Part shown: piece by piece, positions 1-64,000 of the stretch
How the letters are laid out: every line of letters begins with the position of its first letter
Position numbering within the stretch: the stretch's first letter is position 1
From: Solidesulfovibrio carbinoliphilus subsp. oakridgensis
GTDB lineage: Bacteria > Desulfobacterota > Desulfovibrionia > Desulfovibrionales > Desulfovibrionaceae
Assembly (NCBI RefSeq): GCF_000177215.2
Contig: NZ_CM001368.1
Coordinates: forward strand, 2,803,001-2,867,000
DNA: 64,000 nt
Reading direction: 5' to 3'
Made by a program: the position numbers and the translations under genes
The notes under the pieces: generated by a model
Database searches by the model: none
What the model saw: only the letters and a program-made list of their open reading frames with translations
Told to the model about the DNA's origin: nothing

Positions 1-2
1 AC

Positions 3-1421
3 TGGGAGCGTTTCGCGACGGCCGACGCGGACGAGGGGACATTCATGGCGCCGAGGCTCACGGGGGAGGAAGGCCTTTTCAGTTTCGCCCGGCTGCGGCT
101 GGCCCCGGAGGCCCCGCCCTATATGACCATCGTGGTGTCGAGCGCCCGCCGGGAGGCCTTCCGCAACGCCGACATCCTGCTGCGCCGGGGACTGGCCTTG
201 GTTCTCGTGGCCACCTTCCTGGCCTTGCTCATCGCCCGGCTGGCCGGCCGGGCGGCCATCGGGCGCGGCATCACCAACCTGGCCGACGCGGCCGGACGGC
301 TGGCCGCCGGCGACCTGTCGGCCAGGGTCCCGGATGACGCCGGCAGCCTGGAGGTCAGGCGCCTGGGCCGAATCTTCAACGCCATGGCCGCGGCCCACGA
401 AACCCGCGACCGGGAGCTGATCGAGGCGGCCGTGGCCCTCGGCAAGATGCGCGGCATGCTCAACAACATCCTGGAATCCATGCCCTCGGCCATCATCGGC
501 TGCGACAGCGCGGGCCGGGTCACGCACATAAACCGCAACGCCGAACGCCTGCTCGGCCTCGAACGGGACACGGCCATGGGCCGGACCATGGCCGAATCCA
601 TGCCCGCCCTTTCCACCTACCGCCAGACCCTGGAACAGTCCCTGCGGGAACGCCGGGCCCTGGTGGTGGAGAAGCTGGCGCTGCCCCTGGACCAGGCCAT
701 CCGCCTGATGGACATGCTCTTTTACCCGCTGATCGCCAACGGCGCCGAGGGCGTGGTCATCCGGCTCGACGACGTGACCGAACGGGAAAAGGCCCGGGAG
801 GCCCTGGAACGGAACCTGGAGGAGAAAAACATCCTGCTCAAGGAAATCCACCACCGGGTCAAAAACAACCTGCAGATCATCCTGAGTTTCATCAGCCTGC
901 AGGCCGAGGACGCCACCGATTCCGGCGAGCGGGACCGGTTCCGGCAGCTCGAAATCCGGATCCGCTCCATGGCCCTGGTCCACCAGCAACTCTACAGCCA
1001 CGGGGAGGTCGCCACCATCGACATGGGGGAATACGTGGCCACCCTGGCCCGGGGCATCGTCGGCATCTTCCGCAAGACCCTGGCGGACGTGGCCCTGGTC
1101 CTCGACACCGAGCCCTTGCGCCTCTCCCTGGACAAGGCCGTGCCCTGCGGCCTGCTCCTTGGCGAATTGATCACCAACGCCTGCAAGCACGCCTTCGTCG
1201 CCGGCCGGGCCGGGGAACTGCGGGTGGGGAGCCGGGTGGAAGGCGGCGTCGTGCGCCTCTGGGTGGAGGACACGGGCCCGGGGACGCCCGAGGGGTTCGA
1301 TTACGCCAGGGCCCAGACCATGGGCATGACGCTCATAAAGGAACTGGTCCGCCAGCTCCAGGGCCGGGCGGCCTTGTCGGGAGACGGCGGCCTGCGCGTC
1401 GAGGTCGTCTTTCCGGCCTGA
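3..1421 (+). CDS. Sensor histidine kinase, HisKA_2 type (5' end outside window)
   Basis: Partial gene: the frame is open from the left edge, and the first ATG (position 45) is inside a sensor domain, so the true start lies upstream. After the end of an extracytoplasmic domain come one membrane segment (visible residues about 60-80, LALVLVATFLALLIARL), a HAMP linker (NLADAAGRLAAGDLSARVP), a PAS domain (MLNNILESMPSAIIGCD) and a kinase core of the HisKA_2 class (phospho-accepting His in EIHHRVKNNLQ). An HATPase domain ends the protein, with N box LITNACKHAF and glycine motif VEDTGPGTPEG. Such membrane kinases sense a periplasmic signal and phosphorylate a response regulator, which is not adjacent here. 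The signal is unknown. Confidence 0.9.
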   Translation, partial: WERFATADADEGTFMAPRLTGEEGLFSFARLRLAPEAPPYMTIVVSSARREAFRNADILLRRGLALVLVATFLALLIARLAGRAAIGRGITNLADAAGRLAAGDLSARVPDDAGSLEVRRLGRIFNAMAAAHETRDRELIEAAVALGKMRGMLNNILESMPSAIIGCDSAGRVTHINRNAERLLGLERDTAMGRTMAESMPALSTYRQTLEQSLRERRALVVEKLALPLDQAIRLMDMLFYPLIANGAEGVVIRLDDVTEREKAREALERNLEEKNILLKEIHHRVKNNLQIILSFISLQAEDATDSGERDRFRQLEIRIRSMALVHQQLYSHGEVATIDMGEYVATLARGIVGIFRKTLADVALVLDTEPLRLSLDKAVPCGLLLGELITNACKHAFVAGRAGELRVGSRVEGGVVRLWVEDTGPGTPEGFDYARAQTMGMTLIKELVRQLQGRAALSGDGGLRVEVVFPA

Positions 1422-1441
1422 GCGGCGTCCGGGACGCCGGG

Positions 1442-1475
1442 CCCGCCACGGGCGGCCGCAGCCGCCCGTGGCGGG
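1442..1475. terminator. Long GC hairpin between convergent genes
   Basis: A perfect 15-bp inverted repeat (CCCGCCACGGGCGGC and its complement) with a 4-nt CGCA loop sits between the kinase stop and the end of the convergent lipoprotein gene. There is no real T-run on either strand, so it is a strong RNA hairpin or possible processing/termination site rather than a classical intrinsic terminator. Confidence 0.4.
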
Positions 1476-1521
1476 GAAAAGGCCGGGGACCGGGTATCGA
1501 AGCCGGGAGCCGGCCGGCCCG

Positions 1522-1926
1522 CTACTCGCGGACCATGCGGCTCAGCATGGACCGGCCGCCGTAGTTGTGCCAGACGCCGCCGTCCTTGACCAGGTAGGTG
1601 CTCGGTTCGGTGTCGCTGATCATCCGGTCGCCGTTGATGGTGAAAGGCATCCAGCCCTCGTGCTGCTCCATGGTCTTGCCGTCGCGCCACTTGTAGTAGA
1701 CGGCGTAGCGGTCGCCCTTTTTCACCAGGCAGTACTGGTAGCTGTTGGGCCGGTTGAATTCCGAGGGCCGGGAGCGCAGGTAGCAGCCGAGGAGCAGCGG
1801 ATCGGGCTCCTTTAAGACCTTGGCGTAGACCGTGGGCTCGGTGCCCAGTGCGGCCTTGTTGGCGATATTGCCGGCGCAGCCCGCCAGCAGAAGGGCCAAC
1901 AACGCCGCCATGCAAACGCGTGCCAT
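1522..1926 (-). CDS. Small lipoprotein of unknown function
   Basis: 134 aa. It begins with a short basic and hydrophobic signal peptide ending in the lipobox LLAGC, so the mature N-terminal Cys is expected to be lipidated and membrane-anchored. The rest is a compact soluble domain with several Tyr and Trp (YQYCLVKKGDRYAVYYKW, GGVWHNYGGRSM) that I do not recognise. Two ATGs lie six bases apart; the second (1926) is preferred because AAGGAG sits seven bases before it, whereas it almost touches the first (1932). Convergent with the upstream kinase; no functional context. Confidence 0.75.
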   Translation of the reverse strand: MARVCMAALLALLLAGCAGNIANKAALGTEPTVYAKVLKEPDPLLLGCYLRSRPSEFNRPNSYQYCLVKKGDRYAVYYKWRDGKTMEQHEGWMPFTINGDRMISDTEPSTYLVKDGGVWHNYGGRSMLSRMVRE

Positions 1927-2129
1927 GCACATGCTCCTTGAAAAGGGTCGGAAAGGAGGAAGGGCCGCTGCCGCCTGGGCCCCCGCACCGGGCCTTCGAA
2001 ACGGGGGGGCCCGCCCCCCCCGCTCGGTTCGTATCCTGAAGAAACCATGCGGTTTTTCAAGCCTTTGCCACTCTAGCCTCCCTTGCCGCCGGCGTCAACG
2101 AGGCCGAGGGGCCCGGCCTGTCGGGCCGG

Positions 2130-2693
2130 TCAGCGCCGGGGGCCCGGACCCGGTCCGGGGCCAGGACCGGGATGGCCCGGCCCGACGCCGGGCCCGACGC
2201 CAGGACCCGGGCGGAATCCGGGACCAGGACCGACGACCGGCCCCGGTCCGACGCCAGGACCCGGCCGGAAGCCGGGACCGGGGCCGACAAAGGGCCTGCC
2301 GACCGGTCCGGGGCCCGGCCAGGGGCCGCCGCGGTAGGGACCGACAACGGGGCCGGGACCCCGGTAGGGACCGGGATAGGGCCAGGGCCCGAGGCCCAGG
2401 TACACGCCGGGGCCGGGGTAGGGGTAGTAGCCGGGGGAGTAGGGATAATAGGGATAGCCCGGGTACGCGGGGCCCGGATAGGGCCGATAGCCGGCCCAGC
2501 CCGGTCCCGGATAGACCACCACGGGCCACGGCCCGGGTCCGCGCCAGGGGCCGGGACCGGGACGCGGTCCCGCCCAGGCCCGGGGACCGGGGCCTGGATG
2601 CGGCCGGGGTTGGGCCGAAGCGGCTTCCTGAAGCGCCGGCAGGGCCAGGAAAGCCAGCAGCAAGACAACAAGCCATCTGGTACGTCGTAGCAT
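2130..2693 (-). CDS. Secreted Pro/Gly/Tyr-rich low-complexity protein
   Basis: 187 aa. A signal peptide (RRTRWLVVLLLAFLALPALQEAASA) is followed by a chain made almost only of Pro, Gly, Tyr and Arg, with PGPG, YPGP and GPGFRPGPGVGPG repeats. No folded domain is visible. The start at 2693 has AAGGAGG five bases upstream; a longer reading to 2744 lacks that support. The biased composition makes long open frames on both strands, but the signal peptide and ribosome site argue this one is real. It is probably a surface or periplasmic unstructured protein; function unknown. Confidence 0.65.
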   Translation of the reverse strand: MLRRTRWLVVLLLAFLALPALQEAASAQPRPHPGPGPRAWAGPRPGPGPWRGPGPWPVVVYPGPGWAGYRPYPGPAYPGYPYYPYSPGYYPYPGPGVYLGLGPWPYPGPYRGPGPVVGPYRGGPWPGPGPVGRPFVGPGPGFRPGPGVGPGPVVGPGPGFRPGPGVGPGVGPGHPGPGPGPGPGPRR

Positions 2694-2811
2694 GGCCGCC
2701 TCCTTGTCAGGGCCACGGATGGAACTTCCACGCACTAGCAGCAATTACCCATTTCCCCGGCGATGACAAGGGGCGCGATCCGTCTTATGTAGGCAGCCGG
2801 AGGCCTGGGGG

Positions 2812-4113
2812 ATGGAGGAGAAACGGGGAACGGGCCATGGCAAGCGCACCACCGTCCTTCTGGCCGAGGCCGAAGGCGTGGCCTGCGACGTGCTCGCAAG
2901 CCTGCTTGGCCCCCGGTTCGACGCCGTGGTCATGGCCGCGAGCCTGGCCGAGGCCCGCAAGGCCGTGGCCCAGGGCGCGCCGGACATGGCCGTGGTCGCG
3001 GCCCGCCTGCCCGGCGGCGGGGCCGCCCTGGCCGCCGCCCTGCGCCAGGCCTGCCGGAGCATGCCGCTTTTTTTGACCGGCACGGCCGAGGATGTCCTTT
3101 CCGTCCTCGCCACCCTGTCCCTGCCGGGCGTGCGCGCCGTGGTCCGGCCCTTTGATCCCACCGCCCTGGCCGAGGCCCTGGACGACGCCGTGCTGGAGAT
3201 CGGCTCCAGGCAATCGGCCGAGGACGCCTGGGAGCTGGTCCGCCACTTCCTGGACGAGGCCCCGCAGCCGGCGGCCATCCTGCACGGCGGGCGGGTCGTT
3301 TCCATCAACCGGGCCTTTCTGCGCTTCATGGGCCTGGCCTCGGTGCAGGAGTTCACGGCCAAGGGGCTTTCCCTGGAGCACTTCCTGGCCGATCCGCCGC
3401 CCCGGGAGGGGCTGGCCGCCTGGGCCTGCCGCCTGCCGGACGACCGCCTCGACCGGGAGCACCGGCTGCGGCTCCACCACCCCGGCCGGCCGGACCAGCC
3501 GGCCCACGTGTTCCAGGTGGCGGCCACCCGCCTGCCGGGCCGGGACCGGTGCCTTTTGACCCTGGCCGACGTGACCGACCTGGAGCTCGAGCGCCGCGAG
3601 CTCTTGGATCTGGCCAACCTCGATCCCCTGACCCGGGCCATGAACCGCAGGAAGCTCACCGAGGTCCTTGGCGACGAGGCGGCCCGGGCCGCCCGCTACC
3701 GGTCGCCCCTGTCCGTGGTCCTGCTGGACATCGACCGGTTCAAGGCCATAAACGACACCCATGGCCACGCCGTGGGGGATGCCGTGCTGGTGGAGCTGGC
3801 CGCGCGCCTGCGGGCCGGCCTGCGCCAGGTCGACCGGCTGGCCCGGTACGGAGGCGAGGAGTTCGTGGTGGTGGCCCCGGGCATCAACGGGCAGGGAGCG
3901 TACGATCTGGCCGAGCGGCTGCGGCTGGCCGTGGGGGACAAGGAATTTGCCGGGGTCGGCCGGGTGACGGCCAGTTTCGGCGTGGCCGGGCATGTGCCGG
4001 GCCAGGAGCCCGAGGCCATGCTCCGGCGGGCCGACGAGGCCCTCTACCGGGCCAAGAACGGTGGAAGAAACAAGGTGGAGCGGGAAGCTTCGCCGCAACA
4101 CGACGCACGGTGA
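2812..4113 (+). CDS. Diguanylate cyclase with receiver-like and PAS domains
   Basis: 433 aa, cytoplasmic. The N-terminal ~125 residues resemble a receiver fold (TTVLLAEAEGVACDVLASLLG ... PDMAVVAARLPGG), but the usual phosphoacceptor Asp pattern is degraded, so it may not be phosphorylated. A PAS-like domain follows (about 140-265: QPAAILHGGRVVSINRAFLRFMG), then a GGDEF domain (about 275-430) with LDPLTRAMNRR and the intact active-site loop RYGGEEF. The enzyme should make c-di-GMP from two GTP. GGAGG lies eight bases before the ATG. The next gene, ahbA, follows at once but is functionally unrelated. Confidence 0.93.
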   Translation: MEEKRGTGHGKRTTVLLAEAEGVACDVLASLLGPRFDAVVMAASLAEARKAVAQGAPDMAVVAARLPGGGAALAAALRQACRSMPLFLTGTAEDVLSVLATLSLPGVRAVVRPFDPTALAEALDDAVLEIGSRQSAEDAWELVRHFLDEAPQPAAILHGGRVVSINRAFLRFMGLASVQEFTAKGLSLEHFLADPPPREGLAAWACRLPDDRLDREHRLRLHHPGRPDQPAHVFQVAATRLPGRDRCLLTLADVTDLELERRELLDLANLDPLTRAMNRRKLTEVLGDEAARAARYRSPLSVVLLDIDRFKAINDTHGHAVGDAVLVELAARLRAGLRQVDRLARYGGEEFVVVAPGINGQGAYDLAERLRLAVGDKEFAGVGRVTASFGVAGHVPGQEPEAMLRRADEALYRAKNGGRNKVEREASPQHDAR

Positions 4114-4115
4114 GT

Positions 4116-4589
4116 ATGGACGCCACGGACAAACGAATTCTGGACATCATTCAGACGGGTTTCCCCATCGCTCCCCGGCCCTACGAGGCCATCGGCCGGG
4201 AGGTCGGGCTGACCGAGGCCGAAACCCTGGCCCGGGTGCGGGCCTTGAAGGGCAAGGGCATCATCCGGCGCATCGGGGCCAACTTCCAGTCGGGCAAGAT
4301 CGGCTTCAAATCGACGCTGTGCGCCGCCACGGCCCCGCCAGACAAGATCGACGCCTTTGTCGCGGCCGTCAACGCCCACCCGGGCGTGACCCACAACTAC
4401 CTGCGCGACCACCCGATCAACGTCTGGTTCACCATGATCGGACCGTCGCGCGAGGCCATTGCCGAGGCCCTGGCCGGCATCACCGCGGCCACGGGCGTGG
4501 CCATCTTGAACCTGCCGGCCGACCGCCTGTTCAAGATCCGCGTGGACTTCGCCATGAGCGACGCGGCCGAGCCGGCGGCGCGCGTCTAG
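4116..4589 (+). CDS. ahbA: Siroheme decarboxylase subunit, Lrp/AsnC-like
   Basis: 157 aa. An N-terminal winged-helix part of the Lrp/AsnC type (ATDKRILDIIQTGFPIAPRPYEAIGREVGLTE) is followed by the RAM-like alpha/beta domain with HNYLRDHPINVWFT. The FPIAPRPYEAIG and HNYLR signatures match the Ahb subunits that convert siroheme to 12,18-didecarboxysiroheme in the alternative haem route of sulfate reducers and archaea. By sequence it is closer to the AhbA than the AhbB subunit as I remember them; that choice is less certain than the family. The start lies two bases after the upstream stop. The partner subunit is not in this window. Confidence 0.75.
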   Translation: MDATDKRILDIIQTGFPIAPRPYEAIGREVGLTEAETLARVRALKGKGIIRRIGANFQSGKIGFKSTLCAATAPPDKIDAFVAAVNAHPGVTHNYLRDHPINVWFTMIGPSREAIAEALAGITAATGVAILNLPADRLFKIRVDFAMSDAAEPAARV

Positions 4590-4743
4590 GCCTATTCATG
4601 GAACGGCCCTGTTTTTTTGTCAGAAACAGGTTATCTTCCGGGTATTGGACCAGAACGTCCCCACCGCGCGGCCTGAACCTGGCAGGGATGGGGACAGGGC
4701 CGAGGCAGGCCCGGTCCGGCTGCCAAACGATGCGGAGGTTGTC

Positions 4744-5178
4744 ATGCCCGATGCCATTTTCGCCGTCTGCCCCAAGTGCCAGGCCATAAACCGCGTCCTG
4801 ACCGGCCGGCTCGACAGCGGGCCGGTCTGCGGCAAATGCCGCGCCCCCATCCTTGACCCCCACCCCGTCACCCTGACCCAGGCCAACTTCGACACCTTTG
4901 TCGCCAAAAGCGACCTGCCCATCCTGGTCGATTTCTGGGCCCCCTGGTGCGGCCCCTGCCGGGCCATGGCCCCGGCCTTTGACCAGGCCTCGGCCATGCT
5001 CCATCCCCGGGTGATCCTGGCCAAGTGCGACACCCAGGAGGAACAGGACATCGCCGACCGGATGCGCATCCAGGGCGTGCCGACCATGGTCCTTTTCAGC
5101 GGCGGCCGGGAAAAGACCCGCATCTCCGGGGCCAGGGGCGCGGCCGAAATCGTGGCCTGGGTGCGCCAAAGCCTGTAG
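4744..5178 (+). CDS. trxC: Thioredoxin 2 (zinc-ribbon thioredoxin)
   Basis: 144 aa. An N-terminal zinc ribbon with two CxxC pairs (CPKCQ and CGKCR) precedes a full thioredoxin fold whose active site is FWAPWCGPCRAMAP; the cis-Pro loop is GVPTM. This architecture is typical of TrxC, a cytoplasmic disulfide reductase often linked to oxidative stress. The start at 4744 is chosen because GGAGG lies five bases upstream; the frame is open further upstream but adds only non-conserved residues. It is followed by a 19-bp hairpin. Confidence 0.93.
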   Translation: MPDAIFAVCPKCQAINRVLTGRLDSGPVCGKCRAPILDPHPVTLTQANFDTFVAKSDLPILVDFWAPWCGPCRAMAPAFDQASAMLHPRVILAKCDTQEEQDIADRMRIQGVPTMVLFSGGREKTRISGARGAAEIVAWVRQSL

Positions 5179-5228
5179 ACGCCGGCCCCCTTTCGCCGCG
5201 CCTTCGGGGACGAGGCGGCCGTCAGGCC

Positions 5229-5274
5229 CCTCCCGCCCCGGAGCGGCGGCGGGCGGCCGCTCCGGGGCGGGAGG
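5229..5274. terminator. 19-bp perfect hairpin after trxC
   Basis: Two perfectly complementary 19-nt arms (left arm CCTCCCGCCCCGGAGCGGC) flank an 8-nt loop. It lies between the convergent trxC and Cys-rich peptide genes. A T-run occurs only about 55 bases later, in an A/T-rich stretch (5322-5343), so rho-independent termination is possible but not textbook. Confidence 0.45.
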
Positions 5275-5369
5275 CGCGCCTCCAAAATCCTGGGCGGCGG
5301 ACTTGGCTGGCAACAAGCCTGAATAATTATTTTTTTAAAAATAGGGTCCGCTTTTCAAGGGGCAAGACG

Positions 5370-5537
5370 CTAGAGGCGCCTGCCCGCGTCGGAGCAGCCC
5401 GCGCCGGACTTGCTCCCCCCGGAGCAGCCTCCGCCGGAGCAACCGCAGCCACAGGAGTTGCCCTTCTTGAAGAAAAACCGCCTGATCAGGAAACCGGCCG
5501 CCACCGCGATGATCAAAAAGACAATGAGCGTGTCCAT
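5370..5537 (-). CDS. FeoB-associated Cys-rich membrane protein-like peptide
   Basis: 55 aa. One N-terminal membrane segment (MDTLIVFLIIAVAAGFLIRRFF) is followed by a short tail rich in Cys, Gly and Ser (SCGCGCSGGGCSGGSKSGAGC). The layout is that of the small FeoB-associated Cys-rich membrane proteins seen beside ferrous iron transporters, but no feo gene is near. AAGGAG lies about eight bases before this ATG; the longer frame to 5675 has no such support. A metal-related role is inference from the family only. Confidence 0.75.
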   Translation of the reverse strand: MDTLIVFLIIAVAAGFLIRRFFFKKGNSCGCGCSGGGCSGGSKSGAGCSDAGRRL

Positions 5538-5686
5538 GGTCGCCTCTCCTTGAAAATGAAAATCAGCATCGAAATGGAGAATAAGCCCTTTCCAAGATCG
5601 CGCAAGATGTTTTATCGTCTTAAAAAACAGCCCCCTCGAACCCGGCGGCCCCTTCCTTCGGGATCCGCCACCCAAGGACGCGCCTC

Positions 5687-6556
5687 ATGGAAAAGCATCT
5701 GCTCGTGGCCGTCAGCGACGAGTTCCAAACCTCCCAGAGCCTGCGTTTCGTGCACCATTTCTTCACCGAGATCGCCGACCTCAAGCTGACGCTGTTCTAC
5801 GTGGTGCCCCGGCGTCCGGACTGGAGGCTCGACCCCATCAACCTGGAAGCCACTCCCGAAGCCGTGGTCCACATTGAGCAGGACAAGGCGGCCCACGGCG
5901 TGCCGGCCATGGAAAAAGCCCGGGAATGGCTCCACACCATGGGTTTTGCCAAGGACCAGGTGCGGGTGAAATTTTCCCAGGGCAAGCTCGGCACGGTCAA
6001 GGAAATCGTCAAGGAGTCCGAGGAAGGGCTCTACGACGCGGCGGTGCTCGGCCGGCGCGGCCTGTCCTGGTTCGAGGAGATGGTGACCGACAGCGTGTCC
6101 CACCGCATCCTCTGGGAGTCGCTGACCTTCCCCATCTGGATCTGCCGCAACACGGACCGCGAGCGCAAAAACGTGCTCGTGTGCGTGGACGGGTCCGAGG
6201 AGTGCCTGCGCGTGGCCGACCACGTGGGCTACATGCTGCGCCACGAGCCGAGCCACGACATCACCCTGCTCCACGTCTGCGCCGACGACCGGTGCATCGA
6301 CGCGGAACAGATCTTCGGCCGGGCCATGGCCGAGATCAAGAGCAACGACATCGCCGACGACCGGATCAGCATCAAGGTCATGACCTCGTCCAACCCGGCC
6401 AAGACCATCCTCCACGAAGCCGACAGCCGCAAGTACGCGGCCGTGGCCATCGGCCGCACCAGCCACAGGCCCTCGACCCTCAACCACATCTTCGCCACCA
6501 CCAGCCTCAAGATCCTGCGCGGCATCGAAGGCGCGGCCTTGTGGTTGTGTAAGTAA
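5687..6556 (+). CDS. Tandem universal stress protein (UspA family)
   Basis: 289 aa with two Usp-like halves. The first begins KHLLVAVSDEFQTSQSLRFVHHFF, the second KNVLVCVDGSEECLRVADHVGYM at about residue 165. The second half ends with AVAIGRTSHRPSTLNHIFATTSLKILRG, the position of the ATP-binding G-x2-G-x9-G(S/T) loop, here imperfect. Double-domain Usp proteins are cytoplasmic stress and energy-status proteins. The gene stands alone and is followed by a perfect 28-bp palindrome that begins a repeat element. Confidence 0.9.
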   Translation: MEKHLLVAVSDEFQTSQSLRFVHHFFTEIADLKLTLFYVVPRRPDWRLDPINLEATPEAVVHIEQDKAAHGVPAMEKAREWLHTMGFAKDQVRVKFSQGKLGTVKEIVKESEEGLYDAAVLGRRGLSWFEEMVTDSVSHRILWESLTFPIWICRNTDRERKNVLVCVDGSEECLRVADHVGYMLRHEPSHDITLLHVCADDRCIDAEQIFGRAMAEIKSNDIADDRISIKVMTSSNPAKTILHEADSRKYAAVAIGRTSHRPSTLNHIFATTSLKILRGIEGAALWLCK

Positions 6557-6580
6557 ATAAAGAAAAGAGAACCGGGGGAT

Positions 6581-6608
6581 GGAACCTTTTTTTGCAAAAA
6601 AAGGTTCC
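6581..6608. terminator. Perfect T/A-rich palindrome, bidirectional terminator candidate
   Basis: Each arm is GGAACC followed by seven T and one G, and the whole 28 bp is self-complementary. Transcribed from either side it gives a GC-capped, A/U-rich hairpin with an internal U-run, so it may end transcription of the upstream Usp gene. A close relative of this hairpin occurs inside the 38.2 kb repeat copy. Confidence 0.5.
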
Positions 6609-6703
6609 CTCCCCCGGACCCCCTCCTTCCCAAAAAACGCTTCAAGGGGTGGAGCGGCTTTTCGGCCCCTTCTTTTCTGCGGCGCTTCGCCGCCGGCGCA
6701 CCG

Positions 6704-6771
6704 TATGGCCGGCTTTGCCGCGACGGGCTGGCCGGCTTTGCGGCCTGCGGGTCGCGGCAAAGCCGGCCATA
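6704..6771. mobile_element. TA-flanked 64-bp palindromic (MITE-like) insertion
   Basis: A 64-bp segment (6706-6769) has 19-bp perfect inverted ends (TGGCCGGCTTTGCCGCGAC and complement) and is flanked on both sides by TA. The corresponding site in the 63.8-64.0 kb repeat copy reads straight through with a single TA. This is what a short non-autonomous insertion with a TA target duplication would look like. The interior holds a third, direct copy of TGGCCGGCTTTGC (6729-6741). It has no coding capacity; the family is not identified. Confidence 0.6.
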
Positions 6772-6957
6772 ACCGTCGATGCCCCGTCGCCCGACCGTAG
6801 CCTTCCCAACTTCCGCCCACCCCGTTCGGGGGGTCCGGGGGGGTGATCCCCCCCGGCAGGTCCAGGGCAGCGCCCTGGCGGGGCCTGGGGCAGCGCCCCA
6901 GCGGGGTCCGGGGCAGAGCCCCGGCCGCCGGAGGTTTCTCCCACGTTCCGCGTGTCC

Positions 6958-7578
6958 TTAGCTTCCCGACTGCATTTCCTGGATGGCCTGATCGACGGTG
7001 TGGCCGCCGGGCAGGACGGCTTTGGGGTTCTTGGCGGCCAGCTCCTTCAGGGTGGCGATGGCCCCGGCCTTGTCGTGCTTGTCGTGTTCGAGCACCACGC
7101 TCTTGTTGAACTGGGCGATGATGTGGCCCGGGTTGATGGCGATGGCCTTATTGAAGCATTCGAGGGCCTTGTCGAATTTTCCGACTTGGCGGTACATGAC
7201 GCCCTGGTCGGTGAGGACGTCTGGCTGCTTGGGATCGAGGGTCAGCGCCTTTTCGTAGGCGGTGATGGCTTTCTCGGGCTGCTCGGTGTCGAAATAGAGG
7301 TTGCCGAGTTCGGTCCAGGCCGCGGCGTTGGCCGGTTCGAGCTGGGTTTGTTTTTCGAGGGCCTTGACGCGGTCGGCCAGGGCCGGGTTGACGGCCGGGG
7401 CGCCCGGCATGGCCGGAGCCTGGGCGGCGGGCGGGGTTTCGGGGGCGCCGGCCTTGCCGCCGACCAGGCCGTGGAGGGTGAATCCGAGGTAGAGGCCGAC
7501 GAGCAGGGCCAGTCCGGCTCCGAGCAGGGCTGCGCTGCGGCTGACGGTGGCGCCGGTTTCTTTCCTTGTATTGTTCAT
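6958..7578 (-). CDS. Membrane-anchored TPR protein
   Basis: 206 aa. A short cytoplasmic N-terminus is followed by one membrane segment (about 15-35, AALLGAGLALLVGLYLGFTL), a Pro/Ala linker, and three tetratricopeptide repeats (about 85-190: AAAWTELGNLYFDTEQPEKAITAYEKALTLDPKQ, then PDVLTDQGVMYRQVGKFDKALECFNKAI and a third). The C-terminus (VLPGGHTVDQAIQEMQ) is typical of small Desulfovibrio-type TPR proteins. The start at 7578 has AAGGAG six bases upstream; the longer frame to 7770 lacks this. TPRs mediate protein contacts, so an assembly or scaffold role is plausible but not shown. Confidence 0.85.
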   Translation of the reverse strand: MNNTRKETGATVSRSAALLGAGLALLVGLYLGFTLHGLVGGKAGAPETPPAAQAPAMPGAPAVNPALADRVKALEKQTQLEPANAAAWTELGNLYFDTEQPEKAITAYEKALTLDPKQPDVLTDQGVMYRQVGKFDKALECFNKAIAINPGHIIAQFNKSVVLEHDKHDKAGAIATLKELAAKNPKAVLPGGHTVDQAIQEMQSGS

Positions 7579-7658
7579 GAAATCTCCTTGTTGGATCGGG
7601 AATGGGTGTTGTCCGGGCGGGAGCCTAGCAATCTCGCGGTCAAAAGTCACCGGACGCG

Positions 7659-7690
7659 CAAAAACCCGCGGCGGCCGAAGCCGCCGCGGG
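7659..7690 (-). terminator. Rho-independent terminator of the zraP/SHOCT operon
   Basis: On the minus strand an 11-bp perfect stem (CCCGCGGCGGC and complement) closes a TTCG tetraloop and is followed by five T. It lies about 90 bases after the SHOCT gene stop and before the TPR gene, so it separates the two transcription units. Confidence 0.8.
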
Positions 7691-7782
7691 CGTGGAGAGG
7701 GGAGGGATACACGATCAGGTCCGGTTCGGTATGGAAACAACGGCGGGCAGGCCCGGTCCGTTGGTTGCAAAAAGGAGGCGGA

Positions 7783-8028
7783 TCAGGATTCCACGGCCCG
7801 GCGCAGGCGGTCGAATTCTTCTTCCGAGATGGCTCCCTCGGCCAGCCGGGTCCGCAGGATGCGCATGGCGTCCTCGCGGTCGGCCCGGGCTCCCCGGCGG
7901 TGGTTTCCGGCCGGGAGCATGGCCCGCACGATCAGGAAGACCGCGACGAGAACCAGGAGCCACAGGAACGCCCCGGGAAAAAAGAATCCGCCGCCGGGGA
8001 AGGGAAGAAGCGTCTGGCAACCCCACAT
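7783..8028 (-). CDS. Small membrane protein with SHOCT domain
   Basis: 81 aa. An N-terminal hydrophobic region with one membrane helix (PGAFLWLLVLVAVFLIVRAML) is followed by a C-terminal SHOCT motif (AMRILRTRLAEGAISEEEFDRLRRAVE), a short helical oligomerisation module found at protein ends. The ATG at 8028 is preferred (GAGG seven bases upstream) over an upstream TTG at 8046. It lies 60 bases behind the zraP-like gene and is probably co-transcribed with it, suggesting an envelope or metal stress role; the function of the family is not defined. Confidence 0.8.
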   Translation of the reverse strand: MWGCQTLLPFPGGGFFFPGAFLWLLVLVAVFLIVRAMLPAGNHRRGARADREDAMRILRTRLAEGAISEEEFDRLRRAVES

Positions 8029-8088
8029 GGTCAGGCCTCGTGACAACGGTTTGACCGGGGCCGGCGACAGGCCGGCCCCGACCGGAGG

Positions 8089-8571
8089 TTACTGGCAGCC
8101 ACCGCCGCCGCAGGGACCGGCGCCGCCGCCGCGGTGGTAGCCCATGCCGCCCATGCCGCCCATACCCATGACGCCGGGACCGATTTCCTTGGTCACCTGG
8201 ATGTGGAAGGCGGTCTTTTCGGCCATGAGCTTGCCGATCATGGTGCCGATTTCCTGGGTCAGGGCGTTGATCTTGGCTTGATCGGGATTCGGGGCCACGG
8301 CCAGGGCGTTCAGTTCGGCCCGCTTGACGCCGAGGTCCGCGCGCAACTGGGCCGTCTTGGCGGCGTAGACGTCGTGGAGCTTCTGGAATTCGGCCTGCTT
8401 TTCCGGGGTCAGCTGGGCCATGCCGCCGCCGTAGCCGGGGCAGCCGCCGGCGCCGGGGCAGCCGCCGGCGCCGGGGCCCTGCCCGCCGCCGGGACGGGCC
8501 ATGGCCAGGGACGTGGTCAGGGCCAGGGTGGCCAGAGCCGTGATGGCGATGCCGAGAGTCTTGCCTTTCAT
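8089..8571 (-). CDS. zraP: Periplasmic Spy/ZraP-like metal-stress protein
   Basis: 160 aa. It has a signal peptide (KTLGIAITALATLALTTSLAMA), a Gly/Pro/Cys spacer (two GAGGCPG repeats), and a helical core LTPEKQAEFQKLHDVYAAKTAQLRADLGVKRAELNAL followed by a second helix. This is the layout of the zinc-resistance-associated/Spy/CpxP family of periplasmic chaperones. The C-terminal tail is Met/Gly/His/Cys rich (MGMGGMGGMGYHRGGG), a likely metal-binding patch. GGAGG lies eight bases before the ATG. A sigma-54 promoter match about 100 bases upstream mirrors zraP control in enterobacteria. Confidence 0.82.
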   Translation of the reverse strand: MKGKTLGIAITALATLALTTSLAMARPGGGQGPGAGGCPGAGGCPGYGGGMAQLTPEKQAEFQKLHDVYAAKTAQLRADLGVKRAELNALAVAPNPDQAKINALTQEIGTMIGKLMAEKTAFHIQVTKEIGPGVMGMGGMGGMGYHRGGGAGPCGGGGCQ

Positions 8572-8674
8572 GTCGTCTACCTCCGTGAGGTTCTTCGGCC
8601 GGAGCCGAAACAGGTCTTTTTCCGCCGCCGGCCGGAGGGGGTTCCGGCGCTCGTCGCGGCGTTTGCCTTCTAAG

Positions 8675-8690
8675 AGCAGAGTTCGTGCCA
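8675..8690 (-). promoter_or_regulatory. Sigma-54 promoter candidate for zraP operon
   Basis: On the minus strand the sequence TGGCACGAACTCTGCT matches the -24/-12 consensus TGGCAC-N5-TTGC with one mismatch; GG and GC are exactly 10 bases apart. Transcription would begin near 8664, giving a leader of about 93 nt before the zraP-like ATG. Known family precedent: zraP of E. coli is sigma-54 dependent. An activator gene is not adjacent. Confidence 0.65.
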
Positions 8691-8862
8691 TCCTCTTTTA
8701 TTCTTTCATGACAAGGTGTTGCCAAATTTGGCCGCTGCCGGCCCTCCTCTCCCTGCATAGAAGCTGCGCACCACGACCCGGCTGCGGCCGGGAAGGTGCC
8801 TTTTTTTCATACACCTGCCGCACGCGCTCTCGATCCGAGGCTTTCCTATATTTTCCATGGTC

Positions 8863-9135
8863 TTACGGAGTGAGGTCCTCCCGAGTGGCCTGGGCTGGCG
8901 GGGAAAGCGTCTCGAAAATATCCACCGCCACCGGCCCGGCCGGGCGCCCGAAGGCGGCCTCGTCCCAGGGGTCGGCTTCCAGGACCGCATCTTCCGGCGG
9001 GGCAGGAGACAGCGGATAGTCGAACATGGGTCGGCCGGCGCTTTCCCGGCCAAGCCGCCAGCCGACCAGCAGAAAGACCAGGGCCACGGCCGGACAGGCC
9101 AGGACGCGCAGCAGGTCGCACAGGTCCGGATTCAT
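8863..9135 (-). CDS. Small membrane protein behind phage TerL
   Basis: 90 aa. One membrane segment near the N-terminus (CPAVALVFLLVGWRLG) precedes an acidic, Pro-rich soluble tail. Its ATG overlaps the terL stop by four bases, so it is translationally coupled. In complete Mu-like phages the portal gene would be expected near here; instead this short gene is the last of the phage operon and is followed by the zraP promoter region. I do not recognise the family. It may be a phage accessory protein or a cell gene joined to the remnant. Confidence 0.65.
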   Translation of the reverse strand: MNPDLCDLLRVLACPAVALVFLLVGWRLGRESAGRPMFDYPLSPAPPEDAVLEADPWDEAAFGRPAGPVAVDIFETLSPPAQATREDLTP

Positions 9136-10601
9136 GGGGCCTCCTCCTCGATTTCGCCGTTTTCGGTGACCGCGTCGATGATGCGGGCCGCCGCCTTGGC
9201 GGCCGTTTTCGCCTGCCCGGCCGCCAGCGGCCGGGCCATGCAGACGTGGCAGGCCTCGTCGTAGACGTGGTCCTCGCCGGTGGTGTCGATGTCCTCGACG
9301 TTGCGCCGGTCGGTCACGAGCTGGGGAATGGTGCGGATGAAGTGCTCGCAGGTGTCGAAGACCTGGAGCAGGGGCGGCCCGTCCTCCCGGGGGCGCAGCC
9401 GCTCGTGGAACTGCCGGATCTTGGCCACCCGGGACGGGTCGCCGGGGACCAGGAAGAGACCCGCTCCGGCAAAGACCTCGGCCGTGCTCGGCCCCTGGCC
9501 GCCGCCCCGGTAGTCCGGCTTTTTGGCGAAACAGTCGGGCCCGGCCAGCCGGGTGAGGGCCCGGCCGGCGAGGCCGAGCCGGGCCTCCCGCTCCAGGATG
9601 CCGGCCGCGATGCCCGAATCGGCCAGGCGCAGACCTTGCGGCGTCCGGCCCGGGCCCCCGGCCGCGCCGTACCATTCCGAAAACCGGAAGAGCCGGCCGT
9701 CCGCGTCCACCCACCACCAGCCCACGGAAAAGGGGGCCCCGTAGCCCCAGTCGAAGGTCATGAACAGGGGCCCGTGCTCGGGCACGGGCCGCGGTTTGAC
9801 CACGTGCAGCCGCCGGGAAAAGGCAAAGGCCTGGCCGAGGAAAATGTCCCAGTCCCCGTCCCGGTAGGCCGAACGGTAGGGTTCGGGCAGGGCGTCGAGG
9901 CGCAGGGCATAGCCCGGGTCGCGGGAGAGCAGGATTTGGTTGTCGGCCAGTTTTCCCGGAATGAAGCACCGCAGCATCCCCCCCTCCTCGGCCGGGGCCC
10001 GGCGCGGCGTCAGGGGCGGGGCAAAGTCCACGAACCGGGCCTTGACGAAGCCATGCCCCACGCCGCCGGGATTGGAGGCACAGACCACGCCCGGGATTTT
10101 GTGGCGCAGGGCCGGCGGGACGGCGAGGGCGCAGCGGAGCCGGCCGCGCAGGTAGTCGTACTGGAATTCGGTGAAGTGCGTCAGCTCGTCGATGACAAGC
10201 AGGTGGATCTCCACGCCCTGGTAGGCAAAGACGTCGGCCTCGCGCGGACAGCCGCAAAAGGCCAGGCTGGCGCCGTTTCGGAACTCGAACCGCTTCTTGG
10301 AAGCCCGGTAGCGGCCGACGGACCGGGGAAACTGGGCCAGGGCCGGCAGAATGTGGTTGCGCTCCAGTTCCGGCTGGGTGCGCCGGAAGAGATAGGCCTG
10401 CAGCCCCGGCACGCGCAGGCACATGAGCAGGGCCTCGAAGCGCAGGGCGTGGCTTTTCCCGGGCCCGGCCGCGCCGCCGTAGAGGATCTCGTTGGCCGGG
10501 CAGGCATGGAGGGCCGCCTGCCGGGGCTGGGGCCGGTAGTTGACCACCACGCGCTCCCCGCCCCAGGCCCCATTTGCCGATATATCGCCAGAGTGGTGCA
10601 A
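9132..10601 (-). CDS. Phage terminase large subunit
   Basis: 489 aa. The ATPase part has Walker A ILYGGAAGPGKSHALR near residue 45, Walker B LLVIDELTHF near 140, and the coupling region VCASNPGG. The nuclease part begins MTFDWGYGAPFSVGWWW, where the first catalytic Asp sits. Terminases cut and pump phage DNA into the prohead. The protein looks intact. The start is uncertain: TTG at 10601 has AGGGGA about eight bases upstream, while a GTG about 50 bases inside (GERVVVNY) also has GGGGAG before it. TerS is upstream on the same strand, separated by an oppositely directed gene. Confidence 0.9.
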   Translation of the reverse strand: MHHSGDISANGAWGGERVVVNYRPQPRQAALHACPANEILYGGAAGPGKSHALRFEALLMCLRVPGLQAYLFRRTQPELERNHILPALAQFPRSVGRYRASKKRFEFRNGASLAFCGCPREADVFAYQGVEIHLLVIDELTHFTEFQYDYLRGRLRCALAVPPALRHKIPGVVCASNPGGVGHGFVKARFVDFAPPLTPRRAPAEEGGMLRCFIPGKLADNQILLSRDPGYALRLDALPEPYRSAYRDGDWDIFLGQAFAFSRRLHVVKPRPVPEHGPLFMTFDWGYGAPFSVGWWWVDADGRLFRFSEWYGAAGGPGRTPQGLRLADSGIAAGILEREARLGLAGRALTRLAGPDCFAKKPDYRGGGQGPSTAEVFAGAGLFLVPGDPSRVAKIRQFHERLRPREDGPPLLQVFDTCEHFIRTIPQLVTDRRNVEDIDTTGEDHVYDEACHVCMARPLAAGQAKTAAKAAARIIDAVTENGEIEEEAP

Positions 10602-10661
10602 AACGCGGTTCCCCTTTTGGAATGAAAAACGGCAACTTATCGATTTATATTGCTTTTATTG

Positions 10662-10677
10662 TGGCACGGTTTGGGCA
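10662..10677 (+). promoter_or_regulatory. Weak sigma-54-like -24/-12 match
   Basis: TGGCACGGTTTGGGCA has a perfect -24 half and correctly spaced GG and GC, but the -12 half is GGGC rather than TTGC. It lies about 50 bases before the start of the small plus-strand gene that sits between terS and terL, so it may drive that gene independently. Confidence 0.35.
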
Positions 10678-10724
10678 TGGCCAAGGCCGGGGCAAAACCG
10701 GTTTGCGCCCCGGAGGATATGGCC

Positions 10725-11090
10725 ATGCAACGATGTCTGCCCAAGTGTCTGCCCAAATGTCTGGTGACAGCGGCCCTGGTCCTGGCGGCGGCCGTGGCCA
10801 TCGGGGCGGTCTGGGCCGGTTCGGCGGCCGGCCGGGCCCAGGGAGGCGCGCGCGGCTATGCACGGCTTTTGGCCGCCAAAAACCCGGGCCCGGCGGACCG
10901 GAGTTCGGATTGCCTGATGGCCATGGTCCTCTTGCGCGACCGGTCCGGCGGGACGGGGGCCATCCCGGAGGAGCAGTTCAAGGCCCTTCGCGCCTATTGC
11001 CGCGTGGCCCACGCCGGCCGGCTCCCCGCCTCCGCCCCGTCCCCCCGACCCGGCGCCCCGGCCGGGCCCGCCACCAAAGCGCCTTTGTAA
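10725..11090 (+). CDS. Small exported hypothetical protein between terS and terL
   Basis: 121 aa. The N-terminus MQRCLPKCLPKCLVTAALVLAAAVAIGAVWAGSAAG is a signal peptide or membrane anchor with a PKCLPKC repeat. The rest is a small soluble domain (ARLLAAKNPGPADRSSDCLMAMVLLRDR) ending in a Pro/Ala tail. GGAGG lies eight bases before the ATG. It faces the opposite way to the phage genes on either side, and its last 97 bases overlap the terS tail on the other strand. This position resembles a phage moron; the function is unknown. Confidence 0.55.
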   Translation: MQRCLPKCLPKCLVTAALVLAAAVAIGAVWAGSAAGRAQGGARGYARLLAAKNPGPADRSSDCLMAMVLLRDRSGGTGAIPEEQFKALRAYCRVAHAGRLPASAPSPRPGAPAGPATKAPL

Positions 11091-11741
11091 GGCCGGCCCG
11101 ACCCGGCCGTTTGCGCCGGTTGCCATGGTTCCTTCCGGCCAGAACATGGGACCGGACCGTCTCCGGAAGAATCCTCGTCCGGGGGTGGATCGGGTTCGGG
11201 CACGCAGGTCACGACGATGAGGGGACGGGGGCCGTGAGCCGGCGCGTCCTTCCCATCAGGTCCGACCGGCCCCGGGCGCCCTCCAGGGCCGGCCGAACCC
11301 AGATGCCGGGACAGGGCGGCCAGGGCCTGGGTCTTGCCGTGGAGCTTGATGCGAAGCCCCTTGCCCGTCTTGCCGGGGCTCTCCACGATCTCGGCCACGC
11401 AGGCCGTCTGCTCGGGCCCAAGCTCCCGGGAGGCCCGAAGCGTCACCCCCGCCTCGTCCCAGGCCACGAAGTCCCGGATGTCGGCAAAGGCGATGCGGGC
11501 CAGCTCCGCCACCACCCGGTCCTGGGTGATGCGAAGCCGCTCGCCGCGCCGGGCCATGGCCGCCTCGACGGCCGCGCCGACCAGTGGCTGGCGGCGCAGC
11601 TTCCGGCCCACGGAGGGCGCGCTTTTCACGCCGTAGCCGGCCCGGACGGCGGCCGCGCCCGGGTTCAGGTCCACCAGGTATTCCTCCACGAACCGCTGCT
11701 GCCTGTCGGTCAGCCGGGTGGGTGGCGCGTTTTCGGCCATG
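10994..11741 (-). CDS. Phage terminase small subunit
   Basis: 248 aa. The N-terminal helix-turn-helix region (LTDRQQRFVEEYLVDLNPGAAAVRAGY) is diagnostic for Terminase_2-type small subunits, which bind phage DNA and recruit the large subunit. The core runs through VAELARIAFADIRDFVAWDE to about residue 150. The C-terminal ~70 residues are Pro/Gly-rich, not conserved in type, and overlap the opposite-strand small gene, so the original end may have been lost. AAGGGAAGG precedes the ATG. Confidence 0.85.
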
Positions 11742-11892
11742 GTCCTTCCCTTGTCAGGTATTGGGCCGGCCGATCCTTCGGGCGGCCCGTGTCGCGTTCC
11801 CGAAATCCGGGCCTGCGCATTTCGAGGGAAATCTTTTTGAATGCGTAGTGGTTTTTTATTGAAATGACGCCCTTTTCCCCCGGGAGGCGGCA

Positions 11893-12015
11893 CTAATGGA
11901 GCCGGGCGGACGGGCCGGACCAGTGCCACAAGGCCAGGATGTCGGCCAGGGAGAGATGGGGGTTTAAGGCCAGCAGGCCGTCGAGGCTGACGGTCCGAAG
12001 CGGGGTACGCGGCAT
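11893..12015 (-). CDS. 40-residue phage peptide
   Basis: Short gene coding for a 40-aa peptide (start MPRTPLRTVSLDGLLALNPH, end LALWHWSGPSARLH). GGAG lies seven bases before its ATG. It fills the gap between the coiled-coil gene and terS in the same direction, which supports a real coding unit. The sequence is Leu/Ala-rich with a WHW cluster; no family recognised. Confidence 0.5.
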   Translation of the reverse strand: MPRTPLRTVSLDGLLALNPHLSLADILALWHWSGPSARLH

Positions 12016-12070
12016 GGCGGGCTCCGATGGTTTGGCCGCAACGGGCGGCGCGTGCGGGGAAAGGACGGCC

Positions 12071-12340
12071 TTAAGCGGCCATGTCCCGCTCTTCCAGGAT
12101 GGTCAGGCGCGTGGCGTGGTTTTCCAGGCGCTCGACCACCCGCGCGAGCTCGGCCCGGGTCGGGTAGCCCCGGGCCAGCTCCACCCGGCCGTCTGCCTGC
12201 TCCTTTTCAAAGGCGCGCAGGCGGGCTTCCAGGCCGTCGATGGACCGGGCCACGTCGGCCACCCACTTGCGGGTGAAAAAAAGGACTAGGCCCACCAGAA
12301 ACGAGATCCAGGCCGGCAGGAAAAGGGCGTCAGCAGACAT
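12071..12340 (-). CDS. Phage membrane/coiled-coil protein (DUF2730-like)
   Basis: 89 aa. An N-terminal membrane helix (LPAWISFLVGLVLFFTRKWV) is followed by a long predicted coiled coil (VARSIDGLEARLRAFEKEQAD ... LARVVERLENHATRLTILEER). Proteins of this shape, called DUF2730 in Mu-like phages, sit just before the terminase genes, as here. The ATG at 12340 has AGAGG about eight bases upstream and overlaps the end of the holin-like gene by 11 bases. A lysis-spanin-like or membrane role is inference. Confidence 0.65.
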   Translation of the reverse strand: MSADALFLPAWISFLVGLVLFFTRKWVADVARSIDGLEARLRAFEKEQADGRVELARGYPTRAELARVVERLENHATRLTILEERDMAA

Positions 12341-12605
12341 CGGCGTTGCCTCTTGGGACATCGGTGGAGTCTCCAGGGACATCGGCCTTGCCAGGGCCTG
12401 GGGAGGTCCGGGGCCGGGACAAGAGCGGCAGGGCCCGCTCGGCCAGGTCGATGCCGGCCTGGGAGCCGATGGCGGCCAGGGCGATGTCGGTCACGGCCTG
12501 GATCTCGTCCGGGGCGAGCCCCATGCCCCATTTGCGGTTCAGGGCCACGGCGATGATGGAAATGACGGCCACGAGCAACTTGCGGGAGGCGAGCCGGGGG
12601 GCCAT
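12330..12605 (-). CDS. Phage holin-like protein
   Basis: 91 aa. It begins with a positively charged end and a membrane helix (SRKLLVAVISIIAVALNRKWGMGL), then DEIQAVTDIALAAIGSQAGIDLAERA, a pattern seen in phage holin-like proteins that pair with an endolysin. No endolysin gene is nearby. The tail is Pro/Ser rich. Its ATG is separated by one base from the stop of the zinc-ribbon gene, so the two are coupled. Confidence 0.6.
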   Translation of the reverse strand: MAPRLASRKLLVAVISIIAVALNRKWGMGLAPDEIQAVTDIALAAIGSQAGIDLAERALPLLSRPRTSPGPGKADVPGDSTDVPRGNADVC

Positions 12606-12606
12606 G

Positions 12607-12852
12607 TCAGGACACCCACCGGGGCGCGACCGGCACGGACCGGCCCTCGCCGCAGTACGGGCAGGCGGGCGGCCCGGCAAAGGCGGCCCGGCAGGCCGAG
12701 CCGACGAACACCGTGCCGCAGGCCGGGCAGGCCCGGTGGACTTTGTCGGAGACGAAACAAATGGTCCCGTCCTCGGCCACATTGGCGTAACTGGAAAGGA
12801 CCGCGCCGCGGAGATCCGCGGAGAAAACCGGAAGCGTCGCATTGGCTGGCAT
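12607..12852 (-). CDS. Small zinc-ribbon phage protein
   Basis: 81 aa with two Cys pairs (ACPACGTVF and ACPYCGEG) that could bind one zinc ion. GGAGG lies seven bases before the ATG. It is the first gene of the minus-strand phage operon; a 9-bp inverted repeat lies about 45 bases upstream. Small zinc-finger proteins at this place in Mu-like phages are thought to be regulatory; the family here is not recognised. Confidence 0.65.
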   Translation of the reverse strand: MPANATLPVFSADLRGAVLSSYANVAEDGTICFVSDKVHRACPACGTVFVGSACRAAFAGPPACPYCGEGRSVPVAPRWVS

Positions 12853-12894
12853 GTCGCGCCCTCCTTCTTTCTTCCGAAAGGACCATGGAAGGCG

Positions 12895-12918
12895 GACACG
12901 GACCAGACAGTCCGTGTC
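12895..12918. promoter_or_regulatory. Inverted repeat in divergent promoter of phage operon
   Basis: The perfect 9-bp arms GACACGGAC and GTCCGTGTC are separated by CAGACA. The site lies between the divergent phage operon (minus) and the lipoprotein gene (plus), the right place for an operator or activator site. The Mor-like protein encoded at 15.7 kb is a candidate binder; this is inference. Confidence 0.4.
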
Positions 12919-13022
12919 ACAATTATTCCGTCCGCCCGGCCGGACAGGCGGGCCGGGAACGCCTTTACAAGGGGCCGGGGCTTGGGCAAGGTCCGGGAAA
13001 CGATTTCTTTCTGGAGAACGCC

Positions 13023-13370
13023 ATGCGGTTGCGACTGGTCTTCCTGGCAGGCCTTGTTGTCCTTGTCGCCGGCTGTGCCGGCACGTCGGCGGGACCCGGC
13101 GGGGACCGCGCCCCGGTCATGACGGTCTCGGATTTCTACGGCTTCTGTTCGGCCCTGCCGACGCCGGATGCCTGCCTGTCCGATCCCATCTGCAACCGGT
13201 ACCGCCGGGAGCTCTCCTCCCCGCCAAACGACCTGGCCGGCTGTCTGGCCGTATGCCGGCAAACGGAGAACGCGCTCTACGTGGACAATCTGGTCAACGG
13301 CTGCGCCGAGATTCTGGACCGGGCCGAAGACCTGTGCGACCAGTTCTGCCGCCGCCGCGACAGGTCCTGA
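13023..13370 (+). CDS. Cys-rich small lipoprotein
   Basis: 115 aa. Signal peptide RLRLVFLAGLVVLVAGC with a lipobox VAGC; the mature part holds eight further Cys residues (FCSALPTPDACLSDPICNRY, GCLAVC, NGCAEIL, LCDQFC), suggesting a disulfide-bonded periplasmic domain. GGAG lies about six bases before the ATG. It sits between the phage late operon and a hybrid kinase. It may be a host gene or a phage lysogenic-conversion gene; no family recognised. Confidence 0.75.
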   Translation: MRLRLVFLAGLVVLVAGCAGTSAGPGGDRAPVMTVSDFYGFCSALPTPDACLSDPICNRYRRELSSPPNDLAGCLAVCRQTENALYVDNLVNGCAEILDRAEDLCDQFCRRRDRS

Positions 13371-13533
13371 CCCCGTCGCGGGGCGCCGTGCGGCCTGGCG
13401 CAAGGGGGGCATGGCCCGCCGGGGCATCTTCGCCTTCCTTTCCCCGAGAAAGTTTTCTTGCGGGCGCTTTCCCCTGACGGTATGCATCGGGGAACCGGCA
13501 ATCAGCCTTCGCGGCGGCCGGGCGAGGAGCGCC

Positions 13534-15549
13534 ATGCACCCATCCCCTCCGCGAAGCGGACCCGCCAGCCAAGCGCCTGCCGTCGGGCCCGCCCTCGAGG
13601 CGTTGCCGACCACGTTCTGCTCCTTCCAGAACCTGGCCCACGGCCAGGCCGATCTGGCCTATCGGACCGACGCCGCCGACCGCGTGGAATGGATGGCCCG
13701 GGAAGGAGCGCGTTTTCTGGGGTACGAGGGCCCGGAGGCGGTGCTCGGCCGGCCGGCCGGCGAAGCGCTCTACCGGCAACCCGAAGACCGCAGGCCCCTT
13801 CTCGCGGCCCTGGAAACCGCCACGGGCACCGTCTGCCTGGAGGAGGTCCTGCGCCGGGCCGACGGCACGCCCGTGACCGTGCGCACGCGCGGCGTCGTCC
13901 GCCGCGACGCGGCCGGGGCCCCGGCCGGCACGGAAGCCCATTCCCTGGCCCTGTCCGAGGAGACAGGGGCCCGTCTGACCCTGGCCCGGGCCCTGCGCGA
14001 AATGGAGACCATTTTCGACAACGCCCTGGTCGGCATGGTCCTGGCCCGGGGCCACAGGATCGAGAAAATCAACGCGCGCGGGGCCGAAGTCCTGGGCTTT
14101 CCGGCCGAGGAGCTCATCGGCCGGGATGCCGCCGTCCTTTTCCCTGCCGCCGCGGCCTACCAGGCGTTTGCCGAAGCCTCGCGCCGGGATCTGATCTGCA
14201 CGGGCATGCATGTCGGGGAATACCGCCTGCGCCGCAAGGACGGCCGCGTGGCCATCGTGCGGTCGTCGGCCAGGACCGTGTGTCCGAGCAACCGGGACGA
14301 AGGCGTCATCTGGACCTTTGACGACGTGACCGAGCAAAAGCGCCTGGAAGAGGAGCTCCGGGCCTCCAAGCAGGCGGCCGAAGCGGCGAGCGTGGCCAAG
14401 ACCCAGTTTCTGGCCAACATGAGCCACGAACTGCGCACGCCCTTAAACGGCATCCTGGGCATGACCGAGCTTCTGCTCGACACGGCCGAGGACGCCGAGA
14501 CCAGGGAATCGCTCGGCGTCATCCGACACTCGGCTTCGCTGCTCATGCACATCGTCGGCGACCTGCTCGACCTGTCGAGCGTGGAGGCCGGCCGGCTTCT
14601 GGTAGTGGAACGGGAATTCGACCTGGTGGCCGAGCTGTCCCCGCTGTTGCGCAATTTCGCCACCCAGAGCCTTTTACGGTCCTTCACCTTTTCCTACCAT
14701 TTCGATCCCCTGCTGCCGGCCCACCTGATCGGGGACCCCAACCGGACCAAGCAGATCCTCATCAACCTCGTCAGCAACGCCTTCAAATACACCAAGAAGG
14801 GCTCGGTTGCCGTGCGCATCGGCCTTGGCGACGCCTCGGGCGGCGGTCCGGCCGCGGCGGCCCGGCCGGACCGGATCCGGCTCCTTTTTTCGGTGGCGGA
14901 CACGGGCATCGGCATCGACCGCCAGTCCCAGGCCGCGGTTTTCGAGCCGTTCGGCATCGGCGAGAACTACCTGACCAAGAAGTACAGCGGCGCGGGGCTG
15001 GGCCTGACCATTGCCCGGCGGCTGGCCAACATGCTCGGCGGGGACATCGTCCTCGAGTCCGAGCCCGGCCGGGGCAGCACCTTCTCTCTGACCCTCGACT
15101 GCGGCCTGCCCGAGGCCGTCCGGACCGCCGCCCCGGTCCGGCCAGCCACCGTGGCCGAGTCGGCGCAACCCGGCGGCCTGCGCATCCTTTTGGCCGAGGA
15201 CGAGCCGGTCAACCGCATCTTCACGGTCCGGGCCCTGCAAAAGCTCGGGCATTCGGTGGAAACCGCGGCCGACGGCCGGGAAGCCCTGCTCCTGCTCGGC
15301 CAGTCCCCCTTCGACCTGGTCCTCATGGACATCCAGATGCCCCGTCTAAACGGCCTGGAGGCCACGCGCATGATCCGTTCCGGCCAGGTGCCGGGCATTG
15401 CCACCACCATCCCGGTCGTGGCGCTTACGGCCTATGCCATGGATTCGGACCGGGAGCGGGGCCTGGATGCCGGCATGGACGAATACGTGACCAAGCCTTT
15501 CGAGCCCTGGGAACTGGTCGAGGCCATGGAGCGGGCCCTGGCCAAATAG
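13534..15549 (+). CDS. Hybrid sensor histidine kinase (PAS-PAS-HisKA-HATPase-REC)
   Basis: 671 aa, with no clear membrane segment, so probably cytoplasmic. Order: PAS-like domain about 25-140 ([23 protein letters not shown]), second PAS about 150-270 ([23 protein letters not shown]), HisKA with [21 protein letters not shown], HATPase with [19 protein letters not shown] and [12 protein letters not shown], then a receiver ([19 protein letters not shown]; phosphoacceptor in [18 protein letters not shown]). GGAG lies four bases before the chosen ATG; the frame is open earlier but overlaps the lipoprotein gene. A phosphorelay to an external HPt protein is expected. Confidence 0.93.
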
Positions 15550-15660
15550 CGGGGTCCCTCGCGGCGCGCCTCGAAGATCGTGCCTGCGATTTTTGAAAAC
15601 AAAACTCTGGAATGTTTGTATTTTTACTGATCGTAGGGTCGCGGTCCGAAAGACGCGGCC

Positions 15661-15915
15661 CTAATGGACGGCCGCGAGGATGCGGCGCAGGTGGCGGTCG
15701 GAAAGACCGAACTGGTCGCGCAGGGCGAACATGTCCACCCCGGCCCGGTGTTTGCGCCGGATTTCGTTGTCCCGGCGTTTTTTGCGCGAGGTCGTGCCGT
15801 TTGGAATATCCAGCCGGCAACCGCCCCACTCGGCAATGAGGGCCTCGAGCGCGGCCCGCGCCGCCTCCTGTCCCAGGCTTTCCGCCAGTTTGGCCTCCAA
15901 TTCGTATTCGCGCAT
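15661..15915 (-). CDS. Mor-like phage DNA-binding activator
   Basis: 84 aa. After an N-terminal helical part (REYELEAKLAESLGQEAARAALEALIAEWGGCRLDIP) comes a basic region (TSRKKRRDNEIRRKHRAG) and a C-terminal helix-turn-helix (VDMFALRDQFGLSDRHLRRILAAV). This matches the shape of the Mor/C family activators of Mu-like phages, which switch on middle or late promoters. GGAG lies about eight bases before the ATG. It is divergent from the S24 repressor, with palindromic operators between them. Confidence 0.7.
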   Translation of the reverse strand: MREYELEAKLAESLGQEAARAALEALIAEWGGCRLDIPNGTTSRKKRRDNEIRRKHRAGVDMFALRDQFGLSDRHLRRILAAVH

Positions 15916-15973
15916 CGCGACCGTCTCCACGGGGTGAGGGTGCTCTCCAGGTGGTCTGCCTGGGGCCCACGAG

Positions 15974-15990
15974 TATTCCTTATTGGAATA
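15974..15990. promoter_or_regulatory. Repressor operator candidate O1
   Basis: Perfect inverted repeat TATTCC-TTATT-GGAATA in the A/T-rich gap between the divergent Mor-like and S24 repressor genes. The same 6-N5-6 pattern recurs at 16921-16937, which supports a specific binding site, most simply for the neighbouring repressor. Confidence 0.65.
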
Positions 15991-16004
15991 TTTGTCAAGA
16001 ATAA

Positions 16005-16022
16005 TATTCCAAGAAAGGAATG
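16005..16022. promoter_or_regulatory. Repressor operator candidate O2 (6-base spacer)
   Basis: TATTCC-AAGAAA-GGAATG resembles O1 but has a 6-base spacer and one changed end base. A larger palindrome GGAATATT-N10-AATATTCC (15985-16010) joins O1 and O2, and a further ATTCC follows at 16026-16030, so several repressor dimers could bind side by side here. Confidence 0.5.
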
Positions 16023-16057
16023 GACATTCCCTACTGTTGTGGGGCACAAGGGATCCC

Positions 16058-16894
16058 ATGATACGCTCCGTTCCCCCCCCGTGTCTGGCCGAAAATGGCC
16101 CGCTGCGCACCGAGGAGGACCAGTGCTTCTGGAAGGCGCTGGTGGACCTGGCGGCCATGGAAAACGCCAACCAGGCCGAGATGGCCGCCTTTGTCGGCGT
16201 GAGCCAGGGGTACGTGAGCAAGATCCTGGCCGGCAAGCAGGCGCCGAAGCCGGCCCTGCGCCGCCGGTTCGCGGCCTTTTTCAAGCTTTCCTACGAGGAC
16301 ATGGTGGCCCTTGGCCGGGAGCGGCTGGAAAGCCAGGCCTACGTGTCCGAAGGGGCCGGGGCCAAACGCTACCACGTGCGCGATCCCCTCTACGGCGGCG
16401 ACGCGGCCGGCCGGCCCCAGGCCTCGGCCACGGATTTCGCGGCCCTCAAATCCCTACTGCGCGACCTGCGGGCCCGGGAAGTGCACCAGGCCTCCTACAC
16501 CGAGGTGCCGTTGCGTGAAGCCACGGGCTCCATGGGCGGCGGCTCCACCGAGACCGGGGACCGGGCACTCACCTACCTGAGCTTTCGCACCGACTGGATC
16601 CGGTCCAAGGGCAATCCGGAATACATGACCGTCATCCGGGCCTTTGGCGACAGCATGGAGCCGACCATCCCGGACGGCAGCGTCGTCCTTATCGACGAAG
16701 GCCGCCGGCAGTTCGTGAAAAACAAGGTCTACTACCTTCGCTACAACGGCCAGATGTACATCAAGCGGCTGGTGGAGCGCGACGGCCGCCTGGCCATCGC
16801 CTCGGACAACGACCCCAACCTGCTCCTCGTCTCCGACGCCGACGACTTCGAGATCATCGGCCGCTGCATCTGGTCGGCCCGGGAACTGGACTGA
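16058..16894 (+). CDS. CI/LexA-like phage repressor with S24 peptidase domain
   Basis: 278 aa. The N-terminal part (about 20-80) holds a helix-turn-helix (NQAEMAAFVGVSQGYVSKILAGKQAP). The C-terminal part is a LexA/UmuD-type S24 domain with the catalytic Ser in FGDSMEPTIPDGSVVLID and the Lys region YYLRYNGQMYIKRL. Such repressors keep a prophage silent and can be inactivated by self-cleavage upon SOS induction; a typical Ala-Gly or Cys-Gly cleavage site was not clearly located. AAGGGA precedes the ATG. Operator-like palindromes lie both upstream and downstream. Confidence 0.85.
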   Translation: MIRSVPPPCLAENGPLRTEEDQCFWKALVDLAAMENANQAEMAAFVGVSQGYVSKILAGKQAPKPALRRRFAAFFKLSYEDMVALGRERLESQAYVSEGAGAKRYHVRDPLYGGDAAGRPQASATDFAALKSLLRDLRAREVHQASYTEVPLREATGSMGGGSTETGDRALTYLSFRTDWIRSKGNPEYMTVIRAFGDSMEPTIPDGSVVLIDEGRRQFVKNKVYYLRYNGQMYIKRLVERDGRLAIASDNDPNLLLVSDADDFEIIGRCIWSARELD

Positions 16895-16920
16895 TTTCCT
16901 GGAAAGCGTCTGGCACGGTT

Positions 16921-16937
16921 TATTCCTGAAAGGAATA
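16921..16937. promoter_or_regulatory. Repressor operator candidate O3, downstream of the repressor
   Basis: Perfect inverted repeat TATTCC-TGAAA-GGAATA, 27 bases after the repressor stop and before the terminator. It has exactly the O1 half-sites and spacing. No gene starts right after it, so it may serve DNA looping or be left over from a lost promoter. Confidence 0.55.
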
Positions 16938-16967
16938 AGATTCGGCCCAGGCGGCGTGCGCTGGCTC

Positions 16968-17000
16968 AAAAAAAGCCCCCGTCACGGCGGGGGCTTTTTT
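16968..17000. terminator. Bidirectional terminator between repressor and chemoreceptor
   Basis: A-run, then GCCCCC, loop around GTCACGGC, then GGGGGC and a T-run. With A/T tracts on both flanks it works in both directions and fits the convergent ends of the repressor and chemoreceptor genes. Confidence 0.85.
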
Positions 17001-17012
17001 GTGCGGCCGGGC

Positions 17013-19139
17013 TTAGTCCCGGCCGCGACGTCCGGGAGCCGCCGGCAGGGCCGCTGCCGTACCCGGTCCCAGGGCCCGGCCCGAAGAGGCCGTGGGCTGG
17101 CCGCCCTCCTGGCGGAAGGCGGCCACCATTTCTTCCAGGGCCCCGACCTGCCGGCCCATGTCCTCCACCACGCCGGACGAATCCCGCATGCCCCGGGCGA
17201 TGGCGTCCGAAAGCCGGCGGACGTCCTCCTCGGACCGGGTGATCTGTTCGCTGGCCGCCGACTGCTCTTCGGCCGCCGTGGCGATGCCCTGGACCTGGGA
17301 GGAGGTCTCGTCCACCAGGGCCACGATCTCCCGCAGGGCCGCCTCGGAAGCGCCGGCCAGTTCGGTGGCGTGGCCGACGGCCTGGGTCGATTCGTCGACC
17401 TTGGCCAGGCTGGCGCGGGCACCGGCCTGGATGGCCCGGATGGAGTCCCCCACTTCCTTGGTGGCGACCATGGTTTTTTCGGCCAGTTTCCGGACCTCGT
17501 CGGCAACGACCGCGAAGCCCCGCCCGGCCTCCCCGGCCCGGGCCGCCTCGATGGCGGCATTTAAGGCCAGCAGGTTGGTCTGGTCGGCGATGTCGGAAAT
17601 GACGTTCATGATGGCGCCGATGGCCTGCGCCTTTTCCCCCAGGGCATCCATGCCGGCCTTGGCCTCGCGGGAGACGGCGTCGACCCGGCTTATGGCCACA
17701 AGCGACTTCTCCACCACTCCCCGGCCCTCCACGGCCTGGCTACGGGCCGCGTCGGCCTTGGACGAGGCGGTGGCCGCGTTTTTGGCCACCTCGAGCACGG
17801 TGGCGTTCATCTCCTCCATGGCCGTGGCGGTTTCAGCGGTCCGCCGCTCCTGCTCCTCCACGGACCGGCCGACCTCGCCGATCTCGCTGTCCAGCCGGGA
17901 GGCCGCCCCGGCCAGAGCGTCCAGGATGCCCTGCAGGCGATCCGCGGCCAACAGCAGGCCCTGTGTCTTGGCCGTATCGGCCGCGGCCTGGGCGTGTTTG
18001 GCCTCCTCCAGGGCCGTGGCCACGCGGTCGGCCTGGGCCACGGCCTCTTCGCCCTTGGCCCGGGCCTCGGCCAGATTGGCCTTGAGATGGTGGCTCATGG
18101 TGGAAAGGGCGTCGCCGAGGGTCTGCAACTCGTCCCCGGTGCGGATGGCCAGGCTGTGGTCCAGGTCGCCCCGGGCCACGGCGGCGGCGAAGTCCACGCA
18201 GCGGCGCAGCCCTGTCAGCACGGCCACCCGCAAAAGGAGGGCCACGGCCGCCAAAATGGCCAGGGTCACGCCCAGGGCGATGGCGAGGCTTTGCCAGGTG
18301 GCGGCTGCGGCAAAGGCGTCAAATTCCGCCAGGGGAGCTTCGACCACGAACAGCCAGCCGGTGCCGGGATCGCGGGTGACGGAGGCCAGATGGTCCCCGG
18401 CGGCATCGGTATAGGAAAGGACGGTGGAGCCGGTGGCGGCCAGGATGCGCCGGCCGGTGTCCGTGGCGGCGAAGTCCGTTTTCATGAGCAGGGATTTGTC
18501 CGGGTGGGCCAGGACCATGCCGCCGGCGTCCAGAATATAGGCGTAGCCGGTCTGGCCGATCCTGGTGGCCGACAGGTCGGCCGTCAGGGAATCGAGGTCC
18601 ATGCCGGCGTTGAGGACGCCGACGAGCCGGCCCGAGGCGTCGCGCAGGGGCTGGGCCAGGACGACGGCCGCCCGGCCGGTGGTGCGGCTGACGATGGCCT
18701 TGGACACGATGTCGGTCTTGTTCTCCCTGGTCGCGAGGGCGAAATAGTCGCGGTCGGCGACCTGGATTTTGCCGACCGAGCCCGCGTTGGACGAGGCCGT
18801 CGAGACGCCCTGGGCATTGAAGACGTTGGCGTAATCCGCTCCGGCCATGCCTTTGGACAGGGTGGCGAGGAGCGCGTTGGCGGCGGCGGTGTCCTCCCCC
18901 GTGGCCGCGCCGACGAGCAGCGGCGTCTTGGCGAAACTGGCCAGGCATTTGAGGTTGGCCTTGACCGTGCCGGTGATGTCCTTGGCCAGGGCCTGGGACA
19001 AGAGGGACATGGACTGGCTTTCGACGTGCCGCAACGCGGACTTGGCCGCGCGGTCGTTGAAGAACACCAGGGCGGCCATGCCGAGGAGGACGATGCCGAG
19101 GATGGGGGTGAAAAATTTGGCGCGAAGCGACAGACGCAT
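17013..19139 (-). CDS. Methyl-accepting chemotaxis protein
   Basis: 708 aa transmembrane receptor. First membrane helix about 8-27 ([19 protein letters not shown]), then a periplasmic Cache-type sensor (about 35-290; [39 protein letters not shown]). A second helix follows at about 300-325, then HAMP, and a long signalling domain with the conserved tip [29 protein letters not shown]. It should sense a small ligand outside and drive CheA. AGGAGG lies about eight bases before the ATG at 19139; a longer reading starts without support. No C-terminal CheR-tether pentapeptide is seen. The ligand is unknown. Confidence 0.95.
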
Positions 19140-19384
19140 ACCGTTCCCTCCTGACGGGTTGCCTGTGGAGCCGCGGGAACGCAACGGCGGATACTGATTT
19201 TCTCATGGAACGGGGAGGCTGTCCACAGGTGGCTGGCACAACGGAGAGGCGTTGTCCCGGCGGATTGGCGCAACTGCGCCGAGAGGCATGCTGTTTCCGA
19301 GAGGCCGTCGTTGTGTTGATAACAAAACAAAAAAGGCAGAGGCCAAAACACCCGCCTTGCAATCGGCCGCCCTCCCCTGCACGC

Positions 19385-21433
19385 TCAGCAGAGCTCGTCG
19401 TACGTCAGGCGTTCAGCGTATTCCGCCTGTTTCCCCTTGTTCCACAGCGACACCGGCCGGTAATAGCCGACGATGCGGGTGAAGACTTCCGAGGGCGCGC
19501 CGCAGTCCGGGCACTGGTGGTGTTCGCCCTTGATGTAGCCGTGGGTCTTGCAGACCGAAAAGGTCGGCGTGATCGACAGATACGGAATTTTGGTCAGGGT
19601 CAGGGCCTTGACGATAAAGGCCTTGAGCGCCTCGGTGTCGGCCACGGCTTCGCCCAGGTAGGTGTGGAAGACCGTGCCGCCGGTATAGAGCGGCTGGAGC
19701 TTGTTCTGGTGTTCCAGGGCGTAGAACACGTCGCGCGAGTGCCCGACCGGCAGCGTGGTCGAATTGGTGTAGTACGGCGTGCCGTTGCCCGAGGCCTTGA
19801 TGTCGGCGTAGAGCGCCTTGTCGATCTTGGCCAGCCGGTAGCTCGTGCCCTCGGCCGGGGTGGCCTCCAGGTTGTAGAGGTTGCCGGTCTCCTCCTGGAA
19901 GCGGGCGGTGACGGCGCGCAAATGGTTCAAGGCCCGGGTCATGAGCCGCAGGCCCGCCTCGGTCTCGATGCCCTTGCCAAGGAGGTTCAGGCAGGCCTCA
20001 TGCCCGCCGACCAGGCCGATGGTCGAAAAATGCCCCCTGAAGCCGTTGGTCAGGTACCGCTTGGTCCACGGGAAAAGCCCCCGCTCCAGGTTGTCGCCGA
20101 TCATCTTGCGCTTGAATTCCAGGGCGTCCTTGGCCAGTTCCGCGTACTCGGCCAAAAGATCGAGGAAATCCTCCTCGCCCTGGGCCAGGAAGGCCAGCTT
20201 CGGCAGATTGAGCGTCACCACCCCGATCGAGCCGGTGAGATCCCCGGCCCCGAAGAGCCCGCCGACCTTGTTGCGCAACTGGCGCAGGTCCATCTGGAGC
20301 CGGCAGCACATGGAACGGACGTCCTCGGGCGACAGGTCGGAATTGATGAAGTTCTGGAAGTAGGGGGCCCCGTACTTGGCTGTCAGTTCCAGAAGGAGCG
20401 TGCCGATCTCGGTATCCCACGGAAAATCGGGCGTGACGTTGTAGGTCGGAATGGGAAAGGAAAAAATGCGGCCCTGGTGGTCGCCGGCGGCCATGACTTC
20501 GAGAAAGGCCTTGTTGATCATGGCCATCTCGGGGCCGAACTCGCCGTAGGTCGCGTCCCGCATCTCCCCGCCGAGGATCACGGCCTCTTTGGCCAGGTGC
20601 TTGGGCGGGGCCAGGTCGAAGGTCAGGTTGGTAAAGGGGCTCTGGCCGCCCCAGCGCGAGGTGGTGTTGAGATTAAAGATGAATTTCTGCATGGCCTGCC
20701 GGACTTCGCGGGAGGTGAGCCCGTCCTCGCGCACGAAGGGGGCGAGGTAGGTGTCCACGTTGTTAAAGGCCTGGGCCCCGGCCCACTCGTTTTGCAGCGT
20801 GCCGAGAAAATTGACCATCTGGCCAAGGGCCGTGTCGAAGTGGCGGGGCGGGCCGGCGCAGGACCGGCCGGGCAGGTTGAAGCCCTCGAGAAGCAAGTCG
20901 CGCAGGCTCCAGCCGGCGCAGTAGCCGGCCAGGCCGAACGACAGGTCGTGGAGGTGGAAGTAGCCGTGGTCGTGGGCCTCGCGGACCTCCTGGGGATACT
21001 TGCCGAGGGCGTACCGGGCCTGGACCGTGCCCGACAGGTGGAGCATGAGCCCCTGGAAGGAATGGCTCATGTTGGCGTTTTCCGCCACCCGCCAGTCGGT
21101 CTTGGCGATGTAGGTGTCGATGACGTCGGCGATGTCGAGGAAGGCGGCCTTTTGTTCGCGAAGCTCCCGGCGCTTTTCGCGGTACACGATGTAGCGCCGG
21201 GCCACGCCGAAAAGGCGCGATTCCATGAGCACGAGCTCCACCGCGTCCTGGACGCGCTCCTGTTCGGGGACGTCTTCGTCCTCAAGCTTGCATTCGACCT
21301 TGTGGGCCAGTCGCGTGGCCAGGAGCGGGTCCTGGATGCCGCTGGCCTTGAGGGCTTTGAGGATCGCCTGGGCGATGCGCTGGGTGGACCACGTTTCCAG
21401 ACACCCGTCGCGTTTTCGAATCTGCTTGGGCAT
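19385..21433 (-). CDS. nrdD: Anaerobic (class III) ribonucleoside-triphosphate reductase
   Basis: 682 aa. The N-terminal ATP-cone (KQIRKRDGCLETWSTQRIAQAILKAL, about 3-95) is the allosteric activity site. The glycyl-radical barrel includes TYNVTPDFPWD and SGNGTPYYTNSTTLPVG, a C-terminal zinc site (CKTHGYIKGEHHQCPDC) and the radical-bearing loop RIVGYYRP. It reduces NTPs to dNTPs under anoxia after activation by NrdG. GGAGGAGAGG precedes the ATG. It lies directly downstream of nrdG, whose frame overlaps it by about 150 bases. Confidence 0.96.
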   Translation of the reverse strand: MPKQIRKRDGCLETWSTQRIAQAILKALKASGIQDPLLATRLAHKVECKLEDEDVPEQERVQDAVELVLMESRLFGVARRYIVYREKRRELREQKAAFLDIADVIDTYIAKTDWRVAENANMSHSFQGLMLHLSGTVQARYALGKYPQEVREAHDHGYFHLHDLSFGLAGYCAGWSLRDLLLEGFNLPGRSCAGPPRHFDTALGQMVNFLGTLQNEWAGAQAFNNVDTYLAPFVREDGLTSREVRQAMQKFIFNLNTTSRWGGQSPFTNLTFDLAPPKHLAKEAVILGGEMRDATYGEFGPEMAMINKAFLEVMAAGDHQGRIFSFPIPTYNVTPDFPWDTEIGTLLLELTAKYGAPYFQNFINSDLSPEDVRSMCCRLQMDLRQLRNKVGGLFGAGDLTGSIGVVTLNLPKLAFLAQGEEDFLDLLAEYAELAKDALEFKRKMIGDNLERGLFPWTKRYLTNGFRGHFSTIGLVGGHEACLNLLGKGIETEAGLRLMTRALNHLRAVTARFQEETGNLYNLEATPAEGTSYRLAKIDKALYADIKASGNGTPYYTNSTTLPVGHSRDVFYALEHQNKLQPLYTGGTVFHTYLGEAVADTEALKAFIVKALTLTKIPYLSITPTFSVCKTHGYIKGEHHQCPDCGAPSEVFTRIVGYYRPVSLWNKGKQAEYAERLTYDELC

Positions 21434-22070
21434 GCCGCCTCTCCTCCCCGATGCGCGTGACCGTGTTGCAGGGTTGGACCGTATGCGAGCAACCCGGCGG
21501 CAGGGCCTCCCTGATCTCCCTGACGTCGGCCTCGGCCAGTTCGGGAACGAGGGTGGTGCGAAAGGCGAAGCGCCCCGGATGGCGCGCGGCCAGGGCGAAG
21601 ACCGCCAAAAGGCGCTCTCTCGCCGCCTCCGGGGTCACGGCCCCGCCCGTGGCCGGTCCGTATTTGGCAAACGGCGCCTTGACGTCCACGGCGAAATGCG
21701 CGTCCGGATGGCGGACCAGGACTGCGGCCAGGACGTCCGGCCGCATGCCGTTGGAATCAATCCGGACGCGCGGCCCGAAAGCGGCCAGTTCGGCCGCGAA
21801 ATCGGCCAGTCCGGGGGCGAGCGTGGGTTCGCCGCCGGTGAGGACGATGCCGTCGAGCCATTTGGCGTGGGAGGCCGCGAACCGGCGTACGGACGCGGCG
21901 GCGAGGGCCGGCTGGCCCTCGGGTCGCCAGGCCAGGGCGGCGTTGTGGCAGTGGGGGCAGCGCAAGTCGCAGCCGCCGAAAAAAAGCACGGCGCAAATCC
22001 GCCCCGGCCAGTCGCAAAGGGACAGGGGCTCGATGCCGCGAACGAGTTCCCAGGCAGGAGAACAACTCAT
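21282..22070 (-). CDS. nrdG: Anaerobic RNR-activating radical SAM protein
   Basis: 262 aa. The radical SAM cluster motif GGCDLRCPHCHN (Cx3Cx2C) is near residue 35, followed by VLTGGEPTL (the GGE SAM-binding motif). The core ends near residue 210 (LPPGCSHTVQPCNTV). It uses SAM and a 4Fe-4S cluster to form the glycyl radical in NrdD. The last ~50 residues (RIGEERRHAQADSKTRRVSG onward) overlap the start of nrdD in another frame and look non-conserved, so a lost stop or a late frameshift is possible. The ATG at 22070 has only a weak ribosome site in an A-rich stretch. Confidence 0.9.
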   Translation of the reverse strand: MSCSPAWELVRGIEPLSLCDWPGRICAVLFFGGCDLRCPHCHNAALAWRPEGQPALAAASVRRFAASHAKWLDGIVLTGGEPTLAPGLADFAAELAAFGPRVRIDSNGMRPDVLAAVLVRHPDAHFAVDVKAPFAKYGPATGGAVTPEAARERLLAVFALAARHPGRFAFRTTLVPELAEADVREIREALPPGCSHTVQPCNTVTRIGEERRHAQADSKTRRVSGNVVHPAHRPGDPQSPQGQRHPGPAPGHATGPQGRMQA

Positions 22071-22299
22071 TTTTTTCTTACAATACCAGCATGTTAAAAA
22101 GTACGTCAGGCCCAGCCCCGCCCCGGCGGACCGGCAAGGGAACCCGTCGGACACCCCCGAAACCTGAAGCCGTCATACCCCGGCCCCGCCCGATTGCAAG
22201 GGGCCGGCTCTCCCTGCCCCGGGGAATCCCGGCAAGGCCGCGCCGGGCCGGGCGATCTTTTTTCGCCTCCCCGGCCAGGCCGTCTGGGCCGGGACCGGG

Positions 22300-23421
22300 T
22301 CACGGGGCTGGTCGAGAAGGATGTCCGCCGGACCGTGACGCACCGCCCGCCTGGATCGCCGGCGAAACGGGCCCCGTGCCCCGGGGGCCCGCCCCCTCGG
22401 GCAGGAGCCCGTGGGCGGCCAGGAACGCTTCCGGCGTGCCGGGATAGGTCAGCATCTTGTTGGTGAACACGGATTCGAAGCGGTCCGCGAACCCGCCGTG
22501 GCAGCCCTCCCGGTCGAGGATGGCCTCGATCAGGCGGATGAAATCCTGCCGCTGCTCCCGGATCTTGACCAGGGCCCGCAGCCGGACCGTGCGCGGCGGG
22601 ATGTGGCGGGCGACAAGCTCGGCCACCGCCTCGGCCACGGCCACGGCGTTCGGCTCGACGATGCGGCTGATGTCGGGGTCCAGGAAGTGGTCCCGCCCGC
22701 CCTGGCTGATCGTGGACACGACCGGCAGTCCGGCCAGCATGTATTCCGTGGTGGCGTAGTTGCCCCCCTCGACCTGGGATAGGCAAAGGCCCACCCGGGC
22801 CGAGTTGTAGGTCCGGCACATGGCCTCGGGGTCGAGGCGGGCGTAGGCGTCGGTGGCGGGGTCATGGTTGCAGCAGACCATGCCGGGCATGGTCTTGCGC
22901 AGATGGCGGAGGTAGGCCTGCTGCTTTTGCCGCTCGCCCGGCTCGAAGTAGTAGGCCAGCCCCCAGGACGGAATGCGCCGGGCCAGGGCATGGCGTTTGA
23001 AGGGAAGGAGTCGGGCGGTGTAGACGGCGTCCAGGGTCTTGGCCACCCCGGGCAGGGGCCGGAAGATGTTCTCGTCCAGAAAGGCATTGTGGTGGCAGAA
23101 ATAGTGCGGCAGGCCGATCTGCTCGAGCATGGCGTCCTCTTCCCGGGCGTTGGTCAGGAAGAGGAACTCGTGGCGGGGATACCGGTCGCGCATGAGGGTA
23201 TAGAAGTGTTTGGCATGGACCAGGAGCTTGCGGTCCAGCAGCGACCACCAGTTGCCCATGAGGAAATAGGCCTTGCGGTCGGCCAGGTAGGGGGAAAGCT
23301 GGATGGGCGCGCCCAGGGGCAGGCCGTAGGAGATGATGATGAGCGGATCGCGGCTGATCAGGTGGCAGCGCAGGAATTCCGACACGGAAAGCCTGGAGTC
23401 GGGGACGGGTGGGCTGGTCAT
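22300..23421 (-). CDS. Glycosyltransferase, GT-B type
   Basis: 373 aa, soluble. The C-terminal half has the usual nucleotide-sugar site of GT1/GT4-like enzymes (CRTYNSARVGLCLSQVEGGNYATTEYMLAGLPVVSTISQGG). The N-terminal half is less typical (LIIISYGLPLGAPIQLSPYLADRKAYFLMGNWWSLLD). It probably transfers a sugar onto a cell-surface acceptor, but donor and acceptor cannot be told. GGAGG lies about eight bases before the ATG. The tail beyond about 345 is low-complexity. No other glycan genes are adjacent. Confidence 0.78.
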   Translation of the reverse strand: MTSPPVPDSRLSVSEFLRCHLISRDPLIIISYGLPLGAPIQLSPYLADRKAYFLMGNWWSLLDRKLLVHAKHFYTLMRDRYPRHEFLFLTNAREEDAMLEQIGLPHYFCHHNAFLDENIFRPLPGVAKTLDAVYTARLLPFKRHALARRIPSWGLAYYFEPGERQKQQAYLRHLRKTMPGMVCCNHDPATDAYARLDPEAMCRTYNSARVGLCLSQVEGGNYATTEYMLAGLPVVSTISQGGRDHFLDPDISRIVEPNAVAVAEAVAELVARHIPPRTVRLRALVKIREQRQDFIRLIEAILDREGCHGGFADRFESVFTNKMLTYPGTPEAFLAAHGLLPEGAGPRGTGPVSPAIQAGGASRSGGHPSRPAP

Positions 23422-23627
23422 GGCGGTCTCGCCTCCCAGAGGTGCGGCTCGCGGCGGTGCAGAAATTGCCGCGCCAGGAAGGAAAGCAACAATCAGGCCA
23501 GAGGCCGCCCTCCCCGCCCTGGCCGGTCCGGGCCGGCCGGGCGGCCTTTCCGGAAAATCGCCGCCCTCCCCGGCCCGCCGCCCCTGCCGACGTTGCTCCC
23601 CGGCCGGGCCTCGGCTACTCTGGCGCC

Positions 23628-24614
23628 ATGAAGCGACCTGGTTTCACCTTTCTGGCCTGCCCGGACCCCGAGATCACCCGGGAGCGCGTGGACCGGCTCC
23701 TGGCCGAGTCCGGCCAGCAATTCGTCAAGGAAGTGTTCTGGGGGGACGAGGAGCTTTCTGCCCCCTTCTGGAGCGCGCTGACCGTGGGCAGCCTTTTCGC
23801 CGGGCAGCGGGCCGTGGTGGTCCGCCGGGCCGAGGCCTGCCCGGCGGAGTTGTGGCCGAAGCTCACGTCCGCCCTTTCGGGGTTCAACGCCTCGGTGTGG
23901 CCTTTTTTCTGCCTGGAAGGCCCCTTTGACCGCAAAGGGCCGAAGATTCCCAAGGCCCTGGCCGACCAGCCCTATTTCAAGGTGGCCGGGAAGCGCAAAT
24001 GGTTCCTGACCGTGCCGGGGCTCACCCGCCGGGACATGGGGCCGCTGCTGGCCGACTGGGCCGCCCGGCGTCGCCTGGCCTTCGAGCCGGGCGTGGCCGA
24101 GGGGCTGGCCGCCGCCCTGCCCCCGGACCTGGCCCGGGCCGACAACGAGCTGGCCAAGCTCGAGCTGGCCCTTGGCGAACGGACCACCATCGAACGCGGC
24201 GACCTGGCCGAGGTCAGCTACCACGAGGGCATGGACGGGTTCGAGTTCCTGGACGCCCTGGCCGGCGGCCGGGATCCGGCCTCGGTCTGGCGGGAGATCG
24301 GCGGCAAGCAGCTGGCCGGCGAGGAGATGATCTTTCCTTTTCTCGGGCTTCTCCTCTACGAGGCCCGGATCATGTGGCGGATCGCCGCCGGCGAGGCCGG
24401 GGACGTGCGTTTGCCGCCGTACGTGCTGCAAAAAAAGCAGGCCCTGGCCCGGCGGCTCGGCGCTTCGGGCCTCACGCGCCTCTTTGAGGCCGCCTTCGCG
24501 GCCGAGGCCGGCATCAAATCCGGCACCCGGCGGCCGGATCAGGCCATGGAGTATCTGACAGCCGAACTTTTCCGCCTTTTCGGGGGGAACCAGGGGCAAA
24601 GGGGCCGGGGATGA
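23628..24614 (+). CDS. holA: DNA polymerase III delta subunit
   Basis: 328 aa. It has the three-part HolA shape: a P-loop-less AAA-like N-terminal domain (FTFLACPDPEITRERVDRLLAE ... VGSLFAGQRAVVVRRAE), a middle part (LARADNELAKLELALGERTTIERGDLAEV) and the C-terminal collar helices (FEFLDALAGGRDPASVWREIGGKQ). HolA opens the beta clamp in the clamp loader. Divergent from the glycosyltransferase and about 90 bases before radC. Identification is by overall pattern, since this family is poorly conserved. Confidence 0.82.
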   Translation: MKRPGFTFLACPDPEITRERVDRLLAESGQQFVKEVFWGDEELSAPFWSALTVGSLFAGQRAVVVRRAEACPAELWPKLTSALSGFNASVWPFFCLEGPFDRKGPKIPKALADQPYFKVAGKRKWFLTVPGLTRRDMGPLLADWAARRRLAFEPGVAEGLAAALPPDLARADNELAKLELALGERTTIERGDLAEVSYHEGMDGFEFLDALAGGRDPASVWREIGGKQLAGEEMIFPFLGLLLYEARIMWRIAAGEAGDVRLPPYVLQKKQALARRLGASGLTRLFEAAFAAEAGIKSGTRRPDQAMEYLTAELFRLFGGNQGQRGRG

Positions 24615-24707
24615 CCAGGCCGGCCCGGCGTTTTCCCGCCGTTTTCCCCGCCTTTTCCTGGAAAAACCCCTCCAATTCGCGGGAAAGCCTTGCCCGGATC
24701 TGCAATT

Positions 24708-25394
24708 ATGCTTACTAAGAAAGAACCTCCGCACTACCTGGGCCATCGCCGGCGCCTGAAGGACCGGCTTTTGGAAAACCCCCGGGCCTTGGCGGACTAT
24801 GAAGTGTTGGAGCTTCTCTTGGGCTATGTGATCGTGCGCCGCGACACCAAGCCCCTGGCCAAGGAGCTTCTGGCCCGGTTCGGCAGCCTGCGCGGCACGC
24901 TCCTGGCCCGGACCGAGGAGTTGCGCGACGTGCCGGGGTTCGGCCCCGGGGCCGAGGAATTCCTGGCCTTGTGGCGCGAGGCCTGGGCCCGGTTCCATGA
25001 GCAGCCGGCCAGGGACCGGATGGTGTGCAACTCCCCGGAGATCGTGGCCGACATGGCCCGGGCCCGGATCGGGGCCAGGGAGCACGAGGAGTTCTGGATG
25101 GCCTTGGTCGACACCAAAAACAGGCTCATCGGCTGGGAGCAGGTCAGCAAGGGCACCATCGACCAGGCTGCGGTCTATCCCCGCGAGGTCCTCGGCGTGG
25201 CCCTGCGGCACAACGCCAGCGGCATGATCCTCGTGCACAACCACCCAAGCGGCGATCCCCGGCCCTCGGTCCAGGACATCGACTTCACCCGGCGCATCCG
25301 AACCGCGGCCCGGGAAATCGACCTGCGGGTCCTTGACCACCTGGTGGTCACGGATGACCGGTTTTTCAGCTTCCAGTCCGAAGGCATGTTGTAA
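24708..25394 (+). CDS. radC: RadC family JAB/MPN-domain protein
   Basis: 228 aa. The N-terminal helix-hairpin-helix part (ADYEVLELLLGYVIVRRDTKPLAKELLARFGSL ... VPGFGPGAEEFL) is followed by the JAB/MPN metal-binding domain. That domain has the signature VHNHPSGDPRPSVQDID near residue 180, so the zinc ligands His-His-Asp are intact. Despite its name, a DNA repair role for the family is doubtful. The start at 24708 gives the usual family length; an ATG six codons upstream (24690) exists. AcyP follows 16 bases later. Confidence 0.92.
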   Translation: MLTKKEPPHYLGHRRRLKDRLLENPRALADYEVLELLLGYVIVRRDTKPLAKELLARFGSLRGTLLARTEELRDVPGFGPGAEEFLALWREAWARFHEQPARDRMVCNSPEIVADMARARIGAREHEEFWMALVDTKNRLIGWEQVSKGTIDQAAVYPREVLGVALRHNASGMILVHNHPSGDPRPSVQDIDFTRRIRTAAREIDLRVLDHLVVTDDRFFSFQSEGML

Positions 25395-25410
25395 CGGCAA
25401 GGAGGTCCCC

Positions 25411-25686
25411 ATGACGCCAAGTCTGCATGCGACGGTGTACGGCAAGGTCCAGGGCGTGTACTTTCGGGCCTGGGTCTTCGACCAGGCCAAAAGCCTCGGC
25501 CTCACGGGCTGGGTCAGAAACCTCCGGGAAGGCGCGGTGGAAATCCTGGCCCAGGGTCCGGACGAGGCCCTTGCCGCCCTGAAGGAACGCCTGCCCCAGG
25601 GCTCGCCCCTGTCCCGGGTGGAGTCGGTCGATGCCCGCCTGACCGACCACGACAAGACCTATACGGAGTTTGAAATCCGGGGCTAG
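25411..25686 (+). CDS. acyP: Acylphosphatase
   Basis: 91 aa, the normal family size. The substrate loop GKVQGVYFRAWV carries the catalytic Arg (VYFR), and TGWVRNLREGAVEI contains the catalytic Asn. The enzyme hydrolyses acyl phosphates such as acetyl or carbamoyl phosphate in the cytoplasm. AAGGAGG lies four bases before the ATG. It is probably co-transcribed with radC. Confidence 0.95.
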   Translation: MTPSLHATVYGKVQGVYFRAWVFDQAKSLGLTGWVRNLREGAVEILAQGPDEALAALKERLPQGSPLSRVESVDARLTDHDKTYTEFEIRG

Positions 25687-25839
25687 GGCCCGCCCCCGGC
25701 CTCCGGTTTTTTTTCGCGCGTCCCGGGCCTTTGCCGCACGGCTCGGCGATCCCGGCCGCGCGTCCTTTCCCTGGTAGCGCACCCAACCGCCCCTCCCCCG
25801 GCCTCCGGGGAGCGGATGCGAGAGAGGAGTATGGCAAGC

Positions 25840-28356
25840 ATGGACAACGAGTTCGATCCCAAAAAGACCCCCGAAGACGCCGCCCCGGCCCCCGATGACG
25901 CGCCCGGCGGCAGCGAGGCCCCCATGGCCAGCGAAAGCGAGGACAAAAACCAGCCTGACATTCCCCTCGAGCTGCCGGTCCTGGCCGTGCGCGACATCGT
26001 GGTCTTCAATTACATGATTCTGCCGCTCTTCGTCGGCCGGGACAAATCCGTCCAGGCCGTGGACGCGGCCATAAACGGCTCCCGCTACATCCTCATCCTG
26101 ACCCAGAAGGACGAGAAGGTGGACGAGCCGGGCGAGGACGACCTGCACCGGGTCGGCACGGTCGGCATGATCATGCGCATGCTGAAAATGCCCGACGGCC
26201 GCCTGAAGGTCCTGGTCCAGGGCCTGACCCGGGCCCGGGTCGAGCATTTCATCTCGTCGGACCCCTTCCACCTGGCCAAGGTGGAGATCATCGGCGAGCG
26301 CGAGTCCAAGGAAGTGACCCTGGAACAGGAGGCCATGATGCGGGCCGCCAGGGAACAGAGCGAAAAGATCCTGTCCCTTCGCGGCATGGCTTCGGCCGAC
26401 ATCATGGCTGTTTTAAACAGCGTCAACGAGCCCGGCCGCCTGGCCGATCTGGTGGCCTCCAACCTGCGGATGCGGGTCGAAGAGGCCCAGCGTCTGCTCG
26501 AATGCGAGGACCCCATCGAGCGGCTGCGCCTGGTCAACGAACAGCTGGTCAAGGAAGCGGAAGTCGCGACCATGCAGGCCAAGATCCAGAACATGGCCAA
26601 GGAAGGCATGGACAAGGCCCAAAAGGACTTCTTCCTGCGCGAGCAGATGAAGGCCATCCGCCGGGAACTCGGCGAGGGCGGCGAGGAATCCGACGAGCTC
26701 GAAGAGCTCAAGGAGGCCCTGGACAAGGCCGGCATGCCCAAGGAAGTGAAAAAGGAATCGGACAAGCAGCTCAAACGGCTTGTGTCCATGCACCCCGACT
26801 CGTCCGAGGCCGGCGTCATCCGCACCTACCTCGACTGGCTGGTGGACCTGCCCTGGAAAAAGCTGTCCAAGGACCGCCTCGACATCAAGGAAGCCAAGCG
26901 GATCCTGGACGAGGACCACTTCGACCTGGAAAAGGTCAAGGAGCGCATCCTCGAATACCTGTCCGTCAGAAAGCTCAATCCCGGCATGAAGGGCCCCATC
27001 CTCTGCTTCGTCGGCCCGCCCGGCGTCGGCAAGACCTCCCTTGGCCGGTCCATCGCCCGGGCCCTGGGCCGCAAGTTCGTGCGCATGTCCCTCGGCGGCA
27101 TGCGGGACGAGGCCGAGATCCGCGGCCACCGGCGGACGTACATCGGGTCCATGCCCGGCCGGGTCATCCAGAGCATCAAGCAGGCCGGCACCAGAAACCC
27201 GGTCATCATGCTCGACGAGATCGACAAGGTCGGCTCGGACTTCCGGGGCGACCCGTCCTCGGCCCTCCTTGAGGTCCTCGATCCGGAGCAGAACTTCTCC
27301 TTCTCCGACCACTACCTGAACGTGCCCTTCGACCTGTCCAAGGTCATGTTCATCTGCACGGCCAACATCCTGGACACCATCCCGGCCCCGCTCCTGGACC
27401 GCATGGAACTGATCCGGCTCCCGGGCTACACCGAGCAGGAAAAGATCAAGATCGCGAGGCGTTACATCCTGCCGCGCCAGATCGAGGAAAACGGCCTGGC
27501 CAAAGACGACATGGTCCTCTCCGACCAGGTCCTGGCCCGGATCATCCGCGACTACACCCGCGAGGCCGGGCTTCGAAACCTCGAACGCGAGGTCGGGTCG
27601 GTCGCCCGCAAGGTGGCCCGCAAGAAGGCCGAGGGCGAGAAGCCGCCGTTCCGGGTCACGGCCGCGTCCCTGGAAAAGCTTCTCGGACCGGCCTATTTCA
27701 TGGACGACGAGCGCGAGGCCGAGCTGCCGCCGGGCGTGGCCGTGGGGCTGGCCTGGACGCCGGTCGGCGGGGCCATTCTCCACATCGAGGTGGCCACGCT
27801 TCCGGGCAAGGGCGGCCTGCAGCTCACGGGCAAGCTTGGCGACGTCATGAAGGAATCGGCCCAGGCGGCCCTCACCTACGCCAAGTCCCGGGCCAAGGAA
27901 CTCGGCATCAACCCCGAGATCTTCGAGAAAAACGACATCCACATCCACGTCCCGGCCGGAGCCACGCCCAAGGACGGTCCGTCGGCCGGCGTCACCCTGG
28001 TCACGGCGCTCATTTCCGCCCTGACCAACCAGCGGGTCGGCAGCGACGTGGCCATGACCGGCGAGATCACCCTGCGCGGCCGGGTCCTGCCGGTCGGCGG
28101 CATCAAGGAAAAGGTGCTGGCCGCCGTGGCCGCCGGCATGAAGCGGATCATCATCCCGGCCCAGAACATGAAGGACCTGCGCGACATCCCCCGCGACCTG
28201 CGCGGCCGGGTCAAGGTCTTCCCGGTCGAGCGCATCGACGAGGTCTGGCCGCTGGCCAGCGCCGTGACCCCGGAAAAGGCGGCGGCGGTCGAAAAAAAGA
28301 TTCCGCCCGTCGAACCCGGCGAAAACGGCGAATCCGGGGAGACCGGGAACGCCTAA
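25840..28356 (+). CDS. lon: ATP-dependent protease Lon
   Basis: 838 aa. An acidic 40-residue leader precedes the LAN domain ([23 protein letters not shown]). The AAA+ module has Walker [14 protein letters not shown] and Walker [12 protein letters not shown]. The C-terminal S16 protease domain has catalytic Ser in [15 protein letters not shown] and Lys in [10 protein letters not shown]. It degrades misfolded and regulatory proteins in the cytoplasm. The ATG at 25840 is 10 bases after GGAG; the ATG at 25831 is too close to it. A short acidic tail follows the protease domain. No sigma-32 promoter was identified. Confidence 0.97.
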
Positions 28357-28379
28357 AACGGCTCCACCATGACAGATGC

Positions 28380-28412
28380 AAAAGGCCGGGACGCTGGTTC
28401 CGGCCTTTTTTT
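28380..28412 (+). terminator. Rho-independent terminator of lon
   Basis: AAAAGGCCGG, a 10-nt loop, and CCGGCC followed by seven T, 24 bases after the lon stop. Confidence 0.9.
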
Positions 28413-28472
28413 CGTCCCGGCTCTCCGCAAAGAGGCAATGGCTTTTCAAGCGGGACTATTGTAAGCCTGGAC

Positions 28473-28500
28473 GGCAGGAGGGGTTCTCTCCCCTCCTGTC
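28473..28500 (+). other. Hairpin in the leader region of nrdJ
   Basis: CAGGAGGGG and CCCCTCCTG form a perfect 9-bp stem with loop TTCTCT, extendable by two more pairs. It lies 100-125 bases before the nrdJ start. There is no T-run, so it is not a clear terminator, and no cobalamin-riboswitch core motif was seen around it. Confidence 0.35.
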
Positions 28501-28599
28501 TGTCTGAGCCGTAACAGCCCTGTATACCAAAACTAATTTTCGCAGCCGCCCCGGGCGGCCGCATCTTTTTCAGACACCGCAAGCGAGGAACCGCCGCCC

Positions 28600-30831
28600 A
28601 TGACCACCCTTCCCCTGCCCGTCGATCTGCCCGAGGCCGCCGTCAACGCCAACGCCCAGGTGGTCCTGGCCAAGCGCTATCTCATGAAGGGGCCGGACGG
28701 AAGCCCGCTCGAGGACGTGCGCGGGCTTTTCTGGCGCGTGGCCGCGGCCATCGCTGCCGAGGAGGCCAAGTACGGCAACTCCCCCTTCGCCCCCGAGGAC
28801 CTGGCCCGCAGGTTCTACGACCTGATGGTCGGCATGCGGTTTCTGCCCAACTCCCCCACCCTCATGAACGCCGGCACGCCCCTTGGCCAGTTGGCCGCCT
28901 GCTTCGTGCTGCCGGTCGGCGATTCCATGGAGGAGATCTTCGACGCCGTGAAGTTCGCGGCCCTGATCCACAAGTCCGGCGGCGGCACCGGCTTCTCCTT
29001 CTCGCGCCTGCGGCCGAAAAAGGCCCGGGTCGGGTCCACGGGCGGCGTGGCCTCGGGACCGGTCTCGTTCATGCGGATTTTCAACACCGCCACCGAACAG
29101 GTCAAGCAGGGCGGCACCAGGCGCGGGGCCAACATGGGCATCCTGCGCGTGGATCACCCGGACATCCTGGAATTTATCACCTGCAAGGAACGCGAAAACG
29201 AGCTGCAAAATTTCAACATCTCGGTGGCGCTCACCGAACGGTTCATGCAGGCCGTGGAAAAAGGCGAGGACTACGACCTGATCGACCCGCGCGACAAGGC
29301 GGTCGTCGGCCGGCAAAGCGCGGCCGACGTCTTCAGCCTCCTCGTCCGCAAGGCCTGGGAATCCGGCGATCCGGGCATCGTCTTCATCGACCGCATCAAC
29401 CGCGACAACCCCACCCCGGCCCTTGGCGAAATCGAGTCCACCAATCCTTGCGGCGAGCAGCCGCTCCTCCCCTACGAGGCCTGCAACCTCGGTTCCGTCA
29501 ATCTGGCCGTGTTCCACGACCCGGCCGCGCCGGACGGCATCGATTGGGCGGGGCTCACCGAGACCGTGCACCTGGCCGTGCGCTTTCTCGACAACGTCAT
29601 CGACGCCTCGCGCTATCCCCTGGACCAGATCACGGACATGGTGCAAGCCAACCGCAAGATCGGCCTGGGGCTCATGGGATTTGCCGACCTGCTCTACCTC
29701 CTGCACATCCCCTACGACAGCACCGAGGCCCTGAAACTGGCCGAAAGGATCATGGATACCATCCAAGGCGAGTCCAAGTCCGCCTCCAAGGCCCTGGCCG
29801 CCGAACGCGGCCCCTTCCCGGCCTACCCGGACTCCATCTTCGGCAAGCGCAACCTCGGCCCCTACAGGAACGCCACCACCACCACCATCGCCCCCACCGG
29901 CACGCTGTCCATCATCGCCGGCTGCTCGTCGGGCATCGAGCCGCTCTTCGCCCTGGCCTTCTCCCGCCATGTCATGGACGGCGAAAAGCTGGTCGAGGCC
30001 AACGTCCATTTCGTCAACGCCATGAAGGAAGCCGGCGCCTACTCCGACAGCCTCATGGAGGAGGTCACGCGCAAGGGCTCCATTGCCCACATCGGCATGC
30101 TGCCGGACGCACTGCGCGAGGTCTTTGTCACGGCCATGGACATCGAACCGGTCTGGCACCTCAAGATGCAGGCCGCCTTCCAGAAGTACACCGACAACGC
30201 CGTGTCCAAGACCGTCAACCTGCCAAACGACGCCACCCAGGACGACATCCGCGAGATCTATCGGCTGGCCTACGAACTGGGCTGCAAGGGCGTCACCGTC
30301 TACCGCGACGGCTGCAAGGCCGGCCAGGTCCTGTGCACCGGCGACGGTGCGACGCCCGCCCCGGCCAAGACCCAAAGCAAGGTCCGCATGCGGCCGGATA
30401 TCGTCCTCGGCTTCACCCAGAAGGTCAAAACGGGCCTCGGCGATCTCTACCTGACCGTCAACGAAATCGACGGCAAGCCCTTCGAGGTCTTTGCCACCAT
30501 CGGCAAGTCCGGCCGGTCCGTGACCGCCAAGGCCGAGGCCATCGGCCGGCTGGTGTCCCTGGCCCTCCGGGCCGGGGTGGAAGTGTCCTCCATCGTCGGC
30601 CAGCTCAAGGGCATCGGCGGCGAGAACCCGGTTTTCCAGAAAAAGGGCCTGCTCCTGTCCATCCCGGACGCCGTGTCCTGGGTGCTCGAAAACCGCTACC
30701 TGCAAGGCCGCAAGATCCAGGACGACACCGGCAACCTCGGCCATCCCCAGTGCCCGGACTGCGGCGGCGAACTGGTCTTCGAGGAAGGCTGCCACGCCTG
30801 CAAGGCCTGCGGCTACACCAAGTGCGGGTAG
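28600..30831 (+). CDS. nrdJ: B12-dependent (class II) ribonucleotide reductase
   Basis: 743 aa. The barrel contains LPNSPTLMNAGTPLGQLAACFVLPV (first redox Cys), HKSGGGTGFSFSRLRP, and the active-site loop NPCGEQPLLPYEACNLGSVNL. A phosphate-binding TIAPTGTLSIIAG loop follows. The C-terminal ~130 residues include a zinc-finger-like end CPDCGGELVFEEGCHACKACGYTKCG, typical of the NrdJ family that uses adenosylcobalamin. It reduces ribonucleotides with or without oxygen and complements the anaerobic nrdD system in this window. An A/G-rich GCGAGGAACC stretch precedes the ATG. Confidence 0.96.
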   Translation: MTTLPLPVDLPEAAVNANAQVVLAKRYLMKGPDGSPLEDVRGLFWRVAAAIAAEEAKYGNSPFAPEDLARRFYDLMVGMRFLPNSPTLMNAGTPLGQLAACFVLPVGDSMEEIFDAVKFAALIHKSGGGTGFSFSRLRPKKARVGSTGGVASGPVSFMRIFNTATEQVKQGGTRRGANMGILRVDHPDILEFITCKERENELQNFNISVALTERFMQAVEKGEDYDLIDPRDKAVVGRQSAADVFSLLVRKAWESGDPGIVFIDRINRDNPTPALGEIESTNPCGEQPLLPYEACNLGSVNLAVFHDPAAPDGIDWAGLTETVHLAVRFLDNVIDASRYPLDQITDMVQANRKIGLGLMGFADLLYLLHIPYDSTEALKLAERIMDTIQGESKSASKALAAERGPFPAYPDSIFGKRNLGPYRNATTTTIAPTGTLSIIAGCSSGIEPLFALAFSRHVMDGEKLVEANVHFVNAMKEAGAYSDSLMEEVTRKGSIAHIGMLPDALREVFVTAMDIEPVWHLKMQAAFQKYTDNAVSKTVNLPNDATQDDIREIYRLAYELGCKGVTVYRDGCKAGQVLCTGDGATPAPAKTQSKVRMRPDIVLGFTQKVKTGLGDLYLTVNEIDGKPFEVFATIGKSGRSVTAKAEAIGRLVSLALRAGVEVSSIVGQLKGIGGENPVFQKKGLLLSIPDAVSWVLENRYLQGRKIQDDTGNLGHPQCPDCGGELVFEEGCHACKACGYTKCG

Positions 30832-30840
30832 TAAAAAGAG

Positions 30841-31036
30841 GAAGATGCCTCCGGCGGCCAGGAGAGGCTCTGCCTCTCCTGGACCTCTCCGCCGGGGGGC
30901 GTCACGCCCCCCGGACCCCCCGAATGGGGGCACGAAACGACAAAGGGCGGTTCTGCCATGGGACCGCCCTTTGTCGTTTCCAGGTCGGGTGGGTCCGGGA
31001 GGGGGTGACCCCCTCCCGGCCGCCGGAGGCATCTTC
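30841..31036. repeat. Dispersed hairpin repeat element, copy 2 (complete)
   Basis: The element has perfect 19-bp inverted ends (GAAGATGCCTCCGGCGGCC at 30841-30859 and its complement at 31018-31036). Inside are a hairpin AGGAGAGG/CCTCTCCT, a second GGGGGGC/GCCCCCC, a long perfect stem around 30933-30980 (arm GAAACGACAAAGGGCGGT) and a last hairpin CCGGGAGGGGG/CCCCCTCCCGG. It lies exactly between the convergent nrdJ and deacetylase genes, and could act as a two-way terminator. Confidence 0.85.
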
Positions 31037-31054
31037 TCTTCTCTCTTCTCCACT

Positions 31055-32371
31055 TCACCCCGTGTAGCTGGCGTAGTTCTTCCCGACGCGGTCGATGAGC
31101 TGCAGATGGCGGAATTCGCCTTTGATCTGCCCGGCTTCGTAGATGCGGTAGGCTTCCTCGACGCATTTTTCGCAGGCGCCGAGGGGCGCTTCCACGCCGA
31201 GGCAGAGGGGATTTCGGGTGGATTCGGTTTCGTAGGTCATAACGCCCCGGCAGTGGTCGCACAGGCGGACGGACTCGGTCTGGTACTCGGTGATGGCGTC
31301 GGTGTCGTAGTAAAGGGTCTTGCGGCGGGTGAACCAGCCATTCACGAGGTCGCCCTTGCCCGGGCCCTTGGGATGGCGGGCCAGCTTCAGGATGTCGCGG
31401 CAGACGTCCTCGATGTAGGCCGTGACCTTGGCCGGCTGGCGGATGGCCTCGGGATCGAAGCCGGGTTCGCGCACGTGGGAGTAGTCGAGGCCGGCCATGG
31501 ACAGGACCAGGCCGAGGTTGACGTAGGGCAGGGCGCCCTGGATGGCGTAGCCGCCTTCGAGGACGGCGATGTCGGCCTGCAGCAGCTCGGTCAGTTGGGC
31601 ATAGCCCTGGGCCGAGAAGGCCATGTCCGTGATGGGGTCGGAGAAGTGGTTGTCCTGGCCGGCGGAATTGACGATGAGATCGGGCTTGAAGTCCTCGATC
31701 AGCGGCATGACGACCTCGCGCATGGCGAAGAGGAACCCTTCGTCCGAGGTGCCGGGGGGGAGCGGCACGTTGACGGTCGCGCCGAGGGCCTGGGGGCCGC
31801 CCTGTTCGGTCGGGTAGCCGGTGCCGGGATAGAGGGTGCGGCCGTCCTGGTGGAGCGAAATGAAAAGGGTGTCCGGGTCGTGCCAGTAGACGTCCTGGGT
31901 GCCGTCGCCGTGGTGGCAGTCGGTGTCCACGACGGCGACGCGAAGGGGTCCGAACCGTTCGCGCAGCCATTCGATCATCACGGCTTCGATGTTGATGTTG
32001 CAAAAGCCGCGCGCCCCGTGGACCACCTTCATGGCATGGTGGCCGGGCGGCCGGACCAGGGCGAAGGCCTTTTGGGAGTCTTTTTCAAGGACCGCCCGGG
32101 CGGCCCGGATGGCCCCGCCGGCCGAAACGAGGTGGGAGGGCGTGGTGACGGCGGCGACTTCGGGGAAGCAGAAGTGGACGCGGGAGACGTCGGCGGCCGT
32201 GGCCAGGTCGGGTTTGAGTTCGCGTATGCCCGCGATGTCGAAGACGCCCTCTTCCCGCAACTGGTCCTGGGTGTAGAGGAGGCGCTCCTGGCGTTCCGGG
32301 TGGGTCGGGGAGATGGCCCAGTCAAAGGCCGGGAAAAAGACGATGCCAAGGCTCCGGCCGGCTTTCAGCAT
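31055..32371 (-). CDS. Histone deacetylase / acetylpolyamine amidohydrolase family
   Basis: 438 aa. The zinc-hydrolase core shows LVRPPGHHA (catalytic His-His), GFCNINIEAVMIEWL, VAVVDTDCHHGDGTQDVYW (zinc ligand Asp/His) and LIVNSAGQDNHFSDP (zinc Asp), then VLEGGYAI. The bacterial enzymes deacetylate acetylpolyamines or small molecules. A ~100-residue C-terminal extension carries two CxxC-like pairs (LCDHCRGV and ACEKCVEE), unusual for the family and possibly zinc-binding. The ATG overlaps the stop of the hydantoinase gene by seven bases, so the two are coupled. Confidence 0.92.
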   Translation of the reverse strand: MLKAGRSLGIVFFPAFDWAISPTHPERQERLLYTQDQLREEGVFDIAGIRELKPDLATAADVSRVHFCFPEVAAVTTPSHLVSAGGAIRAARAVLEKDSQKAFALVRPPGHHAMKVVHGARGFCNINIEAVMIEWLRERFGPLRVAVVDTDCHHGDGTQDVYWHDPDTLFISLHQDGRTLYPGTGYPTEQGGPQALGATVNVPLPPGTSDEGFLFAMREVVMPLIEDFKPDLIVNSAGQDNHFSDPITDMAFSAQGYAQLTELLQADIAVLEGGYAIQGALPYVNLGLVLSMAGLDYSHVREPGFDPEAIRQPAKVTAYIEDVCRDILKLARHPKGPGKGDLVNGWFTRRKTLYYDTDAITEYQTESVRLCDHCRGVMTYETESTRNPLCLGVEAPLGACEKCVEEAYRIYEAGQIKGEFRHLQLIDRVGKNYASYTG

Positions 32372-34047
32372 GACTGGGACACCGCCTTTTTGTAGGCCGA
32401 AAGGATGCCCGGCCGGACCTGGCAGGCCACCCGGATGTTGTGGCCGACCTGGACCTGGCCCTCGACCATGGGAAACGAGGAGAGCTCCACGGTCTCGACC
32501 GGGGCCTCGCCTGGGTCCGCGCCGGTGGCGGAGAGGTAGTCGCGCAGGCGGGTGGCGGCTTCGCCTTCGGCCGCGGCCGGGCTGAAGTTGCCGGCCACGG
32601 ACCGGGCCACGCCCAGAGACGGGATGGTCAGCCGGCCGGTGGCCGTGTCCGCGAAAAGCTCCACCGAGAAGGTCGGCCGGGCCAGGGCCGCGCCGATGGC
32701 GTTGGCCACGGCAAAGCTCTCGGGCACCACCACCTCTTCGGAAAAGGCGTCCTGCAACAGGGCCGAGAGGGCCAGGGCCGGGCCGCCCATGACGTAGACC
32801 CGGGTCGGCTTGACGGTCCTGCCTTCGAGCAGGTCGAAGATGGTGTAGACCGGCCGGTCGTTTATTTCCCGGACAAAGGCCGCCACTTCCGAGCGGATCT
32901 GGTTGACGGCGTTTAAAATGGCGGCGTCGGCCACCTCTTCGGGATCGAAGCCGAAGGGCGCGCCGGCGGCGGCGATGCCTTGGTAGGAGGCGCGCGGGTC
33001 GCCAAGGGCGATGACGTTTTGGATATTGAGGGCATCGACCAGGGTCGGGACCGGGCCGCCAAGGGCCATGGGCGGCCCCAGGCGGCGCGGGCCGACCCGG
33101 ACCGATTCGCGGCTGACGGTCAGGGCCGAGTCGCCGCCGACGCCGATGGACCGGGTGCGCAGGGCCCGGACCAGGGTCGGGCGGCCGGCGATGGCGATGC
33201 CCTCGTTTTCGATCAGCGGGGCCCCGGCGGCAAAGACCGCGATGTCGGTGGTGGTGCCGCCGATGTCGAGGATGACCGAATCCTCGACGATGTCGCACAC
33301 GGCAATGATACCCATGACCGAGGCGGCAGGGCCCGACAGGATGGACTGGACCGGCAGCGACCGGGACACGGTAAGCGGCATGGTGCCGCCGTCGGCCTTG
33401 AGCACGTTGATGATGCCGGGCGCGAGGCCGAGTTCCGTGACCGACTGTTCCACGGCATCGCAAAACCGGTTGTAGATGCGCCACACCGCACTGTTGCAGT
33501 AGGCCGTGGCGATGCGCCGGCCAAAGCCCAGGCGGCCGGAAAAGGCGTGGCCGAGCGACACGCAGTCCGAGCGGCCGGCGAGCAGGGCGGCCAGGGCCAT
33601 CTCCTGGTCCGGGTGGCGGGTGGAGAATTTGGTGACCGCCGCATGGACCCGGACTCCGGCCTCGTGGCAGGCGGCCACGGCGGCCCGGGCCGCGTCGGCG
33701 TCCAGGGGGGCGGTTTCCCGGCCCCGGTGGTCGATGGCCCCGGGCAGGACGAAATAGTGGTCCCCGATCCGGTAGGCCTCGGGGTCGATGCCAGGGCCCC
33801 CGGAGACGAGGACGCCGACCGGGTCGGCCGTGCCCTCGATGATGGCGTTGGTGGAAAGGGTGGTGGACAGGTTTAAGCGGGCCACGCCGCCGGGCCCGGC
33901 CACGGCCACGATGCTCGAGAGGACCTCGCGGATGGAGGCGAGCAGGTCGTCGTGGTTGGTGCGCAGCTTGGCGCAGGCCACAACGCCGTCCCGGCCGATC
34001 AGGACCGCGTCCGTATGGGTGCCGCCGACGTCGATGCCAAGAAGCAT
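32365..34047 (-). CDS. Hydantoinase/oxoprolinase family protein
   Basis: 560 aa. The N-terminal ASKHA-fold nucleotide-binding part begins MLLGIDVGGTHTDAVLIGRDG and the second phosphate loop is VILDIGGTTTDIAVF. The residues between, STTLSTNAIIEGTADPVGVLVSGG, are typical of HyuA-like subunits. These enzymes open hydantoin, oxoproline or related cyclic amides, or carboxylate ketones, using ATP, usually with a HyuB-type partner. No such partner is here. Coupled by overlap to the deacetylase, hinting at a shared acylated or cyclic amide substrate. AGGGG precedes the ATG. Confidence 0.9.
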   Translation of the reverse strand: MLLGIDVGGTHTDAVLIGRDGVVACAKLRTNHDDLLASIREVLSSIVAVAGPGGVARLNLSTTLSTNAIIEGTADPVGVLVSGGPGIDPEAYRIGDHYFVLPGAIDHRGRETAPLDADAARAAVAACHEAGVRVHAAVTKFSTRHPDQEMALAALLAGRSDCVSLGHAFSGRLGFGRRIATAYCNSAVWRIYNRFCDAVEQSVTELGLAPGIINVLKADGGTMPLTVSRSLPVQSILSGPAASVMGIIAVCDIVEDSVILDIGGTTTDIAVFAAGAPLIENEGIAIAGRPTLVRALRTRSIGVGGDSALTVSRESVRVGPRRLGPPMALGGPVPTLVDALNIQNVIALGDPRASYQGIAAAGAPFGFDPEEVADAAILNAVNQIRSEVAAFVREINDRPVYTIFDLLEGRTVKPTRVYVMGGPALALSALLQDAFSEEVVVPESFAVANAIGAALARPTFSVELFADTATGRLTIPSLGVARSVAGNFSPAAAEGEAATRLRDYLSATGADPGEAPVETVELSSFPMVEGQVQVGHNIRVACQVRPGILSAYKKAVSQSC

Positions 34048-34172
34048 TCAAAACCCCTAGCATCATGTACGGCCGGCGTCGAGACGTGGCAGCCGGGGAA
34101 GCCTGCGAGACGATCCCGTCCGCGAACCGCACCGCCAGGGCGGGAACGCTTTTGGGCCGGGAGGCGCCGGGT

Positions 34173-34634
34173 TCAACCCCGCCGGTAGCGCCCCATGAGG
34201 GTGGCCGCGGCCAGGATGTGGTCCTTGGCCGCCCGCAGCAGGTCGGCCTTGGTGGCGCCGGGGGCGAGGTTGAGCAGGGCGTCCAGGGCGTAGAGCGTGA
34301 AGTAGTAGCGGTGGGTGCCGCGCGGCGGGCAGGGGCCGCCGTAGCCGAGGCGCCCCCAGCTGTTGCGGCCGGCCAGGCTCCCGTCCGGATACCGCTCGGC
34401 CCCGTGCAGGCCTTCGGGCAGGCCCGGGGTGCCGGGAGAGAGGTTATAGAGCACGAAGTGGTCCCAGACCCCGGCCGGGGCGTCGGGGTCGTCGCAGACC
34501 ACGGCCAGGCTGGCCGTGCCGGCCGGGATGCCGGAAAAAACGAGCGGCGGCGACAGGTCGGCCCCGTCGCAGGTGTGGCGCTTGGGGATGTCGCCTTCGT
34601 GGGCAAAGGCCGGCGACGTCAGGGTCATGGCCAT
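34173..34634 (-). CDS. YbhB/YbcL family PEBP-like protein
   Basis: 153 aa. Typical Raf-kinase-inhibitor-like motifs: HTCDGADLSPPLVFSGIPAGTASLAVVCDDPDAPAG, WDHFVLYNLSP, GGPCPPRGTHRYYFTLYALD. The prokaryotic members are small cytoplasmic or periplasmic proteins of uncertain role; no signal peptide is seen here. GGAGG lies five bases before the ATG at 34634. A second in-frame ATG is six bases later. Confidence 0.94.
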   Translation of the reverse strand: MAMTLTSPAFAHEGDIPKRHTCDGADLSPPLVFSGIPAGTASLAVVCDDPDAPAGVWDHFVLYNLSPGTPGLPEGLHGAERYPDGSLAGRNSWGRLGYGGPCPPRGTHRYYFTLYALDALLNLAPGATKADLLRAAKDHILAAATLMGRYRRG

Positions 34635-34717
34635 GCGAGCCTCCTCGGACCGCGATGCGGCCGGTCCGTGCCGCGTAAGGCACCCTGTTGCGGTGGCCGG
34701 CTTCCTCCCCTGCGGGG

Positions 34718-34742
34718 AGCCGGGGGAAGGCATCCCCCGGCT
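34718..34742 (-). terminator. Hairpin after the aldolase gene
   Basis: AGCCGGGGG and CCCCCGGCT form a 9-bp perfect stem with a 7-base loop, 40 bases beyond the aldolase stop. Just before it on the minus strand is CGGGGC-TTTTTT-GCCCCG. Together they probably end the aldolase transcript. Confidence 0.45.
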
Positions 34743-34781
34743 GGGAGGCGAGGCGGGGCAAAAAAGCCCCGGCCGGCCCGG

Positions 34782-36056
34782 TTAGTCGTCGAAATCACCT
34801 TCCGGCCCCTTGTCCTTGGACAGGCTCTTGGCCCGCTCCAGGATCTGCTCCCGGGTCCAGGCGGCCGGGGCCTCGATGACGCCGGCCTTGGGGCCGAGGT
34901 CATAGGAGCCGGCGGCGAGCAGGGCTTCGATGGCCAGGGGGGCGGTGTCCCTGGCATTGAAGACGTCGGTCAGGAGCCAGGCCACGAACTCGGCCACGGC
35001 TTCGGACATGCGCTCCCGCACGGCCCGGGGCTGGGCCAGCAGCTTGTTTTCGAAAACGCAGTTGAGCTTCTTGTAGTCCCCGGCCTTGATGGCCTTGCCG
35101 CCGGCATAGGCCGCCATTTCGGCCCACAGGGCCTCGTCGAGGCCCTTGCCCGGCTCCTTGATGAAGTTGCCGGCCGCGTCCATGATGGCGTTGCCGTAGT
35201 CGTTGACGGCCACACCCCAGGAGATCATCTGCAGGGCCGTGGCCACGTTGGCCTTGGTGGTGGCGGTCTTGGCCGCGATTTCCTTGAGCTTCTCCGAGGA
35301 GTTGCCCGACGTGCCGTGCTGGGCCCCGGAGATGCCGTAGGGGGCGAGCGCCTCGTGGATGCGGGCGGTCAGGTCCACCTGGATGCCCGTGGCCGAGGCC
35401 TCGATGCCGTGGGTGGTGCCGTTGTTGAGGGCGATCCAGTCCGGGTGGATGCCGTTGGCATTGAGCCCCTGGATGAGGAACAGGGCCTCCTCGGGGGTGG
35501 ACAGGCCGGACTTGCCCTTGATCTCGCCGACCTCGGTCTCGTAGCCGGCCCAGGACGGGACAAAGGGGGCCAGCTCGATGTTGGCCAGCAGGTTTTCCTC
35601 GTCCGGCAGGTGGGAGGCGTCGATGGCGATGGAGGTGATCCCGGCCTCGAACAGCGTCGGGATCTCGAGCTTGGCCTCGGCCACGTCGCCCGGCTTCTTG
35701 ATGCCGTAGTGGTCGGCGTGGATGGCCACCGGCACGGTGATGCCGAGCTCGTTCATGGCCTGGTCGGCCTGCCGGGCGATGTTCCACATGGTCACGTTGC
35801 AGTAGTTGGATTCCGAGCGGGCGATTTCGAGGATCACGGCGGCGTTGGCCCGCTGGGCCGCGAGCAGGGCCCCGCGCAGCACGAAGTTGCTGCGGGAGTT
35901 GGCCGCGATGGTCATGGCGTGGCCCTTTTTAAGCATGGCCCGGTCCACGGCCTTGCCGCTGACGAGAAGGGCCCTCGAATGCGGGAAAAGCTTTTTGACG
36001 TTCGGCGGACGGCCGACGGAAAGGGCTTGTTCGAACGCGGTATCCGACGTGGTCAT
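34782..36056 (-). CDS. fba: Class II fructose-bisphosphate aldolase
   Basis: 424 aa. Zinc site and barrel motifs include VPVAIHADHYGIKK (metal His and catalytic Asp region), SIAIDASHLPDEENL and GIEASATGIQVDL, with ISGAQHGTSGNSSEKL for a further zinc His. It splits fructose-1,6-bisphosphate in glycolysis and gluconeogenesis. It is longer than the usual 300-360 residues because of N- and C-terminal extensions, as in the longer class II subgroup. The gene stands alone on the minus strand. The next gene upstream encodes an unrelated small protein. Confidence 0.93.
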   Translation of the reverse strand: MTTSDTAFEQALSVGRPPNVKKLFPHSRALLVSGKAVDRAMLKKGHAMTIAANSRSNFVLRGALLAAQRANAAVILEIARSESNYCNVTMWNIARQADQAMNELGITVPVAIHADHYGIKKPGDVAEAKLEIPTLFEAGITSIAIDASHLPDEENLLANIELAPFVPSWAGYETEVGEIKGKSGLSTPEEALFLIQGLNANGIHPDWIALNNGTTHGIEASATGIQVDLTARIHEALAPYGISGAQHGTSGNSSEKLKEIAAKTATTKANVATALQMISWGVAVNDYGNAIMDAAGNFIKEPGKGLDEALWAEMAAYAGGKAIKAGDYKKLNCVFENKLLAQPRAVRERMSEAVAEFVAWLLTDVFNARDTAPLAIEALLAAGSYDLGPKAGVIEAPAAWTREQILERAKSLSKDKGPEGDFDD

Positions 36057-36172
36057 GCATTCCTCCTTGCTTCGTGGCCGGCCGCGCGGCCCTTGGCATG
36101 CGTGATGGCGGCGGACCGGGACGCGGCCCGCCGGTGGTACTTGTCCTTTCTTCCAGAAACCGGGCGTCGGCG

Positions 36173-36616
36173 CTACTGCGCCGGGAAAATATCCTGGACC
36201 CCGTGGCGCTCCAGGATGGCCCTGGCGGCCGGGTTGTCGGCCACGGCCCGCAGGAGGGCGGCCACGCTCGAAGCGATGCGGGCCCGCTCCACCGGGAAGG
36301 GAATCTCGGCCAGCCGGGCGGCCAGGGCGTCAAGGCGGGCCAGGTTGGCGTCGCCGGGCTCAGACTGGCACTTGCCGAGAAGATCGCAGGACACCACGTC
36401 GCCGCCGGCCGCCGGCAGACCGGCCACGAAGACCTCGCCGCCGCAGACCGAGCAGGTGAGGGCCCCGGTCTCGGTCTCGGCCAGGGGAAAGGTCCATTGG
36501 GACGTGGTGTTGCCGCAGGCGTCGTATTTGCGCAGGTGCAGAAAACGGCTCTCCGCGGCCCAGCCGAAGTCGGCGTGGGTGGGGTCATTGACACAGAAAA
36601 GCTTGCGCGACAGCAT
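36173..36616 (-). CDS. Conserved-looking hypothetical protein with CxxC
   Basis: 147 aa, soluble. The N-terminal part contains FCVNDPTHADFGWAAESRFLHLRKYDACGNTTSQWTFP and TCSVCGGEVFVAG, suggesting a zinc ribbon made from two separated Cys groups. The C-terminal half is helical (LDALAARLAEIPFPVERARIASSVAALLRAV). AAGGAG lies about five bases before the ATG. It precedes the aldolase gene on the same strand with a gap of about 115 bases. Family and function are not recognised. Confidence 0.7.
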   Translation of the reverse strand: MLSRKLFCVNDPTHADFGWAAESRFLHLRKYDACGNTTSQWTFPLAETETGALTCSVCGGEVFVAGLPAAGGDVVSCDLLGKCQSEPGDANLARLDALAARLAEIPFPVERARIASSVAALLRAVADNPAARAILERHGVQDIFPAQ

Positions 36617-36793
36617 GCCCGCTCCTTTTGCGCCCGATGGGGCGCATCCTTTCCAGCCATAGTACGGCTGGCCGAAACAATCAACAAAGAGGCCGGATTC
36701 GCCCCCTTCGGCCGGGGCTTTTCCCTTTCATCCCGCACGGCTTTCTGGTAGCAGCAACCCACGCCGGGATATGCCTTCCGGCCTGGAGCGAGC

Positions 36794-37696
36794 ATGGCCG
36801 GATACGCCTACGTCCTTTGCGCCGCCGCCCTGTGGGGGCTGATCGGCCCCCTTTCCAAACTGTCCTTTGCCGCCGGCATGGACACGGTGGAAGTGGCTTT
36901 TTGGCGCGCGGCCGTGGCCTGGGTGTTTTTCGCCGGCCAGGCCGTCAAAAACCGCGAGACCCGCATCGCCCCGCGCGACCTGCCGGCCGTGATCGGCTTC
37001 GGCGTGGCCGGCATCGCCGGCCTGTTCGGGGCCTATGTCGTGGCCGTGGAGGCCGGCGGCGCGGCCCTGGCCTCGGTGCTCCTCTACACCGCCCCGGCCT
37101 GGGTGGCCCTCATGTCCTGGCTGTTTCTGAAGGAGTCCATGGGCGGCTACAAGGTGGCGGCCGTCATGGCCACCATCGCCGGCGTGGCCGGGGTCAGCCT
37201 GGGACCCGGCTTCTCCGGGCAGGCGGCCTTCAGTGCCCGGGCCATCGGTTTCGGCCTGCTCTCGGGCGTGACCTACGCCCTCTACTACATCTTCGGGAAA
37301 TACTACCTCGGCCGCTACCGCACGCCCACGCTCTTTCTTTATGCCCTGCCGGTCGGAGCGTTCGCCATGCTGCCCTTTGTCCACTTCACCCGGCCGACCC
37401 TGGCCGGGGCGGTGCCGTGCCTGGCCCTGGCCGTCCTGTCGACCTACGGGGCCTATTCGCTCTATTACGCGGGCTTAAAGCGCCTGGAGGCCACCCGGGC
37501 GGCGGTGGTGGCCACGCTCGAGCCGGTCATCGCGGCGGTCCTCGCCTACGCCATGTTCGGCGAACGGTTCGGCACGCTCGGCTATCTCGGGGCCGGACTC
37601 ATCATCGGCTCGGTGCTCCTGACCGTGTGGGACGGGGCCCGGGAGCGGCTGCGCGCGCCGTTGCCCACGGCGGGCCAGACCGGCGCGGCAGGCTAA
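36794..37696 (+). CDS. EamA/DMT-family transporter
   Basis: 300 aa, about ten membrane helices in two EamA repeats (first AYVLCAAALWGLIGPLSKL, second AIGFGLLSGVTYALYYIFGKYYL). The second repeat ends with ATRAAVVATLEPVIAAVLAYAMFGE, the hallmark of this drug/metabolite exporter superfamily. The substrate cannot be told. GGAG lies five bases before the ATG. The Pro/Ala C-terminal tail is cytoplasmic. Confidence 0.92.
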   Translation: MAGYAYVLCAAALWGLIGPLSKLSFAAGMDTVEVAFWRAAVAWVFFAGQAVKNRETRIAPRDLPAVIGFGVAGIAGLFGAYVVAVEAGGAALASVLLYTAPAWVALMSWLFLKESMGGYKVAAVMATIAGVAGVSLGPGFSGQAAFSARAIGFGLLSGVTYALYYIFGKYYLGRYRTPTLFLYALPVGAFAMLPFVHFTRPTLAGAVPCLALAVLSTYGAYSLYYAGLKRLEATRAAVVATLEPVIAAVLAYAMFGERFGTLGYLGAGLIIGSVLLTVWDGARERLRAPLPTAGQTGAAG

Positions 37697-37760
37697 AGAA
37701 GGCCCGGCCCGGGTCCGATAGGAGAAAGAGAAGCACGGCCCCGGTCGGACGGGAAATCCA

Positions 37761-37807
37761 CGAAACCCCACGGAACCCCACGGAACCCCACGGAACCCCA
37801 CGGAACC
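37761..37807. repeat. 10-bp tandem repeat against the flaG start codon
   Basis: Unit CGGAACCCCA occurs 4.7 times: a variant (CGAAACCCCA, 37761-37770), three exact copies (37771-37800) and a partial copy that touches the ATG at 37808. Each unit brings a GGAA that could act as a weak ribosome site. Copy number changes would alter the spacing or the promoter, not the reading frame. Confidence 0.85.
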
Positions 37808-38155
37808 ATGGACAAGATCGACACCCTTTTCCCCGCCCCGGCCGCCGTCCAGGCAGCCCAGGCGTCCCAGGCCGGCCAAACGACCCAGGCCTCGGGCCCG
37901 GCCCGGCCCCAGCCGCCCACGCCAGCGGCCGCCAACGAGCACCAGCGCGACGCCGATACCGTCGACATCGCGGCCATCTTCCCCTCCCGCCACATCCGGC
38001 TGGTCATCGACGAGGCCACCGGCATCGTCCAGGCGCAAGTCCGCGACGCGGCCACCGGCCGGGTGCTCCGAAAGCTCCCGGACGACGAATGGCTCAAGGA
38101 ATCGGCCATCCTGCGCGAATTCGCCAGCCAGGCCATCATCGACAAGTCCGCCTGA
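37808..38155 (+). CDS. flaG: FlaG-family flagellar protein
   Basis: 115 aa. A disordered Ala/Gln/Pro-rich first half (QAAQASQAGQTTQASGPARP) is followed by the FlaG domain IRLVIDEATGIVQAQVRDAATGRVLRKLPDDEWLKESAILREF. FlaG proteins influence flagellar filament length. No other flagellar gene is adjacent. There is no good Shine-Dalgarno sequence; the start is directly preceded by a 10-bp tandem repeat, so its translation may depend on that repeat. A hairpin repeat element follows the stop. Confidence 0.85.
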   Translation: MDKIDTLFPAPAAVQAAQASQAGQTTQASGPARPQPPTPAAANEHQRDADTVDIAAIFPSRHIRLVIDEATGIVQAQVRDAATGRVLRKLPDDEWLKESAILREFASQAIIDKSA

Positions 38156-38167
38156 AGAAAAAAGCAT

Positions 38168-38346
38168 GCCTCCGGCGGCCGGGGGAACCTTTTTTGAAAA
38201 AAAGGGTTCCCCCGGACCCCTTCCCAAAAACTTTCAAAGGGGGCGCGGGGATCTGGCCCCCCCATCGAGGGGGTCCGGGGGGGATCATTCCCCCCGGCCG
38301 CCGGAGGCCTCTTTCCTTTTCTCGCCCCGGCCGCCGGAGGCCTCTT
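38168..38346. repeat. Dispersed hairpin repeat element, copy 3 (reaches into a gene)
   Basis: Left end GCCTCCGGCGGCC at 38168-38180, right end GGCCGCCGGAGGC at 38296-38308, and a second right end at 38329-38341. The left hairpin has arms of GGGGGAACC followed by T and A runs, related to the 6.58 kb palindrome; the right hairpin is GGGGGGGA/TTCCCCCC. The stop codon and last ~22 codons of the minus-strand gene lie within the doubled right end. Confidence 0.8.
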
Positions 38347-38947
38347 CTCGTCCCTCGCCCCGGGCGCGCAGGTCGTCGAAGCCGTGGCGCACGGCCTCCA
38401 TGCGGTCGTGGTAGCCCTGGGCGTCGCCGTATTCCAGGAAGAAGCGGTAGCGGGAGTGGGTGGCCTTGGGCGTGCGGGCGTGGCGGATGGGGCACCAGTA
38501 CTGCTCGGTGCGGCCGGCCACTTCGCGCACGTAGCCGAGCAGGCCGTTGAAGTAGCCGCAGTAGGCGCAGTTGAGCTTTTCGATCCAGTTCAAATAGGAC
38601 AGGGCGTAGCGGTCGATGGCGATGTACTCGCCGCGCCGGACCTTGGGGATGCCGTAGATGGGGAAGCACACCGTCTGGTAGATGCTGACCGTCAGGTCCA
38701 TGAGCAGGGCCGGCAGGAGCGCGCCCCAGATGACCGGAATGGTCAGGAGCATCAAAAACCCGGACTCGTAGACGTAGGACGCCCACTTCTTGGCCAGAAG
38801 CCGGTGCTGGCGCCGCACTTCCTTGGTGAAGCGGACCTTCTCGCGCCCGATGGTGGAGCGGACATCGGCGCCGGCCTCGTCGAACGCCTCGGACAGCTCC
38901 TTCTCCAAGGCCTCCAACCGCACGATGATGTCGTCGATTTTCGTCAT
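38285..38947 (-). CDS. Conserved hypothetical membrane protein, tail encoded by repeat
   Basis: 220 aa. An N-terminal coiled coil (IDDIIVRLEALEKELSEAFDEAG) is followed by two close membrane segments (about 60-95, SGFLMLLTIPVIWGALLPALLM). A conserved-looking Cys-rich part follows (NCAYCGYFNGLLGYVREVAGRTEQYWCPIRHA), possibly metal-binding. I recall similar proteins in other proteobacteria, but no function. The tail GREEASGGRGEKRKEASGGRGE is translated from a dispersed repeat, so the ancestral protein probably ended near residue 197. GGAG lies six bases before the ATG. Confidence 0.8.
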   Translation of the reverse strand: MTKIDDIIVRLEALEKELSEAFDEAGADVRSTIGREKVRFTKEVRRQHRLLAKKWASYVYESGFLMLLTIPVIWGALLPALLMDLTVSIYQTVCFPIYGIPKVRRGEYIAIDRYALSYLNWIEKLNCAYCGYFNGLLGYVREVAGRTEQYWCPIRHARTPKATHSRYRFFLEYGDAQGYHDRMEAVRHGFDDLRARGEGREEASGGRGEKRKEASGGRGE

Positions 38948-38966
38948 GTGCGTCTCCGAAGGAATT

Positions 38967-39120
38967 AAGATGCCTCCGGCGGCCGGGGGGGATCATCCCC
39001 CCCGGACCCCCTGGAAGGGACAGCAGGAAACAGGGCGCGAGAGGGCGACGGCAGCCCCCGGTCTCCCGTTAGGGAGGGTCCGGGAGGGGCTTAGCCCCTC
39101 CCGGCCGCCGGAGGCATCTT
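38967..39120. repeat. Dispersed hairpin repeat element, copy 4 (complete)
   Basis: Perfect 18-bp inverted ends (AAGATGCCTCCGGCGGCC and complement). The left hairpin is CCGGGGGGGA-TCA-TCCCCCCCGG, the right hairpin CCGGGAGGGGC-TTA-GCCCCTCCCGG. The right hairpin differs from that of copy 2 by a paired change of G-C to C-G at the loop-closing position. It lies between two minus-strand genes. Confidence 0.85.
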
Positions 39121-39137
39121 TTCTTCTCTTTCTCTTC

Positions 39138-39455
39138 CTACTTGTAATCTTTGTCGGCCGCTTTGACGGCCTGGATGAGGCGCATGAATTCGACGCCGGC
39201 GTCGTGCATGTGGGTGTAGTGCTCGGCGTAGTCGATGTCGATGCCGGACATGGACTGGGCCACCCGGATGTCGTCCAGGAATCGGGCGAGGGTGGCGGGG
39301 TCGGGCTCGGGGCCGAACTGGCGGCCGATGGCGTCCTTAATGGCGGCGCGCACGGCCGGGACGGTGTCGGGACGCAGGCGCGAGAGGATGGCGTCCAGGG
39401 TTTGGGCGGAGGCGGGGGTGAGGGTCGGGGCGGGCGAGGCGGCGCTATTGTCCAA
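39138..39455 (-). CDS. Small hypothetical protein coupled to livF
   Basis: 105 aa, soluble and mostly helical (TLDAILSRLRPDTVPAVRAAIKDAIGRQF, DIDYAEHYTHMHDAGVEFMRLIQAVKAADKDYK). It starts with TTG inside the last codons of livF (11-base overlap), with AAGG a few bases before, so it would be translated by coupling at the end of the liv operon. No family is recognised. The coupling suggests, but does not prove, a link with branched-chain amino acid uptake. Confidence 0.6.
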   Translation of the reverse strand: MDNSAASPAPTLTPASAQTLDAILSRLRPDTVPAVRAAIKDAIGRQFGPEPDPATLARFLDDIRVAQSMSGIDIDYAEHYTHMHDAGVEFMRLIQAVKAADKDYK

Positions 39456-40161
39456 GGTAGGCCTTCTTGATGTCCGTGTTTTCGCGCAGCCGGTCGGCCT
39501 TGTCTTCCATGACCACGGCGCCTGTTTCGAGGACGTAGGCCCGGTCGGCGAGTTTGAGCGCGATGTTGGCGTTTTGTTCGACGAGCAGGATGGTCATGCC
39601 CCGCTCCTCGTTGACGTTTCGGATGATGCGGAAAATGTGCTGGGAGATCATGGGCGAGAGGCCAAGCGACGGCTCGTCGAGGAGGAGCATTTTCGGCCGG
39701 CTCATGAGGGCCCGGGCGATGGCCAGCATCTGCTGTTCGCCGCCGGACAGCGTGCCGCCGTGCTGCCGGCGCCGCTCGAAAAGGACCGGGAAGAGGCGGT
39801 AGACGAGGCCGAGGTCGGCTTCGATGCCGTCGGCGTCGCGGCGGAAAAAGGCCCCCATGTCGAGGTTTTCGCGCACGGTCAGCCGGGGGAAGATGCGCCG
39901 GCCTTCCGGAACCTGGCAAAGGCCCATGGCCGGGAGCAGGTCGGCCCGCACGTCGGTGATGGGCCGGCCCTGGTAGCGGACGTGGCCGCTGGTCGCCTTG
40001 ACGATGCCGCAGATGGTCATGAGCGTGGTGGACTTGCCCGCGCCGTTGGCCCCGATGATGGTGACGATCTCGCCCTCGCCGACGGTCAGGGACACGTCGC
40101 GAAGGGCCTGGATGCGGCCGTAGTGGGCGCAGACGCCCTGCATTTCCAGAATTGCGGCCAC
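39445..40161 (-). CDS. livF: Branched-chain amino acid ABC transporter ATPase LivF
   Basis: 238 aa. Walker A IIGANGAGKSTTLM, signature TLSGGEQQMLAIARALM, Walker B KMLLLDEPSLGLSP, and the LivF ending LADRAYVLETGAVVMEDKA. It powers uptake of leucine, isoleucine and valine with LivG. The GTG at 40161 is chosen: GGAG lies five bases upstream, it gives the normal length, and it sits two bases after the livM stop. Confidence 0.95.
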   Translation of the reverse strand: MAAILEMQGVCAHYGRIQALRDVSLTVGEGEIVTIIGANGAGKSTTLMTICGIVKATSGHVRYQGRPITDVRADLLPAMGLCQVPEGRRIFPRLTVRENLDMGAFFRRDADGIEADLGLVYRLFPVLFERRRQHGGTLSGGEQQMLAIARALMSRPKMLLLDEPSLGLSPMISQHIFRIIRNVNEERGMTILLVEQNANIALKLADRAYVLETGAVVMEDKADRLRENTDIKKAYLGQ

Positions 40162-40163
40162 GG

Positions 40164-41387
40164 CTACTCCGAATCGTCCGAACGTTTGCCAAGACGCGCC
40201 GCCGGCCACAGGCCGGCCGGGCGCACGAGCATCATGAAGGCCATGGCCCCGCCAAAGGCCAACATGCGGTAGAGCTCGAATCCCCGGAAGACTTCCGGCA
40301 GGGCGACCAGGGCCAGGGCCCCGAGGATGACGCCCGGAATCGAGCCCATGCCGCCGAGAACGACCATGGCCAGCACCATGGCCGACTCGATGAAGGTGAA
40401 GCTTTCCGGGCTCACAAACCGCATCCGGGCCGAGAAAAAGGCTCCGGCCAGGCCGCCGAAGACCGCGCCCAGGGCGTAGGCCAGGAGCTTGAACCGGAAG
40501 GTGTCCACCCCCATCAGCTCGGCCGCGGTCTCGTCCTCGCGGATGGCCTCGAAGGCCCGGCCGATGCGCGAATAGTTGATGCGGTAGACGGCTACGATGG
40601 TGAAAACGGCCAGGGCCAGGATGACGTAGTAGAGGTATTCGAGCTTTCGAAGGAGCAGGTACTCGAAGGAAAAGGAGCCGTCCGTGAAGGAGGGCACGTA
40701 GACGCCCGGGGCCTTGATGCCGAGCAGGCCGTTTGGGCCGCCGGTCAGCGCCATCCAGTTGTTGAGCACGATGCGCACGATCTCGCCGAACCCGAGCGTC
40801 ACGATGGCCAGATAGTCGCCGCGCATGCGAAGCGTCGGGTAGCCGATGATGCAGCCGGCCACGGCCGCGAACAGGGCGCAGACCGGCAGGCAAACCCAGA
40901 AGGGCAGGCCGAAGTGGATGGAGAGCAGGGCGTAGGTGTAGGCCCCGACGCCGTAAAAGGCGATGTAGCCGAGGTCGAGCAGGCCGCAGAGACCGACCAC
41001 GACATTGAGGCCAAGGCCGAGGCAGATGTAGACCAGGACGTTTATGGCCACGTCCTGGGCGTACCGGTTGGTCAGCATGGGATAGGCCAGGGCCAGGGCC
41101 AGGAGCGGCGCCAGGAGCATCCATCGGGGGGCCCGGGAGAGGGTGCCGCAAACGGCGTCGCGGGCCTGGCCCAGGGGCCGCAGCACCGGATCGAGGGAGC
41201 CGCGCTTGCCGAGCCGGTAAAGGACGAAGCAGATGGTCGCGGCCACGGCCACCCGCAGCCAGACCAGAAAGGAGTCCTCGAAATGGAATCCGCCGTCGCG
41301 GATGCCCATGAGCGGCCACAGGAGGAGGTAAAACCAGGCCAGGCCCAGCCCGAAATACAGCCAGGATTTCCTAGACCCGCGTGTCAT
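40164..41387 (-). CDS. livM: Branched-chain amino acid ABC transporter permease LivM
   Basis: 407 aa with about ten membrane helices. The core motif GLGLNVVVGLCGLLDLGYIAFYGVGAYTYALL and the coupling loop SRIGRAFEAIREDETAAELMGVD identify LivM. The N-terminal ~100 residues add two further helices and a charged linker, longer than the minimal form. GGAG lies nine bases before the ATG at 41387, which overlaps the end of livH by 17 bases. Confidence 0.95.
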   Translation of the reverse strand: MTRGSRKSWLYFGLGLAWFYLLLWPLMGIRDGGFHFEDSFLVWLRVAVAATICFVLYRLGKRGSLDPVLRPLGQARDAVCGTLSRAPRWMLLAPLLALALAYPMLTNRYAQDVAINVLVYICLGLGLNVVVGLCGLLDLGYIAFYGVGAYTYALLSIHFGLPFWVCLPVCALFAAVAGCIIGYPTLRMRGDYLAIVTLGFGEIVRIVLNNWMALTGGPNGLLGIKAPGVYVPSFTDGSFSFEYLLLRKLEYLYYVILALAVFTIVAVYRINYSRIGRAFEAIREDETAAELMGVDTFRFKLLAYALGAVFGGLAGAFFSARMRFVSPESFTFIESAMVLAMVVLGGMGSIPGVILGALALVALPEVFRGFELYRMLAFGGAMAFMMLVRPAGLWPAARLGKRSDDSE

Positions 41388-42288
41388 CGACGTTTTCTCC
41401 CATGATGCCGGTCGGCATGAAATAGAGCACCAGGATGAGGATGACAAAGGCGAAGACGTCCTTGTACTCGCCGCCGTGGGGAATGTAGGCGGCGGCCAGG
41501 ATCTCCACCATGCCGATGACGAGTCCGCCGATCATGGCCCCGGTGATGTTGCCGATGCCGCCCAGAACGGCCGCGGCAAAGGCCTTGATGCCCGGGACGA
41601 AGCCCATGTCGTAGCGCACCGAGCCGTAGTAGAGGCCGACCATGATGCCGGCGGCGGCGGCCAGCATGGCGCCGATGGCGAAGGTGGTGCTGATGACCCG
41701 GTCGGAATTGATGCCGACCAGGGCGCTCATGACCTTGTCCTGGGCCGTGGCCCGCATGGCCTTGCCGATGCGGGTCTTGTAGACCAGGGCATTGAGGAGA
41801 AAAAGAAGCAGGGCGGTGACGCCGATGATGCCGATCTGCATGTAGTTCAGGCGAAGGCCCCAGAATTCGAACCCGCCCTGGGTGAATTCCGTGGGATAGG
41901 CCTTGTCGTAGACGCCCTGGGTCAGCATCAGGCCGTTTTGCAGAAAGATCGACATGCCAAGGGCGGAGAGCAGGACCGACAGGCGCGAGGAGCCGCGAAG
42001 GGGCTTGTAGGCCACCTTCTCCACGGCCATGGCCAGCATGGCGCAGTAGCCCATGGCCAGGACCAGGGCAAAGGCCAGCCCGAACCAGGGGTGGGATTCC
42101 ATGAGCCCGTGGGAGGCCAGGTAGCTTAGAAGGATCACGCCCATGTAGCCGCCGGCGGCGAAGATCTCGCCGTGGGCGAAGTTTATAAGCGAGATGATGC
42201 CGTAGACCATGGTGTAGCCGAGGGCCACCAGGGCGTAGACGCCGCCAAGCGTCAGTCCGTTGATGAGCTGCTGGATGAGATATTCCAT
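41371..42288 (-). CDS. livH: Branched-chain amino acid ABC transporter permease LivH
   Basis: 305 aa, about eight membrane helices. The start YLIQQLINGLTLGGVYALVALGYTMVYGIISLINFAHGEIFA and the loop RIGKAMRATAQDKVMSALVGIN are typical LivH. It pairs with LivM to form the channel. An imperfect strong hairpin lies just upstream, after livK, and may lower expression of the membrane subunits relative to the binding protein. Confidence 0.96.
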   Translation of the reverse strand: MEYLIQQLINGLTLGGVYALVALGYTMVYGIISLINFAHGEIFAAGGYMGVILLSYLASHGLMESHPWFGLAFALVLAMGYCAMLAMAVEKVAYKPLRGSSRLSVLLSALGMSIFLQNGLMLTQGVYDKAYPTEFTQGGFEFWGLRLNYMQIGIIGVTALLLFLLNALVYKTRIGKAMRATAQDKVMSALVGINSDRVISTTFAIGAMLAAAAGIMVGLYYGSVRYDMGFVPGIKAFAAAVLGGIGNITGAMIGGLVIGMVEILAAAYIPHGGEYKDVFAFVILILVLYFMPTGIMGENVDDTRV

Positions 42289-42302
42289 GCCTTCCGCGCT
42301 TT

Positions 42303-42329
42303 CCGGGAGGAGGGCGGCCCTCCCCCCGG
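42303..42329 (-). terminator. Hairpin between livK and livH (attenuator candidate)
   Basis: CCGGGAGGAGGG pairs with the following CCCTCCCCCCGG through 11 of 12 positions, with a 3-base loop. It lies in the short gap between livK and livH. Such hairpins often protect the binding-protein mRNA or partly stop transcription so that LivK exceeds the permease. Confidence 0.45.
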
Positions 42330-42341
42330 GGTGGTCTGCCG

Positions 42342-43472
42342 TTACTCGTACTTTTTGCCGGTCTGGGGGTCCCAGTAGTTGACGAACTTGCCGTCCTTGA
42401 CCACGCGGATGACGTAGTTGGAGCCGGACTCGCCGTTGGCCTGGAACTTGATCTTCTTGGACGCGCCGTCCATGTTCGTCTTGAGGAGTTCGGCCTTGAT
42501 CTTGGCCGGGTCCGTGGACTTGGCGGCCTTGATGGCGGCAAGCAGCGAATAGGCGGCGTCGTAGGCGTAGGCCGAGTAGGCGCCGGGCTTGCCGAACTGT
42601 TCGTAGGCGGCCTGGAACTTCTTGTAGGCCGGGGTGGTGTCGTCGATGTAGCCAAAGGTCAGGTACATGCCTTCGGCGGCGTCCTTGGCGATCTCCATGA
42701 GCTGCGGGTGGTAGACCGCGTCCTGGCCGATGATGGCGGTGGAGACGCCGGCCCGCTTGGCCTGGATGAGCATAAGCGCGCCGGAGGCGGAGTTCTGCAG
42801 GCTCATGTAGAAAACGTCGGGCTTGGCTTCCTTGATCTTGGTCAAAACGGCCGAGAAGTCCTTGTCGCCCTGGTTGACGTGGTCGTGCTCGATGACCTTC
42901 ATGCCTTCCTTGGCGGCCAGCTTCTCGACGTTGTCGGCCAGGCCCTGGGAATAGGTGGTCTTGTCGTCCACGATGAAGACGGTCTTGGCTTTGAGCACAT
43001 CCTTCATGAACTTCATGGCGGCGATGGACTGGTCGTCGTCACGGCCGCAGACACGGAACATGTAGGGCAGGCCGCGCTCGGTCACCTTTTCGGAGGTGGA
43101 GGCCGGGGTCAGCATGGGGATGTCGGCTTCGGCCAGGGCCTCGGAGGCCGGGATGGTGGCCGAGGAGCAGTAGGCGCCGACCACGCCGACGACCTTCTCG
43201 TTGACCAGCTTGTTGGCCGCGGCCACGGCCTGGCGCGGATCGCAGGCGGTGTCCTCGGCGAAAAGCTCGATCTTGTCGTAGCCCGGGATGCCGCCTTCCT
43301 TCTGGATGGCCGCGATGGCGGCCCGGGTGCCGTTGGCGATGTCGTTGCCGTCGGCGGCGTACGAGCCGGTCAGCGGACTCAGGCTGCCGATCTTGAGCGT
43401 CGCCGCCGTGGCCGCCGTGGCCGTCAGCAGGCAGGTGGCCAGGATCGAGAGGATGATGCTTCTGGTCTTCAT
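42342..43472 (-). CDS. livK: Branched-chain amino acid periplasmic binding protein
   Basis: 376 aa. Signal peptide TRSIILSILATCLLTATAATA, then a type I periplasmic binding fold (LKIGSLSPLTGSYAADGNDIANGTRAAIAAI; VVGVVGAYCSSATIPASEALAEADIPMLTPASTS). It captures leucine, isoleucine, valine or a similar ligand and delivers it to LivHM. GGAGG lies about eight bases before the ATG. It follows livG after a 180-base gap and begins the livKHMF run. Confidence 0.95.
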   Translation of the reverse strand: MKTRSIILSILATCLLTATAATAATLKIGSLSPLTGSYAADGNDIANGTRAAIAAIQKEGGIPGYDKIELFAEDTACDPRQAVAAANKLVNEKVVGVVGAYCSSATIPASEALAEADIPMLTPASTSEKVTERGLPYMFRVCGRDDDQSIAAMKFMKDVLKAKTVFIVDDKTTYSQGLADNVEKLAAKEGMKVIEHDHVNQGDKDFSAVLTKIKEAKPDVFYMSLQNSASGALMLIQAKRAGVSTAIIGQDAVYHPQLMEIAKDAAEGMYLTFGYIDDTTPAYKKFQAAYEQFGKPGAYSAYAYDAAYSLLAAIKAAKSTDPAKIKAELLKTNMDGASKKIKFQANGESGSNYVIRVVKDGKFVNYWDPQTGKKYE

Positions 43473-43616
43473 TCCGCAAACCTCCTGTGGTCCTTGGTCT
43501 CGCCCTCCTCGCCGCGGTGTGCGGCCTTGCGGGCGTTTTCGCGGCTTGGTTGCCGGTGTCGCTTTCTCAGAAGAGGTGTATACGTTCTAAGATGGCACCC
43601 TACTAACTAATTTCTC

Positions 43617-43649
43617 TCTTAAAAATACTGGCGTATTGCTAAGGACGCC
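43617..43649 (-). terminator. Weak terminator between livG and livK
   Basis: On the minus strand GGCGT, a 10-base loop, ACGCC, then AGTATTTTT. The stem is only five pairs, so termination would be partial. The remaining A/T-rich part of this 180-base gap may hold a livK promoter, but no clear -35/-10 pair was found. Confidence 0.35.
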
Positions 43650-43652
43650 ACA

Positions 43653-44420
43653 TCAGTCGTCCGTCTCGGAACCGAGGTAGGCCTCGATGACGGCCGGATC
43701 GGACCGGACTTCGGCCGGCGTGCCCTGGCAGATGCACACGCCGTGGTCGAGGACCACCAGCCGGTGGCTGACGTTCATGACCACGCTCATGTCGTGCTCG
43801 ACCAGGAGCACGTTTATGCCCGTGTCCGCGATGCGCTGGATGGTGGCCATGAGCTCGCGGCTCTCCGACGGGTTGAGTCCGGCGGCCGGCTCGTCGAGCA
43901 GGAGGGTCTGGGGATCGGAGCCGAGGGCCCGGGCGATCTCCAGGCGGCGCTGCAGGCCGTAGGGCAGGTTTTTGGCCACCACGTCGGCCTGGTCGGAGAG
44001 GCCGGCGAAGGCCAGGGCGGCGAGGGCCCGCTCGCGCACGGCCCGTTCCTCGCGCTTCTGGGCCGGGGTGCGCAGCACCGCGCCCAAAACCGAGCTTTTG
44101 GTGCGGCAGTGCCGGGCCACCATGACGTTTTCGAGGGCCGTCATGGCCGTGAAAAGCCGGATGTTCTGGAAGGTCCGGGCAATGCCCGTGGCCAGGATGT
44201 GGTGGGGGCGAAGGCCGGAAATGGTGCGGCCGTCGTAGGTCACCTGGCCGCCGGAGATCCGGTAGACGCCGGTGATGACGTTGAAAATGGTGGTCTTGCC
44301 CGCGCCGTTTGGCCCAATGAGGCTTAAGATCTCGCCGGGGCGCAGATCGAAAGACACTTCCGTCAGGGCCTGCAGCCCGCCGAAGTGGACGCTGACGTCG
44401 GTAAGACACAAGTGAGCCAT
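43653..44420 (-). CDS. livG: Branched-chain amino acid ABC transporter ATPase LivG
   Basis: 255 aa. Walker [20 protein letters not shown]-loop region [22 protein letters not shown] (typical of LivG), signature-like [17 protein letters not shown], Walker [16 protein letters not shown], and the C-terminal BCA_ABC tail ([21 protein letters not shown]). It is the first liv gene, placed before livK, whereas livG usually lies between livM and livF. Confidence 0.96.
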
Positions 44421-44614
44421 GGAACCGGGTTACTACGAAAAAATCAGAAGAAAAACAAAGGAAATTTTGGAGCGGCCGGAAGCCTTCCCCGGGACGCGGC
44501 AAAGCCCGAAAATGTCAATACGAACGGCTGGCAGGCCGTTGGGGCCGGCGGACGGCCGGACGGGGCCGGAAGCCGGCACGTCGGTTGCATGGTCCGGGGC
44601 GGAGGTCCGGGAGC

Positions 44615-45091
44615 ATGCAGACCTTTTTTCGCTTGACCCTGATGCTGGCCCTCGGGTTGTTTCTCGGCGGATGCGCCTTTTCCGGCGGCGGACGCGAACC
44701 CTATTCCATCGCCCCGGGCACGGGCTCGGTGCTGGACACGGCCCGGTCCCAGATCGGCGTGCCCTACCGGGCGGCCGGCCAGTCCCCGGACCGGGGATTC
44801 GACTGTTCGGGCTTCGTCCAGTGGGTCTACGCCCGCCACGGCGTCCGGCTTCCCCGGCGCACCGACGACCAGCTCCGCACCGGCCGCCCGGTCTCCAAAA
44901 GCGAACTGAAGACCGGGGACCTGGTCTTTTTCATGCCCTCGTCCCGGTCCGCCAGCCTGCACGTCGGCATCTTCGACGGCCACGGCGGGTTCATCCACAG
45001 CCCCTCGCCCGGCGGCCGGGTCCGGGAGGAGAGCATCCTCGCCCCGTACTGGCGCACCACCTACTACGCCGCCAACCGCGTCCTGCCCTGA
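44615..45091 (+). CDS. NlpC/P60 cell-wall endopeptidase lipoprotein
   Basis: 158 aa. Signal peptide with lipobox LFLGGC, then an NlpC/P60 domain: catalytic Cys in GFDCSGFVQWVYARHG, catalytic His in HVGIFDGHGGFIHSPSPGG. It probably cuts D-Glu-meso-DAP bonds in peptidoglycan from the outer-membrane side. GGAG or GGAGG lies just before the ATG. Divergent from livG. Confidence 0.93.
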   Translation: MQTFFRLTLMLALGLFLGGCAFSGGGREPYSIAPGTGSVLDTARSQIGVPYRAAGQSPDRGFDCSGFVQWVYARHGVRLPRRTDDQLRTGRPVSKSELKTGDLVFFMPSSRSASLHVGIFDGHGGFIHSPSPGGRVREESILAPYWRTTYYAANRVLP

Positions 45092-45123
45092 CCCAGGCCC
45101 AGGCCCCGCCCGGGGCAAAGCCT

Positions 45124-45152
45124 TTGACAGGCCGTCGCGTTTCTTTTTAAAA
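45124..45152 (+). promoter_or_regulatory. Possible sigma-70 promoter for the hybrid kinase
   Basis: TTGACA, a 17-base spacer and TTAAAA. The -35 is perfect but the -10 agrees with only half of TATAAT. An inverted pair GACAGGC / GCCTGTC (45126-45132 and around 45171-45177) brackets the -10 and could bind a regulator. Confidence 0.3.
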
Positions 45153-45251
45153 AGCTAGAAACTCAAACAAGCCTGTCGTTGACAACCCCAGTCCCGCTTC
45201 CCCAGGCGCCAGGCCCCGCGCCGCCGCCGGGACGGGTCACCAGGAATTCCC

Positions 45252-48143
45252 ATGCGCGGCGCCTCCCTGCGGATCAAGATCAATGCGGCCATTTTCGTGG
45301 CGTTTTTGGGGGCGGCCGCGGCCTTCGCGGCCATCCTGACCTATTACATGGCCGACCGGGAGGCGGCGGCCCAAAACCGGACCCGGGTGCTCCTGGCCGC
45401 CCTGGCCGCCCACCGCCTGGAAGCCCTGGCCCCGCTGCTCCACCAGAGCGCCGAACTGGAAGCGGCCCGGGACATCCTCGGCCGGCTGGTCCGGGTCGAG
45501 GGCGTGGTCGAGGCGTCGCTTTTCGACGGACGGGGGACGCTTGTGTCCTCGGCCGGGCTCTTCCCGCCGCCGCCGCTTCGGGCGGACCCCGGAGAGGCCC
45601 TCCCGGCCGGCCGCGTCTATGCGGTCCAGGGCGAGGCAGGCAAGCTCTCGGCCATCCTGGTCGAACCGATCCGGGGGCAGGGGGAGACCCTCGGGTTTTT
45701 GCGCCTGCGCTACGCGATGCGGGATCTTTCCGCGCTCAACCGGCACGTCTGGCTTGTTTTCGCCGTGGCCGTGGCCGGGGCCTACCTCTTTTTGGCCACG
45801 CTTTTAAACATCCTGCTCCACCGCTTCGTGCTCAAGCCCGTGGACGTCCTGCGCCAGGGCCTCGAAGCCGTGGAGGCCGGCCGGCTCGGCCACGCGGTGC
45901 CGGTCTCCTCGCCGGACGCCCTGGGCCGGATGGCCCAGGCCTTCAACGCCATGTCGGCCCGGCTCCAGGAGACAAGCCAGTCCCTGGCCGCCAGCCGGGC
46001 CGAGATCGAGGAGAACCGGCGGCTTCTGGCCGGGCGCGTCGAGGAGCGGACCGCCGCCCTGGCCCGGGCCAACGGCCGGCTGACGGCCGAGGTCGAGGCC
46101 CGCCGGGAGGCCGAGGCCCGCCAGGAACGGGCCCTGGCCCTCTACAAGGCCATCCTGGAATCCACGGCCGAAGCCGTGATGTGCGTGGGTGTGGGCCCGC
46201 AGCGGGACGTGTTGGCCGTCAACCGCCGGTTCCTCGAACTGTGGGGCCTGCCCGACGACTGGCCGTCCCTCGACCACATCGCCCGGGGCCAGGCCATCCG
46301 CGACCGGTTGCGGGAACCGGAGGCAGCCGAGCAGGCCTTCCGGGACCTGATGCGGGACGACACGCGCCTCGACACGTCCTGCCTGGAGCTTGGCGACGGC
46401 CGGTTCCTGGAACGCCGCAGCGGGCCCATCATCCAGGGCGAGGCCTATATCGGCCGGGTGCTGTCCTACATCGACGTGACGGCGGACAAGGAGCGCGAGG
46501 CCAGCACCGAACGGGCCAAAAACAGGGCCGAGGACGCGAGCAAGGCCAAGGGGGACTTTCTTGCGGTCATGAGCCACGAGATCCGCACGCCGCTCAATGT
46601 CGTCATCGGCCTGACCGAGGAGATGCTCGCCCGGCCGGCCTCCGAGGAGCAGCTCGGCCACCTGCGCACGGTCCGGGAATCGGCCGCCCACCTCCTCGGC
46701 GTGGTCAACGACATCCTGGATTTCTCCAAGATCGAGGCCGGCAAGCTGGTCCTCGAACGCCTGGACTTCGATGTCCGCCGGCTGGTTGCCGGCGTGGCCG
46801 AGGCCTTCGACCGCGAGGCGCGGCGCAAGGGCCTTCGTTTCGAGGCCCGTGTGGCCGATGGCCTACCCGGGACGCTGTGCGGCGATCCGGGCCGGCTGCG
46901 CCAAGTGTTTCTCAATCTGGTCGGCAACGCGGTTAAGTTCACGGAGGCCGGATCGGTTTCCCTCTCGGTCGGCCCGGCCCAGGCGGCCCCGGGGGCGGTG
47001 CCGGACGGCCGGATCGGGATCGAGGTGTGCGTGGCCGACACGGGCATCGGCATCGAGCCGGACCGGCTGCCCGAAATTTTCGACCATTTCCAGCAGGGCG
47101 GCGGGTCCATCGGCCGGCGGTTCGGCGGCACGGGCCTGGGGTTGGCCATCTCCAAGGGGATCGTCGAGCGCATGGGCGGCCGGATCACGGTGGAAAGCCG
47201 GCCCGGCGAGGGAAGCGTCTTCCGTTTCACGGTCCGGTTGCTGCCGCCCCGAAACGCCGCGCCCGAGGCGGGAGAAGAGGCGACGGAGGGCTTGGACGGC
47301 GTTCCTGGCGGCTCGGGCGGTCGGGCCGGCCTTCGCATCCTGCTGGTCGAGGACAATGCCCTCAACGCCGCCGTGACCCGCCTGCACATGGCCCGCCTGG
47401 GCCACGACCTGACGGTGGCCGTCTCGGCCCGCGAGGCTTACGGCCTCCTGTCCCGGGAGCGTTTCGACGTGGTGCTCATGGACATCGAGATGCCGGACAT
47501 CGACGGCATCGCCGCCACCCGGACCATCCGGGCCGGCGGACCGCCCGGGGAGCCGTCCCTCGATCCGGGGCTGCCCATCGTGGCGGTCACGGCCCATGCC
47601 GTGGAGGACGTGCGCCAGCAGTGCCTGGAAGCGGGCATGACGGGCTTTGTCACCAAACCGGTCAATTTCCGCACCCTCCAGCGGGTCCTGAAATCCGCCG
47701 GCCGGGACCCGGCGTCCGCGCTCCCGGCGCTCCTGGCGGACCAGGGCCCCCAAGGGGGGGCGGCTGCGGCCGCCGGGGCCGCGGGCGACGGGGGGGCGGC
47801 CCTGTTCGATCCCGGGGCGGCCCGAGAGGCCATGGGGATCTCCTGGAACCAGTACCAGGCCCTCAGCCGGGTCAGTTTTGACGAAGCCCTGCGCCGCCTG
47901 GACCAGGCGGGCGCGGCCCTGGCCTCGGGAAACATGGAAGAAGCGGCCATCGCCGCCCACACCGTCAAGGGCGCGGCGGCCACCCTTGGCGCCTATTCCA
48001 GCCGGGATCTGGCCGGGACGCTCGAAAAGGCCCTGCGGCGCAAGGATGTGGACGCGGCCCGACAGGCCCACGCGGCCCTGGTCGGGCTGTGGCGGCGGGT
48101 GGGCCGGGCCTTTGCCGACTGGCGCCCGCCGGTCGGCGAATAG
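45252..48143 (+). CDS. Large hybrid histidine kinase (sensor-HAMP-PAS-HisKA-HATPase-REC-HPt)
   Basis: 963 aa. Two membrane helices (about 12-35 and 165-190) bracket a periplasmic sensor of about 130 residues. HAMP (LEAVEAGRLGHAVPVSSPDALGRM), coiled coil and PAS (ESTAEAVMCVGVGPQRDVLAVNRR) follow, then HisKA FLAVMSHEIRTPLNVVIGLTEE and HATPase (GNAVKFTEAGS, DTGIGIEPD, GTGLGLAISKGI). The receiver has VVLMDIEMPDIDG, and the C-terminal HPt has AAHTVKGAAATLGAY. All modules for an internal His-Asp-His relay are present. Output regulator not adjacent. Confidence 0.95.
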   Translation: MRGASLRIKINAAIFVAFLGAAAAFAAILTYYMADREAAAQNRTRVLLAALAAHRLEALAPLLHQSAELEAARDILGRLVRVEGVVEASLFDGRGTLVSSAGLFPPPPLRADPGEALPAGRVYAVQGEAGKLSAILVEPIRGQGETLGFLRLRYAMRDLSALNRHVWLVFAVAVAGAYLFLATLLNILLHRFVLKPVDVLRQGLEAVEAGRLGHAVPVSSPDALGRMAQAFNAMSARLQETSQSLAASRAEIEENRRLLAGRVEERTAALARANGRLTAEVEARREAEARQERALALYKAILESTAEAVMCVGVGPQRDVLAVNRRFLELWGLPDDWPSLDHIARGQAIRDRLREPEAAEQAFRDLMRDDTRLDTSCLELGDGRFLERRSGPIIQGEAYIGRVLSYIDVTADKEREASTERAKNRAEDASKAKGDFLAVMSHEIRTPLNVVIGLTEEMLARPASEEQLGHLRTVRESAAHLLGVVNDILDFSKIEAGKLVLERLDFDVRRLVAGVAEAFDREARRKGLRFEARVADGLPGTLCGDPGRLRQVFLNLVGNAVKFTEAGSVSLSVGPAQAAPGAVPDGRIGIEVCVADTGIGIEPDRLPEIFDHFQQGGGSIGRRFGGTGLGLAISKGIVERMGGRITVESRPGEGSVFRFTVRLLPPRNAAPEAGEEATEGLDGVPGGSGGRAGLRILLVEDNALNAAVTRLHMARLGHDLTVAVSAREAYGLLSRERFDVVLMDIEMPDIDGIAATRTIRAGGPPGEPSLDPGLPIVAVTAHAVEDVRQQCLEAGMTGFVTKPVNFRTLQRVLKSAGRDPASALPALLADQGPQGGAAAAAGAAGDGGAALFDPGAAREAMGISWNQYQALSRVSFDEALRRLDQAGAALASGNMEEAAIAAHTVKGAAATLGAYSSRDLAGTLEKALRRKDVDAARQAHAALVGLWRRVGRAFADWRPPVGE

Positions 48144-48151
48144 GGGAACCG

Positions 48152-48484
48152 CTACCGGAAAAAGAAGAAACGGGCCCCGGCCACCAGCGCCATGCCGAGA
48201 GCCACCGGCCCGAAAAAGCCCCGGGTCCGCACGGCCAGGGCAAAGGCGGCCAGCCCGGCCCAGAGGATCAGGTTGCCGGGCCCGGCGTCGAAGGCCCCCT
48301 GCGGCCGCAAGAGGGCCGGCGCGGCCAGGGCGGCCAGCACCGCCGCCGGCACGTGGGCCAGAAAGCGGATGACCGGCGGCGGCAGGGTCCGGCCGGCCAG
48401 GAAAAGGAGCGGCCCCGACCGCGTGGCGTAGGTCACCGCCGTCATGGCGCAGATGGTCAGGAAGGCTGTCTGGCGTTCGTCCAT
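48152..48484 (-). CDS. azlD: AzlD-family transport subunit
   Basis: 110 aa with about four membrane helices (FLTICAMTAVTYATRSGPLLFLAGRTLPPPVIRFLAHVPAAVLAALAAPALL). It matches AzlD, the small partner of AzlC in export of branched-chain amino acids. Its start overlaps the azlC end by 28 bases. The nearby liv uptake operon makes opposing fluxes of the same amino acids plausible. Confidence 0.88.
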   Translation of the reverse strand: MDERQTAFLTICAMTAVTYATRSGPLLFLAGRTLPPPVIRFLAHVPAAVLAALAAPALLRPQGAFDAGPGNLILWAGLAAFALAVRTRGFFGPVALGMALVAGARFFFFR

Positions 48485-49179
48485 CGTTCCACCCCCAGGC
48501 CCAGGGCCGCGCCGCAAAGCCCGGCCCCGAGCGTTCCGAATCCCGAAAATCCGCACGATGCCGCTCCAAGCGACAGCGCCGCCCCGGCCACGGCCGCGGC
48601 CACGTGGGACCGGCCGGTCAGCTGGCCGGCGAGCAGGGCCAGAAACATCCCCGGCAGGGCGAAATCCAGGGCAAAGGCCCGGCCGTCGCCAAGGATGTCG
48701 CCAAGGGCCACGCCAAGGGCCGTGCCGGCCACCCAGGCCGCCTGGGCCGCCACGTTGATGGCCAGGGTCAGGCCCTTGTCGCGGTCGCCCCGGCCGAACC
48801 GGGCGGCGTGCAAGGCGAAGCTCTCATCCGTCAGCCCGAAGGCGAAGGCGGCCAGTTCCCGTTTGCGCCAGCCGCGCAAAAGCGGGGCCATGGCCGCCGA
48901 AAAAAGCAGGTGGCGCAGGTTGACGGCCAGGGTCGTGGCCACGATGGAAAGCCCCGACGCGCCGGCCGAGAAAAGCCCCACCGCCACGAGCTGGGACGAG
49001 CCGGCGTAGACGAGCAGCGACATGGCCAGGACATTGAGGGCGCCGAGCCCGGCCTTGCCGGCCAGGACGCCATAGGCCATACCGACGGGGACGTAGCCGA
49101 GGGCGATGGGCCAGGTCCGGGCCAGGGCCGTTGGCCACACAGGCTGGCGGCCGGACGCCGCGCATGGGATCTCTTGCAT
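48457..49179 (-). CDS. azlC: AzlC-family branched-chain amino acid exporter subunit
   Basis: 240 aa, about six or seven membrane helices. LGYVPVGMAYGVLAGKAGLGALNVLAMSLLVYAGSSQLVAVGLF and AVNLRHLLFSAAMAPLL are hallmark AzlC motifs, and FGLTDESFALH is conserved in the family. With AzlD it exports branched-chain amino acids or analogues. GGGGAGG lies about six bases before the ATG at 49179; the frame stays open upstream without start support. Confidence 0.93.
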   Translation of the reverse strand: MQEIPCAASGRQPVWPTALARTWPIALGYVPVGMAYGVLAGKAGLGALNVLAMSLLVYAGSSQLVAVGLFSAGASGLSIVATTLAVNLRHLLFSAAMAPLLRGWRKRELAAFAFGLTDESFALHAARFGRGDRDKGLTLAINVAAQAAWVAGTALGVALGDILGDGRAFALDFALPGMFLALLAGQLTGRSHVAAAVAGAALSLGAASCGFSGFGTLGAGLCGAALGLGVERWTNARQPS

Positions 49180-49276
49180 GGGTACCTCCCCGGGGGCCCG
49201 GTTTTTTGCACCCGGCCGGGCTGTGGCGCAAGTTTTTTCGCCGCCCGGCCAAAGCCACAGGAAAAGCACGCGCACC

Positions 49277-50101
49277 ATGAAAATCCTCGTCATCGTGGCC
49301 ACGGCCCTGGCCCTGGCCTACTGCGGCTATCTGGGCCTGCTCTATGTCGGCCAGGACGCCATGGTCTTTCCGGGACGCGCGGCCGACCCGGCCCGGGAGC
49401 AGGAGATCCGGCGCTATTACCCGAGGCTCGAGGCCTTCGACGTGGCGGCCGGGGACGGCACGGTCCTTCGCGGCTACTGCCTGCCGCGCACCCGGGGCGG
49501 CAGGCCGGCCCCGGCCGTCCTCTACTACGGCGGCAACGCCGAGGAGCAGACCGGCTTTTTCCTGTGGTCGCCAAACGAGCTGCGGCCCTACACCGTGGCC
49601 GGAGTGGACTACCGGGGCTACGGCCACACCGGGGGCACGCCTTCCGAGACGGCGCTCAAGGCCGACGCCCTGGCCGTCTACGACGCCCTGGCCGCGAAAA
49701 TCGGGCCGGACACCCCCATCGTGGTCATGGGCCGCAGCCTCGGCACGGGGCTCGCCGCCCACGTCGCGGCCCGACGGCCGGTGGCCGGGGTCATCCTGGT
49801 CACGCCGTATGACTCCCTGGCCGCCGTGGGCCAGGCCTCCCATCCCTTCGTGCCGGTCAGGCTCCTCATGAAGCACCCCTTTGCCGTGGCCCCGGACGCG
49901 GCCAAGATCACGGCCCCGACGCTCATGCTCGTGGCCGGCGACGACCGGCTGGTGCCGCCGGTCCACGCGGCCAGGCTGGCAGCCGTCTGGCCGGGCCCCA
50001 AGGACGTGCGCACCATCGACGGCGCGACCCACGGCAACATCGTGGACACGCCCGAGTACTGGCGGCTGGTGCGGGAATTCGTCGGGGAGCGCCTCAACTA
50101 G
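49277..50101 (+). CDS. Membrane-anchored alpha/beta hydrolase
   Basis: 274 aa. An N-terminal hydrophobic anchor (ILVIVATALALAYCGYLGLLYVGQDAMVFPG) is followed by an alpha/beta hydrolase fold of the BEM46/YqkD kind. It has oxyanion region VLYYGGNAEEQ, nucleophile elbow VMGRSLGTGLAAHVA (Ser), acid in LMLVAGDDRLVPP and His in DGATHGNIVD, so the triad is complete. The substrate is unknown. Divergent from azlC. Confidence 0.9.
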   Translation: MKILVIVATALALAYCGYLGLLYVGQDAMVFPGRAADPAREQEIRRYYPRLEAFDVAAGDGTVLRGYCLPRTRGGRPAPAVLYYGGNAEEQTGFFLWSPNELRPYTVAGVDYRGYGHTGGTPSETALKADALAVYDALAAKIGPDTPIVVMGRSLGTGLAAHVAARRPVAGVILVTPYDSLAAVGQASHPFVPVRLLMKHPFAVAPDAAKITAPTLMLVAGDDRLVPPVHAARLAAVWPGPKDVRTIDGATHGNIVDTPEYWRLVREFVGERLN

Positions 50102-50248
50102 GCGCCAGGGCAGGGGAAATGTTCGGGTGTCCGGAGGGCTGCCGCTTCGGACGCCCGGTTGCGGGCGGGAGACGCCGGGCCGGGCGTTCGTTTTCGGCAC
50201 GCGCCTTTCAAGGACCCGGCCGGGCCGGATGCGGGCCGGCCGGGCCGG

Positions 50249-51988
<1,740 letters not shown>

Positions 51989-52062
51989 AGGCGGCGCCTG
52001 TCCGGGCGGGACGGCGCGCGCGGGTGTCCCCGGCCGGGACGGCGGACCGGCCGGCCGGGGGA

Positions 52063-52515
52063 TCAGACAATGGTGGCGTTGTGGTCGCGCAGCTTGCCGA
52101 CCAGAAAGCCGATGGCGATGCCGAGGATGCAGCTGCCGATGCAGCTGACGCCGAAGATGGCCACCAGATCGTTGACGTTGCCGATGATCTTGCGGCCAAA
52201 AAGGATGTGGTAAAAGCCGTAGCAGATCCACAAGGTCATGCCGGCGTGGAAGCCGAAGAAAAGGCCGTCCATCATCCGGTCGTGGACCTCGACGGATTCG
52301 ATGTACTTGTAGCAGATGAGCTGGGCCACCACGCCGAACAGGGTGATGGAGCCGAACGAGGCCAAAAGCTGGATGGCCATGACCACGAGCGTCGCGTGCC
52401 AGGGGTCGCCCTTGCGCAAGGAGACGATGACCCCGGGCAGAAGGCTTATGACCCAGATGGCCAGGACGCCGATCTCCTGATAGCGCCTGGACAGGAAGTC
52501 CCGGAATTTTTCCAT
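52063..52515 (-). CDS. Hypothetical four-helix membrane protein
   Basis: 150 aa with four likely membrane helices (IGVLAIWVISLLPGVIVSL, ATLVVMAIQLLASFGSITLFGVVAQLICY, FFGFHAGMTLWICYGFYHIL, LVAIFGVSCIGSCILGIAIGFLVG). Short loops; the C-terminus is basic. No family is recognised. It lies between hflX and the partner-switching cluster and is divergent from the latter. Confidence 0.75.
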   Translation of the reverse strand: MEKFRDFLSRRYQEIGVLAIWVISLLPGVIVSLRKGDPWHATLVVMAIQLLASFGSITLFGVVAQLICYKYIESVEVHDRMMDGLFFGFHAGMTLWICYGFYHILFGRKIIGNVNDLVAIFGVSCIGSCILGIAIGFLVGKLRDHNATIV

Positions 52516-52729
52516 GAAATCTCTTCTTGCCTGCCTTGTGGCCGGCCAGGCGCTCCCGGCCGGGCCCGTGGTGGCGCCCGTCTCCGGCGGCCTCGGGAAA
52601 AATCGCCGCCAGCCGCGTTGTCAAGCGCCCCGGAAAACGTCATACTGATTGAAAGGCTTTCTTGCAACGCGTTTCCCCAAACCCGGCGCGGCGTGACGTC
52701 CGGCCGCCCATCGATTCGGCCAAAGCAGC

Positions 52730-53881
52730 ATGGAACATCCAAAATCCGGACGCGAGGCCGACAAGGCCCGCCCGCCGCGCATCCTCATCATCGACGACGA
52801 GACCATCAACGTCGAGACCCTGGCGTGGATGCTCAAGGAGGCGGGTTTCGTGCCCCTGCGGGCCGCGTCCGGGCAAAAGGGCCGGGAAATCGCCGCCAGG
52901 GAGCAGCCCGACCTCGTCATCCTCGACATCATGATGCCCGGCGAATCGGGCTTTGACACCTGCACCCGCCTGACGGCCGACCCGGCCACCACCGACATCC
53001 CCATCATCTTCATCTCCGGGCTTGACGACGTGGAAAACAAGGTCAAGGGTCTGCGCATCGGCGCCGTGGACTACGTGACCAAGCCCTTTGCCCGGGAAGA
53101 AGTCCTGGCCCGGGTCAAGATCCACATCCGCCTGCGCCGGGGGCTCAAGGCCCTGCTCGCCGAGCAGGCCGCCAAGCTGGCCCAGATCCGGGACGCCCAG
53201 CAGTCGATCCTGGTCGCGCCGGGGGACCTGCCCGAGGGGCGGTTCGCCGTCCGCTACGTGCCGGCGCTCGAGGCCGGGGGCGATTTCTACGACGTGTTCC
53301 CCTGGTCGGAGGCGGTCATGGGCTACTTCGTGGCCGACATCTCGGGCCACGACCTGGGGGCCTCGTTCGTCACCTCGTCGCTCAAGGCGCTGTTGCGCCA
53401 GAACACGGGCCCGCTTTTCACGCCGGTGGAGACGCTCAAAAACATCAACAGCGTCCTGTCCACCCTCCTTCGCGACGGCAAGCACCTGACCGCCTCGCTG
53501 TTGTGCCTGAACCGGGCCAGAACGCGGCTGACCGTGGTCAGCGGCGGCCACCCCGCCCCGATCCTGGTCGGCGCGGACGGGGAGGTGACGCTCCTGGCCG
53601 CCGACGGCGACGTGCTCGGGGTGTTCGAGGCCGTCCAGTTCGGCCTGATCGAACGGACGGTGGCCCCGGGCGACCGGATCTTTCTCTATACCGACGGCCT
53701 GATCGAACGCTTCGGCCCGGAGGCCAAGACGCGGGACCAGGGCCTGGCCGAACTCGCGGCCGACTGCCGGGCCACGGTCCACCTGCCCCTGGCCCGGGCC
53801 GTGGACGCCATTGCCGCTAACATCCTGGGCGCGCGCGAGAGCCCGGAAGACGACGTGGTGCTCATGGGCATCGAGGTGTGA
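52730..53881 (+). CDS. Response regulator with PP2C (RsbU/SpoIIE-type) phosphatase
   Basis: 383 aa. The receiver (about 15-135) has the acidic pocket IIDDE, phosphoacceptor LVILDIMMPGESG and Lys in VDYVTKPFAREEV. After a short coiled linker comes a SpoIIE-type PP2C domain (about 165-383) with metal Asp in EAGGDFYDVF and VADISGHDLGASFV, FLYTDGLIE, and the last motif ESPEDDVVLMGIEV. Such enzymes dephosphorylate a STAS-domain antagonist when their receiver is phosphorylated. The ATPase-STAS gene follows directly, consistent with a substrate relationship. Confidence 0.93.
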   Translation: MEHPKSGREADKARPPRILIIDDETINVETLAWMLKEAGFVPLRAASGQKGREIAAREQPDLVILDIMMPGESGFDTCTRLTADPATTDIPIIFISGLDDVENKVKGLRIGAVDYVTKPFAREEVLARVKIHIRLRRGLKALLAEQAAKLAQIRDAQQSILVAPGDLPEGRFAVRYVPALEAGGDFYDVFPWSEAVMGYFVADISGHDLGASFVTSSLKALLRQNTGPLFTPVETLKNINSVLSTLLRDGKHLTASLLCLNRARTRLTVVSGGHPAPILVGADGEVTLLAADGDVLGVFEAVQFGLIERTVAPGDRIFLYTDGLIERFGPEAKTRDQGLAELAADCRATVHLPLARAVDAIAANILGARESPEDDVVLMGIEV

Positions 53882-53886
53882 CGGCC

Positions 53887-54663
53887 ATGTTTGAAATCGA
53901 GTCCTTCCCCGGCGGCCGCGGCTTCCGGTTCTCGGCCAGCCTGACGCTGCTCGACCGGGCCGTGGCCGAAACCGTGCGCTTCATCCAGAGCCAAAACGTC
54001 ACGGGCAGCCTCTTTGACGTCAAGCTGCTCCTGCGCGAGGCGCTTTTAAACGCCGTGCTCCACGGCAGCCGGTGCGATCCCATGCGCCTGGTGGCCCTCG
54101 AGGTCCGCACCGCCGAGGGCCGGCTGACCCTGACCGTGACGGACCAGGGCGACGGCTTCGACTGGCGGTCGGGCCTCTCCAACCTGGCCCCGCCCGAAGC
54201 CACCAGCGGCCGGGGGCTGACCATCCTCACCCTGTACGCCGACGACGTGCGCTTTAGCGCCTCGGGCAACCAGGTGACCCTGACCAAGGCGGTCTCGGGC
54301 CTGCGCGGCCCGGCCGTCTCCCCCGAAGCGGGGAAGAACATCAAGGGGAGCATACCCATGCACGACATCCGCATCGAGGACGGCCAGACCATCCTCCGCC
54401 CGGCCGGAGACATCGTGGCCTCCGTGACCGACGAACTGCGCACCCGGCTCAAAGAGATCATGCAGGGCAACCCGGGGCCCCTTGTCATCGATCTGTCGCG
54501 GGTGGAGCTTATCGATTCCGTGGGCATCGGGCTTCTCATCGCGGCCCACAACACCCTGTCCAAAAAGGGCGGCCGCCTGACACTGCGCCACGTCAACCCC
54601 GACCTGGCCTCGCTTTTGCGCACCATGCGCCTGGACAAGCATTTCGCCGTGGAAAACGCCTGA
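53887..54663 (+). CDS. Anti-sigma-type ATPase fused to STAS domain
   Basis: 258 aa. The N-terminal part (1-145) is an RsbW-type HATPase: DVKLLLREALLNAVLHGSR (N box), LTVTDQGDGFDW, and TSGRGLTILTLYADDV. The C-terminal ~100 residues are a STAS domain (ILRPAGDIVASVTDELRTRLKEIM ... LVIDLSRVELIDSVGIGLLIAAH), with the expected phosphorylatable Ser in IDSVG. Kinase and substrate are normally separate proteins. The ATG at 53887 fits GAGG 10 bases upstream; a GTG at 53878 overlaps the previous stop. A second internal start for the STAS part is likely (see 54345). Confidence 0.9.
   Translation: MFEIESFPGGRGFRFSASLTLLDRAVAETVRFIQSQNVTGSLFDVKLLLREALLNAVLHGSRCDPMRLVALEVRTAEGRLTLTVTDQGDGFDWRSGLSNLAPPEATSGRGLTILTLYADDVRFSASGNQVTLTKAVSGLRGPAVSPEAGKNIKGSIPMHDIRIEDGQTILRPAGDIVASVTDELRTRLKEIMQGNPGPLVIDLSRVELIDSVGIGLLIAAHNTLSKKGGRLTLRHVNPDLASLLRTMRLDKHFAVENA
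54345..54360 (+). promoter_or_regulatory. Internal ribosome site and start for a free STAS protein
   Basis: GGGGAG (54345-54350) lies seven bases before an in-frame ATG (54358), exactly at the start of the STAS domain (MHDIRIEDGQTILRPAGDIV). The match and spacing are as good as at any gene start in the window, so a separate ~101-residue STAS protein may be made along with the fusion. Confidence 0.65.
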
Positions 54664-54683
54664 GCCCGGAAAGGACAGTCCCC

Positions 54684-55913
54684 ATGGACCAGATGGACGA
54701 CGAAATCATGGCCATGTTCGTGGAAGACACCCGCGAACACCTGGCCGACATCGAAGCCGCGCTCATGGACATGGACCGGGCCGGGGCGGACATCGACGAG
54801 GAGCTGGTCAACAAGGTCTTCCGGGCCGCCCACTCCATCAAGGGCGGGGCGGGATTTCTAAACCTCGGGAATGTCCGCGACCTGGCCCACAAGCTCGAAA
54901 ACCTGCTGCACATGGTCCGAAGCCGCGAGATCGTGCCCGACACCCGGATCATCAACAAGCTTCTGGCCGGTTTCGACCGGCTGCTGGCCCTGGTCGAGGC
55001 GGCCCAGGCCAGCGACGCCGAGGACATCTCCGAACTGCTGGCCGACCTGTCCCTGCTCGCCACCCAGCACCTGACCACCGAGCAGCGGGCCGAGGCCACG
55101 GCCACCCTGCCCATCGCCCTGCCAGGCGGCGAGGTGGTCTTCACCGAGGAGGCGCTCGGCGTCCGCCAGGCCGTGTCCGGCGGCAAGAACCTCTATCTCG
55201 TGGAGTACGACCTGATCCACGACGTCCAGGCCCGGGGCAAGACCCCCCTCGACATCATCACCACCATGGAGTCGAGCGGGCTGATCGTCGATTGCCGCAT
55301 GGAGCTTGCCGCCGTCGGCGACCTCGACGCCGAGCCGGTCAACCGCATCCCCTTTTACGTGCTCTACGCCTCCATCGTCGAACCCGACATCGTGGGCTAC
55401 CTCTTCGCCCTGGACGCCAAACGGATCCACCCGGTGGACCTCGACGCCCTGTGCGGCAACGCCGCCGGGTGCGGGGACGCACAGGAGGCCGCGCCCGCGC
55501 CCGCCCCGGCGGCCCCGCCCACGCCCACGCCCAAGGCCGCGGCCCGGGCCGGGATTCCGGCCCGGCAGACGCGGCAGGCCTTCGGGCCCTGGGAGCTGGT
55601 GCTGGCCGGGAACACGGCCACCCTGCGCCTGGCCGGCGGCCCGGCCGACGCGGCCTCGGCCCGGGAGGCGCTCCTCGAAGGCCTGGCCCAGGGGGCCGGC
55701 GTGACCATCGAATGGAACGACCCGGCCGGGGTGGACCTGGCCCTCGTCCAGGTGGTGGTCGCGGCCGGCCGGACCTTCGCCGCCCGGGGGCTGGCCCTCG
55801 GCCACGCCGGCGGTCCGCCGGCGGCGCTTTCGGCCACGGCCCGGCGGGCCGGGATCACGGCGGAGTCCCTGGCCGCGGTGGGCCTGCCGGCGGGCCTGCT
55901 CCTCGCGTCCTAG
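54684..55913 (+). CDS. HPt / CheA-P2-like / STAS-like protein without kinase domain
   Basis: 409 aa. The N-terminal HPt domain has the phospho-His motif FRAAHSIKGGAGFLNLG near residue 48. The middle region (about 145-265, NLYLVEYDLIHDVQARGKTPLDIITTMESSGLIVDCRMEL) resembles the domain that follows HPt in many CheA proteins. An Ala/Pro linker leads to a C-terminal STAS-like fold (about 300-390, WELVLAGNTATLRLAGGPADAASAREALLEGLAQ). There is no HATPase, so it must be phosphorylated by another kinase, most simply the next gene's CheA. AAAGGA precedes the ATG. Confidence 0.82.
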   Translation: MDQMDDEIMAMFVEDTREHLADIEAALMDMDRAGADIDEELVNKVFRAAHSIKGGAGFLNLGNVRDLAHKLENLLHMVRSREIVPDTRIINKLLAGFDRLLALVEAAQASDAEDISELLADLSLLATQHLTTEQRAEATATLPIALPGGEVVFTEEALGVRQAVSGGKNLYLVEYDLIHDVQARGKTPLDIITTMESSGLIVDCRMELAAVGDLDAEPVNRIPFYVLYASIVEPDIVGYLFALDAKRIHPVDLDALCGNAAGCGDAQEAAPAPAPAAPPTPTPKAAARAGIPARQTRQAFGPWELVLAGNTATLRLAGGPADAASAREALLEGLAQGAGVTIEWNDPAGVDLALVQVVVAAGRTFAARGLALGHAGGPPAALSATARRAGITAESLAAVGLPAGLLLAS

Positions 55914-55941
55914 GGCCGCACACAAGTCGCCTTCGGAGGTC

Positions 55942-58125
55942 ATGGTGGTATTGAACGACGAGACCCGCGCCCTGTTCCAGGAAGAAGTGCTCGAAAACCT
56001 GGCCGAACTCGACGGGGCCCTGCTGGAGCTGGAAAAAGCGCCGACCGACCTGGATCTGGTCAACCGGATCTTCCGCGCGGTCCATACCCTCAAGGGGGCC
56101 TGCGACATGTTCGGCCTCTCCCCGGTGGTGGGGCTGGCCCACGACATCGAGTCGCTTTTCGACCATGTCCGGGGCGGTTGGCGGCGGGTCAGCAAGGAGC
56201 TTCTGGACGCGTCCTTTGCCGCCAAGGACCGCTTCGCGGCCATGCTGGCCGAGGGCGCCGATCCGGCGGCCGAGGACGATCCGGCGCTTCGGGCCCGGCT
56301 CAAGGAACTGTTGCGCACGCCGGACATGCCCGTCGCGGACGAGGCCGCGCCGGCCGCCGGGGCGGAGCCGGAAGCCTGTGCCGGGCCGGAGCCGGACGAC
56401 GGGCCGGACCGGGCCACGCCCCGGTCCTGGCGGGTCTGCGTGGCCCCGTCCGATCATGGCCACCTGGCCAAAGCCGATCCCCTGGCCGTGCTCGACGAGC
56501 TGCGGGCCATGGGCAACACCCAGGTCCGCTGCGATCTCGGCCAGGTGCCGGATCTGGCCGGGCTTGCGCCCGAGGACTGCCTGCTCCGCTTCGAGGTGGT
56601 GCTGACGGCCGAGGCGGGCGCGGTCCCGGATGCCAATGCCCTGCGCGACGTGTTTTTCTTTCTGGAGAACCAGGCCGACCTGGAGATCACGCCCTGCGAC
56701 GAAGCCCTGGCCGAGCCGCTGCCGGCCGCCTCCCTGGCCGCCGCGCCGGCCGGTGCCGTGGCCGACTGGCCGGACCTGTCGGCCGTGCCGGCGGCCACGC
56801 CTGCGGCCGCGGTGGCGGCCGCGGCCCGGCCCGCCCCGGCCGCGTCCCGGCCCGCATCAGGAACAACTCCGGCAACGGCGTCCGGGCCTGGGCCCGTGGC
56901 CGGGCACAAGCCCGGGGAAGCGGCCCCGGACCCGGCTAAAAAGCCGCAGGCGGCCGCCAGGAAGGAGGCCATGCAGAGCCTGCGCGTGGACGCGGCCAAG
57001 CTCGACGACCTGGTCAACCTGGTCGGGGAGCTGGTCATCGCCCAGGCCCGGCTGACCCAGCTGGCCACGGGCTTCGGCCATCCGGCCCTGACCAGCGTGG
57101 CCGAGGAGATCGAGCGGCTTTCCAACGAGCTGCGCGACAACACGCTCGGCATCCGCATGTTGCCGATCGGCACCACGTTCAGCCGGTTCCGGCGGCTGGT
57201 GCGCGACCTGTCCTCGGAGATGCAGAAATCCATCGAGCTGGTGACCGAAGGCGGGGAGACCGAGCTCGACAAGACGGTCATCGAGCAGCTCGGCGACCCG
57301 CTCGTGCACCTTTTGCGCAACAGCATCGACCACGGCATCGAGCCCCCGGGCGAGCGGCTGGCCGCGGGCAAGCCCGAGACCGGCACCATCGTCTTGTCGG
57401 CCGAGCACGCCGGGGGCGAGGTGGTCCTGTCCATCACCGACGACGGCCGGGGCATGGATCCGGACCGGATCCGGGCCAAGGCCGAGGAAAAGGGGCTCAT
57501 CCCGCCGGATGCCCGGCTAACGGAGAGCGAGATCTTCAACCTGGTCTTTCTGCCCGGCTTTTCCACGGCCGAGAAGGTCACCAACGTCTCGGGCCGGGGC
57601 GTGGGCATGGACGTGGTCAAGCGGAGCATGGATTCGCTTCGCGGCAAGATCGACATCCAGAGCACGCTCGGCAAGGGCTCGCGCATCACCATCAAGCTGC
57701 CCCTGACCTTGGCCATCATCGACGGCCTGCAGATCAAGGCCGGGGACGACCAGTACATCATCCCGCTGTCCCTGGTGGAAGAGTGCGTGGAGCTGCCGCG
57801 CGAGCGCACCGAGGCCTCGGGCCGGGGCCGCACCATCCATCTGCGCGGCGAGATCGTGCCCTACATCCGGCTGCGCGAGGCCTTCGAGCTTCGCGGCGAG
57901 GCCCCGGCCATCGAACAGGTGGTGGTCACCCGGTTCGAGGGCGAGCGGACCGGCATCGCCGTGGACCAGGTCATGGGCCAGCAGCAGACGGTCATCAAAA
58001 GCCTCGGCAACTACATCGGGTCCGTGTCCGGCATTTCCGGCGCCACGATAAACGGCGACGGCACCATGTCGCTGATCCTCGACGTACCGACCCTGGTGGC
58101 CTCGGTCAAACGGGCCGCGGCCTGA
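55942..58125 (+). CDS. cheA: Chemotaxis-type histidine kinase CheA
   Basis: 727 aa. P1 (HPt) with FRAVHTLKGACDMFGL; a P2-like region (about 155-255, SWRVCVAPSDHGHLAKADPLAVLDEL); a long Ala/Pro linker; dimerisation P3 (LRVDAAKLDDLVNLVGELVIAQARLTQL). The P4 kinase has LLRNSIDHGIEPPGERLA, DDGRGMDP and SGRGVGMDVV, and P5 is CheW-like (IIDGLQIKAGDDQYIIPL). All phosphotransfer residues appear intact. No cheW, cheY or receptor gene is in the cluster. GGAGG lies two bases before ATG; a GTG one codon later has better spacing. Confidence 0.95.
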   Translation: MVVLNDETRALFQEEVLENLAELDGALLELEKAPTDLDLVNRIFRAVHTLKGACDMFGLSPVVGLAHDIESLFDHVRGGWRRVSKELLDASFAAKDRFAAMLAEGADPAAEDDPALRARLKELLRTPDMPVADEAAPAAGAEPEACAGPEPDDGPDRATPRSWRVCVAPSDHGHLAKADPLAVLDELRAMGNTQVRCDLGQVPDLAGLAPEDCLLRFEVVLTAEAGAVPDANALRDVFFFLENQADLEITPCDEALAEPLPAASLAAAPAGAVADWPDLSAVPAATPAAAVAAAARPAPAASRPASGTTPATASGPGPVAGHKPGEAAPDPAKKPQAAARKEAMQSLRVDAAKLDDLVNLVGELVIAQARLTQLATGFGHPALTSVAEEIERLSNELRDNTLGIRMLPIGTTFSRFRRLVRDLSSEMQKSIELVTEGGETELDKTVIEQLGDPLVHLLRNSIDHGIEPPGERLAAGKPETGTIVLSAEHAGGEVVLSITDDGRGMDPDRIRAKAEEKGLIPPDARLTESEIFNLVFLPGFSTAEKVTNVSGRGVGMDVVKRSMDSLRGKIDIQSTLGKGSRITIKLPLTLAIIDGLQIKAGDDQYIIPLSLVEECVELPRERTEASGRGRTIHLRGEIVPYIRLREAFELRGEAPAIEQVVVTRFEGERTGIAVDQVMGQQQTVIKSLGNYIGSVSGISGATINGDGTMSLILDVPTLVASVKRAAA

Positions 58126-58223
58126 GCCGGGCCCGGGCCAGGCGTGCCCGTTTCTTTCGGCCGCGCATTGACCAGTGGCCTGTGGATGGCTACTGTCTCC
58201 CATTATTCGAACAGGTCGCTTGC

Positions 58224-58673
58224 ATGACAAAAGATCCTTACGCCATTTTCTCGGACTTCGTGGCCCGCAAGAAGCTCAAGATGACGCCCCAGCGGCGCCA
58301 GATTCTCGATGTGTTTCTGGCCGAGGAAGGCCATGTGACGTCCGAGGAGCTCTACCAGAAGGTCAAGCGGGATGCGTCGTCCATCGGCCAGGCGACCGTC
58401 TACAGGACGCTCAAGCTCCTGGCCGACTCGGGCCTGGCCAAGGCCGTGGAATTCGGCGACGGGGCCATGCGCTACGAGATCCTCTACGGCCAGACCCACC
58501 ACGACCATCTCATCTGCGAGGAATGCGGCGTCAACGTCGAGGTGGTGGACCCGGCCATCGAACGCCTGCAGGAAGAAGTGGCCCGGCGCCACGGCTTCGC
58601 CCTGACCGGACACAAGCTCTACCTCTACGGGCTGTGCCCGGACTGCCAGAAGAAGCGGGCCGGGGGCCTCTAA
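58224..58673 (+). CDS. fur: Fur-family metal-dependent regulator
   Basis: 149 aa. Winged-helix part KMTPQRRQILDVFLAEEGHVTSEELYQKVKR ... IGQATVYRTLKLLADSGLA, then the metal and dimer domain with HHDHLICEECGV and CPDCQ (two CxxC pairs for structural zinc). The sequence is closest in feel to Fur, but PerR or Zur cannot be excluded. Fur uses ferrous iron to repress uptake genes. It follows cheA by about 100 bases in the same direction, without an evident functional link. Confidence 0.88.
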   Translation: MTKDPYAIFSDFVARKKLKMTPQRRQILDVFLAEEGHVTSEELYQKVKRDASSIGQATVYRTLKLLADSGLAKAVEFGDGAMRYEILYGQTHHDHLICEECGVNVEVVDPAIERLQEEVARRHGFALTGHKLYLYGLCPDCQKKRAGGL

Positions 58674-58698
58674 GGCCGGGCCCGGCCGGCCACGCGCC

Positions 58699-59445
58699 AT
58701 GCAGCGGCTGCTTTTCCCCCTGGCCAACCTGCGCGAGCGCCCGGCCCTGGCAACGCTCTTCGCCTACAAGTATTCCATCACCCTGGCCATCATTCTGGCG
58801 GCCCACGTGGTGCTGGTCGGGGTGATCGGCGAGCGGACGGTGCTCTTGGCGCCGTTTATCCTGCTGGCCCTCTATTTCAGCGGGTTCCTGCTCATGGCCG
58901 ACCGCTCGGGGCTGTGCCGGACCGCCCTCTTTCTGGGGCTGGCCGCCCTCGTCGCCACGGTCCTCGACAACCTGGTGGCCGGCGACGTCTTCCTGGTGCC
59001 GGCGCTTGGCGGCCATGCCGCCTTTCTGGCCCTTTTGATCGTCATCCTCCTCGGCCGCCTTTTCGAGGAGCGGCGGATGCCCTTTGACGGCATCATGGCC
59101 GGCGTCATCGTCTTTCTGCTCATGGCCGGCCTGTGGACCCAGCTTTACGGCCTGACCGTCCTGGCCGATCCGGCGGCCATCGCGGCCCCGGGCGACGGCC
59201 TGCGCCTGCATCCCTACGCCACGCTCTACTACCTGAGCGTCACCGCCCTGACCACGGCCGGTTTCGGGGACGTGTTCCCGGTCTCGGACATGGCCCGCAT
59301 CCTGGTGGCCTACGAGGGGCTGGTCGGGCAAGTCTACATGGTGGTCTTCATCGCCCTGCTCATGGGCCGCCACTTCGCCGGCCGCGTCTCCGGCCACGCC
59401 GTCCCGCCCGAAGTCCCTCCCGGCCCGCCGTCCGACCGCCGCTGA
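58699..59445 (+). CDS. Two-pore-helix ion channel-like membrane protein
   Basis: 248 aa with about six N-terminal membrane helices and a C-terminal pore unit: YLSVTALTTAGFGDVFPVSDMARILVAYEGLVGQVYMVVFIALLMG. The TTAGFGD signature is like the TVGYGD potassium filter, with Val and Tyr replaced by Ala and Phe, so ion preference is not certain. Ion_trans_2-type proteins are potassium channels. It starts 25 bases after fur and may be co-transcribed. Confidence 0.82.
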   Translation: MQRLLFPLANLRERPALATLFAYKYSITLAIILAAHVVLVGVIGERTVLLAPFILLALYFSGFLLMADRSGLCRTALFLGLAALVATVLDNLVAGDVFLVPALGGHAAFLALLIVILLGRLFEERRMPFDGIMAGVIVFLLMAGLWTQLYGLTVLADPAAIAAPGDGLRLHPYATLYYLSVTALTTAGFGDVFPVSDMARILVAYEGLVGQVYMVVFIALLMGRHFAGRVSGHAVPPEVPPGPPSDRR

Positions 59446-59504
59446 TTTCCCGGCTCCTTCGCACCCGGCACGTCCCCGGCGGCCCAATACGATCTCTCCA
59501 TCAC

Positions 59505-59572
59505 CCACCCCCGTCCGGGGGGTCCGGGGGGGATGATCCCCCCCGGCGGGTCCAGGGGCAGAGCCCCACATC
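59505..59572. repeat. Dispersed hairpin repeat element, copy 5 (short)
   Basis: Two modules of the family: GGTCC-GGGGGGGAT..ATCCCCCCC-GGCGG and GGTCC-AGGGGC-AGA-GCCCC. The terminal GCCTCCGGCGGCC motif is missing. It sits between the convergent channel and SulP genes. Confidence 0.65.
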
Positions 59573-59573
59573 C

Positions 59574-61379
59574 TCATTCCACATCCTCCCCGCCCGGCCG
59601 CGCCCGGCATTCGTCGAAGACACGCAGGTGGCAGCAGGCGCAGCGTTCGGGATCAAGCCGCGCCACGATGCCGCTTATGGCCGTGGACTTGTCCTTGAAG
59701 ACGTTGCCGGCCCCGATGCGGGCCAGACAGCCGCCGCGCCGCAAGAGCTCCATGACCTCGGATTTGAGCGAGCAGAAAAAGATCTCGCGCCCGGAGAGCT
59801 TCATGGCCCCGGCCTCGTGAAAAAGCATGTGGCAGCCGCCGGCGTCGATGAAGTTGATGCCCGAGCCGAGGATGAGGATGTGGCACTGCTCGGGGCTTTG
59901 GGCCACGATGCGGTGGAGTTCCTCGGCGATGTGGTTGACCGCGCCGAAAAAGATCGAGCCGTCGAGGCGCAGGATCTTGAGCTGGGGGCATTCGGCCTGG
60001 GGCGAGCGGCGGATGTTGACCAGGGCCCTATGGGGCGAGGCCGGGTCCGGGGCCAGGGTGATGAAGTGGGGGTGGCTGGTGCGGCGCAGATACAGGAGCA
60101 GCGACAGGATGACGCCGGCATAGATGGCGAACTGGAGTTCGACAAAGAGCGTGGCCAGGAAGGTGGCGGCCAGGACCCCGGCCTCGCCCCGGTCGGTGCG
60201 CACGATGTGGCGGATGGCCGGAACGCTTATGAGCCCGGCGGCCACGAGCAGGATGACGCCGGCCATGGAGGCGATGGGCAGGTAGGCGGTCAGGGGCGCG
60301 ACAAGCAGCAGGATGGCGGCCAGGAAGCCGGAGGAAAAGACGGCGGCCAGGGGGGTTTTGCCCCCGGCGTCGTAGTTGACGCCGGTGCGGGTGAAAGAGC
60401 CCGAGGTGGCGTAGGCCGAAAAGAAGCTGCCGACGATGTTGGCCAGGCCCTGGCCGATGAACTCCTGGCTGTTGTCGATGGCCTGGCCCGAACGGGTGGC
60501 CACGGCCCGGGCGATGGACACGGCCTCGGCCAGGCCGAGCATGGCCACGGCCACGGCTCCGGGCACCAGCGTCCGCAGGGTATCGAGGTCGAACCAGGGC
60601 AGGGACAGGGGAGGGAGGCTGGCGGGGAGGGCCCCGACCAGCGCGATGCCGTGGGCCGGGCCGTCAAGGGCCAGGGACAGGAGGCTGCCGGCCACCATGG
60701 CCAAAAGCAGGGCCGGGGCCCGGGGATTGATTCTTCGGATGACGACGGCGCAGGCCAGGGTGGCCGCGCCCACGGCCACCACCCAGGGATTGGCCGCCGA
60801 AAGTTGTCCGAGCAGCGCGCCCCAGGTTTCGAGAAACGAGCCGCCCCGGGGCAGGGCCAACCCGAAAAAATGCCCGAGCTGGCTGGTGGCGATGAGGATG
60901 GCCGCGCCGGCCATAAATCCCGTGACCACCGAGTGGGACACGAAATTGACCATGCCGCCGAGCCGGGCCAGCCCGAGGCCCAGTTTGACGACCCCGGCCA
61001 GGAGGGTCAGGGCCAGGACCAAGTGCAGGTATTCGGCCGTGCCCGGGGCGGCCAGCTGGCTCACGTTGGCGAAGATGACGAGCGAGGCCGTGGTGGTCGG
61101 GCCGGAGATGAGGTGGAACGAGGAGCCGAAAAGCGCGGCCACCACCACCGGCACCATGGCCGCGTACAGGCCGTATTCCGGCGGCAGGCCGGCGATGGCG
61201 GCGAAGGCCACGCCCTGGGGCAGGACGATCACCGCCCCGGTCAGGCCGGCCCACAAGTCGGCCTTGAACGTTCGCCGGTTGACCTGCGGCCACCAGCCAA
61301 GAAACGGGAACAGGCGCGGCAGGGCCTGCCGCAGCCGGTCGAGGCGGCCCGGGCGGCGGGGCAGTTCGCAGTGTTCCAT
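59574..61379 (-). CDS. SulP/SLC26-type anion permease with STAS domain
   Basis: 601 aa. About 12 membrane helices with the family entry motif DLWAGLTGAVIVLPQGVAFAAIAGLPPEYGLYAAMVPV and the central GFMAGAAILIATSQLGHFFG. A cytoplasmic STAS domain follows (about 455-560, CPQLKILRLDGSIFFGAVNHIAEELHRIV). The last 35 residues hold a Cys-rich tail (ERCACCHLRVFDEC), uncommon in the family. It probably imports sulfate or another anion such as bicarbonate; in a sulfate reducer, sulfate is a sensible guess but not shown. GGAG lies seven bases before the ATG. Confidence 0.92.
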   Translation of the reverse strand: MEHCELPRRPGRLDRLRQALPRLFPFLGWWPQVNRRTFKADLWAGLTGAVIVLPQGVAFAAIAGLPPEYGLYAAMVPVVVAALFGSSFHLISGPTTTASLVIFANVSQLAAPGTAEYLHLVLALTLLAGVVKLGLGLARLGGMVNFVSHSVVTGFMAGAAILIATSQLGHFFGLALPRGGSFLETWGALLGQLSAANPWVVAVGAATLACAVVIRRINPRAPALLLAMVAGSLLSLALDGPAHGIALVGALPASLPPLSLPWFDLDTLRTLVPGAVAVAMLGLAEAVSIARAVATRSGQAIDNSQEFIGQGLANIVGSFFSAYATSGSFTRTGVNYDAGGKTPLAAVFSSGFLAAILLLVAPLTAYLPIASMAGVILLVAAGLISVPAIRHIVRTDRGEAGVLAATFLATLFVELQFAIYAGVILSLLLYLRRTSHPHFITLAPDPASPHRALVNIRRSPQAECPQLKILRLDGSIFFGAVNHIAEELHRIVAQSPEQCHILILGSGINFIDAGGCHMLFHEAGAMKLSGREIFFCSLKSEVMELLRRGGCLARIGAGNVFKDKSTAISGIVARLDPERCACCHLRVFDECRARPGGEDVE

Positions 61380-61582
61380 GGGCGGGCTCCGCTAGGGGTG
61401 GATGGTCCCCCGGATCATACCCGCCGCGCCGGGCGGGTCAAGGCGTCGGCCGGGAGAACCTGGGGTGGCCTGGCCCTTTTGGCGAAAATCCGGGCCGGGC
61501 TGACAACCGTGACGCACGTGTGGTACGGATCGGGCAGGGGTGCGCCCAGGCGCAAACCATTCCCCGTGGAGGAGACCCGCCC

Positions 61583-62242
61583 ATGCCAGACGCCATCCTG
61601 GTCAGCGATTTCGACGGCACCATGACCAGCCACGACTTCTTTCGGCTTGTGGCCGAGCGGCTCATGGGGCCCGACGCCCTCGATCCCTGGGAGGCCTACA
61701 AGGCCGGCCGCCTGAGCCATTTCGCGGCCCTGCACGAGATTTTCGGCAACATCCGCGCCCCGGAGGACGACGTGGTGGCGGTGGTGCGGTCCATGGAACT
61801 CGACCCCGGCCTGGCCGGGTCCCTGGCCCGGCTGCGCCAGGCCGGCTGGGAGGTGGTGGTGGCCTCGGCCGGGTGCGGCTGGTACATCGGCCGGCTTCTG
61901 GCCGAAGCGGGCGTGACGCTGGTGGTCCACGCCAACCCGGGCCAGTACCGGCCCGGCGGGCCGCTCGTCATGGAAGCGCCCAAGGATTCGCCCTTCTCCT
62001 GCGAGGATACGGGCGTGGACAAGGCGGCCGTGGTCCGGGACGCCCTGTCCCGGGCCACGGTGGTCGCCTTTGCCGGGGACGGCGGGGCGGACCTGCCGGC
62101 CTCGCTCCTGGTGCCGGCGGACCTCCGTTTCGCCCGCCACGAGCTGGCCGAGGCGCTGGCCGCCCGGGGCGAAAAGTTCCGGCCCTACGCCGTCTGGTCG
62201 GAGGTGGCCGAGGCCCTCTTGGCCGCAGGAGGCAAGCCATGA
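61583..62242 (+). CDS. HAD-superfamily phosphatase (MtnX/SerB-like)
   Basis: 219 aa. HAD motif I LVSDFDGTMTSHDFF, motif II region VVVASAGCGWYIGRL and motif IV VVAFAGDGGADLPASLLV. The cap type and the DFDGT-x7-F pattern are like MtnX or phosphoserine phosphatase. GGAGGAG lies about eight bases before the ATG. Its stop overlaps the ATG of the next gene (ATGA), so it is tightly coupled to a glycerol-1-phosphate dehydrogenase; a glycerol phosphate or a related product is a plausible substrate (inference). Confidence 0.88.
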   Translation: MPDAILVSDFDGTMTSHDFFRLVAERLMGPDALDPWEAYKAGRLSHFAALHEIFGNIRAPEDDVVAVVRSMELDPGLAGSLARLRQAGWEVVVASAGCGWYIGRLLAEAGVTLVVHANPGQYRPGGPLVMEAPKDSPFSCEDTGVDKAAVVRDALSRATVVAFAGDGGADLPASLLVPADLRFARHELAEALAARGEKFRPYAVWSEVAEALLAAGGKP

Positions 62243-63282
62243 AGCTCATTTCCGTTCCGGGACTCGTCCGCATCAAGCCGGGTGCCCTGGACCGGCTCGG
62301 CCTCTACCTGCGCCGGCCCGGACTCCTGCGGGTGCTGGTCCTGGCCAGCACGGGCCTGCCCGGCCCCCTGGCCGCCATGGTCAGGGACGGCCTGGCCCGG
62401 GAGGGCGTGGCGGTGGCCGGCTGGAGCGAGGTGGCGGACAATCGGTTCGAGGATGCGGCCGCGGCCTTTGGCCGGATGCCCAAAAAGATCGCGGCCATCG
62501 TCGGCATCGGCGGCGGCAAGGCGCTGGACATGGCCAAGTATCTGGCCTTCCTGGCCCGGCTTCCCTATTACGCCGTGCCGACGTCGCTCTCAAACGACGG
62601 GTTTTGCAGCCCCCAGGCCAGCCTGACCCTTGGCGGCAAGCGCCGGTCCCTGGCCGCGGCCCTGCCCCAGGGCGTGGTCATCGACGTGGCCGCCTGCCTG
62701 ACCGCGCCCCGGAAGTTCTGGCTGTCCGGCGTCGGCGACCTGGCTTCCAAGCTGACGGCCGTTTTCGACTGGAAGCTGGCCTTCCACCACCGGGGCGAGC
62801 CGGTGGACGACCTGGCCGCCCTTCTCTCCGACGCCACGGTGCGGCAGTTTCTCGGCAGCCCGGGCTTCGACGCCCAGGGCATGACGCTCCTTGGCACGGC
62901 GCTCATGTTAAACGGCATTGCCATGGAAATCTGCGGTTCCTCGCGCCCGGCCAGCGGCAGCGAGCACCTCATTTCCCACGCCCTGGACGCCACGGCCAAA
63001 AAACCCAAGCTCCACGGCCTGCAGGTGGGACTGGCCGCCTATGTCGTCAGCCGGCTCCAGGGCCAGCAGACCGAGATCCTGGCCCGGCTTTTCGAGGAGA
63101 CCGGCTTTTTCGAGGCCATCCGCCAGGACCCCTTTTCCGAGGCCGACTGGCTGGAGGCGGTGCGGCTGGCGCCGACGATCAAGGAGGATTTCTTCACCGT
63201 CCTGTCCATGCGCGACTGTCTGGCCGAGGTCCGGGGGATCATCCGCAACGACCCCCGTCTGGCCGGCTGTTTTGTGGATTGA
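62239..63282 (+). CDS. sn-Glycerol-1-phosphate dehydrogenase-like protein
   Basis: 347 aa of the iron/zinc alcohol dehydrogenase-like EgsA/AraM group. The NAD(P) loop is AAIVGIGGGKALDMAKYLA, followed by the family motif YYAVPTSLSNDGFCSPQASL. Metal ligands appear as Asp in GVGDLASKLTAVFDW, and His in SGSEHLISHALD and HGLQVGLAAY. The enzyme type reduces dihydroxyacetone phosphate to sn-glycerol-1-phosphate, the archaeal lipid stereoisomer, and is scattered in bacteria. It overlaps the HAD phosphatase stop by four bases. Confidence 0.88.
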   Translation: MKLISVPGLVRIKPGALDRLGLYLRRPGLLRVLVLASTGLPGPLAAMVRDGLAREGVAVAGWSEVADNRFEDAAAAFGRMPKKIAAIVGIGGGKALDMAKYLAFLARLPYYAVPTSLSNDGFCSPQASLTLGGKRRSLAAALPQGVVIDVAACLTAPRKFWLSGVGDLASKLTAVFDWKLAFHHRGEPVDDLAALLSDATVRQFLGSPGFDAQGMTLLGTALMLNGIAMEICGSSRPASGSEHLISHALDATAKKPKLHGLQVGLAAYVVSRLQGQQTEILARLFEETGFFEAIRQDPFSEADWLEAVRLAPTIKEDFFTVLSMRDCLAEVRGIIRNDPRLAGCFVD

Positions 63283-63425
63283 CGGCAGGCCTCTTGCCAC
63301 GGACCGGCCCGGAGGATAGGGTAGGGGTCCTTTTCCTCCATGGACGGAGCCGGTCCCGATGACGGGGCCGCGAGGGCAGGCACGCTCGTGTCCCCTTGGG
63401 GCCAAGCCGCGCCCGGAGTCCGCCC

Positions 63426-63797
63426 ATGGCCGCGATCACCGCCGCCGCCACCTCGCCCGTCGGGGCCTACCAGCGCGAAGCTGTGCGCCTCGCTCCGGTC
63501 GCGCCCCAGGTCGGGGGCAAGGTCATCAGCCGCGACGCGGGCCTGTCCCTCGGTCCCTTCTCCATCCGCTATTCGGCCACGGACTACGAATTCGACCTGA
63601 CCGGGGCCACCGCCCAGACGCCCTTTTCCGACGCCCTGGACGCGGCCGCCACCTCCCGCCAACTGGCCGACACCGCCATCCCATCCCGAGAAGCCCCGAC
63701 GCCGAACGCGCTGACCCGCCGCCAGGCCCTGGCCGGCTACACCGCCGCGGCCCGCCCGCCGGCTGCGCCGGTGTCTTCGTTTCGGGCCACGGCCTGA
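63426..63797 (+). CDS. Hypothetical protein
   Basis: 123 aa. The middle is the best-folded part (KVISRDAGLSLGPFSIRYSATDYEFDLTGATAQTPFSDALDAA); both ends are Ala/Pro-rich and disordered. No signal peptide. GAG lies seven bases before the chosen ATG; an earlier in-frame ATG at 63396 has no ribosome site. I do not recognise it. It is followed by a dispersed repeat element. Confidence 0.6.
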   Translation: MAAITAAATSPVGAYQREAVRLAPVAPQVGGKVISRDAGLSLGPFSIRYSATDYEFDLTGATAQTPFSDALDAAATSRQLADTAIPSREAPTPNALTRRQALAGYTAAARPPAAPVSSFRATA

Positions 63798-63807
63798 GGG
63801 AACGGGG

Positions 63808-64000
63808 GAATGCCTCCGGCGGCCGGGGGGGATTTTCCACCCCCCCCGGACCCCCCGAACGGGGTGGGCGGGAGTTGGGGCGGCAACGTCGGGCGGCGGG
63901 GCATCGACGGTTACGGTGCGCCGGCGGCGAAGCGCCGCAGGGGGAGCGAACGATGCGCCCCCTTGGGAGTTTTTGGGGAAGGAGGGGGTGTGGGGGAGGG
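63808..64000. repeat. Dispersed hairpin repeat element, copy 6 (runs off the window)
   Basis: It begins with GCCTCCGGCGGCC and a GGGGGGG/CCCCCCC hairpin with GGACC. The part 63841-63940 is the reverse complement of 6677-6850 in copy 1, with few changes, but without the 64-bp palindrome. The right end is cut by the window edge. Confidence 0.8.

Follow-up and report, generated by a model that had tools for sequence, protein, structure and literature searches.

Dispersed gene-end repeats of Solidesulfovibrio carbinoliphilus combine covarying hairpins with a candidate third strand

Between a gene that we take to be nrdJ-like, as named from its protein ending (stop codon TAG at 30829-30831), and a convergent gene with a stop near 31055, the chromosome of Solidesulfovibrio carbinoliphilus subsp. 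oakridgensis carries a paired, inverted element at positions 30841..31036 of the 64-kb stretch of DNA analyzed here (the window). The element recurs in related forms at other gene ends, and it raises the question of what keeps its hairpins self-complementary as their sequences change and of what such a structure might do where two genes meet. An initial annotation, made from the letters of the window, had described shared ends at six places, joined by GGACC or GGTCC linkers held to be constant, and had read the differing hairpins as the outcome of selection on an RNA or cruciform structure, with targets of a REP-type transposase among the possible roles.

The element at 30841..31036 has perfect terminal inverted repeats of 19 bp, as does, with 18 bp, a second element at 38972..39115; both had been reported in the initial annotation and were read directly here. 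In the left unit (plus strand), the end motif GCCTCCGGCGGCC (30847..30859), located 15 nt past the stop codon, is followed by hairpin 1 (AGGAGAGGC-TCT-GCCTCTCCT, 30860..30880), by the mirror linker, or putative third strand, of this hairpin (ACCTCTCC, 30883..30890; arm type TCCTCT, 7/7 triads under the code described below), and by a second hairpin (GGGGGGCG-TCA-CGCCCCCC, 30894..30912) with its own C-run at 30916-30921. The right unit, read on the plus strand, presents its G-rich strand at 30987..31017, with a predicted third strand GGGTGGG, the loop TCC and the hairpin GGGAGGGGG-TGA-CCCCCTCCC, which also follow the triad code; the right end motif (31018..31030, minus strand) and then the T-rich ATCTTCTCTTCTC come next. 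Folded as single-stranded DNA, 30841..31036 forms one closed branched structure at -95.8 kcal/mol, compared with -46.9 (sd 4.1) for shuffles. Between the two units lies a central hairpin (AAACGACAAAGGGCGGTTC..GACCGCCCTTTGTCGTTT, 30935..30979) that resembles an ordinary bidirectional terminator; the centres of some other pairs likewise hold an ordinary-looking terminator hairpin, and others hold unrelated, non-conserved DNA.

Elsewhere in the window the six places fared unequally. With up to one mismatch the end motif was matched 12 times, in some cases inside genes (shuffles: mean 1.78, maximum 6), and exact copies lie at 30847-30859/31018-31030, 38168-38180/38296-38308, 38329-38341, 38972-38984/39103-39115 and 63812-63824. 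Shared ends were thus found at 30.84, 38.17 and 38.97 kb; the place at 63.81 kb (63812..64000) has one end only and is the left half of an element whose far end, read beyond the window, is a long hairpin without motif. The composite element at 6572..6935, with a long hairpin on the left, several short hairpins in a row and, near 6828, a class I triplex call, has only a single end with one mismatch (6923-6935), and at 59517..59571 related hairpins with triplex-type linkers are present but the end motif is absent. Among the paired elements, the one at 38168..38308 contains in its left unit a long hairpin (38181-38213) with the mirror linker CCCCTTCCCAAAAACTTT at 38217-38234, and the one at 38972..39115 lies between two tandem minus-strand genes and has an RNA fold of -114.9 (shuffles, -82.3, sd 4.2). 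The extra end-motif copy at 38329..38341 (minus strand) stems from a 33-bp tandem duplication of the neighbouring right end. A minus-strand gene at 38.4 kb (38282-38380) overruns the stop point of its relatives and reads into this repeat; its extended tail contains EASGGRGE twice, from the same 33-bp duplication.

In larger samples (copies from 464 and then 864 kb), the half-element has the order purine-rich flank, GCCTCCGGCGGCC, one or more hairpins, and GGA with a C-rich linker. The end motif is 13 bases long and near-palindromic; its own CC closes the hairpin with the following GG, after which come the A and the C-rich linker. The flank mostly ends in AAGAT and, across 94 units, is 70-99% purine at each position from -17 to -2, with an A fraction of 0.33-0.51 at -14 to -6 and of 0.96 at -2; A makes up 15% of the 25 bases past other stop codons. 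Loops are mostly T-N-A, so that the hairpin amounts to a palindrome with a one-base centre. Half-elements occur alone or as inward-facing pairs. The 109 exact copies in 864 kb comprise 50 in 25 inward pairs (123-378 bp), which carry the terminal inverted repeats of the MITE criterion (50/109 copies), and 59 others that are single or have a partner lacking the exact motif; neighbours less than 450 bp apart face inward in 25 cases, in the same direction in 3 and outward in 0. Stem preferences differ by species, with stems differing between species as whole blocks (2-114 motif copies per source). A second, C-first hairpin after GGA was considered as a further instance of per-copy covariation and rejected, as 141/224 distinct units had at least three pairs compared with 84 in shuffles and about 162 in chimeras; this hairpin is a feature of the family, not per-copy covariation.

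Covariation in hairpin 1 was assessed in an alignment of 54 copies, from 82 listed among 162 foldable units (stems of 8-11, loop of 3) of this and related genomes. In the 11-pair helix, 97.7% of cells hold standard pairs (78.3% when shuffled) and 126 cells are changed on both sides (34 when shuffled), with one-sided changes in 4 cells; offsetting the partner by 1-3 columns lowers pairing to 35-67%. In this alignment, neither the tally of pairs changed on both sides (8 vs 7.4) nor that of pair types (16 vs 18.5) is in excess of the shuffles. Because the aligned copies had been picked as foldable, which lowers the count of broken pairs, an unselected test was applied to all 109 exact copies in 864 kb: 97 of them contain, closed by CC..GG, a complement to the five bases with which their arm begins, compared with 33.5 expected when arms are permuted (sd 4.3, maximum 49). 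A test with a fixed 9-base arm gave self matches of at least 8 in 52/109 copies vs 6% between copies with different arms; as short stems do not reach that length, the five-base test took its place. The observation that the hairpins differ yet remain self-complementary was thereby borne out, and the excess of compensatory over random change in the stems, the lack of which had been named beforehand as a refutation, was found. G-U pairs are few in hairpin 1 (21/1150, 1.8%), as they are in convergent terminators (2/88, 2.3%), with higher values in tandem-gene terminators (13/295, 4.4%) and other hairpins (63/966, 6.5%). The rarity of one-sided changes together with the few G-U pairs hints at a need for both strands or at DNA-level homogenisation; as proof of action at the DNA level, the scarcity of G-U pairs was set aside, being suggestive only. 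Gene conversion, or templated correction of one copy by another, probably also contributes to the perfection of the palindromes.

The linkers, which had been regarded as constant, vary and track the hairpin that they follow. Specifically, the linker mirrors the 3' arm, as in AGGAGAGG then ACCTCTCC, AGGAGGGG then ACCTCCCC, AAAGGG then AATCCC or AAACCC, and GGGAGGG then CCCTCCC or CCCACCC. In 117 distinct combinations, mirror similarity is 9.5 sd above permuted linkers. For 40 distinct long hairpins, the linker approximates the parallel complement of the 5' half (12.85, compared with 10.06, sd 0.28, for permuted linkers; 0/300) and follows changes in both stem and loop, although it often keeps C opposite C-runs of the 5' arm and so departs from a plain complement. 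A strand swap would make the linker repeat the 3' arm directly; this reading was tried and rejected, since it scores lower than the mirror reading in the distinct combinations (z 4.7 vs 9.5), in the long hairpins (6.26 vs 12.85) and at T-bearing arms (0.763 vs 0.911).

The mirror relation agrees with the purine-motif code for triplex DNA. The fraction of positions forming a triad is 0.957 for 16 arm types (permuted, 0.744, sd 0.032; 0/5000) and 0.897 for 111 of the 130 stem-linker combinations (permuted, 0.752, sd 0.011), where the rule was first noticed on the tested genomes and the permutations ignore shared descent of modules. Every triad is formed in 12/16 arm types, compared with 3.0 (maximum 10) under permutation. 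At the 106 arm positions with T, the linker has A 41, T 50, C 11 and G 4 times (permuted: 24, 19, 56 and 7), hence A or T in 91/106 vs about 44. In 400 kb of two congeners (G011 and G005) that had not contributed to the module set, 26/99 rows formed all triads vs 9.4 under permutation (maximum 18 in 2000), many rows reading the outer side of the palindrome, which is noise; as both genomes belong to the same genus and had already been part of the long-hairpin scan, this test is only partly independent. No significant triad match was seen in the distant copies described below from Victivallis (7 rows only; 114/2000 permutations reach the observed value) or from the assembly KLAP81 (21 rows; 721/2000).

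A re-implemented ITxF-like scan (three tracts sharing one purine strand, stem 6-15, loops 1-6, triads GGC/AAT/TAT), which is laxer than ITxF in allowing one mismatch even at stem 6, called class I structures with a stem of at least 7 in 73/109 exact units and none in mono-shuffled 864 kb; at a stem of at least 6, these numbers were 82/109 and 11 calls, respectively. With stem 6 and no mismatch, the scan made 109 class I calls in 864 kb, of which 76 overlap exact-motif units; the other 33 are located in convergent or tandem gaps (28), a divergent gap (1) and genes (4). Because the linker is a mirror image of the arm and changes together with it in line with the purine-motif triplex code, the unit resembles a class I potential intrastrand triplex; variable linkers that track the hairpin are better read as a sign of an intrastrand triplex in the DNA than of an RNA hairpin or cruciform alone. 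The selection proposed in the initial annotation stands as selection on, or active maintenance of, the fold, but the third strand had been overlooked. Judged by its sequence, the unit looks like a class I PIT/TM element with a predicted triplex, distinguished by a sequence of its own, by its end motif and by its location at gene ends.

Placement was analyzed with gene calls from a simple script of our own rather than a standard gene finder, for gaps of at least 25 bp. In 864 kb, exact units occupy 39/99 convergent, 33/321 tandem and 2/114 divergent gaps (convergent vs divergent, p = 4e-13; tandem vs divergent, p = 0.002), which extends to this larger sample the earlier observation that the repeats lie mostly after genes and between convergent genes; a previous gap count had also taken 7 one-mismatch units, and later tests used the 109 exact ones. 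A stop codon is faced by 84/109 exact copies, at a median of 19 nt past the stop (29/84 within 15 nt, 66/84 within 30 nt). Tests of polarity omit, of the 109, 9 units called inside genes, 3 in divergent gaps and 1 at an edge. Since facing a stop is automatic in a convergent gap, only distance is informative there, and the outer end is nearer its gene in 59/60 units (18/19 among unpaired units); in tandem gaps, the preference for facing the stop is weak (24/36, p = 0.065; unpaired, 21/29, p = 0.024). Beyond the end motif, the antisense reading is 48% T, and 24/84 stop-facing units have at least five T in the first 8 bases past the end; a hairpin with a downstream T-tract is likewise present in 24/84 vs 2.2 in shuffles, some of these 24 being alternative folds of a partner unit. 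A terminator consensus scan around the 30.84-kb element gave three weak five-pair sites (0.4 in shuffles), all made of the end motif itself, and no site at the central hairpin.

A genome search that returned only a few copies had been named in the initial annotation as speaking against a dispersed family; instead, the 4.22-Mb genome contains 363 exact end motifs (179 + 184), whereas the reversed control pattern occurs 5 times. Each of the 14 genomes available for the genus, this one included, has 117-363 exact motifs; a count across 101 genomes gave 0-88 for other genera of Desulfovibrionaceae and 0-4 for the order outside the family. When 297 genomes were sampled from across the phylum, high counts were confined to the family itself, with 0-20 and mostly 0-4 copies elsewhere; the highest count outside the family, 20 exact motifs vs 0 in the control, is found in one genome of another family (G161). 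Victivallis vadensis (Lentisphaerota) has 96 exact copies vs 7 in the control; of the first 15 of these, 13 face a stop codon, 12/13 of them at 1-15 nt past it and 8/13 with a start opposite. The end motif in V. vadensis often opens a longer conserved repeat with further hairpins. The Myxococcota-labelled assembly KLAP81 has 88 exact copies vs 9, and 15 loci comprise 3 facing a stop, 1 facing a start, 8 in long ORFs and 3 without a left gene, a placement that is unreliable because the same simple ORF rule put 14/30 loci of the S. carbinoliphilus genome inside long ORFs. The motif in V. vadensis and KLAP81 may reflect transfer, assembly contamination or convergence. Plasmid records gave three short matches, solely in Pseudoroseomonas and Sagittula.

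Comparison of orthologous sites indicates that places are partly kept while stems are replaced. Among 29 site-pairs with both flanks present in relatives, which count the same G011 sites twice and include one motif (591450) inside a gene, 8 have the exact motif and 21 do not; by eye, several of the 21 have another hairpin of like type at the same gene end and a few look empty. With few clean empty sites, no clear target-site duplication was seen by eye. After nrdJ, paired units with differing stems are present in 4/14 genomes of the genus (this one included), and at least 7 of the other ten have a different hairpin, by eye. After the gene at 38.3-38.9 kb, the 11 relatives with a readable end comprise 3 with exact units, 3 with degenerate ones (up to 72 nt from the stop) and 5 with none. 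A second hairpin type, with other ends (GCGAGAGGGGGACCC...) and, by eye, a mirror linker, occurs after nrdJ in the congeners G011 and G004.

How might such elements act? We consider it an even call that these dispersed gene-end repeats, in which a hairpin and a third strand could form a class I purine-motif intrastrand triplex, act as two-way transcription barriers when paired; insulation of gene ends is their probable role. The triplex would fold on the G-rich strand, as in GGGTGGG-TCC-GGGAGGGGG-TGA-CCCCCTCCC, and would be capped by GCCTCCGGCGGCC and the purine-rich flank. In a stop-facing unit, the G-rich strand is the template for the abutting gene and the non-template strand for a polymerase arriving from the other side; the unit may thus be passed by the polymerase of its own gene and hinder one from the opposite side, by means of a triplex or an R-loop involving the G-rich non-template strand, along with an RNA hairpin and the T-rich tract outside the end motif. 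This polarity, permissive for the own gene and obstructive for the opposite one, is inferred from strand composition. An inverted pair would then constitute a two-way barrier at which each transcript ends before the neighbouring gene. The barrier model is in keeping with the T-rich stretch past the ends and with the plain hairpins that take the place of units in relatives; the weak T-tracts and the lack of terminator activity of related E. coli elements (see below) count against it. A broader claim, which we hold only tentatively and think rather doubtful, is that selection has kept a triplex family at gene ends, in which individual bases of hairpin and third strand coevolve, a single genus has several stem classes, and units serve as polar transcription barriers by their orientation to the stop. 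If this were true, the V. vadensis and Myxococcota-labelled copies would imply a device exchanged or reinvented across phyla.

Several other explanations bear on the same observations. The repeats could be selfish, REP- or MITE-like DNA that was spread by an enzyme or by gene conversion and survived where it does least harm, after genes; a copy number in the hundreds, ends that are perfect inverted repeats, the inward orientation of pairs, species-specific favourite stems, the absence of the exact motif from 21/29 site-pairs and a patchy distribution across phyla would all fit. This explanation seems unlikely, as the arm-linker triad match is left unexplained by passive spread and the different hairpins of relatives at the same gene end suit a role at that place. 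An enzyme of the expected type was also missing: a profile for Y1_Tnp (PF01797) that found the family in 5/14 control genomes found 0 in the S. carbinoliphilus genome, the richest in copies of its genus, so that the RAYT gene proposed as a check was not detected there. Across the genus, 8/14 genomes have Y1_Tnp (117-308 motif copies) and the 6 without it have 121-363; four Y1 loci inspected showed no end motif within about 3 kb, and no GTAG or CGTC tag was visible by eye in the 54 aligned copies. Mobilisation by a RAYT, and with it the suggested role as REP-type transposase target, was rejected on the absence of Y1_Tnp from this genome, the motif-free Y1 loci and the lack of a clear relation to copy number. 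A purely RNA-level role, as bidirectional terminators, 3'-end mRNA stabilisers or translation control with an incidental mirror linker, also appears improbable. Placement past stop codons, strong RNA folding, the T-rich tract outside the ends, the plain hairpins found instead after nrdJ orthologues and the central terminator-like hairpins of some elements are what it would predict, and distances of up to 15 nt from the stop (29/84 units here, 12/13 stop-facing V. vadensis loci) would suit translation control; 55/84 stop-facing units lie beyond 15 nt, however, and a C-rich RNA offers no reason for linker A opposite arm T, seen in 41/106 positions. Hairpin 1 also has few G-U pairs relative to tandem terminators and other hairpins, though not relative to convergent ones.

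Template switching yields inverted or direct copies, never mirror copies. This makes it very unlikely that the compensatory changes arose without selection, through template switching or through gene conversion maintaining perfect palindromes, since the linker match lies outside the products of template switching; the large excess of two-sided (126) over one-sided (4) changed cells in the alignment and the whole-block stem differences between species are what that process would give, but the aligned copies were foldable by choice and so have few broken pairs, and the unselected 109-copy test was used instead. We give still less credence to retention of the G-rich strand as a G-quadruplex rather than a triplex: GGGTGGGTCCGGGAGGGG does contain four G-runs, but AAAGGG stems with AATCCC or AAACCC linkers have two G-runs only and nevertheless form 6/7 triads, and GGGGAGG-TCC-AGGAGGGG is mirrored, a feature that a quadruplex does not need.

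The reading as a triplex-forming, gene-end barrier can be placed among known systems. Bidirectional intrinsic terminators are GC-rich stems between convergent genes with a T-rich tract past each end; the elements here share the GC-rich stems in convergent gaps and the T-rich outside ends, but differ in their weak T-tracts, in the 13-base motif that separates hairpin from tract, and in their large multi-branched fold with a third strand. Rfam covariance models gave 0 matches in the window at gathering thresholds, and the 9 matches below threshold in 30780-39200 had a best E of 0.59. The closest likeness is to the PIT/BoxC/TM_ECO repeats, for which the available portion of Holder et al. (2015, PMC4666352) defines ITxF classes I-IV. 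As in PIT elements described there, a hairpin is joined by a third strand mirrored about a short loop, with the triads G.G-C, A.A-T and T.A-T, and the elements are intergenic, numerous and at times in inverted pairs. Unlike TM_ECO (class II), the elements here are class I, with the third strand first on the G-rich strand, and unlike PIT elements as described in that text, they have a constant 13-base end motif with a gene-end preference and several stem classes per genome with covarying third strands. The TM_ECO consensus, CCCTCNCCC-N3-6-GGGNGAGGG-N3-GGGNGAGGG, had 0 matches as an exact pattern on either strand of 864 kb. According to the same portion of PMC4666352, E. coli PIT/TM elements had no promoter or terminator activity on testing and formed no stable triplex in vivo by DMS footprinting, and TM_ECO showed no strand-orientation bias in E. 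coli MG1655; the main text of that paper mentions neither Desulfovibrio nor Victivallis. The elements resemble REP, BIME and REPIN sequences, as the accessible parts of PMC3733652 and PMC12306157 present them, in being short extragenic palindromes found downstream of genes as singlets and inverted dimers; unlike RAYT-linked REPs, including GTAG/CGTC-tagged ones, they have no visible tag and no RAYT found in their own genome, and unlike REPs generally they have an extra third strand and an end motif able to pair only between units. Translation control has been reported for REPs of E. coli located no more than 15 nt from a stop codon, a rule cited in the available part of PMC12306157. Among the matches listed in searches of the open literature (Desulfovibrio repeats, REP/RAYT, mirror repeats, intrastrand triplex and sequence strings; mostly titles and beginnings of abstracts), the family was undescribed. 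PIT repeats are known as a kind, but none of those matches describes the present family of sequences, its end motif or its position at gene ends, nor, most notably, a third strand that covaries with its hairpin.

Bacterial potential-triplex repeats have been reported without proof that the third strand is used in cells, as far as the available portion of PMC4666352 goes. Hundreds of units in several stem classes with a covarying third strand provide comparative evidence for the triplex along with a set of natural variants, and the elements offer a testable proposal for gene-end insulation in sulphate reducers.

A lone unit of like build (motif, long hairpin, AGACCCCCTCC and AAACTTTTT) was encountered in Ruminococcus sp. 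YE71, whose genome has only 2 exact motifs. In the S. carbinoliphilus genome, several repeat copies carry an insertion sequence, presumably IS481-like, inside the hairpin (locus L049 near 9498, L175 near 7074 and L032 near 10479); these insertions have the common inner end ...GGTATGAACCGGGTACATG, as if the palindrome were the target.
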